Source: Dolichospermum flos-aquae CCAP 1403/13F
GTDB taxonomy: Bacteria > Cyanobacteriota > Cyanobacteriia > Cyanobacteriales > Nostocaceae
Length of the DNA stretch: 64,000 nucleotides
Direction of reading: 5' to 3'
NCBI RefSeq assembly: GCF_012516395.1
Contig: NZ_CP051206.1
Location: forward strand, 496,001 to 560,000
Within the stretch, counting starts at the first letter, position 1. Every line of letters starts with the position of its first letter. A program made the position numbers and the translations under genes. Shown piece by piece: positions 1 through 64,000 of this stretch. The notes beneath the pieces were generated by a model. The model was not told the DNA's origin, made no database searches, and was given only the letters and a program-made list of their open reading frames with translations.

Positions 1-333
1 AATATCATTGAAAAAGCTATCTCTTTGTCGGATGTGGGTTTAACTCCCAGTAACGACGGTAGTGTGATTCGGTTGAATATTCCCCCACTAACTAGCGATC
101 GCCGTAAAGAATTTGTCAAACTTGCGGCTAAGTACGCAGAAGAAGGTCGTGTAGCAATTCGCAATATCCGTCGTGATGCTAACGATTCCATTCGCAAACA
201 GGAAAAAAGTGCCGAAATCTCCGAAGATGAATCACGAGATCAACAAGACAAACTCCAAAAACTGACCAACAAGCACACAGAAAAAATCGACCACTTGCTT
301 GTAGAAAAGGAAAAAGAGATCACCACCGTCTAA
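1..333 (+). CDS. frr: Ribosome recycling factor, 3' part (5' end outside window)
   Basis: This is the C-terminal 110 residues of ribosome recycling factor, which with EF-G splits the post-termination ribosome in the cytosol. The frame is open from base 1, so the start codon lies upstream of the window; the family is about 182 aa. Family features visible are the [28 protein letters not shown]-type central segment (shown here in two halves around residue 25), NIRRDAND, and the C-terminal helix with [11 protein letters not shown]. The TTG at 25 is an internal leucine codon, not a start. A purine-rich degenerate repeat (GGCAAGAGG/GGCAAAA) begins directly after the stop, at about 338-367. Confidence 0.97.
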
Positions 334-590
334 AAAAGGCAAGAGGTAAAAGGCAAAAGGCAAGAGGATGATTTTTATTTCTCTTTGCCCCCGCTTTCCC
401 TCTTCTTCTATTCTAGAAGTTAGAAGTCACCGAGTCAGGAGTTCGATAAATGTTTCAATTGTATGATTGGAATGACCAATAGTGAATGTTTTCATAATTT
501 GTTATTATGGGGAATAACACTGAATTACAATTATTTACAGGCATTTTAACGGTTATAATGTCAAAATGCAACTATACTTTTTACACTGAA
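334..590. other. Intergenic stretch, degenerate short repeats only
   Basis: No gene is visible between frr and the HicB remnant. The first 35 bases hold short direct repeats of GGCAAAAGG type. The rest is AT-rich with no clear hairpin terminator, RNA gene or ORF. Confidence 0.5.
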
Positions 591-731
591 CTAGGCAACT
601 TGCAACGGTTTTGTAGGAAGCATTCTGGGTTCTGGTAATACTTGATTTTCTTGAGTAAGCATCTCAACAAAAGCCTCAATTACTTCCTGACCATTTCTAG
701 CAGCTTCTTCGTAAGTTTTACCATGTGTATG
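591..731 (-). pseudogene. HicB-type antitoxin, C-terminal remnant
   Basis: Read on the minus strand from base 731, an open frame gives HTHGKTYEEAARNGQEVIEA, then a helix, then LPEP, ending at a TAG at 591-593. The HTxGxTYEEA...EAIE...PEP pattern is the C-terminal half of HicB-family antitoxins. It has no start codon of its own. The frame overlaps the end of the truncated PIN toxin in another frame, so a deletion appears to have joined a PIN toxin gene to the tail of a hicB gene. No HicA partner is visible. Family assignment is by motif; the fusion history is inference. Confidence 0.7.
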
Positions 732-988
732 AAACCTGCTTTTATTTGTCCATAAATTTTAGCAGTTACATCATCTACATAATAAATTCTAATATCTGTG
801 ATAAATTGCTCAATACGAGTTAAATTTTCTTCCTTATAACTAGAATTTTCTGCCATATAAGTTAGCTCACCTACTGTGATGATAGTAGTAGCTATATCGG
901 TTTCTCCAACTTCCTGTATATAATCCAGAACCGTCTGATTTTTCAGAAAAATTAAACTACAATGATTAGTGTCTAAAAGATACATCAC
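680..988 (-). pseudogene. PIN-domain (VapC-like) toxin, C-terminally truncated
   Basis: The protein starts MMYLLDTNHCSLIFL, with the first catalytic Asp of a PIN ribonuclease (LLDTN), and has GELTYMAE with the conserved Glu. PIN toxins are about 130-140 aa. Here the sequence departs from the family after KIYGQIKAG and ends at 102 aa, in a tail read out of frame through a HicB remnant. The distal acidic residues of the Mg-binding site are therefore missing and the toxin is probably inactive. Its start overlaps the stop of the upstream antitoxin (985-988, ATGA), the usual coupling of antitoxin-toxin pairs. Confidence 0.8.
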
Positions 989-1257
989 TCAAAAGGATTA
1001 ATACGATTATTAATTTTCACTTTACCTCTAGTTTCAGAGACTAACTTCAGACATTCTTCCAAGTCGTCTCCTACCCACGTACCAGCATGACGTAAAATTG
1101 AACGTCCTGAAGCTGGCTTATAGTTAGTTTTTTCTGATAAACTTGTTTCTTGTTTATATTTAATAAATTCTACAAATTCATCAATAAATTTTAAATTTTC
1201 TGGTAAAATAGTTAATAAATTTTGTTCAATTTTTTGTCTTAATTCAAGAGAGTTCAT
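985..1257 (-). CDS. Antitoxin of a VapBC-like pair
   Basis: A 90-aa protein with an N-terminal helix-rich segment (LELRQKIEQNLLTILPENLKF) and the C-terminal block GTWVGDDLEECLKLVSETRG, which is typical of small cyanobacterial antitoxins encoded before PIN toxins. By analogy the C-terminal block would bind and inhibit the PIN nuclease, while the N-terminal part would dimerise. It overlaps the truncated PIN gene by 4 bp, so the pair was translationally coupled. With the toxin broken, the antitoxin may be an orphan. No DNA-binding fold is clearly recognisable. The exact family name is not certain. Confidence 0.7.
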   Translation of the reverse strand: MNSLELRQKIEQNLLTILPENLKFIDEFVEFIKYKQETSLSEKTNYKPASGRSILRHAGTWVGDDLEECLKLVSETRGKVKINNRINPFE

Positions 1258-1389
1258 AATTTTGACATCCTAATTACAATTAATATAATTTTTGATATTG
1301 GAATATTTTACAAGTACATCAGACTATAGATAAATAATTTTTATTTACAAAATTTATTTATACAAAATTGTAATCAGACGTTGAGAAAG

Positions 1390-1824
1390 TTATTTAAAAA
1401 TTACTTCCTCTCTAATCTCAATATCCAACGCACGTTGAACTTTCAAAATTTTTGTGAAACTAGAATTAGCATATTCATTAGCCTCATCACGTTGCACCTG
1501 TTGTTCCTTCACATTTAAAAGTTCTGCTAATTGTCCCTGAGTTAAACCACGAAAAATCCGTGCTTTAATAAGTGCTTCTGGTAATTCTTCTAAAGACTTA
1601 CATTCCAACCTATCTATTTTCCTTGCTTTGAGGTTTTCATATTCCTCTATTTGTTCTAATAGTTCTTCTATTTCACCATTAAGTGAACCTAAATATGATT
1701 GATGTCGTAACTTTTCATTTTCATTATCTTGTGGAGGTACTTTTTCTCCCAGATTTTCTACTGCTAATTGAAATTTTTTAATCTGAGCTTTAGTAATCAT
1801 ATATTGACGTTCATTTAAAATCAT
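1390..1824 (-). CDS. XRE-family helix-turn-helix regulator (antitoxin-like)
   Basis: A 144-aa protein. Residues about 25-75 form a charged helical, coiled-coil-prone region. Residues about 85-140 are a helix-turn-helix of the XRE/HigA type: ALIKARIFRGLTQGQLAELL is followed by NVKEQQVQRDEANEYANSSF. Such proteins often act as antitoxins or autoregulators, but no adjacent toxin ORF is visible on either side, so it may be an orphan. A second in-frame ATG nine codons in (MITKAQ, base 1800) is an alternative start; neither has a strong Shine-Dalgarno site. Confidence 0.7.
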   Translation of the reverse strand: MILNERQYMITKAQIKKFQLAVENLGEKVPPQDNENEKLRHQSYLGSLNGEIEELLEQIEEYENLKARKIDRLECKSLEELPEALIKARIFRGLTQGQLAELLNVKEQQVQRDEANEYANSSFTKILKVQRALDIEIREEVIFK

Positions 1825-1939
1825 AATTAGTGTTGAAAGAAAATAAAGGATTCTTGTAATTATTCATTATACAATAGCCTTTAGCAAAGCTAACATATTT
1901 TGAGAAAATTCTCCATGCTTTAGAGTTTAAATAAATTAC

Positions 1940-3166
1940 TTACTTCCAAGGAGAAATAATTTCACAAATTGGATTAGAATCTTGAATTTCTATTTCCGGG
2001 TTATGCTCATTTTTTAAAGTTTCAATTATACTATTACAGTTATTTTTTGCATCCTCTGGTGATTCACCAAATGTTACAATATTATTCCAAGTTAGAACTG
2101 GTTTTCTTATAATAACTCTATAGATATAGATAGGCTTTCGGGAGGATATATTATAATTATTGTTAGTTTCAATAAAATTATCTCTTATATATTTTAGTTT
2201 ATTAAATAAATCACTGAAAATACCTTCATTCATTCTATTAGATTTACTATTACTCAATTCTTGTGTGAAATTATATAATATCTCTTCATAATGACTAAAG
2301 AACTTATCTTGTAAATTTCCTAAATTATTCTTTGAATAGAGTTTTGATAAATGGTAGATTGTGAATATACCAAAAAGATACGTTATCAAGATGGTATTTT
2401 TAACAATTATTAAGATTAATGTATCGCCTTTAATATATCCATCTGGTTCTGATTTAATTAACAGGCGTTCAATATAGTTAAAACATTGTTGTAATTCATT
2501 TGAATATAGAGAAATTATATCAATATCTTTTTCATCATAAATACCTATTTTATTGAATGCTGTATCATAGGCTTTAGAAGTGAGCAAATTATTTTTGTAG
2601 ACTTTTACATATTGTCTATTTTCCTTCATTGAAGTAAGTGATATATCCCGAGAACTTGAGTTTTCGCCATCGAAAAAACGATGGGTTTCAACGTAGACGG
2701 GGTTTAAATAACCCTGAATAAACTGTAATGATTTTAGTTGTGAATCAATAGAATTTCTAAATAGAATAGATATTTCTCTCTTTTCTTTATCATCTGCTAA
2801 TTTTCTTGAAAGTCCATTAGTACAGAAACCAGTAAACAAAGTTCCTGAGATAGTAAATACAAAGGCAATGCTCTGGTGATTTTCAGCCCAACATTGAATT
2901 GAAGGCCAAGAATTATAAATAATCTCAAAAAGAAAGCCAGATACTATAAAAATAAAACTTGAGATTAAAATTCCTGGAGGATTTTCATTATATTGAGGAA
3001 TTTTAACAGAAAATGTAAATTTTAATATCAATATTCCAGCAATTGAAAATCCAAGAATTGCTGGTAAAACTTCTGTAATGCTGTGGAAATTATTAACAAC
3101 CATGATTAAATAATTTAAGCTAAACGAGATTGAGAGTATTTTATTATTTTTTCGATAAATAGACAA
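1940..3166 (-). CDS. Hypothetical membrane protein
   Basis: A 408-aa protein that I do not recognise. The first 125 residues contain three hydrophobic segments (around the stretches VLPAILGFSIAGILIL, GILISSFIFIVSGFLFEII and AFVFTISGTLFTGFC). A charged region follows, then another hydrophobic stretch near the middle (LILIIVKNTILITYLFGIF), then a hydrophilic C-terminus. This is consistent with an inner-membrane protein carrying a large cytoplasmic part. It is very AT-rich and stands alone between the XRE regulator and ycf35. An internal Met (MVVNNFHSI, about residue 22) could be the start. No function can be proposed from motifs. Confidence 0.6.
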   Translation of the reverse strand: MSIYRKNNKILSISFSLNYLIMVVNNFHSITEVLPAILGFSIAGILILKFTFSVKIPQYNENPPGILISSFIFIVSGFLFEIIYNSWPSIQCWAENHQSIAFVFTISGTLFTGFCTNGLSRKLADDKEKREISILFRNSIDSQLKSLQFIQGYLNPVYVETHRFFDGENSSSRDISLTSMKENRQYVKVYKNNLLTSKAYDTAFNKIGIYDEKDIDIISLYSNELQQCFNYIERLLIKSEPDGYIKGDTLILIIVKNTILITYLFGIFTIYHLSKLYSKNNLGNLQDKFFSHYEEILYNFTQELSNSKSNRMNEGIFSDLFNKLKYIRDNFIETNNNYNISSRKPIYIYRVIIRKPVLTWNNIVTFGESPEDAKNNCNSIIETLKNEHNPEIEIQDSNPICEIISPWK

Positions 3167-3312
3167 TGATTTTCGACGTATTCAGCAAGTTTACCCTTTT
3201 GCATTAGAGTCTTGGGTTTAAAATGTGTACTCAAATCACAAAATCCTGTACATCCTTAAATCCTGTAAATCCTGATATGGCTTGCGCCACGCTACGCTAT
3301 CAGACAAATAAA

Positions 3313-3357
3313 GACAAAAAAAAGCGGGCTAACCGCTTATTAGAAGGTTAACCCGTT
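3313..3357 (-). terminator. Rho-independent terminator of ycf35
   Basis: On the minus strand, GGGTTAACC and GGTTAGCCC pair around an 11-base loop and are followed by a run of eight Ts. It lies about 30 bp downstream of the ycf35 stop, so it should end the ycf35 (and possibly ycf46-ycf35) transcript. Confidence 0.85.
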
Positions 3358-3385
3358 TCACTTTGGGAACGCGTTACAGAAATTG

Positions 3386-3736
3386 TTACTGCAATACTAA
3401 CTTAACGTTAGCATTTTGCAGACCGCGCTGTTTTACTTCAGCCAAAGTCTTGTTAACGGCATATTTTTGATTGATAGAGTTGATCAACTCGGTCTGGTTG
3501 TGCTTCTTAGCAACACCCCATAAGTCAGCAATGAGGTCAAAAGAACCGTCACTGTTACGAGACCAACCTAAGTCGTACTCGCCTTCCAATACAGCAACGA
3601 TGTCGGAACGGAGACGCTGACCATTATAGCCACGAACATCAGCTTCAGTCTTGACGCTGATACCTAAGTCGCGCAAAGAAGACTTGAGAATTTCGGCATC
3701 AGTGATCTTGGTACGCAGAGTGCTAAAGTGAGACAT
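3386..3736 (-). CDS. ycf35: Ycf35 / DUF1257 family protein
   Basis: A 116-aa protein, MSHFSTLRTKITDAEILKSS onward, matching the small Ycf35/DUF1257 family conserved in cyanobacteria and algal plastids. Its function is not established. The start at 3736 is preferred because a strong Shine-Dalgarno site (GGAGGAAACCC) lies directly upstream. A longer frame reaching back to 3778 would place that site inside the coding region. It lies just downstream of ycf46 on the same strand (gap about 140 bp), a recurrent pairing that suggests a shared role. A strong hairpin terminator follows. Confidence 0.9.
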   Translation of the reverse strand: MSHFSTLRTKITDAEILKSSLRDLGISVKTEADVRGYNGQRLRSDIVAVLEGEYDLGWSRNSDGSFDLIADLWGVAKKHNQTELINSINQKYAVNKTLAEVKQRGLQNANVKLVLQ

Positions 3737-3879
3737 TTGGGTTTCCTCCAATAAGAAGATTGATGAGAAAAACGACAACGGTTCTTTTTCAGCGAAGCCG
3801 CATTAATTGGGAACGGCTTTTTTCTATCTGTTAGCCTTGTGACTAACCTTTCCCCCTGACAAACAGCAGAGGAAAGCTT

Positions 3880-5391
3880 TTAAAACTCCATGCGCTGATA
3901 TTCAGCAACAGAGGAGGCTGCGGGTCTAGCACGCTGTCTGGCCCAGTCTCTTAAAGCTGTGACCTGTTCTTGCATCGTTCGTGACAGCGGCAAAGTAGAC
4001 TTTAATGCAGCAATAATATCTAATTGGGTGAACTCCCGATCTTGGGCGAAGGCTTCATACATAGCCGCCACGATCGCTTGTTCAATTTCTGCCCCGGAAA
4101 AGCCGTCGGACATTTTTGCTAGTTGTTCTAGATCAAATCTAGCAATTTCTTCCCGGCGTTTAGTCAGGTGAATACCGAAGATATCCTGACGTTCTTCCGG
4201 TGTGGGCAGATCCACAAAGAATATTTCATCAAAGCGACCTTTCCTCAAAAACTCTCCAGGTAAGCGTTCGACACGGTTAGCCGTCGCCATTACGAAAACT
4301 GGAGATTTCTTTTCCTGCATCCAGGTGAGGAAAGAGCCGAAAATTCTGTTTGATGTCCCCCCATCAGAATCGCCAGAACCACCGCTACCCGCAAAGGATT
4401 TATCCAATTCGTCAATAAACAGAATCGTGGGGGAAATTGATTCTGCTGTTTTCAGGGCGTTCCGCAGGTTGGCTTCACTTCGACCCACCATTGAGCCGTC
4501 GTAGACCCGCCCCATATCTAATCTCAGAATTGGTAAACCCCATAAACGGGAGGTAGTTTTAGCAATAAGTGACTTACCACAACCGGGAACACCGAGAATT
4601 AACATTCCTTTTGGTTGGGGCAACCCGTACTCTCTCGCTCTTTCGGTAAAGGCGTTGGAGCGTTGGGTGAGCCAGGTTTTTAATTCTTCCAAGCCACCCA
4701 CAGCATCAATGGTTTCATCTTCTTCGATGTACTCCAAGATACCGTTGCGGCGGATGAGTTGTTTTTTCTCGGATAAAACGATATCAACTTCATTTTCCGT
4801 CAATTGCCCAGTTGTTACCTGTGCTTTGCGGTAGACTTTCTCAGCTTCATCTTTAGTTAGACCTAAAGCGGCTCTGAGTAGCTTTTCTCGCGCCTCGGTT
4901 GTCAGCCGTCGTCCACGATTTTGCTCTTGATGGGCGGTTAAAACTTTATTTAACTCAGCCATGTCAGGCAATTGAAAATCTAAAACAACAACTTCTTTTT
5001 CTAATTCAATCGGAACTTGTTGCACAGGGGACATTAAGATAATGTTCTTTTGCGTTCCTTTGAAACTAGCGATCGCGTCCCGGAGCGATCTGGTTGTTGC
5101 CGGCGCATCAATAAAGGGATGTAAATCTTTAAGAATAAATATACTGGGTTCTTTTTGCCGAATAATCCAATCAATCGCTGCTTCGGGAGAAACAGTATTG
5201 TGTTGAGTGGTATTCCGAGGTTGACCGTACTCGACGATACCGTGAGTTACTGTCCACACATATACTCGTCTTGGGGGTTTTAAATCTTGGGAAACTTTAA
5301 AAATTGACTGCTCTGCCCGCTCTTCCTCGGAGGTCACAAGGTAGATTAAAGGGTATTGAGCTTGAATTAAAATATTGAGCTCTTCTTTCAT
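3880..5391 (-). CDS. ycf46: Ycf46-type AAA ATPase
   Basis: A 503-aa AAA ATPase conserved in cyanobacteria and plastids. The N-terminal half (1-215) is a degenerate ATPase-like region with the phrase LIYLVTSEEERAEQ. The C-terminal half has a Walker A (GVPGCGKS, about residues 267-274), a Walker B (ILFIDELDK, about 324), a glycine-rich linker (GSGGSGDSDGG), an MATANR sensor-1 region and RKGRFDE with the arginine finger. Work in Synechocystis implicates Ycf46 in regulating inorganic carbon use; that is family knowledge, not visible here. Start ATG at 5391. It probably shares a transcript with ycf35. Confidence 0.93.
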   Translation of the reverse strand: MKEELNILIQAQYPLIYLVTSEEERAEQSIFKVSQDLKPPRRVYVWTVTHGIVEYGQPRNTTQHNTVSPEAAIDWIIRQKEPSIFILKDLHPFIDAPATTRSLRDAIASFKGTQKNIILMSPVQQVPIELEKEVVVLDFQLPDMAELNKVLTAHQEQNRGRRLTTEAREKLLRAALGLTKDEAEKVYRKAQVTTGQLTENEVDIVLSEKKQLIRRNGILEYIEEDETIDAVGGLEELKTWLTQRSNAFTERAREYGLPQPKGMLILGVPGCGKSLIAKTTSRLWGLPILRLDMGRVYDGSMVGRSEANLRNALKTAESISPTILFIDELDKSFAGSGGSGDSDGGTSNRIFGSFLTWMQEKKSPVFVMATANRVERLPGEFLRKGRFDEIFFVDLPTPEERQDIFGIHLTKRREEIARFDLEQLAKMSDGFSGAEIEQAIVAAMYEAFAQDREFTQLDIIAALKSTLPLSRTMQEQVTALRDWARQRARPAASSVAEYQRMEF

Positions 5392-5481
5392 ACTATCGAC
5401 CTACTTGAGACCTTATAGAGACAGTACCGACCAGCGATCGCATGGCGTTAAGCCAGACTATTAATCATCATTAATTCCTAT

Positions 5482-5829
5482 CTAACAAGGAACTAATTCT
5501 TCCTCACCCTTGGGATGGGTTTCTTCTTTTTCTCTACCATCAATGGATAGATGGTCTTGTCCGATGATTCCTGGTTGGTTGCCCAAGTTCACGAGTTCAC
5601 CATCACGCAGTACGAGTGAAGTTTCACAGGTGGGACAGGAATAAATCCGGTGAGTTCGCCCATGAGCAGACGCTTCTATTTCTTCTACTAATTCTGAGTT
5701 GGTCAGGTAGAAACTGAGCGCCCGTTCTGCGAGGTCTGACATGGGTTCTGAGTCAACAGCAGAACGAATTTTAAGTCTTCTGTGCAGTTCCGGTGATAAA
5801 TATAACGTAACCTTTTGCTTAGTTTGCAT
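5482..5829 (-). CDS. Ribbon-helix-helix (CopG/Arc-like) protein
   Basis: A 115-aa protein. Residues 1-45 (KQKVTLYLSPELHRRLKIRS, then MSDLAERALSFYL) fit a ribbon-helix-helix DNA-binding fold: one beta strand, two helices and the usual hydrophobic spacing. The C-terminal half has a CPTC pair (SCPTCETSLVL) that may be half of a zinc site or a redox pair, followed by an acidic tail. It is probably a DNA-binding regulator. It sits upstream of ycf46 on the same strand with a 90-bp gap. No toxin partner is seen. Confidence 0.75.
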   Translation of the reverse strand: MQTKQKVTLYLSPELHRRLKIRSAVDSEPMSDLAERALSFYLTNSELVEEIEASAHGRTHRIYSCPTCETSLVLRDGELVNLGNQPGIIGQDHLSIDGREKEETHPKGEEELVPC

Positions 5830-6112
5830 ACAACTTTCTAGTGGTCTTACCCGGGTATGTATACCACCTTATCGGCTCTTTTCTCAGTTGTCAAGATGGT
5901 AAAGCGTTTTAACTGCAATTTTGTTACATTTCTTAATATAACTAGGATCTTGTCTGAATCAGGATGTCCAGGATTTTGGGATTTTCAGGATTTTTGTGCG
6001 GTATTTACTCTTTGTGATAATGTGGTGAAAATATTATTTGCCGTTGTTACGCTTTGTTCTGTGCGGTTTTAAGATTATTGTTGACGGTGATGCTTTCTAA
6101 CATCTTTAATTT

Positions 6113-8369
6113 ATGTCTAACAACCTTTTACAGCCTGATTCGGATGCACTACACCAGTCTGCTATTGATGTGATTACCCATGTCGGTAATGTGATGTCGG
6201 AAGGTTGTGGAATATTGAGAGATCATGATAAAAATCAGGGTGGGAATCGGTTGGAGGCTGAGATTAAAGCTATTGAAAAACATATAGGGGACAAAGCTTT
6301 GATGACGCTTTTGCGAGAGGTTTGGGGACAATTACATCAGAAATTGCAACGAATTGGGTTAAAAGAAGCTGTTGAACAGGCTACTAAAAATGATTTTCCC
6401 CGCGAGAATGTAATTAGGGAAATTTTCAGGGCAAACGCACCTAAATTCTGTAATCCATGCCCAGCAAGGGTTTCAACCTTTAGTTACAAAAATTAACAAT
6501 CGTCAAAACCTTTGTCCAGTAAGCATTCTAAAAATAAGATGCGCTTGCCCTGGGGAAATTTTGAACAGTAGTTCTGTTTCTTCTCAATCTGAGGTGGAAG
6601 AATCAAATAGTATTCAAGCTGAATTAATCAGAATAAATGATCTTCTGCGGTTGTGCGGTATTTTTGGTGTAGCTACAGATTTTTTATCTTCTTTGTCTGA
6701 AATACCTCGGATTGAAGTTCCTTTTCCGCGACAATTATCATCTCTAAAAGATTCGGGTTTAGGGACTTTGGCGCTGGTGGATACCCCTGGACTTAGTGAG
6801 GATAAGTCTTTAAATTTAGTGAATGTTGTCAAGGATAGACTCATAGCCAGTTCTCTGGTTTTGGTGGTGGTGGATTATACGAAAATTGGACAAACAGATC
6901 CAGCAAAAGTTAAGAAGTTGGTGGATGAAATCGCTGCTATTAAGGGACGCGATCGCACTTATATCATTGTTAATAAAATTGATGATCGTGATCCTAATAA
7001 TCCTGAAGATTTAACTACTCAACAAATTTTAAATTTGGTTAAAACTAAATATGAAATTGATGATCCTCAAAATCGAGTTTTTGAAATGTCGGCTATTAAA
7101 GGATTTTTAGCTACTAATTTTCAGCGTGAGAAGGAAATCTATCAGCCAACAGAATTACGGAAAAGGAAGAGTTTTGAGGCTCTTGGACAAAAGTATTATA
7201 GCGATTCTTGGGAAGATCGAAAAGAGAATATTTCCTTATCAGAAATGGATAAAGCCGCTAATAAGTATTGGCAAAAGTCTGGATTTGCTGATTTTATGGA
7301 GAAGGCGATCGCTCCTCTAGTACCTAGCATTAAGGATGCGTTAAATGATATTAGTCGGATATTTACTTCTTTTCTATCTTGTCTCAGCAAGCAGAAGGGA
7401 ATACTTGAGCGAGATATTCAACGTCTAGAGATTGAGATTAATCAATTAGAAATAGAAATTACAGCAATAAATTCACATATTACGAACATTTCCGAAGTAG
7501 AAAATATCAAATCCAAAGCTAAAAAAGAACTAAATATTATTCTCGATACAGAAAGTCTTGGATTGTCGGGAGAAATTGACCATCATGCAAATATTTTGTT
7601 AGAAAATGCAAGAGATTTAGATCGTTCAAAGATATCATTTTGGGACTTGATTTTAAGTTCCAACTATTCCAATAGTGAAATGTTCATGGAAATCTCGATT
7701 TTCCGAGATAGATATTGCAAAACTACTGAATATTATTGCAACAGATTAACAGATATTTTACTGAATAGATTAAAGCAGATTATTGACCAAATAAATAGCG
7801 ATTACTCAACGCAACACGAGTTAGTCCTTGGCAATGCACAAAAAAGATTACACAAGATAGTCCGTTGTGATATAAAATCAGACACATATAGAAATTTTAT
7901 TATATCTTATGAAAAAGTAACACCAAGATCGGAATACTTCGTAAGAAATTTCAGTGACGGACATAATATGTATGGAGAAAGTTTTTCTACTGCAAATACC
8001 CCCGATAATCAACGCTTTATTTTACTATCTAGGACGGAATATCGTTGGGGATGTTATAATACAACCGCATTTGTCCCAAATGACCTAAGACCGTGGTGTG
8101 AAGATACGATCAGCAATTTTAAAAAAATTGGACAGAATATAATTTGTGATATAGAAAAGCGATTAAATGAAGATATTGATGCTTTTATTCAACAGAGAGA
8201 TAATCTTCTAAAAGAATATGAAATAAGTTTGCAATTCACAATTCAGACAAAGAAAAAAATCCAGAATAGCTATAGAATCTTTGTAAGTCAGTATAGTGAA
8301 TTTTTAGGTAAAACTGCTAATCTAGAGAAAGACTTAAAATATCTACAAGAATATTTCAAACAACATTAA
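6113..8369 (+). pseudogene. Dynamin-like GTPase (CrfC/RdcA type), split by a 126-bp element and lacking the P-loop
   Basis: Two frames, 6113-6426 and 6553-8369, become one if the element at 6427-6552 and one 10-bp target copy are removed (136 bp, a +1 shift, which matches the change of frame). The restored protein has the dynamin G3 motif (VDTPG), G4 (VNKID), and the block INDLLRLC...EIPRIEV preceding G3, as in E. coli YjdA/CrfC. A long coiled-coil-rich C-terminus follows. No GxxxxGKS P-loop (G1) can be found upstream, although the E. coli protein has one well before this block. So the gene had probably lost its nucleotide-binding segment before, or independently of, the insertion. The downstream part (from TTG 6561) might still be translated. 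Its partner gene begins 14 bp after the stop. Confidence 0.75.
6427..6552 (+). mobile_element. 126-bp MITE, family B, copy 1
   Basis: The ends are inverted repeats CAGGGCAAACGCA and TGCGCTTGCCCTG. The element is flanked by perfect 10-bp direct repeats GGGAAATTTT (6417-6426 and 6553-6562). It has no coding capacity. Near-identical copies lie at 61703-61828 (same orientation) and 63262-63387 (inverted). It interrupts the dynamin-like GTPase gene. Confidence 0.92.
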
Positions 8370-8383
8370 ATAAAAACTAAAAA

Positions 8384-9367
8384 ATGTCACTTATTAACTT
8401 TAACGATCTTCAAGAAAAGGAATCTAAAATTCCTATTATTACTGATAAAATACTCGTAGATTTGGTCAGTTCAATCCAAGTCAATGACGATCTAATTAGT
8501 TTTCGCCAAAAGCAAGGATTATTTGCACAGGTTTTTGATAACCTTACAGGAACAGATCGAAAACATCAACTTGCTACAGATAAAAATGTCAATGTAGCAA
8601 TGCAATCTTTCCATGATTTGGTGTTAGATATTTCTAATAATTTGAATGTTAGTAATAACGCAATTAGCGACATTAATGAAAAATTAATAGAAACTCGTCA
8701 AGCAATCCGCAACCACCGACAGGAAATTAATTTACTTACAGATATTGTCAATCAATTGCAATACAAAGTTGAAGATCACGAACATCGGATTCTGAAATTA
8801 GAACAACGAGTTTATAGAACAGAAGTTCAGCATAGAATTGAAGATGCGATCGCCGCATGGCAGTCAAAACGGACATATCAAGGCTTTCATTGGGCAATTC
8901 AAGTTGCTTTCGTCACCCGTGAAATAGTAGATTATGCTCTCGGTGATTACGAACGATTAATCACCAAAGGTAAAGACAGCCAACTGCGTCAGAGTATAAG
9001 CGATAGAATACTTCCAACCGACAACACAATTCCCGATCATCATTTTCCATTAACCAACCTCCTCAACCTGTCATATAGCGAAACATCCCAAGAAAACCAA
9101 GAACTCGCGGGTTATTTGTTGGAAGTAGAATCTATTTCCGAACAAAGACTAGGGAAAACTCTCTATTTATTTACCCTTGGTAAAACCCTAGAATTAGCCC
9201 AACTACCCAAACAACAACAGCCCCAAAATCTAGCCCAAACCGCCTTTGAACTATGCCGTAACTACCCCAATGTGATGATTTATCCGACTACCAGCAAAAG
9301 AGAATTTGTTGAGCGCATTGTGAATGAAACTGCAAGCGATAGATTAAATTTGATAACATTAGTCTAA
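8384..9367 (+). CDS. RdcB (YjcZ)-like coiled-coil partner of the dynamin-like GTPase
   Basis: A 327-aa protein starting 14 bp after the dynamin-like GTPase. Residues about 85-150 are a coiled coil (IRNHRQEINLLTDIVNQLQY and KLEQRVYRTEVQHRIEDAI). The rest is globular, with an FHWAIQVAFVTREIVDYALG segment. In E. coli the GTPase CrfC/RdcA (YjdA) is encoded beside YjcZ (RdcB), and both influence a diguanylate cyclase. The same gene order and the coiled-coil architecture support an RdcB-like call. With the GTPase split and P-loop-less, this gene may be relaxing too, though its frame is intact. Confidence 0.65.
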   Translation: MSLINFNDLQEKESKIPIITDKILVDLVSSIQVNDDLISFRQKQGLFAQVFDNLTGTDRKHQLATDKNVNVAMQSFHDLVLDISNNLNVSNNAISDINEKLIETRQAIRNHRQEINLLTDIVNQLQYKVEDHEHRILKLEQRVYRTEVQHRIEDAIAAWQSKRTYQGFHWAIQVAFVTREIVDYALGDYERLITKGKDSQLRQSISDRILPTDNTIPDHHFPLTNLLNLSYSETSQENQELAGYLLEVESISEQRLGKTLYLFTLGKTLELAQLPKQQQPQNLAQTAFELCRNYPNVMIYPTTSKREFVERIVNETASDRLNLITLV

Positions 9368-9454
9368 TCGCCCTTCGTAGGTTGGGTTGACAAAAGGAAA
9401 CCCAACATTTCTAGACAAATAATATCCCCTCTCAAATGATTAGGAGAATAACCT

Positions 9455-9898
9455 ATGAACACGACACTGTATGAAACCGACTTTAATCTTTGGATAGAAC
9501 AAACTGTTAACCAACTCAAAAATGGACAAATTCAAGACCTAGATATAGAAAACCTAATCGAGGAGGTTCAATCAATGGGGAGCAATGACAAACGGGAAAT
9601 TAAAAGCCGATTAATTGTTTTGATCATGCACCTATTAAAATATAAATATCAACCAAAAAAGAAAACAAAAAGTTGGACTTCAACTATAATAACCCAAAGA
9701 AATGAACTCGAATTAGTCTTAGAAAACAGTCCTAGCTTAAACCCATTCCTCAAAGAAAATATATCCGAGTGCTATCAGAAAGCACGAAAAAACGCCGCAA
9801 GGGAAACAAAACTACCCTTAACCACCTTTCCCCTAGAATGTCCCTTCACCTCAGAGCAAATCATAGACTCCGATTATTTCCCAGACACAAATGCTTAA
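9455..9898 (+). CDS. DUF29 family protein
   Basis: A 147-aa protein with the DUF29 signature: YETDFNLWIEQTVNQLKNGQ, then DLDIENLIEEVQSMGSNDK, then a helix with LIMHLLKYKYQP and a late CYQKARKNAARET segment. DUF29 proteins are abundant in cyanobacteria and uncharacterised, though often near toxin-antitoxin or mobile genes, as here. The start at 9455 is preceded by AGGAGA at a good distance. It follows the RdcB-like gene by about 90 bp on the same strand. Confidence 0.9.
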   Translation: MNTTLYETDFNLWIEQTVNQLKNGQIQDLDIENLIEEVQSMGSNDKREIKSRLIVLIMHLLKYKYQPKKKTKSWTSTIITQRNELELVLENSPSLNPFLKENISECYQKARKNAARETKLPLTTFPLECPFTSEQIIDSDYFPDTNA

Positions 9899-9932
9899 TA
9901 TAAAAGCAGTGCGATCGCCATTTTCCATTAAC

Positions 9933-10274
9933 TTAAAATTCTTGAGAAATAATAATTAAAATGGCTGATTTCAAAGGACTAATTTTAGTTTGAATAATGT
10001 CCCAAATAATCTCATCTTCTAAGGAAAAATAAGCATGAACTAAAATATCTCTCAATCCAGCAATTTTGCGCCATTCAATATGTGGATATTTATTTCTTAT
10101 TTCTGGAGGAATTTGTTTAACTGCTTCCCCAGTCACTGATAAATTTCTAATTACCGCATCAAATCTTAATTCATCAGCAAAAAACCTATTATCATCTAAT
10201 CCTTGAGTATAACGGAGAACTTTATCACAACTAATTAAAATATCATCACAATAAAGTTTTAAACTACGCGACAT
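9933..10274 (-). CDS. hepT: HepT-like ribonuclease toxin (DUF86)
   Basis: A 113-aa protein of the HepT/DUF86 family. The catalytic RX4HXY motif of HepT RNases is present as RDILVHAYF near residue 75. The fold is all-helical, as expected. HepT cleaves RNA and is neutralised by its partner MntA, which adds AMP to the HepT tyrosine. The mntA gene lies upstream on the same strand and overlaps by 11 bp (10264-10274), so the two are co-translated. The system appears complete. Confidence 0.9.
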   Translation of the reverse strand: MSRSLKLYCDDILISCDKVLRYTQGLDDNRFFADELRFDAVIRNLSVTGEAVKQIPPEIRNKYPHIEWRKIAGLRDILVHAYFSLEDEIIWDIIQTKISPLKSAILIIISQEF

Positions 10275-10554
10275 AAATAGCGTCTTTTTCTACAGAACTA
10301 ATAATTTGAGGTTTCAACATTTTTTTAGTTACTAAATCAACAGATAAAGATAAATTATCTTCTAAGAAGAATTTTAAGTCCATATATTGATCAAAGGTAA
10401 CTTTTCCTTGAAATTCTACCAATAAATCAAGATCGCTAGTATTTTTTGCTTCATCTCTTGCATAAGAACCAAATAAAGCTAAGGATATCACACCATAACT
10501 TTTAATCGTGGTTAAGTTTTTTTTCAGGAAGTTGATTAGATATTCTCTATTCAT
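10264..10554 (-). CDS. mntA: MntA-like minimal nucleotidyltransferase antitoxin
   Basis: A 96-aa minimal nucleotidyltransferase. The active-site motif GSX10DXD is visible as GSYARDEAKNTSDLD in the first half; LLVEFQGK follows and a further acidic residue closes the site. MntA acts as antitoxin by AMPylating HepT. It overlaps hepT by 11 bp. A strong palindrome (10613-10645) sits between this gene and the divergent patatin remnant. Confidence 0.9.
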   Translation of the reverse strand: MNREYLINFLKKNLTTIKSYGVISLALFGSYARDEAKNTSDLDLLVEFQGKVTFDQYMDLKFFLEDNLSLSVDLVTKKMLKPQIISSVEKDAIYVA

Positions 10555-10612
10555 GATTATTACCTAATGTGTTTTGTCTGAATTAGGATTTAAGCATTCA
10601 CAGCAATGTTTC

Positions 10613-10645
10613 AGATCCCCGACTTCTCTGAGAAGTCGGGGATCT
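10613..10645. repeat. Perfect hairpin, CCCCGACTTCT family, copy 1
   Basis: AGATCCCCGACTTCT and its exact complement are separated by a 3-base loop. Related hairpins lie at 15448-15476 and 49049-49081. It lies in the divergent region between mntA and the patatin remnant. Confidence 0.9.
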
Positions 10646-10708
10646 TATTCTTGGAATATGTTACAATTTGCGTCATAAAATTAATAGATTAATAATTTAA
10701 ATTATTAC

Positions 10709-11062
10709 ATGAAAGAAGCCAAAATCAAACTCGGATTAGTATTAGCAGGTGGCGGTGCTAAAGGCGCGTACCAATCAGGACAATATTTACATTTTTCACA
10801 GGAAGACGCATCTCTGTGTGATCCTAACCCACTGGATAAATTTTTACGCTACGCCATCAATCCTCAACAATTGCGAGCAGGAATTGAACTCTGGGTAGCC
10901 GCATTTCCTTCAGCACACAATTTTCTACCATCTCCACACAAAGCAGGTCAGATTGTCCCCACAATAGGCAATGCGATCGCGCCAAGAAAGTTTTGCGCGG
11001 CTTCAGGAAACATCAAAGCGATTAAGAGACGATTCACCAATATATTAGTTAAAACTGAATGA
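10709..11062 (+). pseudogene. Patatin-like phospholipase, internally deleted
   Basis: The N-terminus, LGLVLAGGGAKGAYQSG, is the oxyanion-hole glycine motif of patatin-like lipases. Immediately afterwards the family would continue to the GTSIG nucleophile elbow, about 25-30 residues on. Here the sequence jumps to a C-terminal type segment (HFSQEDASLCDPNPLDKFLR, then AGIELWVAAFPSA). Both the catalytic Ser and the DG/A Asp are missing. The frame stays open for 117 aa, but the product cannot be a patatin enzyme. The stop overlaps the next gene start (ATGA). This is an internal deletion, like several others in the window. Confidence 0.8.
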
Positions 11063-11565
11063 TAAAACAGCCTTGGGGTGCGGTACAAATAAACAAGGCG
11101 CTGTGCGCTATTATTTCGGGTGTGGGGATAGGGATGATCTCCTGGGGGTGTAATGCTAATAACTCCCAGCTTCAAGAGACAAGATGGAATATATATAGAA
11201 ATAATCGTTATGGTTTTGAGTTTCCTTATCCGAATACTTGGCAGCAATTAGGAAACCCAGACAACAGTGATGGTATTGCTTTAGTTTCACCAAACAAAAA
11301 AAACGTAGAAATTCGCGCCTATGCAAGTAAGCCTTTATTGAAATTCGCAACTGAAAATCCCCAGCCAGTCCCTAATTTTCGGACTCATCAGGGGTTTTCT
11401 GGGGTATTAGCTGTAGAAGCGGGGGAAAAGGTGACTGTGATTAAATTGACTATTAGCCAAGAGAACTTGGAGTATCACTGGCAAGGACAAAGCGGCAGCA
11501 AAGACTTTCAAAATTATTATCGGCTGTTTTACTACATTGCCCAGGAGTATAAAATTAGTCAATAG
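11059..11565 (+). CDS. PsbP-like/hypothetical lipoprotein
   Basis: A 168-aa protein with an N-terminal hydrophobic segment (CAIISGVGIGMISWGC) ending in a Cys that could be a lipoprotein attachment site. A domain follows that begins YRNNRYGFEFPYPNTWQQ and contains ALVSPNKKNVEIRAYAS. The phrase YGFEFxYPxxW is common to PsbP-like and related extracytoplasmic beta-sandwich proteins. It is probably anchored on the periplasmic or lumenal side of a membrane. The start overlaps the patatin remnant by 4 bp, which may be chance. No specific function is assigned. Confidence 0.6.
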   Translation: MIKQPWGAVQINKALCAIISGVGIGMISWGCNANNSQLQETRWNIYRNNRYGFEFPYPNTWQQLGNPDNSDGIALVSPNKKNVEIRAYASKPLLKFATENPQPVPNFRTHQGFSGVLAVEAGEKVTVIKLTISQENLEYHWQGQSGSKDFQNYYRLFYYIAQEYKISQ

Positions 11566-11597
11566 TCAACTTAACGTAAATTGATGTCCCTTCCAGC

Positions 11598-11793
11598 CAG
11601 GGAATAAATTCCCTGTCTAAAAGCTAAAGTCGGTTAAAACCGACTGTTGGAGCATATTGACACTCTCAGGGAGCCAAGCCGCGCTCGTTTTACGCTTACC
11701 GGATGCTCTTATAAATAGGATAATTTTTGATTTTGAGTTAACCAGAGTGCGTTTTAACGCACTTTAGCTTTTAGACCGGAACTTAAGTTCCGG
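11598..11793. repeat. Multi-hairpin fold-back element, family E, copy 1
   Basis: It contains, in order: the palindrome CAGGGAATAAATTCCCTG (11598-11615), arm GTCTAAAAGCTAAAGT (11615-11630), hairpin AGTCGGTTAAAACCGACT (11628-11645), about 100 bp of spacer, hairpin AGTGCGTTTTAACGCACT (11746-11763), the complementary arm ACTTTAGCTTTTAGAC (11761-11776), and the palindrome CCGGAACTTAAGTTCCGG (11776-11793). The two 16-base arms pair exactly. A copy with the same architecture lies at 61197-61316. It fills most of the 355-bp gap before sqdB. Confidence 0.85.
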
Positions 11794-11908
11794 GCAGGTT
11801 TGTTAAGCCTGACTCGGTGACTCCTGCTGTAATTGATTCCTGTCTTGATCAGAATTTAATGATGAAGAAGGGACACAAAACCTGGTAGATTTAGCTATCA
11901 GCGAGTAA

Positions 11909-13074
<1,166 letters not shown>

Positions 13075-13075
<1 letters not shown>

Positions 13076-13130
13076 GTGACAGGTGACAGGTGACAGGTGA
13101 CAGGTGACAGGTGACAGGTGACAGGTGATA
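13075..13130 (+). repeat. Heptanucleotide STRR (GGTGACA)n
   Basis: Seven perfect GGTGACA units and one imperfect unit, beginning at the last base of the sqdB stop codon. Confidence 0.97.
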
Positions 13131-13193
13131 GAAAGAGCGTAAGAGGCAACAGTAGATTAATTTTCCACTCCTGACTCCTAACTGCGCCCCTAC

Positions 13194-13250
<57 letters not shown>

Positions 13251-13261
13251 TCCTTCTTTTT

Positions 13262-14422
<1,161 letters not shown>

Positions 14423-14424
14423 GA

Positions 14425-14676
14425 GGGCTGGCTTTTTCTCTAAATTTTCCACCTCATTCAATTGCATACAGCCAGGAATTTTTGCACCATTACCAGGCTG
14501 GCCGCAATGCTTATATATTAAGGGATTTTACCCAAGCGATCGCCTGCTTCAAATTAGCTCAAGTCATCGAACCGACAAATCAGGCTGTTCATATCCATTT
14601 AGAACGCGCCTATAAGTACCAGCAAATACCACCACCAAAGTCCTGGGATGGTGTTTGGACAATCATCACGAAGTAG
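14425..14676 (+). pseudogene. Adenylate/guanylate cyclase, C-terminal remnant
   Basis: An open frame running from just after sqdX gives FPPHSIAYSQEFLHHYQAGR, then RDFTQAIACFKLAQVIEPTN, and ends QIPPPKSWDGVWTIITK. A TPR-like helix pair followed by PPPxxWDGVW at the very C-terminus is what I recall from the ends of cyanobacterial class III nucleotide cyclases. No cyclase catalytic domain precedes it; the STRR and sqdX abut directly. It looks like the tail of a gene whose body was lost. Identification rests on this short segment. Confidence 0.55.
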
Positions 14677-14696
14677 TCAGTGGTCAGTTGTCAGTA

Positions 14697-14763
14697 GGGG
14701 CGAAGCATTTGGAAGATAAATTATCGGTCATTGCCAAAAATAGTTCTCCAAATGCTTCGCCCG
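14697..14763 (+). mobile_element. 67-bp MITE, family A, copy 1
   Basis: It starts GGGGCGAAGCATTTGGA and ends TCCAAATGCTTCGCCCG, and is flanked on each side by TA, inside a CAGTTGTCAG-type STRR. Other copies lie at 27561-27627, 45095-45161, 45183-45249 and, inverted, 46909-46975. Confidence 0.9.
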
Positions 14764-14771
14764 TACAGTTG

Positions 14772-15041
14772 TCAGTAGTCAGTTCCTTCTTCAGAACCGT
14801 TACTTTGAAAAGGTTGTTCACCGATTTTCAGTTCTTTCTTTGAGTGCTTTAATTGCTTCCAAAGTAACTTAATTTGATAATAAGCCTCATCTGGTGAGAT
14901 CTTGCCACCTGTTTCTAAATTGCAGATATAACTGACTTTCTGGGCAAATTCCTGTAAGTTCGCATTGAATACCAAGTTTTCTGGTTTTACATGACCATAA
15001 TAGCGACCACGGGGATAGAGAAAATCTTCTTTACTCATCAT
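14772..15041 (-). CDS. Small conserved cyanobacterial protein (DUF7219-like)
   Basis: An 89-aa protein, MMSKEDFLYPRGRYYGHVKP onward, with NLQEFAQKVSYICNLETGGK and a helical LWKQLKHSKKELKIG end. I recognise it as a small, widely conserved cyanobacterial family of unknown role; the DUF number is from memory. The start has GGAG a few bases upstream. The last ten residues run into STRR sequence, so the C-terminus may be non-native. It is transcribed towards the MITE. Confidence 0.75.
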   Translation of the reverse strand: MMSKEDFLYPRGRYYGHVKPENLVFNANLQEFAQKVSYICNLETGGKISPDEAYYQIKLLWKQLKHSKKELKIGEQPFQSNGSEEGTDY

Positions 15042-15447
15042 TCTTTTTTCTCCATTTACTCAACTACTGATACTTTTAACCGAGACATTCCCTGGCATCT
15101 GAGATATTGTGAATGTCCAGTAGAACATTACTAACTGAGTTGATAAAGGTGGTATCCCACATTGCCTTGAGGAAAATCCCCACGGCTCCTCTATTTTTTC
15201 AGAATGGTATGGATAAAATTACTACATCCTGCTGATAGTTTAGCGTGGCTTGATCCCATAAGTAGAGATTGAAGGCAGTTATTCACGTTTAGTTATTCTC
15301 TAATTTATTAAAAACATATTGTATTAAGTTCAATAAGTCATTAATATATTCCTTAAGATAGATTAATATATTCCTTTTTGCAAGACTTGGAAAAATTTTT
15401 TCCTTGCAAGCTCTAATTATAATACATTTAAATTGAAATATAACAAA
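15042..15447. other. Gene-free stretch
   Basis: About 400 bp without a supported ORF, RNA gene or strong hairpin. It is AT-rich towards the right end, with runs such as ATTAATATATTCCTT repeated twice near 15338-15375. Confidence 0.5.
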
Positions 15448-15476
15448 ATTCCCGACTTCTCTAAGAAATCGGGAAT
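15448..15476 (-). terminator. Hairpin downstream of chlM, terminator-like
   Basis: ATTCCCGACTTCT and AGAAATCGGGAAT pair with one mismatch around a 3-base loop. On the minus strand the hairpin is followed by TTTTG and lies 27 bp after the chlM stop. It belongs to the same hairpin family as 10613-10645. Confidence 0.7.
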
Positions 15477-15502
15477 ATGAAGTATCAATTGTAATTTGCC
15501 AC

Positions 15503-16195
15503 CTAAGCAGATGGACGAGTTGCTTCTAATAAACTGGAAAAGTAGAAGCTTGTCCGCGTCATAGCTTGTCTTTGGACTGAAAAGCCATTTTTTCGCAGAA
15601 TTTTGACTACATCAGCTTCACGATGTAAATAAGCGCGAGTGGTTTTACTCGGACCAGGAAAGAAAGTACCGATTTTTTTGAGGATAGTCAGGAAGAAGGT
15701 TTTCGGGGCAAAACTGAGAATGATTCGGTCTGAAGCTAAAGAACATAGATGAGAAATCATTTCATCAGCTTTGTTTTGAGGATAATGAATCAGAACATCT
15801 AGACAGATGACGGTATGATAATTGCCACTCAAAGATTCCAAATCCTGTACCGCAAAAGAGGGATTTACGGTATTGAACAAAGCCATGACAGCCCTATCCT
15901 GGGCTTCTGATACCATTTTAGCGGAAATGTCGCTGGCATAGACCTTAGCACCATCTATAGCCAGAGGAATACTCAGACTACCCACACCACAACCAGCATC
16001 ACAAATTGATAATGATGGTAAATTGTTGTCAGCTTTTAACCAGCCGATGACATTATCCACAGTTTGCTGATGTCCAGTGCGAATATCTAGCTGGACTTTG
16101 TTGACTTCACCATCACCATAGATGCGTTGCCACCGATCAAAACCTGTGGAGTTGAAGTATTCGCGGACTATTGTTTTATCGTCGGCTGCGGTCAT
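15503..16195 (-). CDS. chlM: Mg-protoporphyrin IX methyltransferase (ChlM/BchM)
   Basis: The SAM-dependent methyltransferase that methylates Mg-protoporphyrin IX in chlorophyll synthesis, acting at the plastid-type membrane interface. The conserved start DDKTIVREYFNSTGFDRWQR is followed by the SAM motif CDAGCGVGSLSIPLA and the late LHREADVVKILRKNGF segment. Homologues are about 230 aa and begin a few residues before DDKTIV. The ATG at 16195 (MTAADDKTIV) gives 230 aa and is preferred to the upstream in-frame ATG at 16243, which would add 16 unrelated residues. Neither has a clear Shine-Dalgarno site. Monocistronic. Confidence 0.95.
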   Translation of the reverse strand: MTAADDKTIVREYFNSTGFDRWQRIYGDGEVNKVQLDIRTGHQQTVDNVIGWLKADNNLPSLSICDAGCGVGSLSIPLAIDGAKVYASDISAKMVSEAQDRAVMALFNTVNPSFAVQDLESLSGNYHTVICLDVLIHYPQNKADEMISHLCSLASDRIILSFAPKTFFLTILKKIGTFFPGPSKTTRAYLHREADVVKILRKNGFSVQRQAMTRTSFYFSSLLEATRPSA

Positions 16196-16412
16196 AAACT
16201 CAATTGTTAATTGTTCACAATTACTAAAACTATCATTTGTCATCCCAATTATATGTAGGGCTGCACAGAATCATGAAATCCATGAATTCATCCGTCCTTA
16301 TCTGCGTTTATCTGCGTTTATCTGCGGTCAATTATTCTTGAAATCTGATTCTATGCAGCTTGATCTTAATTTGGTATCAGTGGATTCTCAGCGACAAAAA
16401 TTCCAGCCAGTG

Positions 16413-16910
16413 TTAAATTCTTAAAAACCGACTAGCTAATTTAATCGCGTCAGCAATATCCACATCACCATCACCGTCAGCATCTAGAAATTGATTTAGT
16501 AATGGATTACCACCAGATTGTAAGAAACTCAAGACTAAAGGCACTAAACTTGGTAATAATTGTTGAATTGTATTCACATCTAAGCTAGTACCCTGGGCAG
16601 CATTTTTCGCTACTTCTGCTTGAATATCTGGAGAAAATAAGGTATCTACAGCTTGGGAATCGGCGGAAGTACCGGCAAATTGATTGACTAAATCTTGTAC
16701 AGATTCACTTCCGTCGCTGGTTTGTTTTGCCTGTAAAGATGATTGTACTTGTTTACCAACTACTGATAAAACTGATTGCATGGTGGAAGAGTCTGCACCA
16801 ATGCCATTACCTAATTGTTTCACTGTGGTAGCAATATTTATCAAGTTATCCAAACCACCTGGTTGATTGGAATTGCTAACCGCACCCAGAATTTGATCAA
16901 ACAGTCCCAT
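16413..16910 (-). CDS. DUF937 protein with a C-terminal calcium-binding (dockerin/EF-hand-like) loop
   Basis: A 165-aa protein. The N-terminus MGLFDQILGAVSN and the repeated helical Ser/Gln-rich body (LPSLVPLVLSFLQSGGNPLL) fit DUF937. The C-terminus has DADGDGDVDIADAIKLASRF, a DxDxDGxxxxxD calcium-binding loop of dockerin or EF-hand type. No signal peptide is seen, so it may be cytoplasmic, though related repeats are often extracellular. Its function is unknown. It stands alone between chlM and the histidine kinase. Confidence 0.8.
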   Translation of the reverse strand: MGLFDQILGAVSNSNQPGGLDNLINIATTVKQLGNGIGADSSTMQSVLSVVGKQVQSSLQAKQTSDGSESVQDLVNQFAGTSADSQAVDTLFSPDIQAEVAKNAAQGTSLDVNTIQQLLPSLVPLVLSFLQSGGNPLLNQFLDADGDGDVDIADAIKLASRFLRI

Positions 16911-16997
16911 TAATTTTTTCCTGTTGTTTTTAATATCTCCTAATTATTAATAATACAGCAGAATTGAGCAATCAGGAGTCACCGAATAAAATCAAGA

Positions 16998-18707
16998 TCA
17001 TGATCTTGATGAATGAGAAATTGGGAGAAATATGGTAAATTCTGTACCTTGATTCCAGTCAGAATGAAAAGTAATTTTCCCCTGATGTTTTTTAACGACA
17101 ATTTCATGGGTAATTGCTAAACCTAAACCAGTCCCAACACCTCTGGGTTTAGTGGTGAAAAAGTTTTCAAATATTTTCTGCTGATTTTCTGGAGGAATAC
17201 CTGAACCATTATCTATAATTTTAATTAATACCCAGTCATTTTCTTGCCGTTCAGTAGTTATGTTTATTGCTGGTGAAAATTCAGAATTTTGAGCAGATTT
17301 TTCTTCTATAGCATCAATAGCATTACTTAAAAGATTCATGAAAACTTGATACAATAATCCTGTATAACCGGTTATTTGGGGAATTTCTCCATAGTTTTTG
17401 ATAACGCTAATTTTATTTTTAAGGCGATTATTCAAAATTAATAATGTACTATCTAGACAAAAAGGAATATCTAATAATTGTGATTTATTTTCATCTACAC
17501 GCACAAAATCTTTTAAACTCCGAACAATTTCTTTAGTTCGTTCTGCGCCAATTGTCATAGACTGAAAAAGTTTAGGTATGTCTTCTGCTAAAAATTCTAA
17601 ATCAATTTCTTCCGCTACAGCTTGCACTTGTGGTGGTGCTTGGGGAATTTCTGATTGATATGTTTTCAGAAGTCTGAATAAATCATCAACATATTTGTGT
17701 GCGTGAATTAAATTGCCAGAGATAAAGTTTACAGGATTATTAATTTCATGGGCAATACCAGCTAACATTTGCCCTAAGCTGGACATTTTTTCACTTTGAA
17801 TTAGTTTAGATTGGGATTCAGCTTGTTGTATTTCTAAAAGATGTTTTACTTGTTGAATTAGGAGATTTAAAGAGTTGGCTAAATCACCTATTTCATCTTG
17901 AATATTTATAGATATTTGTAAATCAAAATTTTCTTCATTGGTAACTTTTCGAGCAATATTAGTAACTTCTAAAATCGGTTGAGTAATAATTTTACTGGTG
18001 GATAAAGCGAGAATATTAGCTATTAATATGGAAGTTGCCATACTCACAATAATAATCACATCTTGTACTTTTAATGCGTGATTGTAAGCTAAATTTGCTT
18101 GTTCTTGAGTTTGTTTAATGGTTTCTCTTAGGGTTTCTAAACTGTAAGCGAAGTCAGAAAATTTCTCTACATTTTTAATTTGATATAATTTTAAAATTAA
18201 CTGCTTTATTTCTGAATTTTTATTTGATTGTGCATCCAGTTGAGAAACTTTTTCGACTAATTCTTTGAGTAATTGGATGTAGCTGTTGATATTTCGTTGA
18301 TATTTTTGACTCCAATCGGACAAATTACCATTTTTCTGGATTTGAGTAAAGTTTTGAAATTTAGTAAATTGAATTTCTAATTTATCTATTTCTGTGTTTA
18401 ATTCAGCGATTTCTTTGGGTAACTTGTCTGGTTGATCTAATGTTGCTATAATCTTTTGTTGATGGATGAAAGATCCTAAAATTCCTCTTTGTAAATTATT
18501 GAGTAAAATATCTTCTTTATTGATTAAGATTGTCTTATTTCTAGCTCTTTGAAAATAGCTATTACCTACTAATAACCCTCCAGATGTACCTAAAACTGCT
18601 ATTCCCAGGGAAAGAGTATACCCCAAGACAATTTTTTGTCTGATCCTCAAGGAAGGGAATAATTTTTTTAAAGAGCTAAAATGTTTAAATTCAGAGATAA
18701 AGTTCAT
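16998..18707 (-). CDS. Membrane sensor histidine kinase with HAMP domain
   Basis: A 569-aa kinase. There is one membrane segment near residues 25-50 (KIVLGYTLSLGIAVLGTSGG), a periplasmic helical sensor region to about 210, a second membrane segment (VIIIVSMATSILIANILAL), then HAMP (SKIITQPILEVTNIARKVT) to about 290. The phosphoacceptor helix reads SSLGQMLAGIAHEINNPVNF. The ATPase domain carries the N box (LLSNAIDAIEE), G1 (DNGSGIP) and G2 (GTGLGLAI). No response regulator gene is adjacent, so its target is elsewhere. Start ATG at 18707. Confidence 0.93.
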   Translation of the reverse strand: MNFISEFKHFSSLKKLFPSLRIRQKIVLGYTLSLGIAVLGTSGGLLVGNSYFQRARNKTILINKEDILLNNLQRGILGSFIHQQKIIATLDQPDKLPKEIAELNTEIDKLEIQFTKFQNFTQIQKNGNLSDWSQKYQRNINSYIQLLKELVEKVSQLDAQSNKNSEIKQLILKLYQIKNVEKFSDFAYSLETLRETIKQTQEQANLAYNHALKVQDVIIIVSMATSILIANILALSTSKIITQPILEVTNIARKVTNEENFDLQISINIQDEIGDLANSLNLLIQQVKHLLEIQQAESQSKLIQSEKMSSLGQMLAGIAHEINNPVNFISGNLIHAHKYVDDLFRLLKTYQSEIPQAPPQVQAVAEEIDLEFLAEDIPKLFQSMTIGAERTKEIVRSLKDFVRVDENKSQLLDIPFCLDSTLLILNNRLKNKISVIKNYGEIPQITGYTGLLYQVFMNLLSNAIDAIEEKSAQNSEFSPAINITTERQENDWVLIKIIDNGSGIPPENQQKIFENFFTTKPRGVGTGLGLAITHEIVVKKHQGKITFHSDWNQGTEFTIFLPISHSSRS

Positions 18708-18782
18708 ATTGTGACTCGGCCTTTAACTTTCCCATGAAGTGGGGTGAGACAAAAAATGCGGAATTTAATAGCCGGTCATTAA

Positions 18783-18945
18783 GAGGTTGTTTGAAAAGTA
18801 TTATATCAAACCCGTAATCTCCAAAAACCTAACCCCCCTACCCCCCTTCCCTGCAAGGGAATGGGGGTTTTAAAGCCTCTCCCCTGGTAGGGGAGAGGTT
18901 TGGAGAGGGGTCTGTTTACACATGAAAAACTTTTAAAACATCCTC
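18783..18945 (+). mobile_element. 163-bp MITE, family C, copy 1
   Basis: The ends GAGGTTGTTTGAAAAGT and its imperfect complement (ACTTTTAAAACATCCTC) are flanked by TAA on both sides (18780-18782, 18946-18948). The centre is rich in C/G runs with a CCTCTCCCC...GGGGAGAGG hairpin. A second copy lies at 53617-53778. It occupies most of the 341-bp gap between the histidine kinase and the GTPase; the rest shows nothing. Confidence 0.85.
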
Positions 18946-19048
18946 TAAGGGAACACTGCACACAAACTGAATGTTAGTTTAGCAAAAATTGTGGCTTTTT
19001 ACTTTCTCGCTGAGAAAAACACTGTATAGATCCTAAATTTTATCATTC

Positions 19049-20590
19049 ATGTCCTTGTCTCGTATTGTTACACTAATTGTTGGCCTGATCGTCATTTTGG
19101 CGTTAACCCTATGGCTAATTGATTCTCTTTCCCGGTTGTACTGGCAGTTGTCCTATTCTCCGCTGTTGGGTAATTTACTATTATTACTGCTAGTTTTACT
19201 GATTGGTGGTTTAATTGCTGCCTTTGTTTATTACGTATTGGTGCTGCGGAAGGGAGAAGCAAAATCCCGTCGTCAACGCCCAAGAGTGACTTCTGCCCAA
19301 ATTCCTGCGGCTAAATCTGATGCGGCTTCTTCTACCTTACAAGCGGTACGACAACAGGTAGCCCAAATTCAAGATGAGGTGACACGTCAAGCTTTGCTAA
19401 GTCGCACCAAGGAAATTGAAACGAATTTAGCGAGAGGGGAAATTCAAGTTGTGGTTTTTGGTACGGGTAGTGCCGGTAAAACTTCTCTGGTAAATGCGAT
19501 TATGGGGCGGATAGTTGGTGAGGTGAATGCCCCAATGGGAACAACTCAGGTGGGAGAAACCTATTGTTTGCGCTTGAAGGGTTTGGAACGGAAGATTTTA
19601 ATTACTGATACTCCAGGGATTTTAGAACCGGGGGTAGCGGGTACGGAACGGGAACAACTGGCTAGGGCTTTAGCGACAGAAGCGGATTTATTGTTATTTG
19701 TGGTAGATAATGATTTACGGCGTTCTGAATATGAACCACTGCGGGGTTTAGCGGAAATTGGTAAGCGATCGCTTTTAGTGCTGAATAAAACAGATTTATA
19801 CACGGAGACTGATATAGAAGTGATCTTAGCCAGATTGCGGGAACGGGTACGCAGCTTTATTGCTACTAATGATGTGGTAGCGATCGCTGCTAATCCCCAA
19901 ATAGCCGCATTAGAAACCGGCGAAACCTTCCAACCAGAAGCAGATATTATCCCCTTGTTACGGCGCATGGCCTCTATTTTACGCGCTGAAGGTGAAGATT
20001 TAGTAGCAGATAATATTCTCTTACAATCTCTGCGCTTAGGAGAAGAAGCTCGCAAACTTATAGACTCTCAACGTCGTCGCCAAGCTGATAAGATTGTAGA
20101 TCGTTATCAATGGATTGGTGCGGGCGTAGTTTCTGTCACACCATTACCGATGGTAGATTTACTCGCAACCGCTGCTGTTAATGCCCAAATGGTAGTAGAA
20201 ATTGGCAGGCTTTATGGTTGTGATTTAAACATGGAACGAGGTAAAGAATTAGCCCTATCTTTAGGAAAAACTATTGCTGGTTTAGGTATCGTTAAAGGGG
20301 CAATTGAATTATTATCAACGGCTTTGCAACTTAATGTGGCTACTTTTATTGTAGGGAGGGCAATTCAAGGAGTGACAGCCGCATATTTAACCCGCATTGC
20401 TGGGAAAAGCTTTATCGAGTATTTTCGTCATGATCAAGATTGGGGTGATGGGGGAATGACAGAAGTTGTGCAACAACAGTTTCAGATTAATCGCCGTGAT
20501 GAGTTTATCAAAGTTTTTGTCCAAGAAGCGATCGCTAAGGTCGTCAAACCTTTAACTGATACCTTTGCAGAAAAAGAAGATTATAAGTAA
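19049..20590 (+). CDS. Membrane-associated GTPase with DUF697 domain
   Basis: A 513-aa protein. Two hydrophobic segments at the N-terminus (residues about 5-25 and 38-65, LLLLLLVLLIGGLIAAFVYY) anchor it in the membrane. The GTPase domain has G1 (FGTGSAGKTSLVNAI), G3 (DTPGILEPG) and G4 (NKTD). The C-terminal part (TPLPMVDLLATAAVNAQMVV onward) is the DUF697 region found in YcjF-like and related GTPases. Its role is unknown, possibly membrane maintenance or stress. It is followed at 111 bp by a kinase gene on the same strand. Confidence 0.88.
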   Translation: MSLSRIVTLIVGLIVILALTLWLIDSLSRLYWQLSYSPLLGNLLLLLLVLLIGGLIAAFVYYVLVLRKGEAKSRRQRPRVTSAQIPAAKSDAASSTLQAVRQQVAQIQDEVTRQALLSRTKEIETNLARGEIQVVVFGTGSAGKTSLVNAIMGRIVGEVNAPMGTTQVGETYCLRLKGLERKILITDTPGILEPGVAGTEREQLARALATEADLLLFVVDNDLRRSEYEPLRGLAEIGKRSLLVLNKTDLYTETDIEVILARLRERVRSFIATNDVVAIAANPQIAALETGETFQPEADIIPLLRRMASILRAEGEDLVADNILLQSLRLGEEARKLIDSQRRRQADKIVDRYQWIGAGVVSVTPLPMVDLLATAAVNAQMVVEIGRLYGCDLNMERGKELALSLGKTIAGLGIVKGAIELLSTALQLNVATFIVGRAIQGVTAAYLTRIAGKSFIEYFRHDQDWGDGGMTEVVQQQFQINRRDEFIKVFVQEAIAKVVKPLTDTFAEKEDYK

Positions 20591-20701
20591 AAATACTGAA
20601 ATGATTATTGAATATTTCACATACTGAATTATTGCCTATAATTCCGGAAAATAGCAGCCGATGTCAGAAAAGATATATAAGGATTTCTGACTAACTAGAT
20701 C

Positions 20702-22459
20702 ATGACCAACCAGATGATCGGACAAGTATTACAAGATCGTTACCAAATTGTGCAACCACTTAGTGCAGGAGTGTTTGCACAAACATTTATTGCTGTGGAT
20801 ATGTACCACCCAGAAAAACCCAGATATGTTGTCAAACAATTGAAGGTGAATCACTATCAATCTACTTCCTATTTTGACCACCTAAGATTGCGGTTTTTAA
20901 CAGAAACTGAAACCCTCAAACATTTAGGTCGTCATCCCCAAATTCCGGAACTTATTACCTATTTTGAAGAAAATGAGCGGTTTTATTTAGTCCAACAATT
21001 TATTCCTGGAGAGTCTTTAGCAGCAGAATTACCTCATGATCCTGAAAGTCATGGTAAATGGAGTCAAGTTGATATTATTAAGTTTCTAGAAGATGCTTTA
21101 TCTATTCTTGAATTTATTCACTCTCAAGGCTTTATTCATTGTGATATTAAACCAGAAAACTTAATTAGACGAGCTATAGATGCCAGATTAGTATTAATTG
21201 ATTTTGGCTCAATTCAACCAGTAGACTCTAGTATTGACACAGAATTTTCCATAGATCAAATTCCTGTCACATCATTGGGTTACATTCCCCCAGAACAATT
21301 TATTGGTCAAACCCAACCCAATAGTGACCTTTATTCCTTGGGAATAATTGCTATTCAAGCTATTACAGGACTATCTCCCTTAGAATTAGAAATTGATGCT
21401 GAAACTAATGAAATTATTTGGTGTGATCATGACACCTCTATCAATGATTATTTAGTTGCTTTCCTCAATCAGATGATCCGCTATCAACACCAAGAACGAT
21501 TTCAATCTGCCAATGAAGCACTATGGTTACTCAAGCATATAGAATGGGACAATAACCCAGCAGAAATACAAATAGCAGAGTCTCAATTATCTGATAAAAC
21601 TATTGAAACGACAGATCAAAAATCCCAACCATTACTAGCCGGACTGCGATTAGGTTTATTAATTAATTCGGTTCTACTAGGATTGGGAGTATATTCTTTA
21701 TTTAATAATTCTCAAGCTTACTCAGCTACAGAAATTTTATATAAAGCCATAGCCAGATATCAATCTGGAGATTTACAAAAAGCCATTAATTTAGCTCGGT
21801 CAATCCCCCTTAATAGTAATGTTTATCCAGAAGCTCAAGCTTCAATTGAAGAATGGCAAAACCAATGGCAAAAAGATGCAAAACATTATGTTCTCACTGA
21901 AAAAGCTTTAAAAGAACGACGATGGACAGACGTATTATATCATGCACATAAAGTTCCAATTAATTCATATTGGAAATCGAAAATTCAGCCCCTAGTTGCA
22001 CAAGCAAAATTAAATATTGAAGCCCAAACACAATCCTTATTAGCCAAAGCTTATGCAAAAGCCGAGGAGAGAGATTTCTCAACGGCTTTATATTATCTAC
22101 AGCAAATACCTGAAGAAAGTTCTGCCGGTGCTATGGTTAAACAGAAATTAGCTGAGTACAATCAAAAACGTCAAGTTAGATCAGGATACTATTTATATCA
22201 AGCTCACAATCAAGCCTCTATAGGTAACTTTTTCGCAGCAATTAAACTACTGGAAAGAGTTCCTAAAGATGCTGAAGTTTATGCACAAGCAAGAGTCAAA
22301 CTAGAAGAATATTCCCACAAGTTACGTCTACGTAATCAGCAACAAGAATTAGCTATCCTAAAAACAGTTCCCCTTGCTGAAAGACAAAACACTCCTATTC
22401 AGCGGAGAGTATCTCTTCAACCAGAAGATTATTTACAGGAAGTAAATATTCGTAATTAA
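20702..22459 (+). CDS. Ser/Thr protein kinase with C-terminal TPR-like repeats
   Basis: A 585-aa kinase. The N-terminal domain (YQIVQPLSAGVFAQTFIAVD, then YVVKQLKV with the ATP Lys) leads to the catalytic loop HCDIKPENLI, where the usual HRD Arg is Cys, and DFGS in place of DFG-x. GYIPPEQFIG and SDLYSLGIIAIQ close the domain near residue 270. A single membrane span follows at about 315 (LGLLINSVLLGLGVYSLF). The C-terminus holds repeated helical units around ALKERRWTDVLYHAHKVP and KLLERVPKDAEVY. It is probably a membrane-anchored cyanobacterial Pkn2-type kinase with extracytoplasmic repeats. Confidence 0.92.
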   Translation: MTNQMIGQVLQDRYQIVQPLSAGVFAQTFIAVDMYHPEKPRYVVKQLKVNHYQSTSYFDHLRLRFLTETETLKHLGRHPQIPELITYFEENERFYLVQQFIPGESLAAELPHDPESHGKWSQVDIIKFLEDALSILEFIHSQGFIHCDIKPENLIRRAIDARLVLIDFGSIQPVDSSIDTEFSIDQIPVTSLGYIPPEQFIGQTQPNSDLYSLGIIAIQAITGLSPLELEIDAETNEIIWCDHDTSINDYLVAFLNQMIRYQHQERFQSANEALWLLKHIEWDNNPAEIQIAESQLSDKTIETTDQKSQPLLAGLRLGLLINSVLLGLGVYSLFNNSQAYSATEILYKAIARYQSGDLQKAINLARSIPLNSNVYPEAQASIEEWQNQWQKDAKHYVLTEKALKERRWTDVLYHAHKVPINSYWKSKIQPLVAQAKLNIEAQTQSLLAKAYAKAEERDFSTALYYLQQIPEESSAGAMVKQKLAEYNQKRQVRSGYYLYQAHNQASIGNFFAAIKLLERVPKDAEVYAQARVKLEEYSHKLRLRNQQQELAILKTVPLAERQNTPIQRRVSLQPEDYLQEVNIRN

Positions 22460-22468
22460 GCTGAGAAA

Positions 22469-22607
22469 TGGGGAATAGAAGATAATTTTACCAATTCCCC
22501 CCATCGTTATTTTCCGTTGTTGCATTGCTATTCTGGGTACGCGAATGTCTTTGTGCGATAATTCTGACTTGCAGAATCCCTCGGTTCACAACTGGGGGTA
22601 TTTTTTT
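22469..22607 (+). ncRNA. Structured 3' region: three hairpins and a U-tract (terminator, possibly a small RNA)
   Basis: GGGGAAT...ATTCCCC (from 22469 to about 22500), ATTCTG-ACTTG-CAGAAT (about 22561-22577), and CCCTCGGTT-CAC-AACTGGGGG (22578-22598, with wobble pairs) are followed by seven Ts (22601-22607). The last hairpin plus T-run is a Rho-independent terminator for the kinase gene. The 118 bp of extra structure after its stop leaves room for a 3'UTR-derived small RNA, which is only a possibility. The remaining bases to 22790 hold a weaker CCTCCAG/CTGGAGG hairpin (about 22731-22753). Confidence 0.5.
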
Positions 22608-22790
22608 ATCTATTCAATTAGACGGAAATAAATTAAATTTAAACTTTCCTATAGACAGAGACAATCTTCTAAAGATCAAGTTAGATTTACAGTTGAACTA
22701 GTCCACATTCCAATGTCTTTAATCATAGCCTCCAGTTATTTTTTAGGCTGGAGGTGATTCTTTATAAATCTTTGCTGCATCTCTATTTGA

Positions 22791-22955
22791 TCATTGAAAT
22801 ACTTTTTCTAGATTATCCTGTTCTTTTTGTAATAAAGTGGTAATTTGTGTATACTCATTAAGTAATTCTGACTGCTAATGTAAATACTCCTAATACTGAA
22901 CCAACTACTAACAAATATGAGAACAAAAAGCGATATTTAATTATCCACAACATTA
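22791..22955 (-). pseudogene. Sensor histidine kinase remnant
   Basis: An ATG at 22953-22955 overlaps the stop of the response regulator remnant (TAATG). It encodes MLWIIKYRFLFSYLLVVGSV and GVFTLAVRIT, a typical N-terminal membrane anchor, before a stop. In the next frame EYTQITTLLQKEQDNLEKVF follows, ending at 22791, which looks like another piece of the same kinase. Nearly all of the sensor and catalytic region is gone. With the regulator remnant it marks a deleted two-component operon. Confidence 0.7.
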
Positions 22956-23191
22956 GTTATTTCCTAAACGATATCCTATCCCATAAACAGTGTCGATAAT
23001 TTTTTCAGATGCACCCACCACTTTTAATTTTTTGCGTAAATTATTGATGTGAGTTTTAACAGTATCTTCCCCAGAAATTTTATCAAATTCCCATAATTTA
23101 TCTAAAAGAGATGTACGAGTTAAGACTGTTTTAAATCTTCCGCTAAGGGTTTAGCAATCCGTTGATCATCTTCTACAAGTAATATTTTCAT
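22955..23191 (-). pseudogene. OmpR-family response regulator remnant
   Basis: From ATG 23189-23191 the frame gives MKILLVEDDQRIAKPLAEDL, the first beta strand and acidic pair of a receiver domain, then stops after KQS. A shifted frame then gives LTRTSLLDKLWEF, the segment GEDTVKTHINNLRKKLKVVG, and TVYGIGYRLGN, the end of an OmpR winged-helix domain. About 150 residues between these ends, including the phosphoacceptor Asp, are missing. The stop overlaps the kinase remnant start, showing the original rr-hk operon order. Confidence 0.85.
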
Positions 23192-23220
23192 GTTAATCGC
23201 CAGATTAGCTCTAAAAGAAT

Positions 23221-24198
23221 TTATTTTAACAAAGTAGAAGTAGCATTAATAATAATTTGTGCCGAACCCGTGAAAAATTCTCTTTGGATATTTTTGGGAA
23301 TATCACTAGGTTGATGGTAATGAGGACTACGTAGATTAGCGGTATCTGTTACCAGCAAAGCCCCTATTCCTTGATACCAAAACGGAGCATGATCACTGCG
23401 GAGGGTATCTGGTGTTAATAAACCTTTGAAGGGAATCGGTACTTTGAGGATTTTTGGTAAATTCTCACTAGAGTTGGCAAAAGTATTTAATAAATTTAAG
23501 TGTTCTACATCACCAACTACTGCTAAAAAATCTCCCTTGTCGCTAAGTGGTGTTACAGGCAAACCAGCGGGATATTTTTGACAGCCAGAAGTGTAACAAG
23601 CATAACCCACCATATCCATAATAATTACGCCTTGAAGATTTTGTAAATGGGCTGGTTGGTTGACAAAAGCTTTACTTCCTAAAAGTCCTGTTTCTTCTTG
23701 ATCAAAAAATGCTAATTGTAATGTTTTTGGTGTGGAAATAGCAGTAAAAAGTCTGGCGATTTCTAATACTACAGCTATACCAGTGGCGTTATCATCTGCA
23801 CCAGGAGAGGACTCAACTGTATCATAATGGGCAGCCACCAAAATTGTCCCAGTGGTTTTATTTGTTCCCAGTTTTTGGGTAAAAATATTCATACCGGCAG
23901 TAAACTTTTCTAACTTAGGTTTCCAGCCAAATTTGCTCAATTGATTTGTGATATATGTACGGGTACGCAATCGCTCCATTTTTGAATACCGCCGAAAATT
24001 CAACTTTTGAACATGAGCAAAAAGTTGATCACCATCAACCAATAGAGTATTATTTACCTTCAGGGGTTTTAACTGGGGTTGAGACTGTGGTACAGGAGCA
24101 TTTTTAACTATCGGAATCATTTCAGATTGCTCAAAAAAACTTCCCATACCTATAAACACTATTATCCCTACCAGCACCCATGGCCATTTTTTGATCAT
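23221..24198 (-). CDS. M28-family zinc aminopeptidase
   Basis: A 325-aa protein with an N-terminal membrane anchor (WPWVLVGIIVFIGMGSFF) and an M28 peptidase domain. Metal and catalytic residues are visible in order: HYDTV (His, with catalytic Asp), GADDNATG (bridging Asp), DQEETGLLGS (Glu pair), MDMVGY (Asp) and, near the C-terminus, PHYHQPSD (His). The catalytic domain would face the periplasm or lumen. Peptide substrates are unknown. It stands alone next to the two-component remnant, with the TauE-like gene divergent from it. Confidence 0.92.
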   Translation of the reverse strand: MIKKWPWVLVGIIVFIGMGSFFEQSEMIPIVKNAPVPQSQPQLKPLKVNNTLLVDGDQLFAHVQKLNFRRYSKMERLRTRTYITNQLSKFGWKPKLEKFTAGMNIFTQKLGTNKTTGTILVAAHYDTVESSPGADDNATGIAVVLEIARLFTAISTPKTLQLAFFDQEETGLLGSKAFVNQPAHLQNLQGVIIMDMVGYACYTSGCQKYPAGLPVTPLSDKGDFLAVVGDVEHLNLLNTFANSSENLPKILKVPIPFKGLLTPDTLRSDHAPFWYQGIGALLVTDTANLRSPHYHQPSDIPKNIQREFFTGSAQIIINATSTLLK

Positions 24199-24335
24199 GA
24201 TTTAAACCCACCTAGAGGAAATAAAATATCCTAACTACACCAAGTTTGACAGCTTGTCTTTTGACATCAACATGATGATAAGAGATGTAAAAGGTATACT
24301 GTCGCAATTGCCAATTCCCACTTCCCATCATCAAT

Positions 24336-25562
24336 ATGCTAGATTTATTACTCATAACGCTTCTGGGGTTTCTGGGCAGTTTTGGACATTGCTTTGGGAT
24401 GTGTGGACCCCTGACTGTAGCTTTTTCTCTGTCCAAGCAGCAGGAAAATCCGAGTTGGCAACAGCAATTAAAATTTCATACATTACTAAATTTAGGGCGA
24501 ATGTTAAGTTATGCCTTCGTCGGTGCTGGTATTGGCGCACTAGGCTCAGTATTAGTAGAAGGTGGACAACTGGCAGGAGTTGGTAGTGATTTGCGGCGGT
24601 GGATAGCTATTATTACAGGTATAATGCTGATTTGGTTTGGTTTAGGGCAAGTTAAACCCGATTTTTTACCGCATATACCCCTATTACACCCCATATTAAA
24701 AGGGAATTTACACAACCGTCTGAGTGCGGCCATGCTGAAATTATCTGCACAAACTCAATGGTGGACACCAGCACTTTTAGGCATGACTTGGGGATTAATG
24801 CCCTGTGGTTTTTTATATGCGGCTCAAATTAAAGCTGCGGCTACAGGGAATTTGTGGCAAGCTACAGCAACAATGTTAGCTTTTGGAATTGGCACACTAC
24901 CCATCATGTTGGGACTAGGTGTTTCCACGTCGTTAATTAGTCAATATCAGCGGAGTCAATTATTTCGCTTGGGTGGGTGGGTAACTCTGATTATTGGTGC
25001 AATTACCCTATTGCGAACGGGGGATACGATGACGGACTATAGCGGACACGCTGCCTTAATTTGTTTAAATCTCTCATTGATTGCCCGGCCTGTGAATAGT
25101 TTTTGGTCTGCACCTCTGCGTTACCGTCGGGCGCTGGGCGTTGGGGCTTTTGTGCTTTCGGTAGTACATACTATCCATAATCTTGAACACTCACTAGACT
25201 GGAATCTTACCGCTTTTTGGTTTTTACCGTTAGAATTTCAGTGGGGAATGAGTGCAGGGGCTGTGGCTTTGGTATTAATGCTCCCTGCGGCTTGTACAAG
25301 TTTTGATGTTATGCAAAAGTCCTTAGGTAAACATTGGCGGCATATTCATCTTTTGAGTGTACCAGCTTTGTTATTGAGTGCTATTCATACGGTTATGATT
25401 GGTTCTCATTATCTGGGGGCTGTAAGATTAAGTTGGCAAAACCAATTAGCAGCCGTGTTACTGAGTCTAATTACCTTAGCTGTATTGTTGATCCGTTCGC
25501 GGTATTCTTGGTTATATTTACGTCTAGAAAAATTTTATGTTCCTCCCAATAAATCGCGGTAA
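24336..25562 (+). CDS. TauE/SafE-type membrane protein fused to a second multi-span domain
   Basis: A 408-aa multi-span membrane protein. The N-terminal half (LGFLGSFGHCFGMCGPLTVA, later WGLMPCGFLYAA) has the Cys-containing HCxGMCGP and PCG motifs of the TauE/SafE subgroup related to DsbD/CcdA and heavy-metal export proteins. From about residue 235 a second region adds at least four spans with paired His residues (LSVVHTIHNLEHSLDW and HWRHIHLLSVPALL), reminiscent of ferric-reductase-like transmembrane domains. Metal or redox transport is plausible but inferred. It overlaps the next gene by 26 bp, so the two probably form an operon. Confidence 0.8.
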   Translation: MLDLLLITLLGFLGSFGHCFGMCGPLTVAFSLSKQQENPSWQQQLKFHTLLNLGRMLSYAFVGAGIGALGSVLVEGGQLAGVGSDLRRWIAIITGIMLIWFGLGQVKPDFLPHIPLLHPILKGNLHNRLSAAMLKLSAQTQWWTPALLGMTWGLMPCGFLYAAQIKAAATGNLWQATATMLAFGIGTLPIMLGLGVSTSLISQYQRSQLFRLGGWVTLIIGAITLLRTGDTMTDYSGHAALICLNLSLIARPVNSFWSAPLRYRRALGVGAFVLSVVHTIHNLEHSLDWNLTAFWFLPLEFQWGMSAGAVALVLMLPAACTSFDVMQKSLGKHWRHIHLLSVPALLLSAIHTVMIGSHYLGAVRLSWQNQLAAVLLSLITLAVLLIRSRYSWLYLRLEKFYVPPNKSR

Positions 25563-26169
25563 ATTAACTATTTCTCTTGCACACAAAATCAAGTATCTAT
25601 TATTAGTTTTATTTGGTTTAATAGTTACTACAAATACTCAAGTTTTAGCCCATACGGTGAAAATATCGGCAGATGTTGGTGCTACTATCCATATAGAACC
25701 TAATGATAATCCTCGCGCTGGAGAAGTTACTCAAGCTTGGTTTGCCCTGACTCGGAAAGGTGGTAAGGTAATTCCTTTAAAAGATTGTAATTGTCAGTTA
25801 GCTATTTATGCTGAACCTCATGCAGTGGGAGAACCAGCATTACTTGAACCTCCATTAAAACCTATTCAAGCTGAACGTTATCAAGGCATTCCAGGGGCAG
25901 AAGTAACTTTTCCCAAACCAGGGGCTTATCAGTTGCAATTAAGTGGTAAACCTGTGAATGAAGGAAGTTTTAAACCTTTTGAGTTAAAGTTTGTTGTCAC
26001 TGTGGCTACAGGAAAGAATATAGATACTCTTCAATCTAGGCCAAGTGTAAATGAGAATCAGCAAGGAACAACAATTGGATTAGCACAACCTTTGATTTGG
26101 TTGGGAATTTTGCTGCTGTCTGGAGGGATTTTAGTTTTCTTGGTGCAAACAATGAAGAAGAATAATTAA
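25537..26169 (+). CDS. Exported single-span protein, partner of the TauE-like protein
   Basis: A 210-aa protein with an N-terminal signal-like hydrophobic segment (YLLLVLFGLIVTTNTQVLAH), an extracytoplasmic beta-rich domain starting TVKISADVGATIHIEPNDNP, and a C-terminal anchor (LIWLGILLLSGGILVFLVQ). The domain contains a CNC motif (LKDCNCQLAIY) and several His residues that could bind metal. The topology resembles CopC/YcnI-type copper proteins, but I cannot match it to either. The 26-bp overlap with the TauE-like gene implies coupled expression and a shared pathway. Confidence 0.7.
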   Translation: MFLPINRGKLTISLAHKIKYLLLVLFGLIVTTNTQVLAHTVKISADVGATIHIEPNDNPRAGEVTQAWFALTRKGGKVIPLKDCNCQLAIYAEPHAVGEPALLEPPLKPIQAERYQGIPGAEVTFPKPGAYQLQLSGKPVNEGSFKPFELKFVVTVATGKNIDTLQSRPSVNENQQGTTIGLAQPLIWLGILLLSGGILVFLVQTMKKNN

Positions 26170-26171
26170 AG

Positions 26172-26987
26172 TTAGTCTTTTTTGGCAGTTAACTGAATAC
26201 TTGGATTTGGTAAAAATGTATATCTCAGATATAATCCTAACCACACAAATCCGATAATTAACAAAGTCCCAATTCCCAGAAAATTCGGCAACCAAAAAAC
26301 TACCTCTACATGATTTATAGCCCCTGCTTTAATTGTCCATAGCAGTTGATTACCATGCTTTTCTGGTTGGATAGCATTTTCATCATTTTCAATATTCTTG
26401 ACTCCCCAAGGTGTCTGTAGGCTAAAGTCTAGATTGACAATAGAACTATCACCTTTAGTGGTCAGCATAGCCAAAGAACGCAAATCTAAATCATAAACTA
26501 AATGATTTCTAGAAAATAGGAAAAAATTCGTATCTTCTGCAACTAAAGTTGAAGTAATATTTGATATTTCCGAACCATTATCATCTTCATCAGTTCGAGT
26601 ATTAAAAAAGCCAGTGAATTTTTCTTGTAATTCTTTTGCACTGGTAAAGGGAATTTTAACAACGATTTCTGATGGTGAAATTCTCTCTGTTGAACCTGCT
26701 AATTGTCGCGCTCGTTGTTCTAAAGTTTTTAACCATTGTGATAGATAATCACTACTAAAAATAGTGATTTTTTCCGATAATTGAATATGTTGTACTAATT
26801 CACCATTATTAGTGCTGTTAAAGTTGACTCCTAAATCATACTTTACACAACCAGATAATAGTAATGAAGAAAAAATTACCATAAATACAATAGGTTTGAT
26901 TTTGGTAAATTTTCCAATTTTCCTAATTAAAAAAAACACAGATTTGCTTAACTGTAATATCATCTTAATGAAAGTGAATACATTCAT
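26172..26987 (-). CDS. DUF3153 lipoprotein
   Basis: A 271-aa protein with an N-terminal signal ending in a lipobox (SSLLLSGC, near residue 47), a domain beginning VKYDLGVNFNSTNNGELVQH, and a C-terminal membrane span (FLGIGTLLIIGFVWLGLYL). This layout fits the cyanobacterial DUF3153 family of unknown function. The frame begins about 25 residues before the hydrophobic segment, so an internal ATG (MVIFSS) could be the real start. It converges on the preceding operon with only 2 bp between stops and is followed upstream by a TPR gene on the same strand. Confidence 0.82.
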   Translation of the reverse strand: MNVFTFIKMILQLSKSVFFLIRKIGKFTKIKPIVFMVIFSSLLLSGCVKYDLGVNFNSTNNGELVQHIQLSEKITIFSSDYLSQWLKTLEQRARQLAGSTERISPSEIVVKIPFTSAKELQEKFTGFFNTRTDEDDNGSEISNITSTLVAEDTNFFLFSRNHLVYDLDLRSLAMLTTKGDSSIVNLDFSLQTPWGVKNIENDENAIQPEKHGNQLLWTIKAGAINHVEVVFWLPNFLGIGTLLIIGFVWLGLYLRYTFLPNPSIQLTAKKD

Positions 26988-27008
26988 GACTAAATTTCTC
27001 CTTATTTA

Positions 27009-27530
27009 CTAAAAACTTAACCAAACTAAATAGGAAATTGTTAAACCAACAGCAATTAAAGCTACCCAAACAAAATTATTATCTTTAGTATTGACTGTAT
27101 TAAGGTCAATATATTCTCGTTCTCCAGGTTTTTGTTTAAATGTAGATTTTTTAGATTGAGAAGTGACAACTATTTTGGATTTGTGATCAGAAGTTATGTC
27201 CAAATCGGGAATTTCTGTCATCAATTCTTTAGGTCTGTTAAGTTTGGGCGCTTTTAAAATATATAGTAGGCGCTTTGCTTGTTGACGAATTTCATAATGG
27301 GGATGACGAATGAGTTGTTGACAAAGATTTATCGCTTCTTCCGAACGTCCCGCAGCTTCATAAGCATTCACCAACCAAATTTCGATTTCACCAGCAAAAT
27401 GGGTATTGTTTTCTAATAGGGCGCTGGCTGTTTCTAGATTTTCTACAGATTTCCGATATTGACCATTTTCAAAAGCAGTTGTCCCCATTTGATAATGAGA
27501 TTTAGCGAGTTCTAAATTTTCTGTGGTCAT
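27009..27530 (-). CDS. TPR protein with C-terminal membrane anchor
   Basis: A 173-aa protein. Residues 5-90 form two to three tetratricopeptide repeats (LAKSHYQMGTTAFENGQYRK, then AGEIEIWLVNAYEAAGRSEE). A polar linker follows, then one C-terminal membrane span (FVWVALIAVGLTISYLVWL). Probably an adaptor on the cytoplasmic face of a membrane. It is 21 bp upstream of the DUF3153 gene on the same strand and so probably co-transcribed with it. The start is preceded by STRR sequence rather than a Shine-Dalgarno site. Confidence 0.8.
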   Translation of the reverse strand: MTTENLELAKSHYQMGTTAFENGQYRKSVENLETASALLENNTHFAGEIEIWLVNAYEAAGRSEEAINLCQQLIRHPHYEIRQQAKRLLYILKAPKLNRPKELMTEIPDLDITSDHKSKIVVTSQSKKSTFKQKPGEREYIDLNTVNTKDNNFVWVALIAVGLTISYLVWLSF

Positions 27531-27560
27531 TGGTCATTGGTCAGTTGTCAGTTGTCAGTA

Positions 27561-27627
27561 GGGGCGAAGCATTTGGAAGATAAATTATCGGTCATTGCCA
27601 AAAATAGTTCTCCAAATGCTTCGCCCG
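27561..27627 (+). mobile_element. 67-bp MITE, family A, copy 2
   Basis: It has the same sequence and ends as the copy at 14697-14763, is bounded by TA, and sits inside a GTTGTCA tandem repeat upstream of the TPR gene. Confidence 0.9.
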
Positions 27628-27773
27628 TACAGTTGTCAGTTGTTACTCAATAACTTGAATTTTAACTTACCGCAGATTGTAGGTAAATGAAATTTTACCA
27701 ATGAATCCTATAGGGGTTTAGCAATGCTAAACCCTTCCGAATTAATTTTGCTGTAACTTGTCCCCAATCTCGA

Positions 27774-28682
27774 TTATTGTTTCGACTGATGAGAACCGAG
27801 GATCATTGTCCCAATTCCCACATCTGTAAATACTTCTAACAGTAAAGCATGAGGAATCCGCCCATCAATTATATGTGAAGCCTTGACTCCTTGAGCAAGC
27901 GATCGCACACAACAATTCACTTTAGGAATCATCCCTCCACTGACTATACCATCAGTAATTAATTGCCGCGCTTCCCGAATATCCACTTTCGGAATTAAAG
28001 TAGAAGGGTCTTTATAATCTCTTAAAATTCCTCTGGTATCAGTCAGCAAAATTAACTTTTCTGCGCCCAAAGCTGCGGCTATTTCCCCCGCTACCGTATC
28101 CGCGTTAATATTATAAGCCTGTCCAGTTTCATCAGCAGCCACGCTAGAAACAACGGGAATATAGCCATTACTAGCAAGTGTTTCTAAAATTTTGATATTG
28201 ACATTACTAACTTCCCCCACAAACCCAATCCCTTCATCACCTTGAGGACGAGCCGTAATTAAGTTACCATCCTTACCACAAAGCCCTACAGCCATCCCTC
28301 CAGCTTGGTTAATCAAAGCGACAATTTCTTTATTTACCCGCCCCACTAACACCATTTCCACTACATCCATGGTTGCTGCATCAGTAACACGCAAACCATT
28401 TTTGAATTGCGCTTCAATTCCTAACTTGCCTAACCAACTATTAATTTCTGGACCACCACCATGCACTAGAATAGGCCGCAAGCCAACGCAAGATAAAAAG
28501 ACCACATCACGAATAACTTTATCTTTGAGGTTACTATCCTTCATGGCTGCGCCACCGTATTTAACCACAACGGTACGACCAGCGAATTGTTGAATGTAAG
28601 GTAGTGCTTCGCTGAGAATTTCTACGCGATTAGCTTCAGCTTGCCTGATATACTCTATATCATTAATCATGTTATTACCCAA
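27774..28682 (-). CDS. argB: N-acetylglutamate kinase ArgB
   Basis: A 302-aa amino-acid kinase that phosphorylates N-acetylglutamate in the cyclic arginine pathway. The ATP/substrate motifs [24 protein letters not shown] and the late [20 protein letters not shown] block are present, with SGGMIPKV near the C-terminus. In cyanobacteria ArgB is the target of the PII protein, which relieves arginine inhibition; the length and the N-terminal helix fit the PII-binding, arginine-sensitive class. Monocistronic, ATG at 28682. Confidence 0.97.
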
Positions 28683-28779
28683 GTTGCTAGTTATCTAGTT
28701 TATGGGATAACTAGCAACAAGAGTTAATCAGCTATGGTGATAGGAGCAGGGGGAAATATTTATGCCCTATTCCCTATTC

Positions 28780-29742
28780 CTAAGAGAGTTGAAACAAGAA
28801 AGTGACTAAATCTCCTTTACCCAAGCTGATGCGATCGCCTGGACGGAGGCGATGTCTGTTTCCAGGTAACAGAGGTAAGTTATTGACATAAGTACCATTG
28901 GAACTACCTGCATCTTCTAGATAACAAGCATCTCCCTCAATCCGAATGTCTGAGTGAATCCGCGAAACAATTTCCGAATTTGGGAACCCAGAAACATCTA
29001 TATCGGGAGGAATACGATCATTCGGCTTACCAATATGCACAACCGAGAGATTTTGTGGTAATTCTATTTCTTGGTTAGCTTGAACATGGAATAACCGTGC
29101 TACTACCTTTTGCAATTGGGTATTTGCCACCTTTACTTGTGGTGCGGCTGGGGCTACTTCAGGAACTGTGAGGGGATCGATCTGAGGTACATAAGCAGGA
29201 GGAATATAAGCTTCCGGTTCCGGTGCTACAGGCGCAGGTGGGGCTGTCAGCACAGGCGGAATATAAATTTCTGGTTCAGGTGCTACCGGTGCAGGGACAG
29301 AAGGAATATAAACAGCTTGTTCCTGAACTACAGATGCGGGTGTCAGTACAGGGGGAATATAAACTTCTGGTGCTGGTGTTACAGAAGGAACATAAACAGC
29401 TTGTTCCTGAACTACAGCCACCGGTGCAGGGGCGGGAATAGCGCTAACAGGAGGATTGGCGGCGGGCGCAATTTCTAAAGCATCGGGCTGTAACAGTTGC
29501 ATCATCAGGTCAGGAGCGACCACTGGCGCTGGTTGTACAGGGTTAATCGCAATAGTTGGGGCAACTGCGGGAGTAACACCAAAATGGAGATTGTAACCGC
29601 ACTGACCACAGAAAGCGGCATCTGACTGTACAGTTGCTCCACAATTAGGACAACTAGCTGTAGCTGGTAACGGCGTATAACAAGCTTCACATTGAACAGC
29701 GCCGTCTGGGTTGGGATGATTGCAATTAGGGCAGACGATCAT
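28780..29742 (-). CDS. Double zinc-ribbon and FHA-domain protein
   Basis: A 320-aa protein. Two zinc ribbons open it (CPNCNHPNPDGAVQCEAC, then CPNCGATVQSDAAFCGQC). A long Pro/Ala/Val-rich linker with imperfect repeats (VYIPSV, IYIPPVL) follows. The C-terminus is an FHA phosphothreonine-binding domain with VSRIHSDI and SSNGTYVNN. It probably docks on phosphorylated proteins from Ser/Thr kinases. The start at 29742 (MIVCPNC) is chosen over an upstream ATG at 29793 because it begins right at the first ribbon. The linker repeats are visible in the DNA and may vary in number between strains. Confidence 0.9.
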   Translation of the reverse strand: MIVCPNCNHPNPDGAVQCEACYTPLPATASCPNCGATVQSDAAFCGQCGYNLHFGVTPAVAPTIAINPVQPAPVVAPDLMMQLLQPDALEIAPAANPPVSAIPAPAPVAVVQEQAVYVPSVTPAPEVYIPPVLTPASVVQEQAVYIPSVPAPVAPEPEIYIPPVLTAPPAPVAPEPEAYIPPAYVPQIDPLTVPEVAPAAPQVKVANTQLQKVVARLFHVQANQEIELPQNLSVVHIGKPNDRIPPDIDVSGFPNSEIVSRIHSDIRIEGDACYLEDAGSSNGTYVNNLPLLPGNRHRLRPGDRISLGKGDLVTFLFQLS

Positions 29743-29898
29743 GGATTTAAGCCTTAGTGAAGGTCGTTGTAAAAATATTACTGACAAGCACATAAGTAAC
29801 CTTAGCGTTTAATGCTAACAATTACTTAGAGTGAGAACAAGTTGATCATTGGTGATTATTCTTAATTATCTAAATCATCCAAATCTCAAGAATCATAG

Positions 29899-30621
29899 TT
29901 AGTGTTGAAGTTCCAAACCAGCGGCTGCGTCTAGCAACCAGTAAAGTTCTCCCTGGGGTTTAATTAGCCGAGATGGATAGACGAAATCATCTGCCACCGG
30001 TGCGAAAATTTGGGCTAAAGCCGGTCTTTTGTTAGCACCAGCAGCCAAAAAAATCACACTGCGAGCCGCGTTAATAAATGGGTAAGTAAAGGTGATGCGG
30101 AGATTATCATCTTTATTACCAACAGTGATTAGGCGATCGCACACCTTGAGAGCTTTCGTGTGGGGAAACAAAGATGCAGTATGGGCATCATCACCCATTC
30201 CCAGTAAAACTACATCTAATGCCGGGAACTCTCCCGATATAGAATTAAAAAATGTTTGGAGATGCTGGTTATACTTAGCTGCATCCACTTCTGGATTAGC
30301 CGACAAAGTGGGGATGGCATGAATATTCGTCTGGGGAATAGCAACCTGATCTAACCATGCCCGCCGCGCCATCAGTTCATTGCTATCAGGGTGATCTGCC
30401 AGAACATAACGCTCATCTCCCCAGAATACATGAATTTTATCCCAAGGCAACTTTTGATTAGCAATGGCTTCATACAACGGTTTTGGTGTGCTGCCACCTG
30501 ATAAAGCAATTGTAAATTGTCCCCGTTCACTAATAGCAGTTTCTACTTTCGACAGAATCAATTCTAGCGCCCGTTGGACGAGCGCCGATACATCCGGTAG
30601 GACTTCAACAGTTTTGTTCAT
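29899..30621 (-). CDS. pgl: 6-phosphogluconolactonase
   Basis: A 240-aa enzyme of the oxidative pentose phosphate pathway, hydrolysing 6-phosphogluconolactone. LSGGSTPKPLYEAI, FWGDERYVLADHPDSN and GMGDDAHTASLFPHT are the standard family motifs; the last carries the catalytic His. The start at 30621 (MNKTVEVLPD) matches homologues; the longer frame from 30660 adds 13 unrelated residues. The cluster context is not pathway-specific. Confidence 0.96.
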   Translation of the reverse strand: MNKTVEVLPDVSALVQRALELILSKVETAISERGQFTIALSGGSTPKPLYEAIANQKLPWDKIHVFWGDERYVLADHPDSNELMARRAWLDQVAIPQTNIHAIPTLSANPEVDAAKYNQHLQTFFNSISGEFPALDVVLLGMGDDAHTASLFPHTKALKVCDRLITVGNKDDNLRITFTYPFINAARSVIFLAAGANKRPALAQIFAPVADDFVYPSRLIKPQGELYWLLDAAAGLELQH

Positions 30622-30937
30622 GGCATTATCAATACATAGCCTGTTTCTTTGCAATACCATAGCGAACTTCTGACAATTTTCCGGTTTAACTCAAGAAACT
30701 TTTAATATCATCAAGTTAAGCCATAAATTATCGGCCTCCACCTTCTTTATCATTATTTGTGGTTGGTTGTCAGTAGTCAGTTGTACTAATCGCTGATCAT
30801 CACCGCAGGGGATTGTTGAGAGAATAAAGGATACATCGGTAAATAAACACAACAGATAGAGCTAGTTCTGTTTGTTTTTGTGTTTTCTTATTCATATTTT
30901 CTCAAAAGTTACTAGACAAAAACAATAAATAAAATCT

Positions 30938-31264
30938 TTAAGAAGAAATAACTGTCGTTTGAACATTGATATCAATATTCAGCTTTTTCCGCAAAACATT
31001 CAAAATAGCAGTCAAATTATCCATTGTCGGATTACCTTTTGCCGATAACATCCGGTGTAAACTCTTGCTAGGTTTAGAAGTTTCAATTGCCAATTGTTCA
31101 AAACCTACCGTTGCATTAACAATATCTCTCAAAATCAATCTTGCTGTTTCTGGTTCACCATTCAGGAAGAGAAAAATAGCTTCATCAAGTAGAGCTATTG
31201 TGAAGTGAGAATCTTTTTCCACTCGTGCGTTAATAGTTTCTTTGAAATCTCTAGTAAGTGCCAT
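30938..31264 (-). CDS. HigA-like antitoxin (addiction module antidote)
   Basis: A 108-aa protein beginning MALTRDFKETINARVEKDSH, with an HTH region near the C-terminus (GFEQLAIETSKPSKSLHRML, then NPTMDNLTAILNVLRKKL). This is the layout of the antidote proteins paired with HigB/Gp49-type killers: the helix-turn-helix binds the operator and the N-terminus the toxin. It lies 5 bp downstream of the toxin gene on the same strand, which is the HigBA order (toxin first). Confidence 0.88.
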   Translation of the reverse strand: MALTRDFKETINARVEKDSHFTIALLDEAIFLFLNGEPETARLILRDIVNATVGFEQLAIETSKPSKSLHRMLSAKGNPTMDNLTAILNVLRKKLNIDINVQTTVISS

Positions 31265-31269
31265 AATAA

Positions 31270-31632
31270 CTACCTTTTCTCTTTATTCTTGTTGTCAGTC
31301 TCTTGATTTATCGTAAGTTCTTTTTTTCGCTTTTTGTACTCTTGGTACAATTCTTTAGCACGACTAATATCAGATTGCTGATTTTTCTTTGTTCCCCCAC
31401 CAAATAATACTATAAGCTGCTTACCATCCTGAGCCAGATAAATCCGATATCCTGGACCCCAATCAATTTTATATTCACCAATTCCCTCAAACCATTTAAC
31501 ATTTGATGTATTACCTAACTCCAAACGAAACTTAGCAACAGTAACCTTCGCAGCAGCTTGAGCATTCAATCCATCAAACCATTCTTGATAAGGACTGGAA
31601 CCATCTTCTTTAAGATATTCTTCAACTTTCAT
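31270..31632 (-). CDS. HigB/RelE-superfamily mRNA-interferase toxin
   Basis: A 120-aa protein, [20 protein letters not shown] onward, with the addiction-module-killer core [20 protein letters not shown] and [20 protein letters not shown]. The RelE/HigB fold cleaves mRNA on the ribosome; the basic residues in GPGYRIY and GGTKKNQ would form the active site. The last 20 residues are a Lys/Glu-rich tail beyond the usual family end. The pair looks intact. Confidence 0.9.
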
Positions 31633-31703
31633 AACAGAGACAGTCTTATAGTAACTTATATGTTACCATGCGTCAAGCAGTATTATTCTAAATAAACCTA
31701 AAA

Positions 31704-32492
31704 TTACAATATAGGTTTTTCAAACAGTAGCACAGCCAAGATAAAATCCATAATAAAAATTGCCACCCAAGTAGTAACAACTGCTGTTGTGGCTGACTCT
31801 CCCACTTCCTTTGCACCTCCTTGAGTTGTCAGTCCCCAATTACAGCCATTAACAGAAACTATAGCCCCAAAAATTAACCCTTTAAGTAAAATAATAAAAA
31901 TATCTGATGGTAATAAAAACGCTCTCACCGATTCTAAAAATGTTTCGGGAACAACTTGATAAAATTGTGCAGCCGCAAAAGCCCCGCCAATTATACCTGT
32001 GACTACAGCAAAAATCATCATTACAGGCATCATCAAACAGCAAGCAATGACTCTAGGTAAAACTAGATAATCAATCGGATCTGTTCTGAGCATATATAAA
32101 GCGTCAATCTGCTCCGTCACCCGCATTGCCCCTAATTCCGCAGCAAAAGCTGAACCAACTTGTCCAGCGATAATACTCGCAGTAAGAATCGGCGCTAGTT
32201 CTCGACAAAATGCTAAAGCAAATGCACCTCCAACACTATCTACAGCCCCAAATCTCACTAATTCCCTAGCGGTTTGAATAGTGAAAATCATCCCCGCAAA
32301 ACCGCTAACTAGCAAGACTGGAGAAATAGAAGCCGGGCCTGCCGTTACCATATGTTCTAATATTTTGCGATAGTAGGTTTTTCCGCGCAGGAAATGCAAT
32401 AGAATTTGACCGAACAACAGAAATGATGACAAACAGCGAATTATCCAAGATTGTTCTAAATTTCTTTTTGGTTGCAAGCAGTTTACGGCCAC
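31704..32492 (-). CDS. MlaE-family ABC transporter permease (Ycf63-like)
   Basis: A 262-aa permease with five or six membrane spans. The MlaE/DUF140 signature (GPASISPVLLVSGFAGMIFT, GSAFAAELGAMRVTEQIDAL) is clear. These permeases work with an Mcd/MlaD substrate-binding protein and an MlaF ATPase to move lipids between membranes; in plastids the relative is TGD1. No partner gene is adjacent. The short hydrophilic N-terminus with a preceding amphipathic helix is normal for cyanobacterial members. Confidence 0.92.
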   Translation of the reverse strand: MAVNCLQPKRNLEQSWIIRCLSSFLLFGQILLHFLRGKTYYRKILEHMVTAGPASISPVLLVSGFAGMIFTIQTARELVRFGAVDSVGGAFALAFCRELAPILTASIIAGQVGSAFAAELGAMRVTEQIDALYMLRTDPIDYLVLPRVIACCLMMPVMMIFAVVTGIIGGAFAAAQFYQVVPETFLESVRAFLLPSDIFIILLKGLIFGAIVSVNGCNWGLTTQGGAKEVGESATTAVVTTWVAIFIMDFILAVLLFEKPIL

Positions 32493-32526
32493 TAATTGAA
32501 TTTTGGTACTTGGAAATTATGACAAC

Positions 32527-33270
32527 TTAACCTTCGATAAACAAAGTATTCCAATCACTAATTGCATTTCTTTGAGCAGTTAATAATTGCTGGATACCTT
32601 GTTCAGAAAAATCTAGCATTTGATTTAATTGTTCACGGCTAAAACTACCTGCTTCGGCTGTTCCCTGAACTTCAATAATTCCCATTTTATGATTCATGAC
32701 TACGTTAAAATCCACATCTGCGGCTACATCTTCAACATAGTTAAGATCCAAAAATGGTTCACCCTCCAATAAGCCTACAGAAACTGCTGCTATTTGTCCA
32801 CATAAAGGCGATCGCTCTAAAACTCCCTGCTGCAATAATTGAGAAATAGCATGAGCCAAAGCCACAAACCCCCCTGTAATTGCCATTGTCCTCGTTCCTG
32901 CGTCCGCTTGTAAGACATCTGCATCCACAGTTAGCGTCCGTTCTCCTAAAGCCTCAAAATCCAAGGCAGCCCTTAAACTCCGCCCAATTAAACGCTGAAT
33001 TTCCTGTGTTCTGCCCGATAATTTCATTAATTCCCGTTCCTGGCGTTTCTGGGTAGCAGAAGGCAACATTCTATATTCAGCCGTTAACCAACCCTTACCA
33101 CTACCAGTTAAAAATCTCGGTACTCCTTCCGCGACGCTAACAGTACACAGAACTTGAGTATCACCACATTTAGCTAAAACAGAACCAGGTGCAAAGCGGG
33201 TGAAATTAGGATAAAAACTATGGGGACGGAGTTCACAGGGGGTTCTCCCGTCAGGACGTTGCCAAGTCAT
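32527..33270 (-). CDS. rph: Ribonuclease PH
   Basis: A 247-aa phosphorolytic 3'-5' exoribonuclease that trims tRNA 3' ends. [19 protein letters not shown], the RNA-binding [17 protein letters not shown] and the catalytic block [16 protein letters not shown] are present. The start at 33270 is preferred because homologues begin at this Met; the longer frame from 33345 runs into STRR sequence. It may share a transcript with the truncated kinase upstream. Confidence 0.96.
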
Positions 33271-33338
33271 CGAAGTTGCCTCAAAATTTTTGCTTACTGC
33301 CTTATAGAATAACTGAGTAATAGCAATAAAACTATTTA

Positions 33339-33382
33339 TTACCAATTACCAATTACCAATCACCAATTACCAATTACCATTA
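33339..33382 (+). repeat. Heptanucleotide STRR (TTACCAA)n at the end of a truncated gene
   Basis: About six TTACCAA units, one changed to TCACCAA. It forms the last codons and stop of the truncated adenylate kinase on the minus strand. Confidence 0.93.
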
Positions 33383-33642
33383 TTTAGGACTTGCTTGAGA
33401 CGGACTTTAATAAATTCAATCATCATTTCATCTGGAACTGACTCTCCATCTTCCAAATAAGGTTTAGCTTCCATAACTAAACCATTTAATTCACCATAGG
33501 CACTATTTTGACTATTTCCAGATATGGCTGCTCGTAAAGTTTCACCGGTAGAAACCAAGGGAACATCAAAAAACTTACCAAGCTTTTGGGCTTGAGTGCT
33601 TTTTCCTGCCCCTGAACCCCCTAAAATTACTAATCTCACCAC
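33367..33642 (-). pseudogene. Adenylate kinase-like protein, C-terminal half missing
   Basis: It starts MVRLVILGGSGAGKSTQAQK, with a good P-loop, then VPLVSTGETLRAAIS and VPDEMMIEFIKVRLKQ, as in the second adenylate kinase of cyanobacteria (about 180 aa). After 88 residues the sequence enters a TTACCAA tandem repeat that supplies the last residues GNW and a stop. The lid and the downstream catalytic part are absent, and no fragment of them lies before rph. Deletion at the repeat is the likely cause. The product is probably non-functional. The main adk, if separate, is not in this window. Confidence 0.8.
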
Positions 33643-33873
33643 AACTTAACCCTCATATATAAAATTCACTATTTTTGCAGGATATTTTGTTATAGCAATC
33701 TTAAATCATTTGTAGAAAAAATATCTCTAAATCAGTGAAAAAGTTAAAACTAAATATCAAGGCGGTTTTACTTATGAATACTGCTGTATGATAACTATAT
33801 GTTTTGCTATCAGCGAAGATTTGCATTTAATTGTAAGTCATTAAATTTATAGTGAGTTTTTAAACTTTGCCTT

Positions 33874-34410
33874 ATGGTTGCCCAACTAGAAACCCCAGGT
33901 CTAAATTCGACTCTCAGCTTACCATATTCCGTAGAAGGACTATTGCAAGTTTTTACTAGTTCCCAGCGGAGCTTTTTTACGAGCGTCATGGCACAAGCGC
34001 TGAGAATTGCTGGACAAGGTACACCAGTATTAATAGTCCAATTCCTCAAAGGTGGTATTCGTCAAGGACATGAACGACCTACCCAAATGGGACAACATTT
34101 AGATTGGATTCGCTGTGATTTGCCCCGTTGTATTGATAATTCCGATTTGGACGCAGCCGAAAATCTAGCTTTGCAACAACTTTGGCAACATACCCAAAAG
34201 GTAGTTAATGAAGGTAAGTATTCTTTACTGGTATTAGATGAGTTGAGTTTAGCGATTAATTTCGGTTTAATTCCAGAAACCGAGGTTTTAGAGTTTCTTT
34301 CTCACCGTCCCCCTCATGTTGATATTATTCTCACAGGTTCTCAGATGCCAACGTCTCTTTTAGATGTAGCGGACCAAATTACAGAAATTCGTCGCAGTCA
34401 TCAACCTTAA
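33874..34410 (+). CDS. CobO/BtuR-related P-loop-family protein lacking the P-loop
   Basis: A 178-aa protein resembling ATP:corrinoid adenosyltransferase CobO/BtuR in its second half (ALRIAGQGTPVLIVQFLKGG, then SLLVLDELSLAINFGLI with the Asp-Glu of Walker B, and ILTGSQMP). The expected GNGKGKTTAA motif is replaced by VFTSSQRSFFTS, so ATP binding in the usual way is doubtful. I recall similar proteins across cyanobacteria, so this may be a conserved non-canonical branch rather than decay. Its 3' end overlaps the convergent dCMP deaminase gene by 4 bp. Confidence 0.75.
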   Translation: MVAQLETPGLNSTLSLPYSVEGLLQVFTSSQRSFFTSVMAQALRIAGQGTPVLIVQFLKGGIRQGHERPTQMGQHLDWIRCDLPRCIDNSDLDAAENLALQQLWQHTQKVVNEGKYSLLVLDELSLAINFGLIPETEVLEFLSHRPPHVDIILTGSQMPTSLLDVADQITEIRRSHQP

Positions 34411-34967
34411 GTATTAACAAAATCACTCACAGATATGGAAGATAAAAGGAAAGAAGCAGCTTTTTTGGCTATATTTTCAGAAAGTTGAACTTGCTTAATT
34501 GTGACTAAACCTTCGTTAATAAAGGAATCTCTAACTAAAGCTTTTTCTCCACTGTTAAAAGAAGTTTCGTAAAATACTTCTTTAATTCCAGCAGAGATAA
34601 TTAACTTTAAACAAGATAAACAAGGCTCTAAGGTCACGTATATACTTGATCCATCTGTAGATATACCATACTTTGCAGCTTGTGCGATCGCATTTGCCTC
34701 CGCGTGTACAGCCCTTGATGGTAGTATTTTACTGGCATCACAGCTATTTAAACCTGGATAGCAGTATCCTTGGGTTGTACAATGAGCCGAGCCTGACGGT
34801 GAGCCATTATAACCTGTGGCTACAACTTGCTTATTTTTAACAATTACAGCACCCACTGGAAAAGCAAGACAAGTTGAGCGAGTTGCGGCTAATTTAGCCA
34901 ACATGAGGAAATATTCATCCCATGTTGGTCTTTGATGGTATTGTTCAGATGAAAAAATATCTTGCAT
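34407..34967 (-). CDS. Deoxycytidylate (dCMP) deaminase family protein
   Basis: A 186-aa zinc deaminase, last gene of a four-gene minus-strand cluster. Zinc ligands and the proton-shuttle Glu are visible as HAE (residues 88-90) and PCLSC (115-119). The inserted block GYNGSPSGSAHCTTQGYCYP matches dCMP deaminases (ComEB/Dctd), which turn dCMP into dUMP, rather than cytidine deaminases. The gene upstream (57-bp gap) is a DNPH1-like hydrolase. The likely role is to feed dUMP to the thymidylate synthase-like enzyme of the cluster. Confidence 0.88.
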   Translation of the reverse strand: MQDIFSSEQYHQRPTWDEYFLMLAKLAATRSTCLAFPVGAVIVKNKQVVATGYNGSPSGSAHCTTQGYCYPGLNSCDASKILPSRAVHAEANAIAQAAKYGISTDGSSIYVTLEPCLSCLKLIISAGIKEVFYETSFNSGEKALVRDSFINEGLVTIKQVQLSENIAKKAASFLLSSISVSDFVNT

Positions 34968-35024
34968 GGTGTTTCAACTTTAAATTTTACTATACTGCTT
35001 TGCTGAGAAGAAAAATATTAGATG

Positions 35025-35456
35025 CTATTGTTTCCACTTTAATAAAACCTCTTTTAACTGATTTAAAGCATCTTCATAGTCATTAAACTGAATTTCAGCA
35101 ATCACAGTCGGAATACCACGAGGAAATCTTGATATCCGCTTACCTGTTTCGTACAAAAGAATGATAGGAATTTTGTTGTTCTCTGCATACGCTAACTCCA
35201 TTCCTACACCGAAAGAAAGCGAACCAAGATAAGCAATAACCAAGTCAGATATACTAACTTCATACTTATCTTTATCAAAAACTTCACGAGGAGTAATATC
35301 AGGATTATTCACTGGATCAGTATGTAAATGCGGTACGTAAGCTTGAAGACCAACTTTTTCACAAACCAAGCCTATTTTTTCATATAGTGCTTTAGTTTCT
35401 ATTGGATTTTCTACGTCAGTCAAAGCGCCAGATACATATATCTTGTACATTTTCAT
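35025..35456 (-). CDS. DNPH1/Rcl-like 2'-deoxynucleoside 5'-monophosphate N-hydrolase
   Basis: A 143-aa protein of the nucleoside 2-deoxyribosyltransferase superfamily. It begins YKIYVSGALTDVENP (strand and substrate loop), continues with DKYEVSISDLVIAYLGSLSF and has the catalytic Glu in GVGMELAYAENNKIP (Glu 87), followed by ILLYETGKRISRFPRGI. The order and spacing resemble mammalian DNPH1/Rcl, which splits deoxynucleotide monophosphates into base and deoxyribose phosphate. A deoxyribosyltransferase activity is the alternative; related domains also serve as effectors in some retrons. Confidence 0.78.
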   Translation of the reverse strand: MKMYKIYVSGALTDVENPIETKALYEKIGLVCEKVGLQAYVPHLHTDPVNNPDITPREVFDKDKYEVSISDLVIAYLGSLSFGVGMELAYAENNKIPIILLYETGKRISRFPRGIPTVIAEIQFNDYEDALNQLKEVLLKWKQ

Positions 35457-35572
35457 TAGTTACCTTACATTAGAACTTATGGTTCTTTCGATGTTGAATC
35501 AACAAATTTTAGTTTTATTACAAAAATATGAGCTTGAAATATAAATATCTTTGTTAATAAAAACAAAATTTA

Positions 35573-36427
35573 CTATTTATTTGAGCCTGGAGATACTGTT
35601 TTATTTGGATTTGCTTGTCTCTGAGGAGTAGTATCTGTTTTTGGATTTAGATTAGACGAATCCGAAGATTTGAACAAAGCAATTAATGAAATAATAATTC
35701 CCAATGTGCCGGCTATCGATCCTATTGCTGACCACCGAGTTTGTTGATCTGAACCTAGAAAACCTAGTAATGTATCTTTAACACCTTTTTTAAGTTCTTT
35801 ATACTCCTTTGAATCAAGCATCAGTTGTTTTAGCGTATCTTTGTTATTATCCATCATCCAAACATTGTCTGGGTGACTAAAATAATCATCAACCTCCTGA
35901 CGGCCTAATCGTCCATGAAGAACATCAAGTCTTCCAGAAATGTCAGGTTTGTGATTATTTGATGGATTGGAACACCGGGAACTTAATTGTTCAACAGCCA
36001 AGTAAGCAATTGGTTTGTTAACATCTTCCACGTAAATTCGTATTGGTTTATCCGAAACATTATGAAGGGCTATACAAAGAACTCCTGACCACTCAGGATT
36101 TACTCTTGTTCCAATGTGTCCTAAACCGTCTGATACTCGTTTGACAACGGAATAAAGTGGTCCGCGAAATTTATTACTGAGGGATACTGATTCGCTAGTC
36201 CATACTAAAGCTGTATCTTTTTTTGGTATGTCGAAATATTTCCGTTCCTCTCCTTGCTGGTTTTGTTCTGTATAAATAGTCAAGCGTCGTTCTTCTTCAA
36301 GTGAATAAGCACACTCACCCGCAGTTAGACATAAATCGCAATCTTTAATACTACCTGGTTTAAGAGGATGAAAATATATACCTTTACCAAGCTCCCTAAT
36401 AATATCTTGATAACTCAAAACTGACAT
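35573..36427 (-). CDS. Membrane-anchored dCTP-deaminase/dUTPase-fold protein, catalytic Glu absent
   Basis: A 284-aa protein. Residues about 6-150 resemble dCTP deaminase: SYQDIIRELGKG at the start, a central KRVSDGLGHIGTRVNPEWSG and IAYLAVEQLSS at the end of the barrel. In the enzyme the segment after WSG carries the catalytic Glu (as in GWSGCIVLEF). Here it reads EWSGVLCIALHN, with Ala 120 in that place. A helical linker (about 185-230) and one membrane span (232-252, WSAIGSIAGTLGIIISLIAL) follow, with a polar C-terminal tail. It probably binds a nucleotide without deaminating it. Gaps of 72 and 116 bp to its same-strand neighbours suggest one operon. Confidence 0.7.
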   Translation of the reverse strand: MSVLSYQDIIRELGKGIYFHPLKPGSIKDCDLCLTAGECAYSLEEERRLTIYTEQNQQGEERKYFDIPKKDTALVWTSESVSLSNKFRGPLYSVVKRVSDGLGHIGTRVNPEWSGVLCIALHNVSDKPIRIYVEDVNKPIAYLAVEQLSSRCSNPSNNHKPDISGRLDVLHGRLGRQEVDDYFSHPDNVWMMDNNKDTLKQLMLDSKEYKELKKGVKDTLLGFLGSDQQTRWSAIGSIAGTLGIIISLIALFKSSDSSNLNPKTDTTPQRQANPNKTVSPGSNK

Positions 36428-36499
36428 GAAATACTCCCTGAGCTTTGGAAAACACTAAAATTTTCTACAACCATTTCTAAAATGGTTGTTTGTTCGCGG

Positions 36500-38014
36500 T
36501 TACTGATCTTGAATGTATGGCTTGTCAATTTTAAGACAATTCGCTGCTTTTTGCAATTCCATACCTAAATATCCTGCATGATCTGGACGTATTGCTGGTA
36601 TTGCAGCACAAATTTCTTTGATCAATTTCAAAGGATTTTTCCCAGAATAGCAACCAACAATTTCTCCACTACCAGGAGTTGTATGTGTAACAACTATCTT
36701 TTCTTCTGCTATTTCTATTAAAAAATTACCTGCGGGATCATAGTAATCTAATTTTTTGCAGATTGCAGAATATTGTTCTTTAATTAGTTGTTCAGCATTA
36801 CCCCAAGTATCATCATAAATATGAGCAGACTGACTCAGAGTTATCAATGGTCCTAGCTTCAAATCATATTGAGAACGTTGACAAATCTCATTTCTAATAT
36901 GTTTTTGCAAAGACCTCAACCCCATTGCGTTAGCTGGCCAAGCTGCAAACATATCATTACTTCTAAGAACAGCAGTTAATGATAATTCGTTATCTACTAC
37001 TCTTAACCAAATATGATTCAAACAAGGACTACCACCTTTTTCATGATCTTTTACATCCCATAAAGTCATGACTGCACTAGCAGCATCAATTTCTCCAATT
37101 AATTTTTCAATTACCTGTTCAATTTGATCTCGTCCAAACCAAGAACGTAAACGTTGCCCATAGGTGTATTTTACTCCTTCTCGATTGGGTGCATCATCTA
37201 AAATTTGGGAAATATATTCTTCTAAGAAACTTCTATCAATTGGTAAATAATTGGGTTCGGGAAAATAGAAATCTTCAGGTTCTTCGGTGACAACTGCCAT
37301 TAAATCTATCAGTTCTTGCCATTTACCATCATAACCAGTTGGTCTGATTGTGCCAGTGGTTTTAATTCTGTGAATGATTTTTACCCAAGTTTCAGCAATA
37401 GTTTTGCCTTCAATTCTGTGTCCATAGCGTGTTCCTGGTAAAACGGTTGGTTCAATTGTAGTCATGGGAAATTCTACAGGCATTCCCCAAGGTGCTACTA
37501 TTTCTTTTTGGGCGTAATATTGAATTTTCTCGACAGCATCAGAAATTGATATAGCGTCTTGAATTTCTACGGAATGGCGTAATTTTTCCAAGGCATTGAT
37601 ATCAATATCAATATCAATATAACCAGGAATTTGAGAACGAATTACCCAAGATTTTCGCCCCGCATCACTAATATTTTCTTCCACACCATGACGGAAAAAA
37701 TCGCCTAAACATTGACAAGCACCGGCGTTTTTATCTTCTTTGGTGGCGTTAAGAATAACTAAATAGTGAACGTGGGGATTTAGTAACAAATTGCGAATTA
37801 GTAAGTTGATACCCCTGGTAGGTGAGTATAACTGCCCAATTACAGCATATTCGTTTGATTGTAGATGTTTAGCTACAGCTTGCTTCACCATCCACCCTGT
37901 AATCACTGCGGTTTGACCGCTACCATAAATCAATTGGTTTGGTTTGTGCTGGGCTGTGTAATAAAATTGGGTTAGTTGGCTACTCACTTGATTTACCAAA
38001 TTTTTAGATAGCAA
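36500..38014 (-). CDS. DUF4346 and thymidylate synthase-like fusion
   Basis: A 504-aa protein. Residues 1-170 match the DUF4346 region (MtrA-like; QLYSPTRGINLLIRNLLLNP, GACQCLGDFFRHG). From about 195 a thymidylate-synthase-like domain follows with YTYGQRLRSWFG, the active-site Cys in GSPCLNHIW (Cys 331) and the dUMP-binding RSNDMFAAWPANAMGLRS. It would methylate dUMP or a related pyrimidine nucleotide. It is the promoter-proximal gene of the deoxynucleotide cluster; its 5' side faces purM divergently across 125 bp. The pairing of the two domains is seen in other cyanobacteria as far as I recall. Confidence 0.82.
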   Translation of the reverse strand: MLSKNLVNQVSSQLTQFYYTAQHKPNQLIYGSGQTAVITGWMVKQAVAKHLQSNEYAVIGQLYSPTRGINLLIRNLLLNPHVHYLVILNATKEDKNAGACQCLGDFFRHGVEENISDAGRKSWVIRSQIPGYIDIDIDINALEKLRHSVEIQDAISISDAVEKIQYYAQKEIVAPWGMPVEFPMTTIEPTVLPGTRYGHRIEGKTIAETWVKIIHRIKTTGTIRPTGYDGKWQELIDLMAVVTEEPEDFYFPEPNYLPIDRSFLEEYISQILDDAPNREGVKYTYGQRLRSWFGRDQIEQVIEKLIGEIDAASAVMTLWDVKDHEKGGSPCLNHIWLRVVDNELSLTAVLRSNDMFAAWPANAMGLRSLQKHIRNEICQRSQYDLKLGPLITLSQSAHIYDDTWGNAEQLIKEQYSAICKKLDYYDPAGNFLIEIAEEKIVVTHTTPGSGEIVGCYSGKNPLKLIKEICAAIPAIRPDHAGYLGMELQKAANCLKIDKPYIQDQ

Positions 38015-38139
38015 TCTTTGATTATTTAGGATACAATGATTGATCGGGATTAATCACAAATTATCAAAAAAAGTCTTGAGTACATAATTTGTGTGATAAT
38101 AATAACCTAAATTATGAATTGATAACGGTGTAATTAGGC

Positions 38140-39165
38140 ATGGATTATCGGGATGCAGGCGTTGACGTTGAAGCGGGTAGAGCTTTTGTAGATCAAATTC
38201 GCAATTTGGTTCACAGCACCTTTAGAAAAGAGGTTTTGGGGGGACTGGGTGGCTTTGGTGGTTGCTTTCAACTCCCCACAGGTTACAAAGAACCGGTTTT
38301 GGTTTCGGGGACAGATGGTGTGGGGACAAAGCTGAAAATAGCTCAAATTCTCAATCGTCATGATACTGTGGGCATAGATTTGGTGGGGATGTGCGTTAAT
38401 GATGTGTTGACATCGGGTGCAGAACCGCTGTTTTTTCTAGATTATGTGGCTACAGGTAAGTTAGATAAGGAACAATTAACTCAGGTGGTAGCAGGAATCG
38501 CTACCGGTTGTAAATTAGCTGGTTCGGCTTTATTGGGGGGAGAAACGGCGGAAATGCCCGGTTTTTACCAAGTTGGTGAATACGATTTGGCGGGTTTTTG
38601 CGTGGGAATTGTGGAAAAGAGCCGAATGCTAGATGGTTCTCAGGTGCAAGTAGGTGACGTAGCTATCGGTTTAGCTAGTTCAGGTGTCCATAGCAATGGG
38701 TTGAGTCTAGTCAGAAAAATTGTCAGTGATGGTGGTTTTGCTTGGACTGATACCCCAGATTTATTAAATGGTGCATCTATTGGGGAAACTTGTCTCACTC
38801 CTACACGCATTTATGTAAAATCTGTTTTAGCTGCGTTGCAATCAGATTTAGAAATTCATGGCATGGCTCACATTACTGGTGGCGGTTTACCAGAAAATTT
38901 ACCAAGATGTTTAAGTAAGGGTCAAGGGATTAAAATGATCCCTGATAGTTGGACTATTCCTCCTGTCTTTCATTGGTTAGCTGCGGCTGGTTCTGTGGGT
39001 GCTGAGGCTATGTATAATACATTTAATATGGGTATTGGCTTTGTGTTATTAGTTCCACCCCAGCAAGCAGAACAGGTAATTACTCATTTTCAATCTCAGG
39101 ATATCTCCGCTAATATAATTGGTGAAGTTGTCACTGGAGCAGGTGAATTAGTCGGTTTGTTGTAA
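38140..39165 (+). CDS. purM: Phosphoribosylaminoimidazole synthetase PurM
   Basis: A 341-aa enzyme (FGAM cyclo-ligase, AIR synthetase) of purine synthesis. [20 protein letters not shown] opens it, with [10 protein letters not shown], the [13 protein letters not shown]-binding block, [17 protein letters not shown] and [12 protein letters not shown]. Full length, ATG at 38140. It is divergent from the thymidylate-synthase-like gene; the 125-bp gap must hold both promoters. Confidence 0.97.
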
Positions 39166-39406
39166 CAATGGTGGTATACAGATAGAACCTATACGCAAAA
39201 TTCATATTTTCTTGATGGAAGTAATTAAAAATACTCATCGCCATCAGCGTTAATATTTGCTAACGTAGTCTTAACATATTGCAAAAATCAATTGGTGCAG
39301 TTGAGGAAGTATCTGTATTTACTGGTTAGTGGTATTGGTTATATCTCATTTATAAGTGTGGCGTGTTGGTGTTTTGAGAAAAATGTAATTTTCGTGTAGA
39401 GGGGTT

Positions 39407-40093
39407 ATGGTTATAAATTTTGCCCGGACTACTGTTTCTAAGGAACTACTAAAGCAAGTATTCCAACGCATTGATGCACAAAGTTGTCCCCAGTTATTTA
39501 ATTTTCATATGCACACGGTTCACTCGGATGGCAAACTAGAACCGGGTGATTTGATGAGTCAAGCGATCGCAATTGGCTTAAAAGGTCTAGCTATCACTGA
39601 TCATCACAGTATCAGTGGCTACCAAGCAGCCCTGGCTTGGTTGGAAGATTGGAAGTGGAGTAATTCTGATGCTCATGTTCCATATTTGTGGAGTGGTGCA
39701 GAAATTAATGCCAATCTGCTGGATAATGAAGTTCACATTCTGGCTTATGCTTTTGAGTCAGAACATCCCAGTATGAAGCCATACTTACAAAAAATTCCTA
39801 GTGTCGGCAAGGCTTATCAAGCAGTTAACGTGATTACAGCTATTCACGAAGCGGGAGGACTAGCGGTACTTGCTCACCCAGCCCGGTATAGGCGATCGCA
39901 TTTTGACCTCATTCCTGCGGCTGCGGGTGATGGTATTGATGGTGTTGAGACTTTCTACGCTTACAATAATCCTAAACCTTGGAAACCTAGTGTGGTGGAA
40001 ACTGAGGAAGTTCAACAATTAGCGGAAAAATTCGATTTATTTAGCACCTGTGGTACTGATTCGCACGGCTTGAATTTGCTGCATAGGTTGTAA
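39407..40093 (+). CDS. PHP-domain phosphoesterase
   Basis: A 228-aa PHP-family metal-dependent phosphoesterase. The metal motifs NFHMHTVHSDG, TDHHSI, and later LAHPARYRR and GTDSHG are all present. These proteins resemble the PHP domains of DNA polymerases and TrpH-like nucleotide phosphatases (5'-3' RNA/DNA exonuclease or pAp phosphatase). Complete, with a Shine-Dalgarno-like AGAGGGG before the ATG. STRRs and a dihydroorotase-like gene follow. Confidence 0.9.
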   Translation: MVINFARTTVSKELLKQVFQRIDAQSCPQLFNFHMHTVHSDGKLEPGDLMSQAIAIGLKGLAITDHHSISGYQAALAWLEDWKWSNSDAHVPYLWSGAEINANLLDNEVHILAYAFESEHPSMKPYLQKIPSVGKAYQAVNVITAIHEAGGLAVLAHPARYRRSHFDLIPAAAGDGIDGVETFYAYNNPKPWKPSVVETEEVQQLAEKFDLFSTCGTDSHGLNLLHRL

Positions 40094-40117
40094 ATCTGTA
40101 TTTACCTCTTTTAAACT

Positions 40118-40135
40118 CCTGGTTTACTAACCAGG
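40118..40135. terminator. Hairpin after the PHP gene, terminator candidate
   Basis: CCTGGTT-TACT-AACCAGG, a perfect 7-bp stem 25 bp after the PHP stop. No T-run follows, so it may be a processing or repeat hairpin instead. Confidence 0.55.
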
Positions 40136-40140
40136 GGAAG

Positions 40141-40282
40141 TAGGAGTAGGGGAGTAGGGGGAGTAGGGGGAGTAGGGGGAGTAGGGGGAGTGAAAAAGAA
40201 TTTTTCCCATGACCAATGACCAATGACCAATGACAACTGACAACTGACCAATGACAACTGACAACTGACCAATGACCAATGA
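40141..40282 (+). repeat. Two adjacent STRRs: (GGGGGAGTA)n, then (ATGACCA)n and relatives
   Basis: The first block (about 40141-40191) has a GGAGTAGGG period. The second (about 40209-40282) alternates ATGACCA and CAACTGA units and ends inside the start codon region of the dihydroorotase-like gene, supplying its ATG. Confidence 0.92.
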
Positions 40283-41550
40283 CTAAAGAACTATTAAAAC
40301 AAGTAAGAGTAATTGATCCTGTGCAGAAAACTGACACAGTAACAGATGTATTAATTATTGATGGTTATATTCAAGAGATCGTCCCACAAATTACAGATTT
40401 TAGTGCTGATACTTCTATTCGTGATTGTCAAGGCTTAATTCTTGGGGCTGGATTAGTTGATTTATATAGTCATTCAGGCGAACCGGGATTTGAAGAACGA
40501 GAAACTTTAAGTTCTTTATTACAAGCTGCTGCTGCTGGTGGTTTTACTAGAGTTGGTGTTTTACCAGATACATCACCACCCATTGATAAACCTGCTTTAG
40601 TGACACAGTTACAGCAACAGCGAGATAGAGGAAAAGCTTCTCCCCATTTGCACATCTGGGGGGCAATTACCTTGGATTTAGCAGGTAAACAATTAACAGA
40701 GGTAGCAGATTTAGCCGCAGCGGGGGTTGTGGGTTTTACTGATGCTAAACCTTGGGACAATTTGGGGATAGTCAGACGGGTTTTGGAGTATCTGCAACCC
40801 TTTGGCAAACCGGTGGCTTTTTGGCCATGCGATCGCCATTTAGCCGCTAATGGTAGGATGCGAGAAGGTGCGGAAGCCTTGCGAATAGGTTTACCCCCGA
40901 TTCCAGCCAGTGCGGAAACAACGGCTATTGCCGCATTATTAGAATTAGTTGCGGATATTGGTACACCAGTCCACATTATGCGTGTTTCCACTGCTCGCAG
41001 TGTCGAATTAATTGCTCAAGCTAAAGCTCAAGGTGTGCCTGTTACCGCTAGTACCACATGGATGCACGTTTTACTAGATACAACAGCTATTAGAAGTTAT
41101 CACACATCCTTGCATTTAGATCCGCCCTTGGGAAATCACCAAGATATGCTATGCTTGCGGGAAGCGGTAAGAACAGGGGTAATAGATGCGATCGCTATTG
41201 ATCACGCACCTTATACTTATGAGGAGAAAGTTCAAGCCTTTGCCGAATCACCGCCGGGGGCAATTGGTTTAGAATTAGCATTACCCCTACTTTGGCAAAA
41301 TCTCGTAGCGACTGGGGAATTTACAGCTTTGGAATTATGGCGCGTTTTGAGTCATCAACCTGCGGCTTGTTTACAACAAGAAGTTAAAGCTATTCAACCT
41401 GGTGAAAAAGCCGAGTTAACTTTATTTAATCCTCTGCAAATTTGGCAGGTAAATAAGGCAAATCTTCAGACACTTGCTTATAATACTCCTTGGTTTGGTC
41501 AAGAAGTTACAGGTCGGGTTGTGCAAGTTTGGTGTAATACTAAATTGTAA
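40279..41550 (+). CDS. Dihydroorotase-like protein, metal ligands altered
   Basis: A 423-aa amidohydrolase-fold protein like cyanobacterial PyrC-type proteins. The usual first metal motif DxHxHxREPG reads DLYSHSGEPG (His to Tyr, Arg to Gly). The usual HVST His reads MRVST (Arg), and the DHAPH block reads DHAPYTYEEK. The active-site metal ligands are thus largely lost, so it may be an inactive or regulatory homologue of dihydroorotase rather than the pathway enzyme. The ATG at 40279 lies within an ATGACCA repeat, with no Shine-Dalgarno site. Confidence 0.78.
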   Translation: MTKELLKQVRVIDPVQKTDTVTDVLIIDGYIQEIVPQITDFSADTSIRDCQGLILGAGLVDLYSHSGEPGFEERETLSSLLQAAAAGGFTRVGVLPDTSPPIDKPALVTQLQQQRDRGKASPHLHIWGAITLDLAGKQLTEVADLAAAGVVGFTDAKPWDNLGIVRRVLEYLQPFGKPVAFWPCDRHLAANGRMREGAEALRIGLPPIPASAETTAIAALLELVADIGTPVHIMRVSTARSVELIAQAKAQGVPVTASTTWMHVLLDTTAIRSYHTSLHLDPPLGNHQDMLCLREAVRTGVIDAIAIDHAPYTYEEKVQAFAESPPGAIGLELALPLLWQNLVATGEFTALELWRVLSHQPAACLQQEVKAIQPGEKAELTLFNPLQIWQVNKANLQTLAYNTPWFGQEVTGRVVQVWCNTKL

Positions 41551-41680
41551 GATTTTAAGATTATTTGAACGCAGATGAACGCGGATAAACACAGATAAAT
41601 ATGAATGATGATTATTCTGTGCAGCTTTACATAAAGTTGGTATAATCTTATTTAGTATATCAGAACTATATTAATATTCC

Positions 41681-43117
41681 ATGTCTGATCTAATTCTGTT
41701 TTGGCATCGTCGAGATTTACGCATTTCTGATCATACGGGACTAGCTGCGGCTAGAGAAAAAAGTGCGAAGATTGTGGGTGTATTTTGTCTAGATCCCCAA
41801 ATTCTCGAAGGTGATGATATTGCCCCCGTTAGGGTAAAATATATGATTGGCTGTTTGCAATCTCTTCAGGAAAGATATCAGCAAGCGGGTAGTCAATTAT
41901 TAATTTTACAAAATGATCCTGTTATTGCAATTCCCAAATTAGCAGCAGCATTAAAAGCTAAAGCTGTATTTTGGAATTGGGATGTTGAACCTTATTCCCA
42001 AATAAGAGATTTAGCAGTAAGTGAGGCTTTGAAAGTTGAAGGAATTGAATTTCTTAACTATAATTGGGATCAATTATTGCACTCTCCAACGGAAATTTTT
42101 AGCGGTACAAAAACTCCCTATACTGTTTATACTCCTTTCTGGAAAAATTGGATTACTAAATCTAAAGCTAAACCTGTTAAAACTTTAGCAAATCTAGAGA
42201 ATTTAACAGCTAAAGAAGAAGAAATTGCTCAACAAGAGGGAACAGTTAATTTACCTGCTGCTGAAGATTTAGGTTTTATTTGGGATGCAGAATTAATAAT
42301 TTCTCCCGGAGAATTAGCAGCACAAGAAAAATTAGATAATTTTGCAAAATCTGCTATTAATGGATATCAAGAACAGCGGAATTTTCCCGCAATTCATGGT
42401 ACATCTCAATTAAGTGCAGCTTTGAAGTTTGGTGTTATTGGGATGAGAACTATTTGGCAAACTACTATAGAAGCCTTAGCAAATAGTAATAGTGAAGAAG
42501 TAAATGCCAGTATCCAAACATGGCAAAAAGAATTAGCATGGCGGGAATTTTTTCAACACGCTATGTACCATTTTCCAGCCTTAGCTAACGGTGCATATAG
42601 GGATACTTTTAAAACCTTCCCTTGGCAAAATAATGAAACATATTTTCAGGCTTGGTGTGAGGGCAAAACAGGTTATCCTATAGTTGACGCGGCTATGCGG
42701 CAATTAAATGAAACAGGCTGGATGCACAATAGATGTAGAATGATTGTTGCCAGTTTCTTGACTAAAGATTTAATTATTAATCCCCAATGGGGAGAAAAAT
42801 ATTTTATGCAGAAACTCATTGATGGTGATTTATCTGCTAATAATGGAGGTTGGCAATGGAGTGCTTCTAGTGGTATGGACTCCCAACCATTACGCATTTT
42901 TAACCCAGCTAGTCAAACCCAAAAATTTGATGCAGAAGCAGAGTATATTCGGCAATGGATACCAGAATTGCGTTATGTAGATCCAGAATATTTGGTAACT
43001 GGGAAAATTCCCCCGTTAGATTATTATGGAACAAATTATCCGCAACCAATTGTTGATCATAAACAACAGCAAGCTTTATTTAAGCAGTTATATCAGCAAC
43101 AAAAAGCTATTAGTTAA
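41681..43117 (+). CDS. phr: Deoxyribodipyrimidine photolyase
   Basis: A 478-aa DNA repair flavoprotein that splits UV-induced pyrimidine dimers using light. The N-terminal antenna domain begins [20 protein letters not shown]. The C-terminal FAD domain carries [35 protein letters not shown] and [18 protein letters not shown], the CPD photolyase signature. Full length. AT-rich promoter region upstream, with a GCAGATGAACGCGGATAAAC-type short repeat at about 41568. No operon partners. Confidence 0.97.
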
Positions 43118-43242
43118 TTAACAAGTAGTCTGTCAAAGACATTTTAACGGTTAATGGTTCTATTCTTGCTCACCCTGCTTGCCTTCATCCGTCATTTTTG
43201 GATTGATAGACTACTAGGAGAAGTTGGATTAATAATTATTCC

Positions 43243-45060
43243 CTATTCAATTTTGAAGTTAACGGGTAAACGAGTATAAATCCCTTGAGGATCATTCATT
43301 GTTTGTAAAGTTTTTATTTCCTGTTGTAATTTTCCCAATTCATTTATGAGGGGGTTGGAATTTTTAGTTTGGGTTTTTTCTATTCCTAGTTTGGCTTTTG
43401 TTTCATCTAATTTTTTACCAAATAAGCGTTCTGGAAATGTACTAACTCTGGGATATTCTTGTATTTCCCAATCAGTTCCTAATTTTGCTTGTTTAGCTGC
43501 ATATTCAATGGCTACATTTAAACCACCAATTTCATCAACTAGACCGATTTGTTTGGCTGCTGTTCCTGACCAAACTCTTCCTTGGGCGATTTCTGCTACT
43601 TTTGCAGTTGGGATTTTCCGTCCTTGGGAAACTTTCTCCAAGAATAGGTTATAAATGCGGTTAACACTGCGTTGATAAACTGCTAATTCTTGAGGTGATT
43701 TAGGACGGGAAATGGTTTGTTGATCTGCATATTGAGCCGTTTTAACTGTATCCCAAGTTATGCCATTATTATTGCCCAATTTTTGACCATTAAATAATAC
43801 GCCAAAAACACCAATAGAACCTGTAATTGTGTTAGCTTGGGCAAAAATGCGGTTGGAATCACTAGCAATCCAATAACCACCGGAAGCAGCCACATCTCCC
43901 ATGGAAACGATGACGGGTTTAATTTGACGAGTTAATTTGATTTCTCGCTGCATGATTTCGGCTGCGGTAGCACTACCACCAGGGCTATTAATTCTTAAAA
44001 CTACTGCTTTTATTTGATTATTTTGCCTAATTTTTGAGAATATTTTTGCAAAGTTATCACCGCCAATTTGTCCTTCGTCACCGCTACCGTTGACTATTTC
44101 TCCTTCTGCATAAACAATGGCAATTTTATGATCTGAATCTAAGGATTTTCCAGGAACTTCTGCATAATTACTCAAGCTGATTTTTGTGAATGTTTTATCT
44201 TTTTCACTGTTACCAGTTAATTTTTTCAAATCAGTAAATACTTTATCTTCGTAAGCAATTGTATCTACTAAACCATTAGATTTAGCTGCTGTGGGTTCTA
44301 AAATTGGTTGACTATTAGCGATCGCTTGCAATTTTTGGGGTAGAATGTTTCTACTTGTACCCACAGATTTCCGCCACTCTCCCCACACATCATCTAACAA
44401 TTTCTGCGTTTGTTCTCGGTTCTCTGGGCTGAGTTTATTGAGGATTAACGGTTCTACTGCACCCTTAAATTTACCCACCCGCACAATCTGCACCCCAACA
44501 CCGTATTTTTCAAATGCCCCCGCTAAGAACATTGGTTGTGAACTTAAACCGTTGATTTCCATTGCTCCCATAGGATTAACTATAACTTGATTGGCTACAG
44601 AACTTAAATAATATTCTTTTTCACTCCAATCTGTACTATAAGCAATTATTTTTTTACCAGTTTTACGGAATTTTTCTAATGCTTGACGAATTTCTTTCAA
44701 GGAAGCATAACCAACTGCACTATTAGCATTAGTTCCATCTATATAAACACCCACAATATTTTGATCACGTCCGGCTTTATCTAAGGTTTCCACAACTTTC
44801 CGCAATGTGATGTTATTTTCTTCAACACCGCTAAAAGTTTTTTGCAATAATTGACTGGAATTAGGTTCACTATCGGTGATATTCATAGACAAGTCGAAAA
44901 CTAAAACTGACTTATCTTTCACTGTTGGGGTTGAACTTTGAGAACTAGCAACCGCAATTAATATTAATAAGAATCCCACTGTGCTGACTCCAGAGAAAAT
45001 TGTCAGTCCTAGTAAACTGCCAATTAAACTTGCTAAGGTTTGTTTAAGAAAATTATTCAT
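43243..45060 (-). CDS. sppA: Signal peptide peptidase SppA, 67-kDa type
   Basis: A 605-aa membrane protease that degrades cleaved signal peptides. One N-terminal membrane span (LIGSLLGLTIFSGVSTVGFL) precedes two tandem SppA domains. The catalytic Lys is in RVGKFKGAVEPL of the first domain. The Ser is in the second domain, in SMGDVAASGGYWIA, followed by NTITGSIGVFGV. Complete. Cyanobacterial SppA is also linked to light acclimation, by family knowledge. The gene starts next to STRR and MITE copies that would occupy its upstream region. Confidence 0.95.
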   Translation of the reverse strand: MNNFLKQTLASLIGSLLGLTIFSGVSTVGFLLILIAVASSQSSTPTVKDKSVLVFDLSMNITDSEPNSSQLLQKTFSGVEENNITLRKVVETLDKAGRDQNIVGVYIDGTNANSAVGYASLKEIRQALEKFRKTGKKIIAYSTDWSEKEYYLSSVANQVIVNPMGAMEINGLSSQPMFLAGAFEKYGVGVQIVRVGKFKGAVEPLILNKLSPENREQTQKLLDDVWGEWRKSVGTSRNILPQKLQAIANSQPILEPTAAKSNGLVDTIAYEDKVFTDLKKLTGNSEKDKTFTKISLSNYAEVPGKSLDSDHKIAIVYAEGEIVNGSGDEGQIGGDNFAKIFSKIRQNNQIKAVVLRINSPGGSATAAEIMQREIKLTRQIKPVIVSMGDVAASGGYWIASDSNRIFAQANTITGSIGVFGVLFNGQKLGNNNGITWDTVKTAQYADQQTISRPKSPQELAVYQRSVNRIYNLFLEKVSQGRKIPTAKVAEIAQGRVWSGTAAKQIGLVDEIGGLNVAIEYAAKQAKLGTDWEIQEYPRVSTFPERLFGKKLDETKAKLGIEKTQTKNSNPLINELGKLQQEIKTLQTMNDPQGIYTRLPVNFKIE

Positions 45061-45094
45061 TGGTTATTTATAAGTCAGTTGTTAGTTGTTAGTA

Positions 45095-45161
45095 GGGGCG
45101 AAGCATTTGGAAGATAAATTATCGGTCATTGCCAAAAATAGTTCTCCAAATGCTTCGCCCG
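45095..45161 (+). mobile_element. 67-bp MITE, family A, copy 3
   Basis: It is identical in ends and core to copy 1 and bounded by TA, inside GTTGTTA tandem repeats between sppA and idi2. It forms a tandem pair with copy 4, with a 21-bp spacer. Confidence 0.9.
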
Positions 45162-45182
45162 TACAGTTGTTAGTTGTTAGTA

Positions 45183-45249
45183 GGGGCGAAGCATTTGGAA
45201 GATAAATTATCGGTCATTGCCAAAAATAGTTCTCCAAATGCTTCGCCCG
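45183..45249 (+). mobile_element. 67-bp MITE, family A, copy 4
   Basis: Second member of the tandem pair, same orientation. The end of idi2 runs into the STRR that follows. Confidence 0.9.
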
Positions 45250-45264
45250 TACAGTTGTTAGTTG

Positions 45265-46320
45265 TTAGTTGTAAATTATTAACTGTAAATTTTGAGATTG
45301 TTTTAATTTATACAGATTGATGTTAGCAGTGCAAAATAAGACGGTGGTGATTTCGGCAATTAATACCTCTGTCAATTCTACTACAGCCGCTTCCGATACT
45401 GCTGCTGCTTTGAGAAAGGGCATTGCTAAACCAGCAATATCAGCCCCTAAAGCGATCGCTTTAGCCACATCTAAACCATTGCGTAAGCCCCCAGATGCAA
45501 TTAAGGGAACATCGGGATCATGCTCCCGAATACTGGCAATACAATCGGCTGTGGGTATCCCCCAGTCCCCAAATGTTTGCCCCAAACGCCGCTGTAAGAC
45601 AGTTTCTGCCCGTTCACTTTCAACCATTGCCCAAGACGTACCACCAGCGCCAGCCACATCAATAGCTTGCACTCCCACAGCTATCAATTTTTCTGCCATA
45701 GTTGCAGAAATTCCATTACCTACTTCTTTGGCAATTACGGGAACTGGTAAGTTATTGCACAAGTTAGATATTTTGTCAAGTAATCCATGAAAGTTAGTAT
45801 CACCCCTGGGTTGAATGAATTCCTGCAAAGGGTTAATATGTAAAATCAAAGCATCGGCTTCCACCAGATCAATAATTCGCAAACATTCATCAATACCATA
45901 ATCATAATTAAGCTGTACCGCGCCTAAATTAGCAAAGAGGAGAATATCCGGCGCATATTTACGAACAGCAAAGGTATTTGCAACTTGGGGTTTTTCCACT
46001 GCCACTCTTACAGATCCTACACCCATTGCTAATTTGTATTCTTGGGCAACTTCGGCTAGACGACGGTTAATAATTCCCGCTGGTTCTGTACCTCCCGTCA
46101 TGGAGGAAATTAACAAAGGTGCATGGAGATATTTTCCCAAAAATGTCGTACTCACATCAATATCTTTACCATCAATTTCTGGTAAACAAGTATGGGTAAA
46201 GCGATATTTTTCTAACCCAGTGGTAATTACTGGAGATTGGACATTATCTTCTAAACAGATGCGGATATGATCTGCTTTGCGATTTTGGGTTTGGGCTGAG
46301 GTGTTAATAGGAGCGTTCAC
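45265..46320 (-). CDS. fni: Type 2 isopentenyl-diphosphate isomerase
   Basis: A 351-aa FMN- and NADPH-dependent enzyme that interconverts IPP and DMAPP for isoprenoid synthesis. [35 protein letters not shown], the GVGSVRVA block, [12 protein letters not shown] and [20 protein letters not shown] are present. The last ten residues ([10 protein letters not shown]) read through STRR sequence, so the C-terminal tail is probably new compared with homologues. ATG at 46320, purE upstream on the same strand with a 27-bp gap. Confidence 0.96.
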
Positions 46321-46347
46321 GGCTTATATATGAAATCATGTTAATAT

Positions 46348-46860
46348 CTATTGTTGCAAATATTTTTCATATCCAAACTGATCTAGTTTAGCTTGCTTTT
46401 CCATGACCATATTACAAAGACTTTGGCGATAAACTTGCACTTTTTCGAGTAATTCTGGTTGGTGAGTAGCAAGAATTTGTACAGCTAAAAGTCCAGCATT
46501 TTTAGAATTCCCAATAGCGACAGTGGCAACAGGTATTCCTGCTGGCATTTGCACTATAGAATATAAAGAATCCACACCTTGTAAATTTCGAGTAGCGACG
46601 GGAACACCAATAACAGGTAAAGGAGTTAAAGATGCTACCATACCAGGAAGATGTGCCGCACCACCTGCACCAGCAATAATTACCTTGATACCGCGTTGAT
46701 GTGCAGTTTTAGCATATTCAAACATTCGTTCTGGGGTACGATGGGCAGAGACAATGGCAACTTCAACTACAATACCAAATTCTTCGCAAATAGCGATCGC
46801 ATCCTTCATTGTAGGCAAATCGGAATCACTACCCATGATAATACCAACTTCGAGACTCAT
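46348..46860 (-). CDS. purE: 5-(carboxyamino)imidazole ribonucleotide mutase PurE
   Basis: A 170-aa purine pathway enzyme converting N5-CAIR to [51 protein letters not shown] and [10 protein letters not shown] are the PurE motifs. The ATG at 46860 ([10 protein letters not shown]) is preferred; the longer frame from 46941 reads STRR sequence. It is divergent from nagA, with the promoter region occupied by MITE copy 5. Confidence 0.96.
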
Positions 46861-46908
46861 ATAATTTAGGGACTGGGGATTGGGGACTGGGAACAACTGA
46901 CCACTGTA

Positions 46909-46975
46909 CGGGCGAAGCATTTGGAGAACTATTTTTGGCAATGACCGATAATTTATCTTCCAAATGCTTCGCCCC
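46909..46975 (-). mobile_element. 67-bp MITE, family A, copy 5
   Basis: Inverted copy: it starts CGGGCGAAGCATTTGGAG and ends CCAAATGCTTCGCCCC, bounded by TA. It lies in the 160-bp divergent promoter region between purE and nagA, within CTGACCACTGA-type STRR. Confidence 0.9.
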
Positions 46976-47019
46976 TACTGACCACTGACCACTGACAACG
47001 AACAACTGACAAAAATACC

Positions 47020-48171
47020 ATGCTGGCAAATGTAGATATTATCAACGCAAAAGTCCCCGGTTATCAAGATTTACAAAGAATCTTAGTTAACCAAGCAGGC
47101 ATAATTGAGCAAATTATGTCTATGAATACAGCATGGGAAAAAGTTGTACGACAAGACTTACAAGTTTTAGATGTGGCTGGAGACTGGATTTCTTTAGGTG
47201 GTGTGGATTTACAAATTAATGGTGGACTGGGTTTGGCCTTTCCAGAATTAACAGTAGAAAATTCCTCTATGCTGCCAAAAATCTCTTCATTTCTTTGGGA
47301 AGCAGGAGTTGACGGTTATTTACCAACCTTAGTGACCACCTCTATCGAAAATATTCAGCGATCGCTCGCCATTCTCGCCAATTATACCCCCAATTCTCCA
47401 ACCTCCGCAGAAATTCTCGGAGTCCACCTCGAAGGACCATTTTTAAACTACTACAAACGCGGCGCACATCCAGCCGAGTATCTTCTTCCCCTCACCATAG
47501 ACCAAATTAAACGTGTATTGGGAGATTATGCCCATATCGTCAAACTCATCACCCTGGCACCAGAATTAGACACCACCGGGAAAGTCATCCCATATTTGCG
47601 TTCTTTGGGAATCACCGTCAGCTTAGGACATTCTCAAGCCACCGCAGCGGAAGCCCAACAAGCCTTTACTCAAGGTGCTACAATGATAACTCATGCCTTC
47701 AACGCCATGCCACCCCTACACCACCGCGAACCAGGGCTATTAGGCGCAGCAATGAACAATCCTGATGTGTTCTGTGCTTTTATTGCCGATGGTCAGCACG
47801 TTGCCCCGATGATCTTAAAAATTCTTCTGCGGGCCAGTGAAAGGTTATTCATTGTCAGTGATGCCCTTGCACCATTAGGATTACCTGACGGCATCTATCC
47901 TTGGGATACCCGACAAATAGAAATTATCAACGGTACAGCCAGATTACAAGATGGGACATTAACGGGAACAACCCTACCATTATTAGTGGGAGTGCAAAAT
48001 CTGGTCAAATGGGGAATTTGTGACCTAGAAACCGCCATTAGCCTCGCTACGGACGCACCTAGACAAGCTATTAATTTACCAACATTTGCCGCTAATCAGC
48101 CCGCTCATTTATTACGCTGGAACTGGGATCAAATTGGCAAAGAACTCGCTTGGAAACGGTTAACTGCCTGA
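47020..48171 (+). CDS. nagA: N-acetylglucosamine-6-phosphate deacetylase
   Basis: A 383-aa amidohydrolase removing the acetyl group of GlcNAc-6-P in amino-sugar recycling. The metal site HLEGPFLNYYKRGAHPAEYL, the HSQATAAEAQQAF and THAFNAMPPLHHREPG blocks, and the catalytic Asp in SDALAPLGLPDG are present. Full length; ATG at 47020, with STRR-derived sequence before it and no clear Shine-Dalgarno site. No nagB is nearby. Confidence 0.95.
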   Translation: MLANVDIINAKVPGYQDLQRILVNQAGIIEQIMSMNTAWEKVVRQDLQVLDVAGDWISLGGVDLQINGGLGLAFPELTVENSSMLPKISSFLWEAGVDGYLPTLVTTSIENIQRSLAILANYTPNSPTSAEILGVHLEGPFLNYYKRGAHPAEYLLPLTIDQIKRVLGDYAHIVKLITLAPELDTTGKVIPYLRSLGITVSLGHSQATAAEAQQAFTQGATMITHAFNAMPPLHHREPGLLGAAMNNPDVFCAFIADGQHVAPMILKILLRASERLFIVSDALAPLGLPDGIYPWDTRQIEIINGTARLQDGTLTGTTLPLLVGVQNLVKWGICDLETAISLATDAPRQAINLPTFAANQPAHLLRWNWDQIGKELAWKRLTA

Positions 48172-48286
48172 TATTCGGGCGTGAACATACCAGAATTTAT
48201 AGGATTTGAGGATTTTCAGGACGCAAGAATTATAAGGAGAATGCCGAAAACCCTTGAAAGTGCGTCCGATTCAGTGTCAAAGATTT

Positions 48287-49000
48287 CTAGTGATAACCGC
48301 TCATTTTCTCCCCGTCTGGAGTGCCTTTGTGTGAGGTAATTATTTCTAAACACTCGACAATCGAAGCTCTTTTTCTCATTGCTGTCACCAAAGCTTGATA
48401 ACTATCCCAATTTTCCTGAATCAGATTTTTAGATTGAAGAAGATGAAACCGTTGTTTTTGCTGATAACCTGTTTCCGAAAACCCGATAACTTGCAAAAAT
48501 TCATTTAACCTAATTTTATCATCATTGCCACCTTCAGCAGAATTAAAAACCAAAGTTTCCGCCGCAATTCCCGCCATCCAAATAGTACAATAACGGTCTA
48601 ACATTTGAGCAGTAATTTGACCTGTTTCTATTTGCGCTGTTAACTCGCTATCTTCTAAAGTTATTCCCCCTTGTCCTGGTTGTCCTTTTTTCCAAGCTTC
48701 CCACGCGCTGAGAGTGTAGCTAGTCACCGGAATTCCTAACAGGTAAGCCACGAGAAAATGACCTGCTTCATGATGTAAAATGCGTTCTTTATATTCTGGA
48801 GAAAATCGCGCCACTAAATCTAATACTATCGTTCCTCCCTTTCCTTGAAAGCTGAAATTATCTAAAGTTGCAATTCCTAAAAATGTCACAGTAGCTAAAG
48901 CTGGTATCGTTGGGGAAAGATGTATTAATGGTCCTAATAGGCTGGAAAAAGTCATGAGAAAGACGAATATAGCAACGAGATTTATGGCAGTTTGGCTCAT
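48287..49000 (-). CDS. FtsH-like membrane zinc protease without AAA domain
   Basis: A 237-aa protein with two N-terminal membrane spans and the zinc protease motif HHEAGHFLVAYLLG (HEXXH). It resembles the M41 domain of FtsH (GPLIHLSPTIPAL, later CTIWMAGIAAETLVFNSAEGGNDD) but has no AAA ATPase part. Cyanobacteria encode several such M41-like proteins, sometimes called FtsH-related peptidases. Membrane proteolysis is likely, with an unknown client. A hairpin of the CCCCGACTTCT family lies just upstream of the start. Confidence 0.85.
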   Translation of the reverse strand: MSQTAINLVAIFVFLMTFSSLLGPLIHLSPTIPALATVTFLGIATLDNFSFQGKGGTIVLDLVARFSPEYKERILHHEAGHFLVAYLLGIPVTSYTLSAWEAWKKGQPGQGGITLEDSELTAQIETGQITAQMLDRYCTIWMAGIAAETLVFNSAEGGNDDKIRLNEFLQVIGFSETGYQQKQRFHLLQSKNLIQENWDSYQALVTAMRKRASIVECLEIITSHKGTPDGEKMSGYH

Positions 49001-49048
49001 GGGAAGTTTTTTAAAGAGGTTGTTTAAATATCATAGAATATAGAATAT

Positions 49049-49081
49049 AGATCCCCGACTTCTTAAAGAAGTCGGGGATCT
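49049..49081. repeat. Perfect hairpin, CCCCGACTTCT family, copy 3
   Basis: AGATCCCCGACTTCTT and its complement around a 1-2 base loop. It lies in the divergent region between the M41-like protease and the Uma2 gene. Confidence 0.9.
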
Positions 49082-49142
49082 GAACATCTTGAATATTGCT
49101 ATAATAAAATTGTACCATATTCCGTAAAACCATCTAAAAATC

Positions 49143-49721
49143 ATGCAATCTCCATTAAATATTCTCACCGTTGAAGAATACCTAGACGCTGAAAAATCTA
49201 GCGATATTCGCCATGAATATGTGGCCGGACAAGTTTTTGCAATGGCGGGTGCAAGCGAAGAACATAACCTGATAGCTGGTAATATTTACGCTATACTACG
49301 TCCTCATCTTCGCGGGAGTTCCTGTCGTGCTTTCGTGTCAGATATGAAAGTAAAAGTTAAAATCAGAAATGCTAATATATTCTACTATCCTGATATTATT
49401 GTTACTTGTGATCCTGAAGATAAGGAAAGATACTTTAAAACTCGTCCTAATTTGATTATAGAAGTTTTATCTAATTCCACAGCAACAATAGACAAACGTG
49501 AAAAACGCATTAATTATCAAACCATAGATAGTTTAAAGGAATATGTTCTAATTTACCAAAATCAAATAAAAGTAGAAGTTTATCGTCAAGATAATCAAGG
49601 AAATTGGTCAACTGAAGTATTAGGAAAAGATGATAAATTGCGGTTAGAATCAGTAAATTTAACCTTGACAATGGCAGATATTTATGAAGATGTGTTAAAA
49701 CAACTAAATGTCAAAAATTAA
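49143..49721 (+). CDS. Uma2-family (DUF820) putative endonuclease
   Basis: A 192-aa protein of the Uma2/DUF820 restriction-endonuclease-fold family: EYLDAEKSSDIRHEYVAGQV near the N-terminus, the central PDIIVTCDPED with the metal-binding Asp, and LIIEVLSNSTATIDKREKRI with the Glu-Val-Leu-Ser core. The family is greatly expanded in cyanobacteria. Its role is unknown, though a PD-(D/E)XK nuclease fold is predicted. ATG at 49143; AT-rich flanks; no partner. Confidence 0.93.
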   Translation: MQSPLNILTVEEYLDAEKSSDIRHEYVAGQVFAMAGASEEHNLIAGNIYAILRPHLRGSSCRAFVSDMKVKVKIRNANIFYYPDIIVTCDPEDKERYFKTRPNLIIEVLSNSTATIDKREKRINYQTIDSLKEYVLIYQNQIKVEVYRQDNQGNWSTEVLGKDDKLRLESVNLTLTMADIYEDVLKQLNVKN

Positions 49722-49795
49722 AAAATATTAAAAATATTTATAAAAACTGGATTTTCGACTAAATTTATTTATCCTTCGGAAGAAAAATAACCTTT

Positions 49796-51442
49796 ATGCA
49801 GCCATTTCTACCTCAAAATGACCCGAACCCCGCACAACGCCAATCTTCTCTAGAGAAAGGCCGCAAAGAGTATCAATTCATGTATGATTTTTTGCCGCCT
49901 ATGGCAATGCTCAAAAGCGTACCTCCCGCAGAGAATTTTTCTACTAAGTATATTGCTGAACGGACATTAGAGGCAGCAGAACTTCCTCTAAATATGATGG
50001 CTGTTAAAACTCATGCTATGTGGGATCCTTTAAATGAATTGCAAGATTATGAAGACTTTTTCCCAGTTTTGCAAAAACCTAATGTGATGAAAACCTATGA
50101 AACCGATGATTCCTTCGCGGAACAACGGCTTTGTGGCGTGAATCCGATGGTTTTACGTCAAATTAAGCAAATGCCAGCTAACTTTGCCTTTACCATCGAA
50201 GAATTACAGGATAAGTTTGGCAATTCTATTAATTTAATCGAAAGATTGGCCACAGGAAATCTATATGTCGCTGATTATAGATCCTTGGCGTTCGTTCAAG
50301 GTGGCACTTATGCCAAAGGAAAAAAGTACCTACCAGCACCTCTAGCCTTTTTCTGTTGGCGCAGTTCAGGCTTTCAAGATCGAGGCCAATTAGTACCTGT
50401 AGCCATTCAAATCAATCCCAAAGCAGGTAAAGTCAGCCCCTTGCTAACTCCTTTTGATGACCCTTTAACCTGGTTTTATGCTAAGTCCTGTGTGCAAATT
50501 GCTGATGCTAATCATCATGAAATGAGCAGCCATTTATGCCGGACTCACCTGGTAATGGAACCCTTTGCTGTCGTCACCCCGCGTCAACTGGCTGAAAATC
50601 ATCCTCTGAGAATATTACTCAAACCCCATTTCCGGTTTATGTTGGCTAATAATGATTTAGCTCGCAAGCGTCTGGTTAGTAGGGGCGGTTTTGTGGATGA
50701 ATTATTAGCAGGAACTCTGCAAGAATCATTGCAAATTGTGGTAGATGCCTATAAAAGTTGGAGTCTAGACCAGTTTGCTCTACCTAGGGAACTCAAAAAT
50801 CGCGGTGTAGATGATGTGAAAAACTTGCCACATTATCCTTATCGGGATGATGGAATTTTGTTATGGAATGCGATTAATAAGTTTGTATTTAACTATTTGC
50901 AACTTTATTACAAGAGTTCAGCAGACTTGAAAGCAGACGGAGAACTGCAAGCTTGGGCGCGGGAATTGGTGGCTCAGGATGGTGGTAGAGTTAAGGGTAT
51001 GAGCGATCGCATTGATACCTTAGAACAATTAGTTGAGATTGTTACTACTATCATATATATTTGTGGTCCTCAGCATTCGGCGGTTAATTTCTCCCAATAT
51101 GAATACATGGGTTTTATTCCTAATATGCCCCTAGCTGCTTATCAAGAAATTCAACAAAAGGGTGATATTGAAGACCGTCAAGCCCTCATAGATTTTCTAC
51201 CACCAGCAAAGCCCACAAATACCCAATTATCAACTGTGTACATACTTTCAGACTATCGTTATGACAGACTGGGATATTATGAAGAGGAAGAATTTACAGA
51301 TCGAAATGCTGACCAAGTTGTGAATAAATTTCAGCAAGAATTGAATGTGGTACAGAGAAAAATTGAATTGAATAATAAGGGACGTTTAGTAAATTACGAA
51401 TATCTCCAACCCAGACTTGTTCTCAACAGTATTAGTATTTAA
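49796..51442 (+). CDS. Lipoxygenase (catalytic-domain type)
   Basis: A 548-aa non-heme iron lipoxygenase without a PLAT domain. The iron-ligand block reads NHHEMSSHLCRTHLVMEPF (H-x4-H-x4-H, two ligands in this region), followed by GPQHSAVNFSQYEYMGF with the third His and the Asn, and the chain ends in Ile, the C-terminal ligand. Length and layout match the small cyanobacterial LOX enzymes that oxygenate linoleic or linolenic acid. Whether it is a 9- or 13-LOX cannot be read here. A terminator follows at 51460-51497. Confidence 0.93.
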   Translation: MQPFLPQNDPNPAQRQSSLEKGRKEYQFMYDFLPPMAMLKSVPPAENFSTKYIAERTLEAAELPLNMMAVKTHAMWDPLNELQDYEDFFPVLQKPNVMKTYETDDSFAEQRLCGVNPMVLRQIKQMPANFAFTIEELQDKFGNSINLIERLATGNLYVADYRSLAFVQGGTYAKGKKYLPAPLAFFCWRSSGFQDRGQLVPVAIQINPKAGKVSPLLTPFDDPLTWFYAKSCVQIADANHHEMSSHLCRTHLVMEPFAVVTPRQLAENHPLRILLKPHFRFMLANNDLARKRLVSRGGFVDELLAGTLQESLQIVVDAYKSWSLDQFALPRELKNRGVDDVKNLPHYPYRDDGILLWNAINKFVFNYLQLYYKSSADLKADGELQAWARELVAQDGGRVKGMSDRIDTLEQLVEIVTTIIYICGPQHSAVNFSQYEYMGFIPNMPLAAYQEIQQKGDIEDRQALIDFLPPAKPTNTQLSTVYILSDYRYDRLGYYEEEEFTDRNADQVVNKFQQELNVVQRKIELNNKGRLVNYEYLQPRLVLNSISI

Positions 51443-51459
51443 CTAATTGCAGAATAGAC

Positions 51460-51497
51460 AAAACCCCTTTTTTAATAATATTAAAATGGGGTATTTT
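51460..51497 (+). terminator. Terminator of the lipoxygenase gene
   Basis: AAAACCCC and GGGGT(A)TTTT pair, enclosing an AT-rich imperfect stem, and the right arm ends in a T-rich run, 18 bp after the stop. Confidence 0.75.
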
Positions 51498-51534
51498 ATT
51501 CCTCATCATTCACTATAAACAAATGATATGATAG

Positions 51535-51653
51535 TTTCTCGTTCCCATACTCTGTATGGGAATGAATTACGGAAGGCTCTGCCTTCATTGATACTAAGTC
51601 ACGGAGGCAGAGCCTCTCAGTAGCATTCCCAGTCGGAGACTGGGAACGAGAAA
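51535..51653. repeat. 119-bp inverted-repeat element, family D, copy 1
   Basis: The ends TTTCTCGTTCCCA and TGGGAACGAGAAA are exact complements. Internal palindromes (CCCATACTCTGTATGGG and GGCTCTGCC/GGCAGAGCC) suggest a cruciform. A second copy follows at 51675-51793, with one internal substitution. Confidence 0.9.
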
Positions 51654-51674
51654 TTCTACACAAAAATGTTCTCG

Positions 51675-51793
51675 TTTCTCGTTCCCATACTCTGTATGGG
51701 AATGAATTACGGAAGGCTCTGCCTTCATTGATACTAAGTCATGGAGGCAGAGCCTCTCAGTAGCATTCCCAGTCGGAGACTGGGAACGAGAAA
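51675..51793. repeat. 119-bp inverted-repeat element, family D, copy 2
   Basis: Same 119 bp and same orientation, 21 bp after copy 1. It ends 12 bp beyond the stop of the radical SAM gene, where it may act as a terminator or 3' barrier. Confidence 0.9.
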
Positions 51794-51804
51794 AAAATCC
51801 TTTT

Positions 51805-52851
51805 TTACACAGCAACAGACTTTCTTGATAAATTAGCACTAATTTCATCGCTACTGGGTAATGAAACTAAAGGACAACCTAATGTTTCAAAATCAAGGGT
51901 TTCAATTCCACGAACCCAAGGAGCAAAACGCCCTGGTATAAGTTTAAGCTGACCATCTGGCTGTAAAGTACCAACGTCATTACGTTCATCTGTAAGCGCT
52001 ACTGTACATTTATTAACTTTTCCGTTAGCACGAATAACTAAGGAGTTAGGACGTGCAGCATAACAAACATATTCCGCTGGTGGACTACCATCCTGTGGTG
52101 ATTTTAAATCATCACCAAATAATTTAGATTGAAGTATTTTATTAGCTGCTTCCTTCTCAGCTTCTGAAAAAACCTTGATTGAACTATCATTAGGTCCACC
52201 AAAATGCTCAATACCTTTAAAGAAAGCAGAGAACCTGGAATCAGGTAAAAATTCTTTTTTAATATCTTCCAACAAAGGATCAAGCAAGTTAAATGTATCT
52301 GGATTAAAATGAAGACGTAACAAGATAGAAACTGGTAATGAACTATCCCGTATTGCTAGTAAATTATTCCAAATTCGCTCAAATGTACTTTTACCATCTG
52401 CCCGAATCCGGCTCTGATCATGAATTTCCTTTGGTCCATCAAGGGAAATTTGGTAATGTGTAACCCCTACATTAGCTAAAGCAGAAGCAGTATTAATATC
52501 TAGTAAATAACCATTGGTTGTCATAGATCCTGAATACTGCAAATGAGAATTTTTTGCCGCTAAAGATGTAGCATATTCAGAGATATCTAAAACAATATCC
52601 TTAGCAATCAGGGGTTCACCACCAAACCAGGATAGGTTTAAAAAATTCAACTTTGAAGATCGTTTGTCTAAAAGAGCTTTAATACCTGAGATTACTTCAG
52701 GTTTCATTCTCCCTATGGAAAAATCTTCATAGCAATAAATACAACGAAAGTTACATTGTTCTGTTGGTAAAATAATTAATTCAAAAGCTTTATCAGATAT
52801 TAATCCCGCACGCACCAAGTTAGCTTGTTTTACAGTTTCTATTGTTGTCAT
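51805..52851 (-). CDS. Radical SAM enzyme with partial SPASM domain (putative RiPP maturase)
   Basis: A 348-aa radical SAM enzyme. The [4Fe-4S] motif is CNFRCIYC (Cys 33, 37, 40), with GGEP at 77-80 and SLDGPKEIHDQSRI in the barrel. The C-terminal part has CX13GX4C (Cys 263 to Cys 282), which matches the start of SPASM domains, then a single further Cys (326), so the usual CX2CX5CX3C block is absent. Maturases of this kind install thioether, C-C or other links on peptides. An upstream 60-aa ORF is the likely substrate. Shine-Dalgarno AAGG precedes the ATG. Products and the exact rSAM subfamily are not identifiable here. Confidence 0.82.
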   Translation of the reverse strand: MTTIETVKQANLVRAGLISDKAFELIILPTEQCNFRCIYCYEDFSIGRMKPEVISGIKALLDKRSSKLNFLNLSWFGGEPLIAKDIVLDISEYATSLAAKNSHLQYSGSMTTNGYLLDINTASALANVGVTHYQISLDGPKEIHDQSRIRADGKSTFERIWNNLLAIRDSSLPVSILLRLHFNPDTFNLLDPLLEDIKKEFLPDSRFSAFFKGIEHFGGPNDSSIKVFSEAEKEAANKILQSKLFGDDLKSPQDGSPPAEYVCYAARPNSLVIRANGKVNKCTVALTDERNDVGTLQPDGQLKLIPGRFAPWVRGIETLDFETLGCPLVSLPSSDEISANLSRKSVAV

Positions 52852-52889
52852 TTGACAAATTCCTTGTATTATTTTTTCGCTTGAAAATG

Positions 52890-52921
52890 CGATCGCTACA
52901 TTTATTATGTTGTAACGATCG
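52890..52921 (-). promoter_or_regulatory. Long hairpin between precursor and maturase genes
   Basis: CGATCGCTACA and TGTAACGATCG pair (11 bp with one wobble) around a 10-base loop, extended on both sides by GAAAAT/ATTTTC with one bulge. It could set a lower level of the maturase than of the precursor, a usual arrangement in RiPP operons. It contains a HIP1 octamer in part. Confidence 0.65.
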
Positions 52922-52938
52922 ATTTTCGAGTAAGCTAG

Positions 52939-53121
52939 TTATTTTTTAATTATGGTGCAACCACATTGTTTGACCTTATTGATAACAACAGTATCTTTAC
53001 CACCAACAACTATCATGTTAATTTCTTCAGGCTTTAACTCTTGAAGCGCCCCTGCTAATGCTGGATCATTTACTAGCAATTCTCCGTCTTCATTAATTTC
53101 AAAGATTTGAATGTTAGCCAT
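52939..53121 (-). CDS. Putative RiPP precursor peptide
   Basis: A 60-aa peptide. Residues 1-41 look like a leader: acidic, with DPALAGALQELKPEEINMIV and a Gly-Gly pair at 40-41 in the position of a cleavage site. Residues 42-60 (KDTVVINKVKQCGCTIIKK) would be a short basic core holding the only two Cys residues (53 and 55, a CGC). A strong Shine-Dalgarno (AAGGAG) sits upstream. The gene immediately downstream is a radical SAM/SPASM-type enzyme, and no known precursor family is recognised. A transporter or protease is not adjacent. Confidence 0.75.
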   Translation of the reverse strand: MANIQIFEINEDGELLVNDPALAGALQELKPEEINMIVVGGKDTVVINKVKQCGCTIIKK

Positions 53122-53237
53122 CTTCGTATTCTCCTTGGTTTTAAAAAATCTAGAAAAAATCGGAAACGTTGTACTTTTTCATTTCCTGACTACATCCTAT
53201 TAAAAATAAAAACATCTGTCTAGAGACTTAGACAAAA

Positions 53238-53416
53238 TAAAAGTGACATAATTGTTTCAGTTTTGTCACTTTCAATAGCTTGATGATAACAGCATTTTCC
53301 GCACAAATATCCGTAAATTTGCCCTTTTAGGTTGAGAATATCACTAAAAAGTAGACAATTACGGACTAAAAATAGCCAAAAAAAGGGACATAATTGCTGC
53401 AATTTTGTCACTTTTG
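53238..53416. promoter_or_regulatory. Two palindromic GTGACA...TGTCAC sites upstream of the precursor gene
   Basis: Site 1 (about 53238-53270) is AAGTGACATAATTG then a 5-base spacer then AGTTTTGTCACTTT. Site 2 (about 53391-53423) is AAGGGACATAATTG, a spacer, and AATTTTGTCACTTT. The two are direct repeats of the same 33-bp unit, about 150 bp apart, in the region upstream of the precursor start (53121). They could be operator sites or the ends of an old mobile element. Between them only a low-complexity ORF is seen. Confidence 0.5.
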
Positions 53417-53538
53417 CCTATTAACTTAAATATAAATAGATCCCTAAATTATTTAATAATTTAGATATATGTATTAGCTCTTATAAGCATAAATTATATG
53501 AGATATGCAATTTATTTTACATAACTACCTAATCAGAT

Positions 53539-53565
53539 GGTGGGTTACGCTTTTGCTAACCCACC
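53539..53565. repeat. Hairpin GGTGGGTTA...TAACCCACC
   Basis: A perfect 9-bp stem around a 9-base loop, of the GTGGGTTA-GCTTTTGC type common between cyanobacterial genes. Confidence 0.85.
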
Positions 53566-53616
53566 CTACGTATATTTGAAGACTTCAACAAGACGATTAA
53601 TTTAATTGCAACCTAA

Positions 53617-53778
53617 GAGGTTGTTTGAAAAGTATTATATGAAACCCATAATCTCCAAAAACCTAACCCCCCTCCCCCCTTCCCTACAAGGGAATGGGGG
53701 TTTTAAAGCCTCTCCCCTGGTAGGGGAGAGGTTTGGAGAGGGGTCTGTTTGTACATTAAAAACTTTTCAAACATCCTC
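53617..53778 (+). mobile_element. 162-bp MITE, family C, copy 2, at the stop codon of the ABC-F gene
   Basis: It is nearly the same sequence as 18783-18945, bounded by TAA on each side (53614-53616, 53779-53781). On the minus strand the ABC-F stop TAG overlaps its right end. Excision in silico leaves GAT TCT TAG, so the insertion has kept the stop codon. Confidence 0.85.
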
Positions 53779-55685
53779 TAAGAATCCATTTCCGCTAATT
53801 CCAACCAGCGTTCTGTGGACAAATCAATATTTTTCTTGAGAGTTTCCACCTCTTCATATAGCTTTTGCACTTGGCTATAATTTCCAACCACAGTTGTTAA
53901 TTTCTTTTCTGCTGCTGTTTTTTCTGTTTCTAACTTGGCAATTTTCTGTTCTAATTCCTCAAATTCCCGTCTTTCCCAATTGGATAACCTCCGGGCTTTT
54001 TTAGTCTCTGCAACTGGAGATACAACCTTTGATTCTACAATTACAGTTTTTGACGGTTCTTGTTTTTCTGCTTCTTCAGCTTTTTTATAATCTAAATAGA
54101 TGGAATAATTACCCGGATATTGACGTAAACCTCCACCTTCTTCTAAAGCAAAAATTCTGTCTACTGTCCGATCTAAAAAGTAACGATCATGAGAAACTAC
54201 AATCACACAACCATTAAAATCTTCTAAATAGTCTTCTAATACCGCTAATGTTTGCACATCTAAATCATTAGTCGGTTCATCCAAAATCAACACATTGGGC
54301 GCACTAATGAGAATACGTAATAAAAATAAACGGCGTTTTTCTCCACCAGAAAGTTTATTAATGGGTGCATATTGTTGATTTCCTGGAAACAAAAATCTCT
54401 CTAACATTTGGGAAGCAGTGATTTTCGTCCCGTCGGAAATTTGGATAAATTCTCCTTCTTCCTTAATGTAATCAATCACTCGCTGATTATCATCTACAGC
54501 CGTCAACAATTCTTCTGAATGTTGGTTAAAATAACCAATATGAATTGTAGTCCCAATTTCCACACTACCGGAATCTGGTTTGATTCTGGCAGTCATAATA
54601 TCCATTAAAGTAGATTTACCTGCACCATTACCGCCAATAATACCAATCCGATCTTCTGGACTAAATTCATAAGTAAAATTATGAATTAAAGTCCTGTTAT
54701 TGTAGGCTTTACTAACATTTTTGAGTTCAATAACTTTTTTACCAATCCGTCGGCCAACGGTAGAAATATCAACCTTACCATTAATTTCTTTAAATTCAGT
54801 ATCTCTCAATTCATGAGCGCGATCAATTCTGGCTTTTTGTTTGGTACTTCTAGCTTTTGGGCCTTTCTTTAACCATTCTAATTCGCGGCGTAAAAGACCT
54901 TGATGTTTCCGCTGAGTGCTAACAGCAGATTCTTCAGCTAAAGCTTTCTTTTCTAAATAATAGGAATAATTACCTGTGTAATTGTAAATATCACCTCGAT
55001 CAATTTCGATAATTCTATTAGTAACTTTATCTAAAAAATAACGATCATGAGTAATTAATAAAAGTGCGCCGCGATAGCGATTTAAATAACTTTGTAACCA
55101 TTCTACAGACAAAGCATCAAGATGGTTTGTTGGTTCATCCATTAACAATAAATCAGGTTCTGATATCAAGGCTGCTGCTAAAGCAATTCGTTTGCGATAT
55201 CCCCCTGATAATGTGCCAACTTTCACATCAAAATCAACAATTCCTAACTTTGTTAAAATGATTTTGGCGTTAGTTTCTACTTCCCATGCACCAGTTGCAT
55301 CCATGCGCTCCATCACAGTAGAAAGACGAGACATTAACTGACTATCATCGGGGTAATGTGCCAATTTATCAGATAATTCTTCATACTCTTTGACGAGGTT
55401 CATTTGTTCACCACTATCAGCGAATACCTGTTCTAAAACAGTGTGATTTTCGTCCATATCGGGCTGTTGAGGCAAGTAAACAATTTTTGCCCCAGAATTC
55501 ACTAAAATTTGGCCGCTATCAATTGATTCTAAGCGGGCGATCATTTTTAATAAAGTTGATTTACCAGAACCATTAGTACCAATCAAACCAACTTTGTCAT
55601 TAGTATCAAGACTAAAATTAGCATCTTTTAAGAGTTCTTTAATGCCAAAATCTTTTTTAACTGACTGTAATGTAACAATGCTCAT
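53778..55685 (-). CDS. ABC-F ATPase
   Basis: A 635-aa soluble ABC-F protein with two nucleotide-binding domains. The first has GTNGSGKST, LSGGYRKR and LLMDEPTNHLD; the second has GGNGAGKST, LSGGEKRR and LILDEPTNDLD. The linker and a C-terminal coiled coil (NWERREFEELEQKIAKLETE) are of the Uup/EttA group, which act on the ribosome rather than as transporters. Start at 55685; the stop TAG lies at the end of a MITE. No partner genes. Confidence 0.95.
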   Translation of the reverse strand: MSIVTLQSVKKDFGIKELLKDANFSLDTNDKVGLIGTNGSGKSTLLKMIARLESIDSGQILVNSGAKIVYLPQQPDMDENHTVLEQVFADSGEQMNLVKEYEELSDKLAHYPDDSQLMSRLSTVMERMDATGAWEVETNAKIILTKLGIVDFDVKVGTLSGGYRKRIALAAALISEPDLLLMDEPTNHLDALSVEWLQSYLNRYRGALLLITHDRYFLDKVTNRIIEIDRGDIYNYTGNYSYYLEKKALAEESAVSTQRKHQGLLRRELEWLKKGPKARSTKQKARIDRAHELRDTEFKEINGKVDISTVGRRIGKKVIELKNVSKAYNNRTLIHNFTYEFSPEDRIGIIGGNGAGKSTLMDIMTARIKPDSGSVEIGTTIHIGYFNQHSEELLTAVDDNQRVIDYIKEEGEFIQISDGTKITASQMLERFLFPGNQQYAPINKLSGGEKRRLFLLRILISAPNVLILDEPTNDLDVQTLAVLEDYLEDFNGCVIVVSHDRYFLDRTVDRIFALEEGGGLRQYPGNYSIYLDYKKAEEAEKQEPSKTVIVESKVVSPVAETKKARRLSNWERREFEELEQKIAKLETEKTAAEKKLTTVVGNYSQVQKLYEEVETLKKNIDLSTERWLELAEMDS

Positions 55686-55755
55686 ATTATCTGGTAATTA
55701 GTGATTAAGAATGAGGTGGGCAATGCCCACCCTAAAGACGATTGTAAACGAAATT

Positions 55756-56172
55756 CTAGACAAATAAATCGAGGGGTAAATGTCCATACATTTCGTTAAC
55801 TCCTCCCTCTTGATAGGACTGACAAGATACTAGCACTCCCCGATGATGACCAGAATAGGAATCGAGATAACACAAGCCATTTTTGCCATTTAATTTGATG
55901 TAAACTGGTCCTTCTGGTTGCGGTAAATCAGTTGGTGGTTGATAACCCAAAGCGCGAGAATAGGTTTTCATGGCTAAAATTCCCTCTTCGGCTGTATCAG
56001 CACAAATACCTAAAATTTGATAATCAGTCAGACTGGTGACAAAAATTAATGCCTCACGGGTGGGAATTTTCTCCGACGGTTTCAGAATGGGGGCGATATC
56101 CAGACAGTTGAATTTGTTGAGTATTTTCTTGGCTTCTGGGAGTGAGAGTTGCTGATGATTGGGAGTAGACAT
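55756..56172 (-). CDS. DUF1824 family protein
   Basis: A 138-aa protein, MSTPNHQQLSLPEAKKILNK onward, with GICADTAEEGILAMKTYSRA and the C-terminal YSGHHRGVLVSCQSY. It matches DUF1824, a cyanobacterial and plant family of unknown function. The start at 56172 (MSTPNH) fits homologues better than the longer frame from 56259, which adds 29 residues. Confidence 0.88.
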   Translation of the reverse strand: MSTPNHQQLSLPEAKKILNKFNCLDIAPILKPSEKIPTREALIFVTSLTDYQILGICADTAEEGILAMKTYSRALGYQPPTDLPQPEGPVYIKLNGKNGLCYLDSYSGHHRGVLVSCQSYQEGGVNEMYGHLPLDLFV

Positions 56173-56571
56173 AATATTGATTTGTCTAGTTTTTACGTCT
56201 GGTTCTGGTTTTGGGAGGGAGATTTGCTCAACATTACTGGCATTTTTGCACAAAATCAAGATTGATATGGCATATTCCCTAAGTTTTACGAGGAATATTT
56301 GCTGTTTTGGTAGTCTTCACTGAAAATTAGCACATCTGGTTTATTGATACGGTTATTATACCCTGCTGTTTGCTGCGGGGAATAATTATTTTAGCGACAA
56401 TATTTTCTAATATAATTCCCAAAAGTGAAGTTTGCCAAATTACAAGTTACCAATTTTTCAAAATTATCTCTTCTGTTCCTAAAGGAAGATAACTGTATCT
56501 ATTGCTTCAATATTGATCACAAATCAACTCAATTATGTGGTAGTATTAACTGCAAGTAATTATCAATTAAT
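56173..56571. other. Gene-free stretch
   Basis: About 400 bp between divergent genes (56173-56259 could be an N-terminal extension of the DUF1824 gene). No hairpin, RNA gene or repeat stands out; it should hold the promoter of the ABC transporter gene. Confidence 0.5.
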
Positions 56572-58380
56572 GTGGCTATGCCATTTAAATCTCTCCGATT
56601 ATCCAAAAGGCGTAAACATTCTGTTCGTCCCCTCCAGCGGCTATTTAAATATGGACATCAGTATACTAAACAAATTCGACTGGCCATTGGTGCTTCTATC
56701 CTCAATAAAGTTTTTGACTTAACACCCCCTGTATTAATTGGGATTGCGGTAGATGTGGTAGTCAAGCAACAAGATTCTATCATCGCCCGATTAGGCGTAA
56801 AAGATATTTATGGGCAATTTCTGATTTTATCCTTGTTGACGGTGATTACTTGGGTGTTGGAGTCATTGTTTGAATATGCCTATAAGTTACTATGGCGCAA
56901 TTTGGGACAGAATATTCAGCATAATTTACGACTGGACGCATATAAACATTTACAAGAATTAGAATTAGCTTATTTTGAAGAACGCAGTACCGGTGGTTTA
57001 ATGTCTATTTTGAGTGATGATGTTAACCAATTAGAGCGGTTTTTGGATGTGGGTGCAAATGACATTATTCAAGTAACTACTACTATTATTATTGTTGGGG
57101 CTGCGTTTTTTATTTTAGCTCCTAGTGTAGCTGGGATGGCAATTTTGCCCATGCCATTTATTCTCTTTGGTTCGATAATTTGCCAGAAATTTCTTGCGCC
57201 TCGTTATGCAGAAGTTCGGGAGAAAGTAGGGTTACTAAATGGGAGATTATCTAATAATTTGAGTGGAATTACCACTATTAAAAGTTTTACAGCAGAAGCT
57301 TATGAAGCGGCGCGGGTAGAATCTGAAAGTAATGCTTATCGTCAAAGTAATGCGAAAGCGATTGCTTTATCTGCGGGGTATATTCCGATTATTCGGATGT
57401 TCATTTTAATCGCTTTTACCATCTTGCTATTATTTGGCGGTATGGCAGCGGTAGAAGGAAGATTGGCTGTAGGTGCTTATAGTTCTTTGGTGTTTTTAGT
57501 TCAGCTTTTGCTGTGGCCATTAACCAGATTAGGTGATACTTTTGATTTGTATCAAAGGGCAATGGCTTCTACTAATCGAGTGATGGATTTGTTAGATACT
57601 CCCATGGCAATTCATCCGGGAAATATTGATTTACCTGTAGATATGATTCGGGGGGCTTTGGAATTTCAAAATGTGAGTTTTGCTTATCAAAATAGAAATC
57701 CAATTATTCACAATTTATCTTTGGAAATTCCCGCAGGAAATACAATTGCAATTGTGGGTTCGACAGGTTCAGGGAAAAGCACTTTGGTTAAACTATTACT
57801 GCGATTTTATGAGGTGCAAAGTGGTAAAATTACTCTGGATGGAATTGATTTACAACAATTAAATTTGCGAGATTTACGCCGCTCTATTGGTTTGGTGAGT
57901 CAGGATGTGTTTTTATTTCATGGTACAGTGGGAGAAAATATCGCCTATGGGACTTTTACCGCTACCGATGAAAACATCATCATGGCGGCGAAAATAGCGG
58001 AAGCTCATGATTTTATTATGAGTTTGCCCCAAGGTTATGAGACAATTGTGGGGGAACGAGGGCAGAAATTATCGGGAGGACAAAGACAACGGATTGCAAT
58101 TGCTCGCGCAGTATTAAAAGATCCACCAATTTTGATCTTAGATGAAGCCACATCAGCGGTAGACAATGAAACAGAAGCTGCAATTCAACGTTCTTTAGAA
58201 CGGATTACCGTCAATCGTACCACAATAGCGATCGCTCACCGTCTTTCCACCATTCGCAATGCTGATTGCATTTATGTCATGGAACATGGCAAATTAGTCG
58301 AAGCAGGAACTCATGAACAACTGTTAGAGAAAAACGGCATTTACACCAGTTTATGGCGTGTGCAATCTGGGTTAAAATAG
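56572..58380 (+). CDS. ABC exporter, fused permease-ATPase
   Basis: A 602-aa half-transporter. The N-terminal six-span permease domain (about 45-330, with WGLWALVF-like hydrophobic segments such as [10 protein letters not shown] and [10 protein letters not shown]) is followed by the ATPase with GSTGSGKS (Walker A), [10 protein letters not shown] and [11 protein letters not shown]. This is the MsbA/McjD-like multidrug or lipid exporter class, working as a homodimer. It has no C39 peptidase. The substrate is unknown; a role for the RiPP locus 3 kb away is conceivable but has no support. Confidence 0.93.
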
Positions 58381-58407
58381 CAAAAATAAAATTACAAATT
58401 AATCATC

Positions 58408-58833
58408 ATGTTTAGTATTCCCCAACCTGAAACAGCAGAGAACAAATGGCGCGGACAATTAGATAGATTTGTCAAAAACAATCAGTTAGAACTAGCCGCA
58501 CTTTTTTGGGGATTGTGGTTAGAAAATGGTAATCGTCAGGGAACTATTGGGATTGATTTACAACCAACTCCCCATTTTGTCTATTGTCCCCAAACCGAAA
58601 TAGAGAAGTTAAATGAGCGAGTTGAAAATCGTCTCCAAGAAATTTTAGGAATTATTGATAATAACCAACCGGAAACAGAAGTAGTGATGATTGGAATTGG
58701 GAAAGGGGAAATTAAGTTAATTCAATTTGCACCCAAATCATCACCAGAAACCTGTTTTCAAGAAGTGGGAAAAGATATAGATGGATTATTAAATTTACTA
58801 GAACAGCGATTAATTGAGCAAATCAGGGATTGA
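58408..58833 (+). CDS. Conserved hypothetical protein
   Basis: A 141-aa protein 27 bp after the ABC exporter on the same strand, so co-transcription is likely. It begins MFSIPQPETAENKWRGQLDR and has AALFWGLWLENGNRQGTIGI and VVMIGIGKGEIKLIQFAP. I know no function. It looks soluble, with a helical N-terminus and a C-terminal helix (GLLNLLEQRLIEQI). It is probably a cyanobacterial family. Confidence 0.75.
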   Translation: MFSIPQPETAENKWRGQLDRFVKNNQLELAALFWGLWLENGNRQGTIGIDLQPTPHFVYCPQTEIEKLNERVENRLQEILGIIDNNQPETEVVMIGIGKGEIKLIQFAPKSSPETCFQEVGKDIDGLLNLLEQRLIEQIRD

Positions 58834-58897
58834 TATAACTTTAGACAAAGATGGTAATAACTTGGTTTAATTAAGAAAAAGAGGTATCACCAAAAAG

Positions 58898-60124
58898 ATG
58901 ATGATTTTGGCTCAAAGCTTAACTATTGATGCAGTTTTAGTAAACAACTGTATCCAGTTCACAACCTGGGGATTTTCCTCCCTCCTACTCGCAGAAATTG
59001 TCAGAGATGCTTATCATGCTTTGTGTCATCAGATAACATGGTTAGCGAAATGGCACAATAAACATCATGCTGTGTACCGTCGAGATTTAACTTTAACTTC
59101 CCAAAAAGCCTACGTAGATTCCCAGTTGTATCACGATATCGTCGAATCGGGTATATTAGTAACAATATTAACAATAATTGCCTTACTAGCACATCAATGG
59201 GGATTATGGTTAGGAGTTGCTTATGCAGTCACGTTTTTATACGGTGCATCTCTGCGATATTTTCAAGGAACAATAGACACAGACTACAATCATTTACCCG
59301 GACCCTTAGACACAATTCCCTCCGTTTTGTGGGTAAATAGAACCTATCATTGGCGACATCATTTTGATGATGTTAATGCTTACTATAGTGGTGTTCTTCC
59401 CCTAGTGGATAAAATACTAGGAACAGGACTTTCTCTCAAAGGTAAAACCGTAGCCTTAACAGGTGCTTCCGGTGCATTAGGACAAGCATTAGCAGCGGAA
59501 TTATTAAAGCATAATGCCAAAGTTGTGGCATTAACAACGAATCCTGAAAAAATCGCAGTTCAAGAGCGAGTCAAAATTGTAAAATGGGAATTGGGTAATG
59601 AAACTCAACTAAAAGAAAGTTTAAATAAAGTTGATATTCTCATTATCAATCATGGCATAAATGTTTATGGAGATCGTACTTCAGCCGCCATTCAAAATTC
59701 CTATCAAGTTAACACATTTTCCGCTTTGGAATTAATAGATATCTTTTCTGCAACTGTCACAGGACCCCAGGACAAAGCCACCAAAGAAATTTGGGTAAAT
59801 ACTTCAGAAGCGGAAGTTTCCCCAGCTTTAAGCCCCTTGTATGAACTAAGTAAAAGAGCATTAGGGGATATTGTCACCCTCAAAAGATTAGATCAAACTT
59901 GTGTCATTCGCAAATTAATTTTAGGTCCATTCAAAAGTCAATTAAATCCTTATGGTGTGATGTCAGCAAATCAGGTTGCCAAGGGGATTGTATTTTTTGC
60001 AAAACGGGATTTTAGAAATATTATTGTCACAGTAAATCCTTTGACTTATATCCTATTTCCCCTCAAAGAATTTAGTACCTGGTTGTACTATCGGATTTTT
60101 AGTAAAGGGGTAAAAAGCAAATAA
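58898..60124 (+). CDS. Sterol desaturase-like / short-chain dehydrogenase fusion
   Basis: A 408-aa fusion. The N-terminal part (to about 175) is a membrane di-iron hydroxylase-type domain with His motifs HALCH, HNKHH and HWRHHF. From about 180 an SDR domain follows with KTVALTGASGALGQALAAEL (Rossmann GxxGxxG) and a YELSKRALGD active site (Tyr-x3-Lys). This architecture is widespread in cyanobacteria and annotated as a bifunctional sterol desaturase/SDR; the substrate is unknown, probably a membrane lipid. The start is ATG ATG at 58898. Confidence 0.9.
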   Translation: MMILAQSLTIDAVLVNNCIQFTTWGFSSLLLAEIVRDAYHALCHQITWLAKWHNKHHAVYRRDLTLTSQKAYVDSQLYHDIVESGILVTILTIIALLAHQWGLWLGVAYAVTFLYGASLRYFQGTIDTDYNHLPGPLDTIPSVLWVNRTYHWRHHFDDVNAYYSGVLPLVDKILGTGLSLKGKTVALTGASGALGQALAAELLKHNAKVVALTTNPEKIAVQERVKIVKWELGNETQLKESLNKVDILIINHGINVYGDRTSAAIQNSYQVNTFSALELIDIFSATVTGPQDKATKEIWVNTSEAEVSPALSPLYELSKRALGDIVTLKRLDQTCVIRKLILGPFKSQLNPYGVMSANQVAKGIVFFAKRDFRNIIVTVNPLTYILFPLKEFSTWLYYRIFSKGVKSK

Positions 60125-60131
60125 TTATCAA

Positions 60132-60255
60132 GATAACGTTGCTAAATAAAATCTAACAGTCTCCTTTCTCTCCACCTCTGCGTCCTCTGCGCCTCTGTGG
60201 TTCGTATCAAATAAGATGACTGATGATTTGTGAAAATGCTATTAGCAACGTTATC
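60132..60255. repeat. 124-bp inverted-repeat unit
   Basis: The ends GATAACGTTGCTAA and TTAGCAACGTTATC are exact complements of 14 bp. The middle has CCTCTGCG/CTCTGCGCCTCTGTGG-type repeats common in cyanobacterial intergenic regions. No clear target duplication. Confidence 0.7.
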
Positions 60256-60406
60256 CATGATATTGGGAAAGAATAAATATGAAACTAAATATTTAGACAT
60301 TATGGGTATTGATTCCGTACAAGCATCCATGTTAAGCTATGTAATAATAAGTAAAATCTAGTTTATACATTTTGCATCTCACCTTGATTAATCAGGAGTA
60401 TCAAAA

Positions 60407-61135
60407 ATGCCAGTAGGTTTGCCTGAATTCGTGGAAAACCCAGAAAATCGTTGTCCGGTAATTCTCTTGCTTGATACTTCTGGCTCAATGTCAGGACAAC
60501 CTATACAGGAGTTAAATAGAGGTTTGGCGGCTTTCAAGGAAGATGTGATGAAAGATGCTCAAGCCTCTTTAAGTGTAGAAGTTGCCATTGTCACCTTTGG
60601 ACCTGTGAAACTGACGCAAGATTTTGTCACTATAGACCATTTTACACCGCCCAAGCTAGAAACAGAAGGTGTCACACCAATGGGTGAAGCCATTGAATAC
60701 GCTTTGGATTTATTAGAAACCCGCAAACAGACTTATAAAGATAACGGTGTCCATTATTATCGTCCTTGGGTGTTTTTAATTACCGATGGTGCACCTACAG
60801 ATTATTGGCAAGGTGCAGCGCAAAGGGTGAGGGAAGAAGAAGAACAGCGCCGAATGTTGTTTTTTACTGTTGGTGTTCAGGGTGCAGATATGAACAAACT
60901 TAAACAAATTGCACCTCGTCCTCCAGTAATGCTGAATGGCTTAGATTTTCGCTCTTTATTTCATTGGCTTTCCACTTCCATGAAACGGGTTTCTAGTGGC
61001 AAAGTAGAGGAATATTTGCGAGAAACAGATAAACCAGAAGATGATGATCAATATGTGATTGATTTTCTCAATTCTGAAAGGTTAAATTCTCGTACTGATG
61101 ATGATAAAACTTTGCTTTTGTGTCTCTTTGAATAG
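60407..61135 (+). CDS. VWA-domain protein (TerY-like), with a phosphatase-like tail
   Basis: A 242-aa protein. The VWA domain (1-200) has the MIDAS motif DTSGSMS (residues 23-29) and later VFLITDGAPTD; FHWLSTSMKRVSSGKV ends it like TerY. The last 42 residues (EEYLRETDKPEDDDQYVIDF and RTDDDKTLLLCLF) do not fit TerY and look like the end of a PP2C phosphatase, where DDDxTLL is a common motif. The likely explanation is a deletion that fused the VWA gene to the tail of its neighbouring PP2C gene. AGGAG lies upstream of the ATG. Confidence 0.72.
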   Translation: MPVGLPEFVENPENRCPVILLLDTSGSMSGQPIQELNRGLAAFKEDVMKDAQASLSVEVAIVTFGPVKLTQDFVTIDHFTPPKLETEGVTPMGEAIEYALDLLETRKQTYKDNGVHYYRPWVFLITDGAPTDYWQGAAQRVREEEEQRRMLFFTVGVQGADMNKLKQIAPRPPVMLNGLDFRSLFHWLSTSMKRVSSGKVEEYLRETDKPEDDDQYVIDFLNSERLNSRTDDDKTLLLCLFE

Positions 61136-61196
61136 GATGCAATTGGTATGACATGAATTTATGCTAGAAATGGCTTATCTGTTGGCTTCAACACCC

Positions 61197-61316
61197 GCCC
61201 AGAAATGAATTTCCGGGCTAATAGCTAAAGTAAACTGAAGTTTACTAAAGAATTTGCAGATCATTTAGTCATCTTTAGATGACTTTTGCTATTAGCAAGG
61301 AAATTCATTTCCTTGC
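61197..61316. repeat. Multi-hairpin fold-back element, family E, copy 2
   Basis: It shows the same order as 11598-11793: outer hairpin (61197-61218, one mismatch), arm GCTAATAGCTAAAGT (61217-61231), hairpin AGTAAACTGAAGTTTACT (61229-61246), hairpin AGTCATCTTTAGATGACT (61267-61284), arm ACTTTTGCTATTAGC (61282-61296), and outer hairpin GCAAGGAAATTCATTTCCTTGC (61295-61316). The arms pair with one mismatch. Stem sequences differ from copy 1. Confidence 0.85.
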
Positions 61317-61702
61317 GGGTTTTATGTTTTACCAGGAATACCATTTGATATTTATTTCAACCCATCTAATTAAAATTATATGACAGTTTTTACCTGTGCC
61401 ATTACGGGAAAATCAATTACTCTGTTGGGTAAAGAGATTGCTAATAGTGGTGAAGCGAAAATTTGGCGAACTAATCAAAATGGTTATTTAGCGAAAATTT
61501 ACCATTCTCCAACACCTGAACGGGTGCAGAAGTTAGCGGTAATGATAGCAAATCCACCCACAGAACCAAATTCCCATCTTCATCATGTTTCCCCTGTCGG
61601 GCTTTACCTTCAATTATTGATACAGATTCTTTTCAGGTGATAAATCCGAAAAATGGTAAGGTTTATAATTGTTTAGTTGGTTCTGAGGGATATACTCCAC
61701 CG

Positions 61703-61828
61703 CAGGGCAAACGCACCTAAATTCTGTAATCCATGCCCAGCAAGGGTTTTAACTTTTAGTTACAAAACTTAACAATCGTCAAAACCTTTGTCCAGTAAGC
61801 ATTCTAAAAATAAGATGCGCTTGCCCTG
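61703..61828 (+). mobile_element. 126-bp MITE, family B, copy 2
   Basis: Its ends are CAGGGCAAACGCA and TGCGCTTGCCCTG, flanked by 10-bp direct repeats TACTCCACCG (61693-61702 and 61829-61838). Removing it with one repeat restores the C-lobe frame (136 bp). Confidence 0.92.
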
Positions 61829-62367
61829 TACTCCACCGGAACTGATTGGCAAAGATTTTGATAGTATTGAGCAAACGGAAGTACATGATAGATTCCGGTT
61901 AGGAGTAATTATCTATCAATTATTATTTGGTGGTAATAATCCTTTTCAGGGAAAGTGGACAGGTACGGGGGAAATTCCAGACATAAATGAACTTATCTGT
62001 CAGGGTTTATGGATTAATGGGTCAACTAATTTAATTGCAGCAGTAGCAAGAACAATTCCCCTGGAGATTGTTCATCCAGAGATTCAGCAATGTTTTCTGA
62101 GATGCTTTAATGATGGGCATAAAAATCCTAATTTCCGCCCTACGGCTAGGAAGTGGTTGGAGGCGTTAAAAGTAGGGAATGATAGGCTAACTATATGTGG
62201 CAGGGTAGATAGTCATTACTATAGCCGAACTTATGGTAAATGCTATTGGTGCGATCGCTCTACAAATCTTGGTGTTGATATTTTTCCTGGAGTTGTTAAA
62301 GCAAAACCATCTGTTGTGGTGGAATCAACATCACAACCACAAGTTATTAGTAATAGATTCATAGGAA

Positions 62368-62993
62368 ACCTCCTACAAACCCTCTCTGGTCATTCTGACT
62401 CGGTTTGGTCAGTAGCATACAGCCCCGATGGTCAAACCCTGGCTAGTGGGAGTGATGACAAGACTATCAAACTGTGGAATGTGAAAACGGGAAACCTACT
62501 GCAAACCCTCTCTGGTCATTCTGACATGGTTATTTCAGTAGCATACAGCCCCGATGGTCAAACTCTGGCTAGTGGGAGTTATGACAACACTATCAAGATA
62601 TGGGATGTAAAAACAGGAAACCTCCTACAAACCCTCTCTGGTCATTCTAGATCGGTTTGGTCAGTAGCATACAGCCCCGATGGTCAAACTCTGGCTAGTG
62701 GGAGTTGGGACAACACTATCAAGATATGGGATGTAAAAACAGGAAACCTCCTACAAACCCTCACTGGTCATTCTTCCCCGGTTAGCTCAGTAGCATACAG
62801 CCCCGACGGTCAAACCTTGGCTAGTGGGAGTGATGACAAGACTATCAAACTGTGGAATGTGAAAACGGGAAACCTACTGCAAACCCTCACTGGTCATTCT
62901 AACCCGGTTGTGTCTGTAGCATACAGTCCCGATGGTCAAACTCTGGCTAGTGGGAGTAGTGACAAGACTATCAAGATATGGCGGTTAAAGTAG
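62368..62993 (+). repeat. Five near-identical WD40 coding repeats
   Basis: Each unit is 126 bp (42 codons), starting GGAAACCTCCTACAAACCCT and carrying GHSxxVxSVAYSPDGQTLAS. The units differ mainly at the residues after GHS, the usual WD40 surface positions. Recent duplication or gene conversion is likely. Confidence 0.9.
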
Positions 62994-63104
62994 TCATTGA
63001 TAGGATTTTATTAGCAATGGTCTATTTTATCATCCTGTAAATCCTTTAATCCTGGACATCCTGATTCAGACAATTTTACTAACCTATTTCCTCATCATAA
63101 ATCT

Positions 63105-63546
63105 ATGAATCATAAAGTTTTTTATCTTGATGGTAAAACAATTAATAACAAACAAACATTTTTAAAACAAGCTGCTGAAGCAATGGAATTTCCTACATAC
63201 TTCGGTGCTAACTGGGATGCTTTTGATGAATGTATCACCGATTTAACATGGTGTCCGGCTCCAGGGCAAGCGCATCTTATTTTTAGAATGCTTACTGGAC
63301 AAAGGTTTTGACGATTGTTAATTTTTGTAACTAAAGGTTGAAACCCTTGCTGGGCATGGATTACAGAATTTAGGTGCGTTTGCCCTGTGTCCGGCTCAAA
63401 GATATGTCATATCATAACATCATGCTGATATCTTTGCTCAAGCTGAACCGACACAGTACCAAATAGCATTGGATATTTTAAATTCAGCCAAAGAATACTG
63501 GGAAGCTAATAATATTCCTCTCAAGTTTTTAGTTATTAACAAATAG
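63105..63546 (+). pseudogene. Barstar-like ribonuclease inhibitor, split by a MITE and with a stop codon
   Basis: The protein opens KVFYLDGKTINNKQTFLKQA and has FPTYFGANWDAFDECITDL, the barstar signature region that contacts barnase. The MITE at 63262-63387 breaks it after WCPA. Downstream, CPAQRYVIS is followed by a TAA and then HADIFAQAEPTQYQIALDIL and EYWEANNIPLKFLVINK, to a TAG at 63544-63546. So besides the insertion there is an independent stop. No barnase gene is visible. Confidence 0.85.
63262..63387 (-). mobile_element. 126-bp MITE, family B, copy 3
   Basis: Inverted relative to copies 1 and 2. Its ends are CAGGGCAAGCGCA and TGCGTTTGCCCTG, flanked by perfect 10-bp repeats TGTCCGGCTC (63252-63261 and 63388-63397). 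It interrupts the barstar-like gene. Confidence 0.92.
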
Positions 63547-63589
63547 GTAAAATTATATTTTCACTATTTGGAGATTGTTGGTTGTGGTT

Positions 63590-63764
63590 GTCAGAATCAG
63601 GATAACCAGGATTTAAGGATGTACAGGATTGTAGTTTGTAGATTTTCTGTAAATGTTTAATGATTATAAATTATGATTTAGAGAAAAATATATTTTCTAT
63701 CATTCACAAAAACCTATATTTTCTAAAAAACATCCTGTTAATCCTGGTAATCCTGATTCAGACA
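63590..63764. repeat. Short ATCCTG-type direct repeats
   Basis: Units such as TCAGGATAACCAGGATTTAA (about 63595) and CATCCTGTTAATCCTGGTAA (about 63729), with a 9-10 base period, recur here. They also occur at about 3240-3300, 5962-5998, 48200-48225 and 63036-63075. It is a degenerate cyanobacterial intergenic repeat. Confidence 0.6.
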
Positions 63765-63977
63765 TTATTCACTAATACTCCAATCTTCTAAACGCAAATT
63801 AGGAACTTTTTCAAAATCTTTAAAATTACGAGTTACTAAAATCCCCTTGACTGATAATGTAATTGCAGCAATGCGTAAATCTTGAGTACCAACGCGGATT
63901 TTTTGCTTAACTAATTCAGTGTAAATATTACCCGCAGCTTCGCTAAAATGTAGGACATTTAGACAGGGGAAACGCAT
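63765..63977 (-). pseudogene. PIN-domain (VapC-like) fragment
   Basis: A 70-aa C-terminal half of a PIN toxin: AAGNIYTELVKQKIRVGTQD, then IAAITLSVKGILVTRNFKDF with the conserved Asp, and VPNLRLEDW at the end. The N-terminal part with LLDTN is missing: a stop codon lies directly upstream of the ATG at 63977, and the window ends 23 bp further on. It may be frameshifted, with the front part outside the window. No antitoxin is seen. Confidence 0.7.
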
Positions 63978-64000
63978 CTAATTTTTTTTGACAAAATGTA

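Follow-up and report, generated by a model that had tools for sequence, protein, structure and literature searches.

The window, a 64,000-nucleotide stretch of the 5.2-Mb genome of the cyanobacterium Dolichospermum flos-aquae CCAP 1403/13F, carries on its minus strand a gene for a 60-aa peptide, a stem-loop and a gene for a 348-aa radical SAM enzyme, in that order. Judged from sequence comparisons, the two genes almost certainly encode a RiPP precursor and the maturase that would modify it. The precursor begins with a short leader, predicted to fold as a β-hairpin, which recurs beside related enzymes, is followed in most relatives by an N-x-x-C core, and at some loci appears to reside on the N-terminus of the enzyme. 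Taken as a whole, the gene pair is probably of the ranthipeptide type, and the chemistry expected for the family would be of the already known ranthipeptide kind. The greatest novelty of the system would lie in the hairpin, which may be movable.

The gene pair and its compact enzyme

A sequence-only reading had described a compact RiPP locus consisting of a precursor with a Gly-Gly pair and a CGC core, and a radical SAM enzyme with a cut-down SPASM domain. Both open reading frames, the strong ribosome-binding site ahead of the precursor and the motifs CX3CX2C, C263-x13-G277-x4-C282, Gly-Gly and C53-G54-C55 were found exactly where that reading had placed them (Table 1), and its overall view of the locus is supported by the locus comparisons below. 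The pair is flanked by genes for what we take, from reading their sequences, to be a lipoxygenase-like protein and an ABC-F ATPase. Apart from the window peptide itself, no convincing copy of the precursor was found in its own genome, and the only own-genome match to the enzyme was a single distant protein (31% over 143 residues). Upstream of the precursor, in a region that can be aligned in sister species, lies a 37-nt direct repeat (86% alike; 53236-53272 and 53378-53414), and just downstream of the enzyme are two 120-nt copies of a palindromic repeat (99% alike; 51534-51653 and 51674-51793).

Table 1. Features of the precursor–maturase gene pair, in window coordinates.
Feature	Position	Strand	Basis
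Precursor peptide, 60 aa	52939..53121	-	ORF; leader refound in relatives by profile
AAGGAG ribosome-binding site, ahead of precursor ATG	53131..53136	-	sequence
Predicted leader hairpin motif, residues 4-22 (IQIFEINEDGELLVNDPAL)	53056..53112	-	model from distant loci
Gly40-Gly41, where the leader may be cleaved; one residue out of the -4/-7/-12/-15 register	52999..53004	-	
Core Q52-C53-G54-C55 (QxxC; NxxC in most relatives)	52957..52968	-	core comparison
Stem-loop in precursor/enzyme gap	52879..52935	-	predicted -22.2 kcal/mol for a 99-nt stretch (native sequence alone folded)
Compact radical SAM/Twitch-type maturase, 348 aa, no RRE	51805..52851	-	ORF; Pfam PF04055, 64.4 bits
CX3CX2C radical SAM cluster motif (C33, C37, C40)	52732..52755	-	invariant in 12/12 enzymes
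C263-x13-G277-x4-C282, first part of auxiliary cluster site	52006..52065	-	invariant in 12/12 enzymes
C326 (CPL), third auxiliary-cluster Cys	51874..51876	-	invariant in 12/12 aligned enzymes

The enzyme passed the general Pfam Radical_SAM model, matched no Pfam SPASM model, and fell into no more specific family in Pfam or NCBIfam. Its best NCBIfam match, TIGR04463 (rSAM_vs_C_rich maturase), reached 143.3 bits against a cut-off of 525, and the PapB ranthipeptide model NF047865 reached 97.2 bits against 340, so that no named thioether family claims the enzyme. The nearest NCBIfam models were mostly those of peptide maturases, including PapB and other Cys-peptide maturases, and matches in the PDB included CteB (5wgg; E 1e-14) and SkfB (6efn; E 2e-5). 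With the first strand of the radical SAM domain starting after about 24 residues, there is no room for an RRE, and no RRE-like gene was noticed in the ORF lists surrounding the pair. The window pair thus lacks the fused or nearby RRE that is usual in ranthipeptide maturases, a class counted as RRE-dependent in the description of RRE-Finder (PMC7470986).

C263, C282 and C326 are kept throughout the aligned compact enzymes. C326 aligned with the fourth Cys of the CX2CX5CX4C block of the full-length cyanobacterial enzyme L040, and the same CPL is also present in the full-length Deinococcus enzyme L162. In the alignment with L040, the compact enzymes were without the N-terminal region, CX2CX5C and the last SPASM Cys. 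By comparison with anSME, the kept cysteines are presumably the ligands of auxiliary cluster I and the lost ones those of cluster II, and the resulting Cys set, suited to one auxiliary cluster only, fits an enzyme of the Twitch type. The later SPASM Cys block, reported as missing by the sequence-only reading, is indeed gone as far as CX2CX5C and the last Cys are concerned, but one Cys, followed by Pro, is retained; likewise the domain is shortened as claimed, but Twitch type is the better name for it than cut-down SPASM. The Twitch domain is described as a SPASM domain reduced to one cluster, and the Twitch cluster of MoaA as offering an open site for the substrate (PMC6231123). A similar open site may be able to hold a substrate Cys in the window enzyme.

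At E 1e-40 or better, the family yielded relatives of the enzyme in 19 of 217 genomes (its own included), the genus none in its 15 other genomes searched, and a draw from the phylum beyond Nostocales 2 of 386 genomes, again including its own. An order-level search at 1e-20 gave 21 of 388 genomes, with more distant full-length enzymes included. Outside the cyanobacteria, relatives were found in Mycobacterium ahvazicum (41%), in a Micrarchaeota contig (38%), among viral contigs, and in 10 plasmid records from Streptomyces, Acetobacter, Sinorhizobium, Bradyrhizobium and Deinococcus, whose annotation of them goes no further than radical SAM protein. In a prophage-like contig (L080, 4965-6162), a compact enzyme and a hairpin/NxxC peptide adjoin terminase, portal and head genes. 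Enzyme copies that were broken or cut (L010/L039, L012/L041 and L068/L079, each pair being the same locus, and L085) were dropped before counting, as were duplicates (L083, L029, L027, L056, L058 and L166). The L039 hairpin peptide was included in the cyanobacterial hairpin model, and L088, in which the enzyme frame is cut, was excluded from the trees while its peptide was kept in the hairpin models. No published description of a family combining compact enzyme and hairpin leader was found among titles and the opening parts of abstracts, which falls short of proving novelty in print.

Leader hairpin and core signature of the precursors

Small ORFs beside the enzymes share a leader segment close to I-x-[IV]-[DN]-x-x-G-x-[VI]-[VI]-[VI]-x-[ND], followed by a variable, Cys-bearing core. 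The segment would fold as a β-hairpin, and peptides with it were found in Nostocales, Streptomyces, Mycobacterium, rhizobia, Acetobacter, Micrarchaeota and the prophage-like contig; the loci show what is expected of a RiPP pair, a leader that is conserved and a core that varies, next to a modifying enzyme in one genome after another. An independent hairpin model, built from 10 segments at distant loci (two of which, L077 and L078, are cyanobacterial, with enzymes only 45–47% alike), was run on 3263 targets. All 13 of the closer cyanobacterial precursors outranked every unrelated sequence, the window peptide being found at E 0.027. The recurrence of the hairpin across loci is more than chance.

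With a model of all 25 segments, which is partly circular in having been trained on most of the peptides that it finds, a hairpin peptide was detected at 24 of the 28 loci that have a related compact enzyme without an N-terminal hairpin (the exceptions being L084, L086, L087 and L089) and at none of the seven loci with a hairpin on the enzyme. The conservation of the peptide beside homologues of the enzyme, on which the sequence-only reading had staked its case, was thereby borne out. Among 62 control loci there were three matches at E 0.5 or better, two of them genuine-looking Deinococcus peptides. The window peptide had no family match in Pfam or NCBIfam and no leader of the Nif11 or NHLP type, in keeping with its earlier description as unfamiliar, and the leader profile gave nothing significant against the PDB (best E 0.35).

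The Deinococcus peptides are encoded on plasmids (L162, 781-975; L164, 776-1066) together with full-length RRE/SPASM-like maturases, and end in NIYKCG or NIYRCG; in L164, a lantibiotic dehydratase and an LLM oxidoreductase are found nearby. Both plasmids rule out that the hairpin is confined to RRE-less enzymes. No hairpin peptide was found in the stretch around the full-length cyanobacterial L040. That the hairpin is a piece of a lost RRE is not proposed here, as the 25 hairpins and eight N-termini from RRE regions did not align (probability <1%). Precursor candidates at L161 (2161-2397), L086 (4690-4905), L087 (4615-4908) and L089 (4671-4901) have N-termini that look like Sec signals by eye, so that some lines may export their peptides without cleavage at Gly-Gly. 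The small ORF before the compact enzyme of L084 (4714-4899) appears AbrB/MazE-like and ends in an NCTC segment.

Cores were listed by hand from ORFs beside the enzymes; L087 was left out because its core could not be delimited, and L084, with its AbrB-like look, is a doubtful member of the first list. In that list, N-x-x-C occurred in 22 of 29 cores, against 7.3 (sd 2.2) after shuffling of the non-Cys residues, and none of 5000 shuffles was as high. Asn stood at −3 for 27 of the 58 Cys in these cores, compared to 2 to 14 at the other offsets tested. In later cores, picked by the hairpin (in L081, L082 and L080 after NxxC had been noticed), it did so for 14 of 22 Cys, against 3.2 expected (0/10000 shuffles), and the core of L082 has five NxxC units. 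In the plasmid cores, Asn at −3 (7/18 vs 1.8 expected, p 0.001) was as common as Asn at −5 (8/18), and both Deinococcus peptides have NxxxC. The seven of 29 cores without NxxC are those of the window peptide, L073, L035, L072, L070, L030 and L031, the Mycobacterium and Micrarchaeota cores being among them. The CGC core of the sequence-only reading is thus present in the window peptide, but the signature that recurs in relatives is N-x-x-C, and the window peptide, with QCGC, does not itself carry it, its core being a QxxC member of the NxxC-type series. The Gln variant recurs as QCQC in L076, though the L076 peptide also has NxxC.

In NxxcA of Streptococcus orisratti, a Cβ thioether is described between Cys23 and Asn20 (PMC8326336), installed by NxxcB (PMC13361665). 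From the core comparison, a thioether involving the residue at −3 is a likely product in the family, and a less likely one for the window copy. The pair might also be a real maturase pair with a different Cys chemistry, either an α-carbon thioether, as in an SkfB-like sactipeptide, or some other radical modification of Cys or its surroundings. A radical SAM and Twitch layout is the one described for the sactisynthase SkfB (PMC6231123), which was also among the PDB matches; however, the fixed Asn at −3 fits an NxxC ranthipeptide bond, and the RRE carried by SkfB is missing here, making such chemistry unlikely.

Enzyme-borne hairpins, export genes and the slot in sister species

At seven close cyanobacterial loci (L035, L036, L037, L038, L070, L071 and L072), the enzymes have longer, leader-like N-termini (e.g., NDRITIDQNGKVLVNDT). 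The cyanobacterial-leader model detected six of the seven enzyme-borne hairpins, at E 2.3e-4 to 3.6, the last two being weak; that of L072 was not detected by this model, and none of the other 23 enzymes was among its best 60 matches listed. At six of the seven loci the precursors have Cys cores, lack the hairpin and carry Nif11- or NHLP-type leaders, the leader type having been assigned by a model over cut-off for L036 (Nif11) and L072 (NHLP) and by eye for the others; L038 lies too near a contig end to show a precursor. The same six loci, and none of 12 other close rows, contain X362, a 350-aa gene (L036, 10365-11453, and related loci) that matched nothing in Pfam or NCBIfam. In a tree of 33 enzymes, placement of the hairpin needs two changes, and the same was found with 21 rows; forcing the seven loci together was marginally rejected (p-AU 0.0405). 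The hairpin sits on the precursor or on the enzyme, the two together not having been seen, and it has probably moved more than once. Tentatively, the hairpin could be a movable part, carried by the precursor in most lineages, that acts on the enzyme either in trans or in cis, with X362 bringing in the foreign Nif11/NHLP leaders and the RRE-less Twitch enzyme making Asn/Gln-Cys thioethers.

Exporter genes of the NHLM type (HlyD and a C39-peptidase ABC transporter) were found beside 12 of the 19 close relatives, and three transporter genes at L036 pass NHLM models. ParA-like, DUF7005, cNMP-binding and HAMP genes also recur beside close relatives; a literature search gave no paper on DUF7005. None of these genes, nor the exporter, was seen around the window pair, and DUF7005 was not found in the window genome by a search in which no control matched. 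The genome has seven C39 matches, of which the five loci examined were at most 31% identical to the cluster transporter; no exporter orthologue was seen. The Gly-Gly pair was correctly noted at residues 40-41 by the sequence-only reading, but is one residue off the hydrophobic register of four of the six other leaders compared, as is that of the sister peptide of G703. With no exporter seen next to the pair, low identity of the C39 loci and a shifted register, it is uncertain that the window peptide is exported.

The ABC-F gene was found in all 16 genomes of the genus. Three sister genomes (G704, G246 and G703) have the same upstream region and start codon as the window, but what follows is a different Gly-Gly peptide and no maturase; of the enzyme gene, G286 retains just the final 107 bases (window 51805-51911). 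In sister species, Gly-Gly leader peptides of this other kind stand in the slot at L145 (824-1000), L151 (3916-4098) and L152 (4011-4169) (IWPLYN..., WIYYTPYGYAWR...). One edge of the variable slot falls at the 120-nt palindromic repeat copies. The locus appears to behave as a slot for changing peptide cassettes. A simple insertion in the window was set aside, since the 3′ end of the enzyme gene survives in G286 and the others hold different peptides, and either state may be the older one.

Such turnover could mean that the copy in the window is decaying. It would then be a relic without its exporter, in which Gln stands in place of Asn and Gly-Gly has shifted, and which sister species have lost or replaced. 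The absence of the enzyme from the 15 other genomes searched in the genus, the 3′ remnant and the other peptides in the slot are in its favor, but both frames and the ribosome-binding site are intact, the catalytic and auxiliary Cys are retained, and the Gln variant recurs. The dN/dS of the enzyme against L026 is about 0.19 (0.124/0.664), which indicates that the enzyme line has been under constraint. A relic thus appears quite improbable.

Proposed mechanism and related systems

In the ranthipeptide-type reading that we prefer, the leader hairpin of the precursor would bring the substrate to the RRE-less radical SAM enzyme, where a 5′-deoxyadenosyl radical would abstract a hydrogen from the side chain three residues before the core Cys (mostly Asn; Gln52 in the window). 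The core Cys, which the open site of the three-Cys auxiliary cluster may keep in place, would close a thioether ring, linking C55 to Gln52 in the window peptide. In the cyanobacterial relatives, the product would be cut after Gly-Gly and exported by the C39/NHLM transporter, while the window peptide would leave through a transporter encoded elsewhere in the genome. MoaA and BtrN are described as radical SAM/Twitch enzymes with small-molecule substrates (PMC6231123), but that the window enzyme targets a small molecule or another protein, with an incidental peptide, is highly improbable, as hairpin peptides adjoin it in several phyla and the nearest named models are mostly peptide maturases.

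The family resembles the Streptococcus ranthipeptide system NxxcA/NxxcB in the N-x-x-C core of most relatives and in a radical SAM maturase with an auxiliary cluster domain; a thioether from Cys to Asn Cβ is reported for that system (PMC8326336, PMC13361665). NxxcB is counted among the SPASM enzymes (PMC9012708), whereas the window enzyme is of Twitch type and without an RRE, and the core is NxxC in NxxcA but QxxC in the window. SkfB shares the radical SAM core and Twitch domain, but is described with an N-terminal RRE and an α-carbon bond (PMC6231123). By sequence, the nearest named or solved relatives are the PapB/freyrasin and SCIFF (CteB) maturases; however, the window enzyme falls below the cut-offs of both families, and PapB and CteB have SPASM domains and an RRE. 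PapB is described as linking Cys to Asp or Glu (PMC9413430). The TIGR04463 model is longer than the window enzyme at both ends (match 72-356 of 438). NHLM export with Nif11/NHLP precursors, present at relatives such as L036 and L072, is absent around the window pair, and the short hairpin leader of the window type is neither Nif11 nor NHLP.

If the proposal is correct, these would be undescribed, taxonomically scattered enzymes for thioether peptides that work without the usual leader-binding domain. Their leader, recognisable by a short motif, would allow precursors to be mined, and the occurrence of that motif on substrate or enzyme would make leader recognition directly testable. A small, RRE-less enzyme may also be a handy tool for peptide stapling. 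In a movable hairpin, nature would have its own equivalent of leader-fused RiPP enzymes, able to adopt other precursor families.
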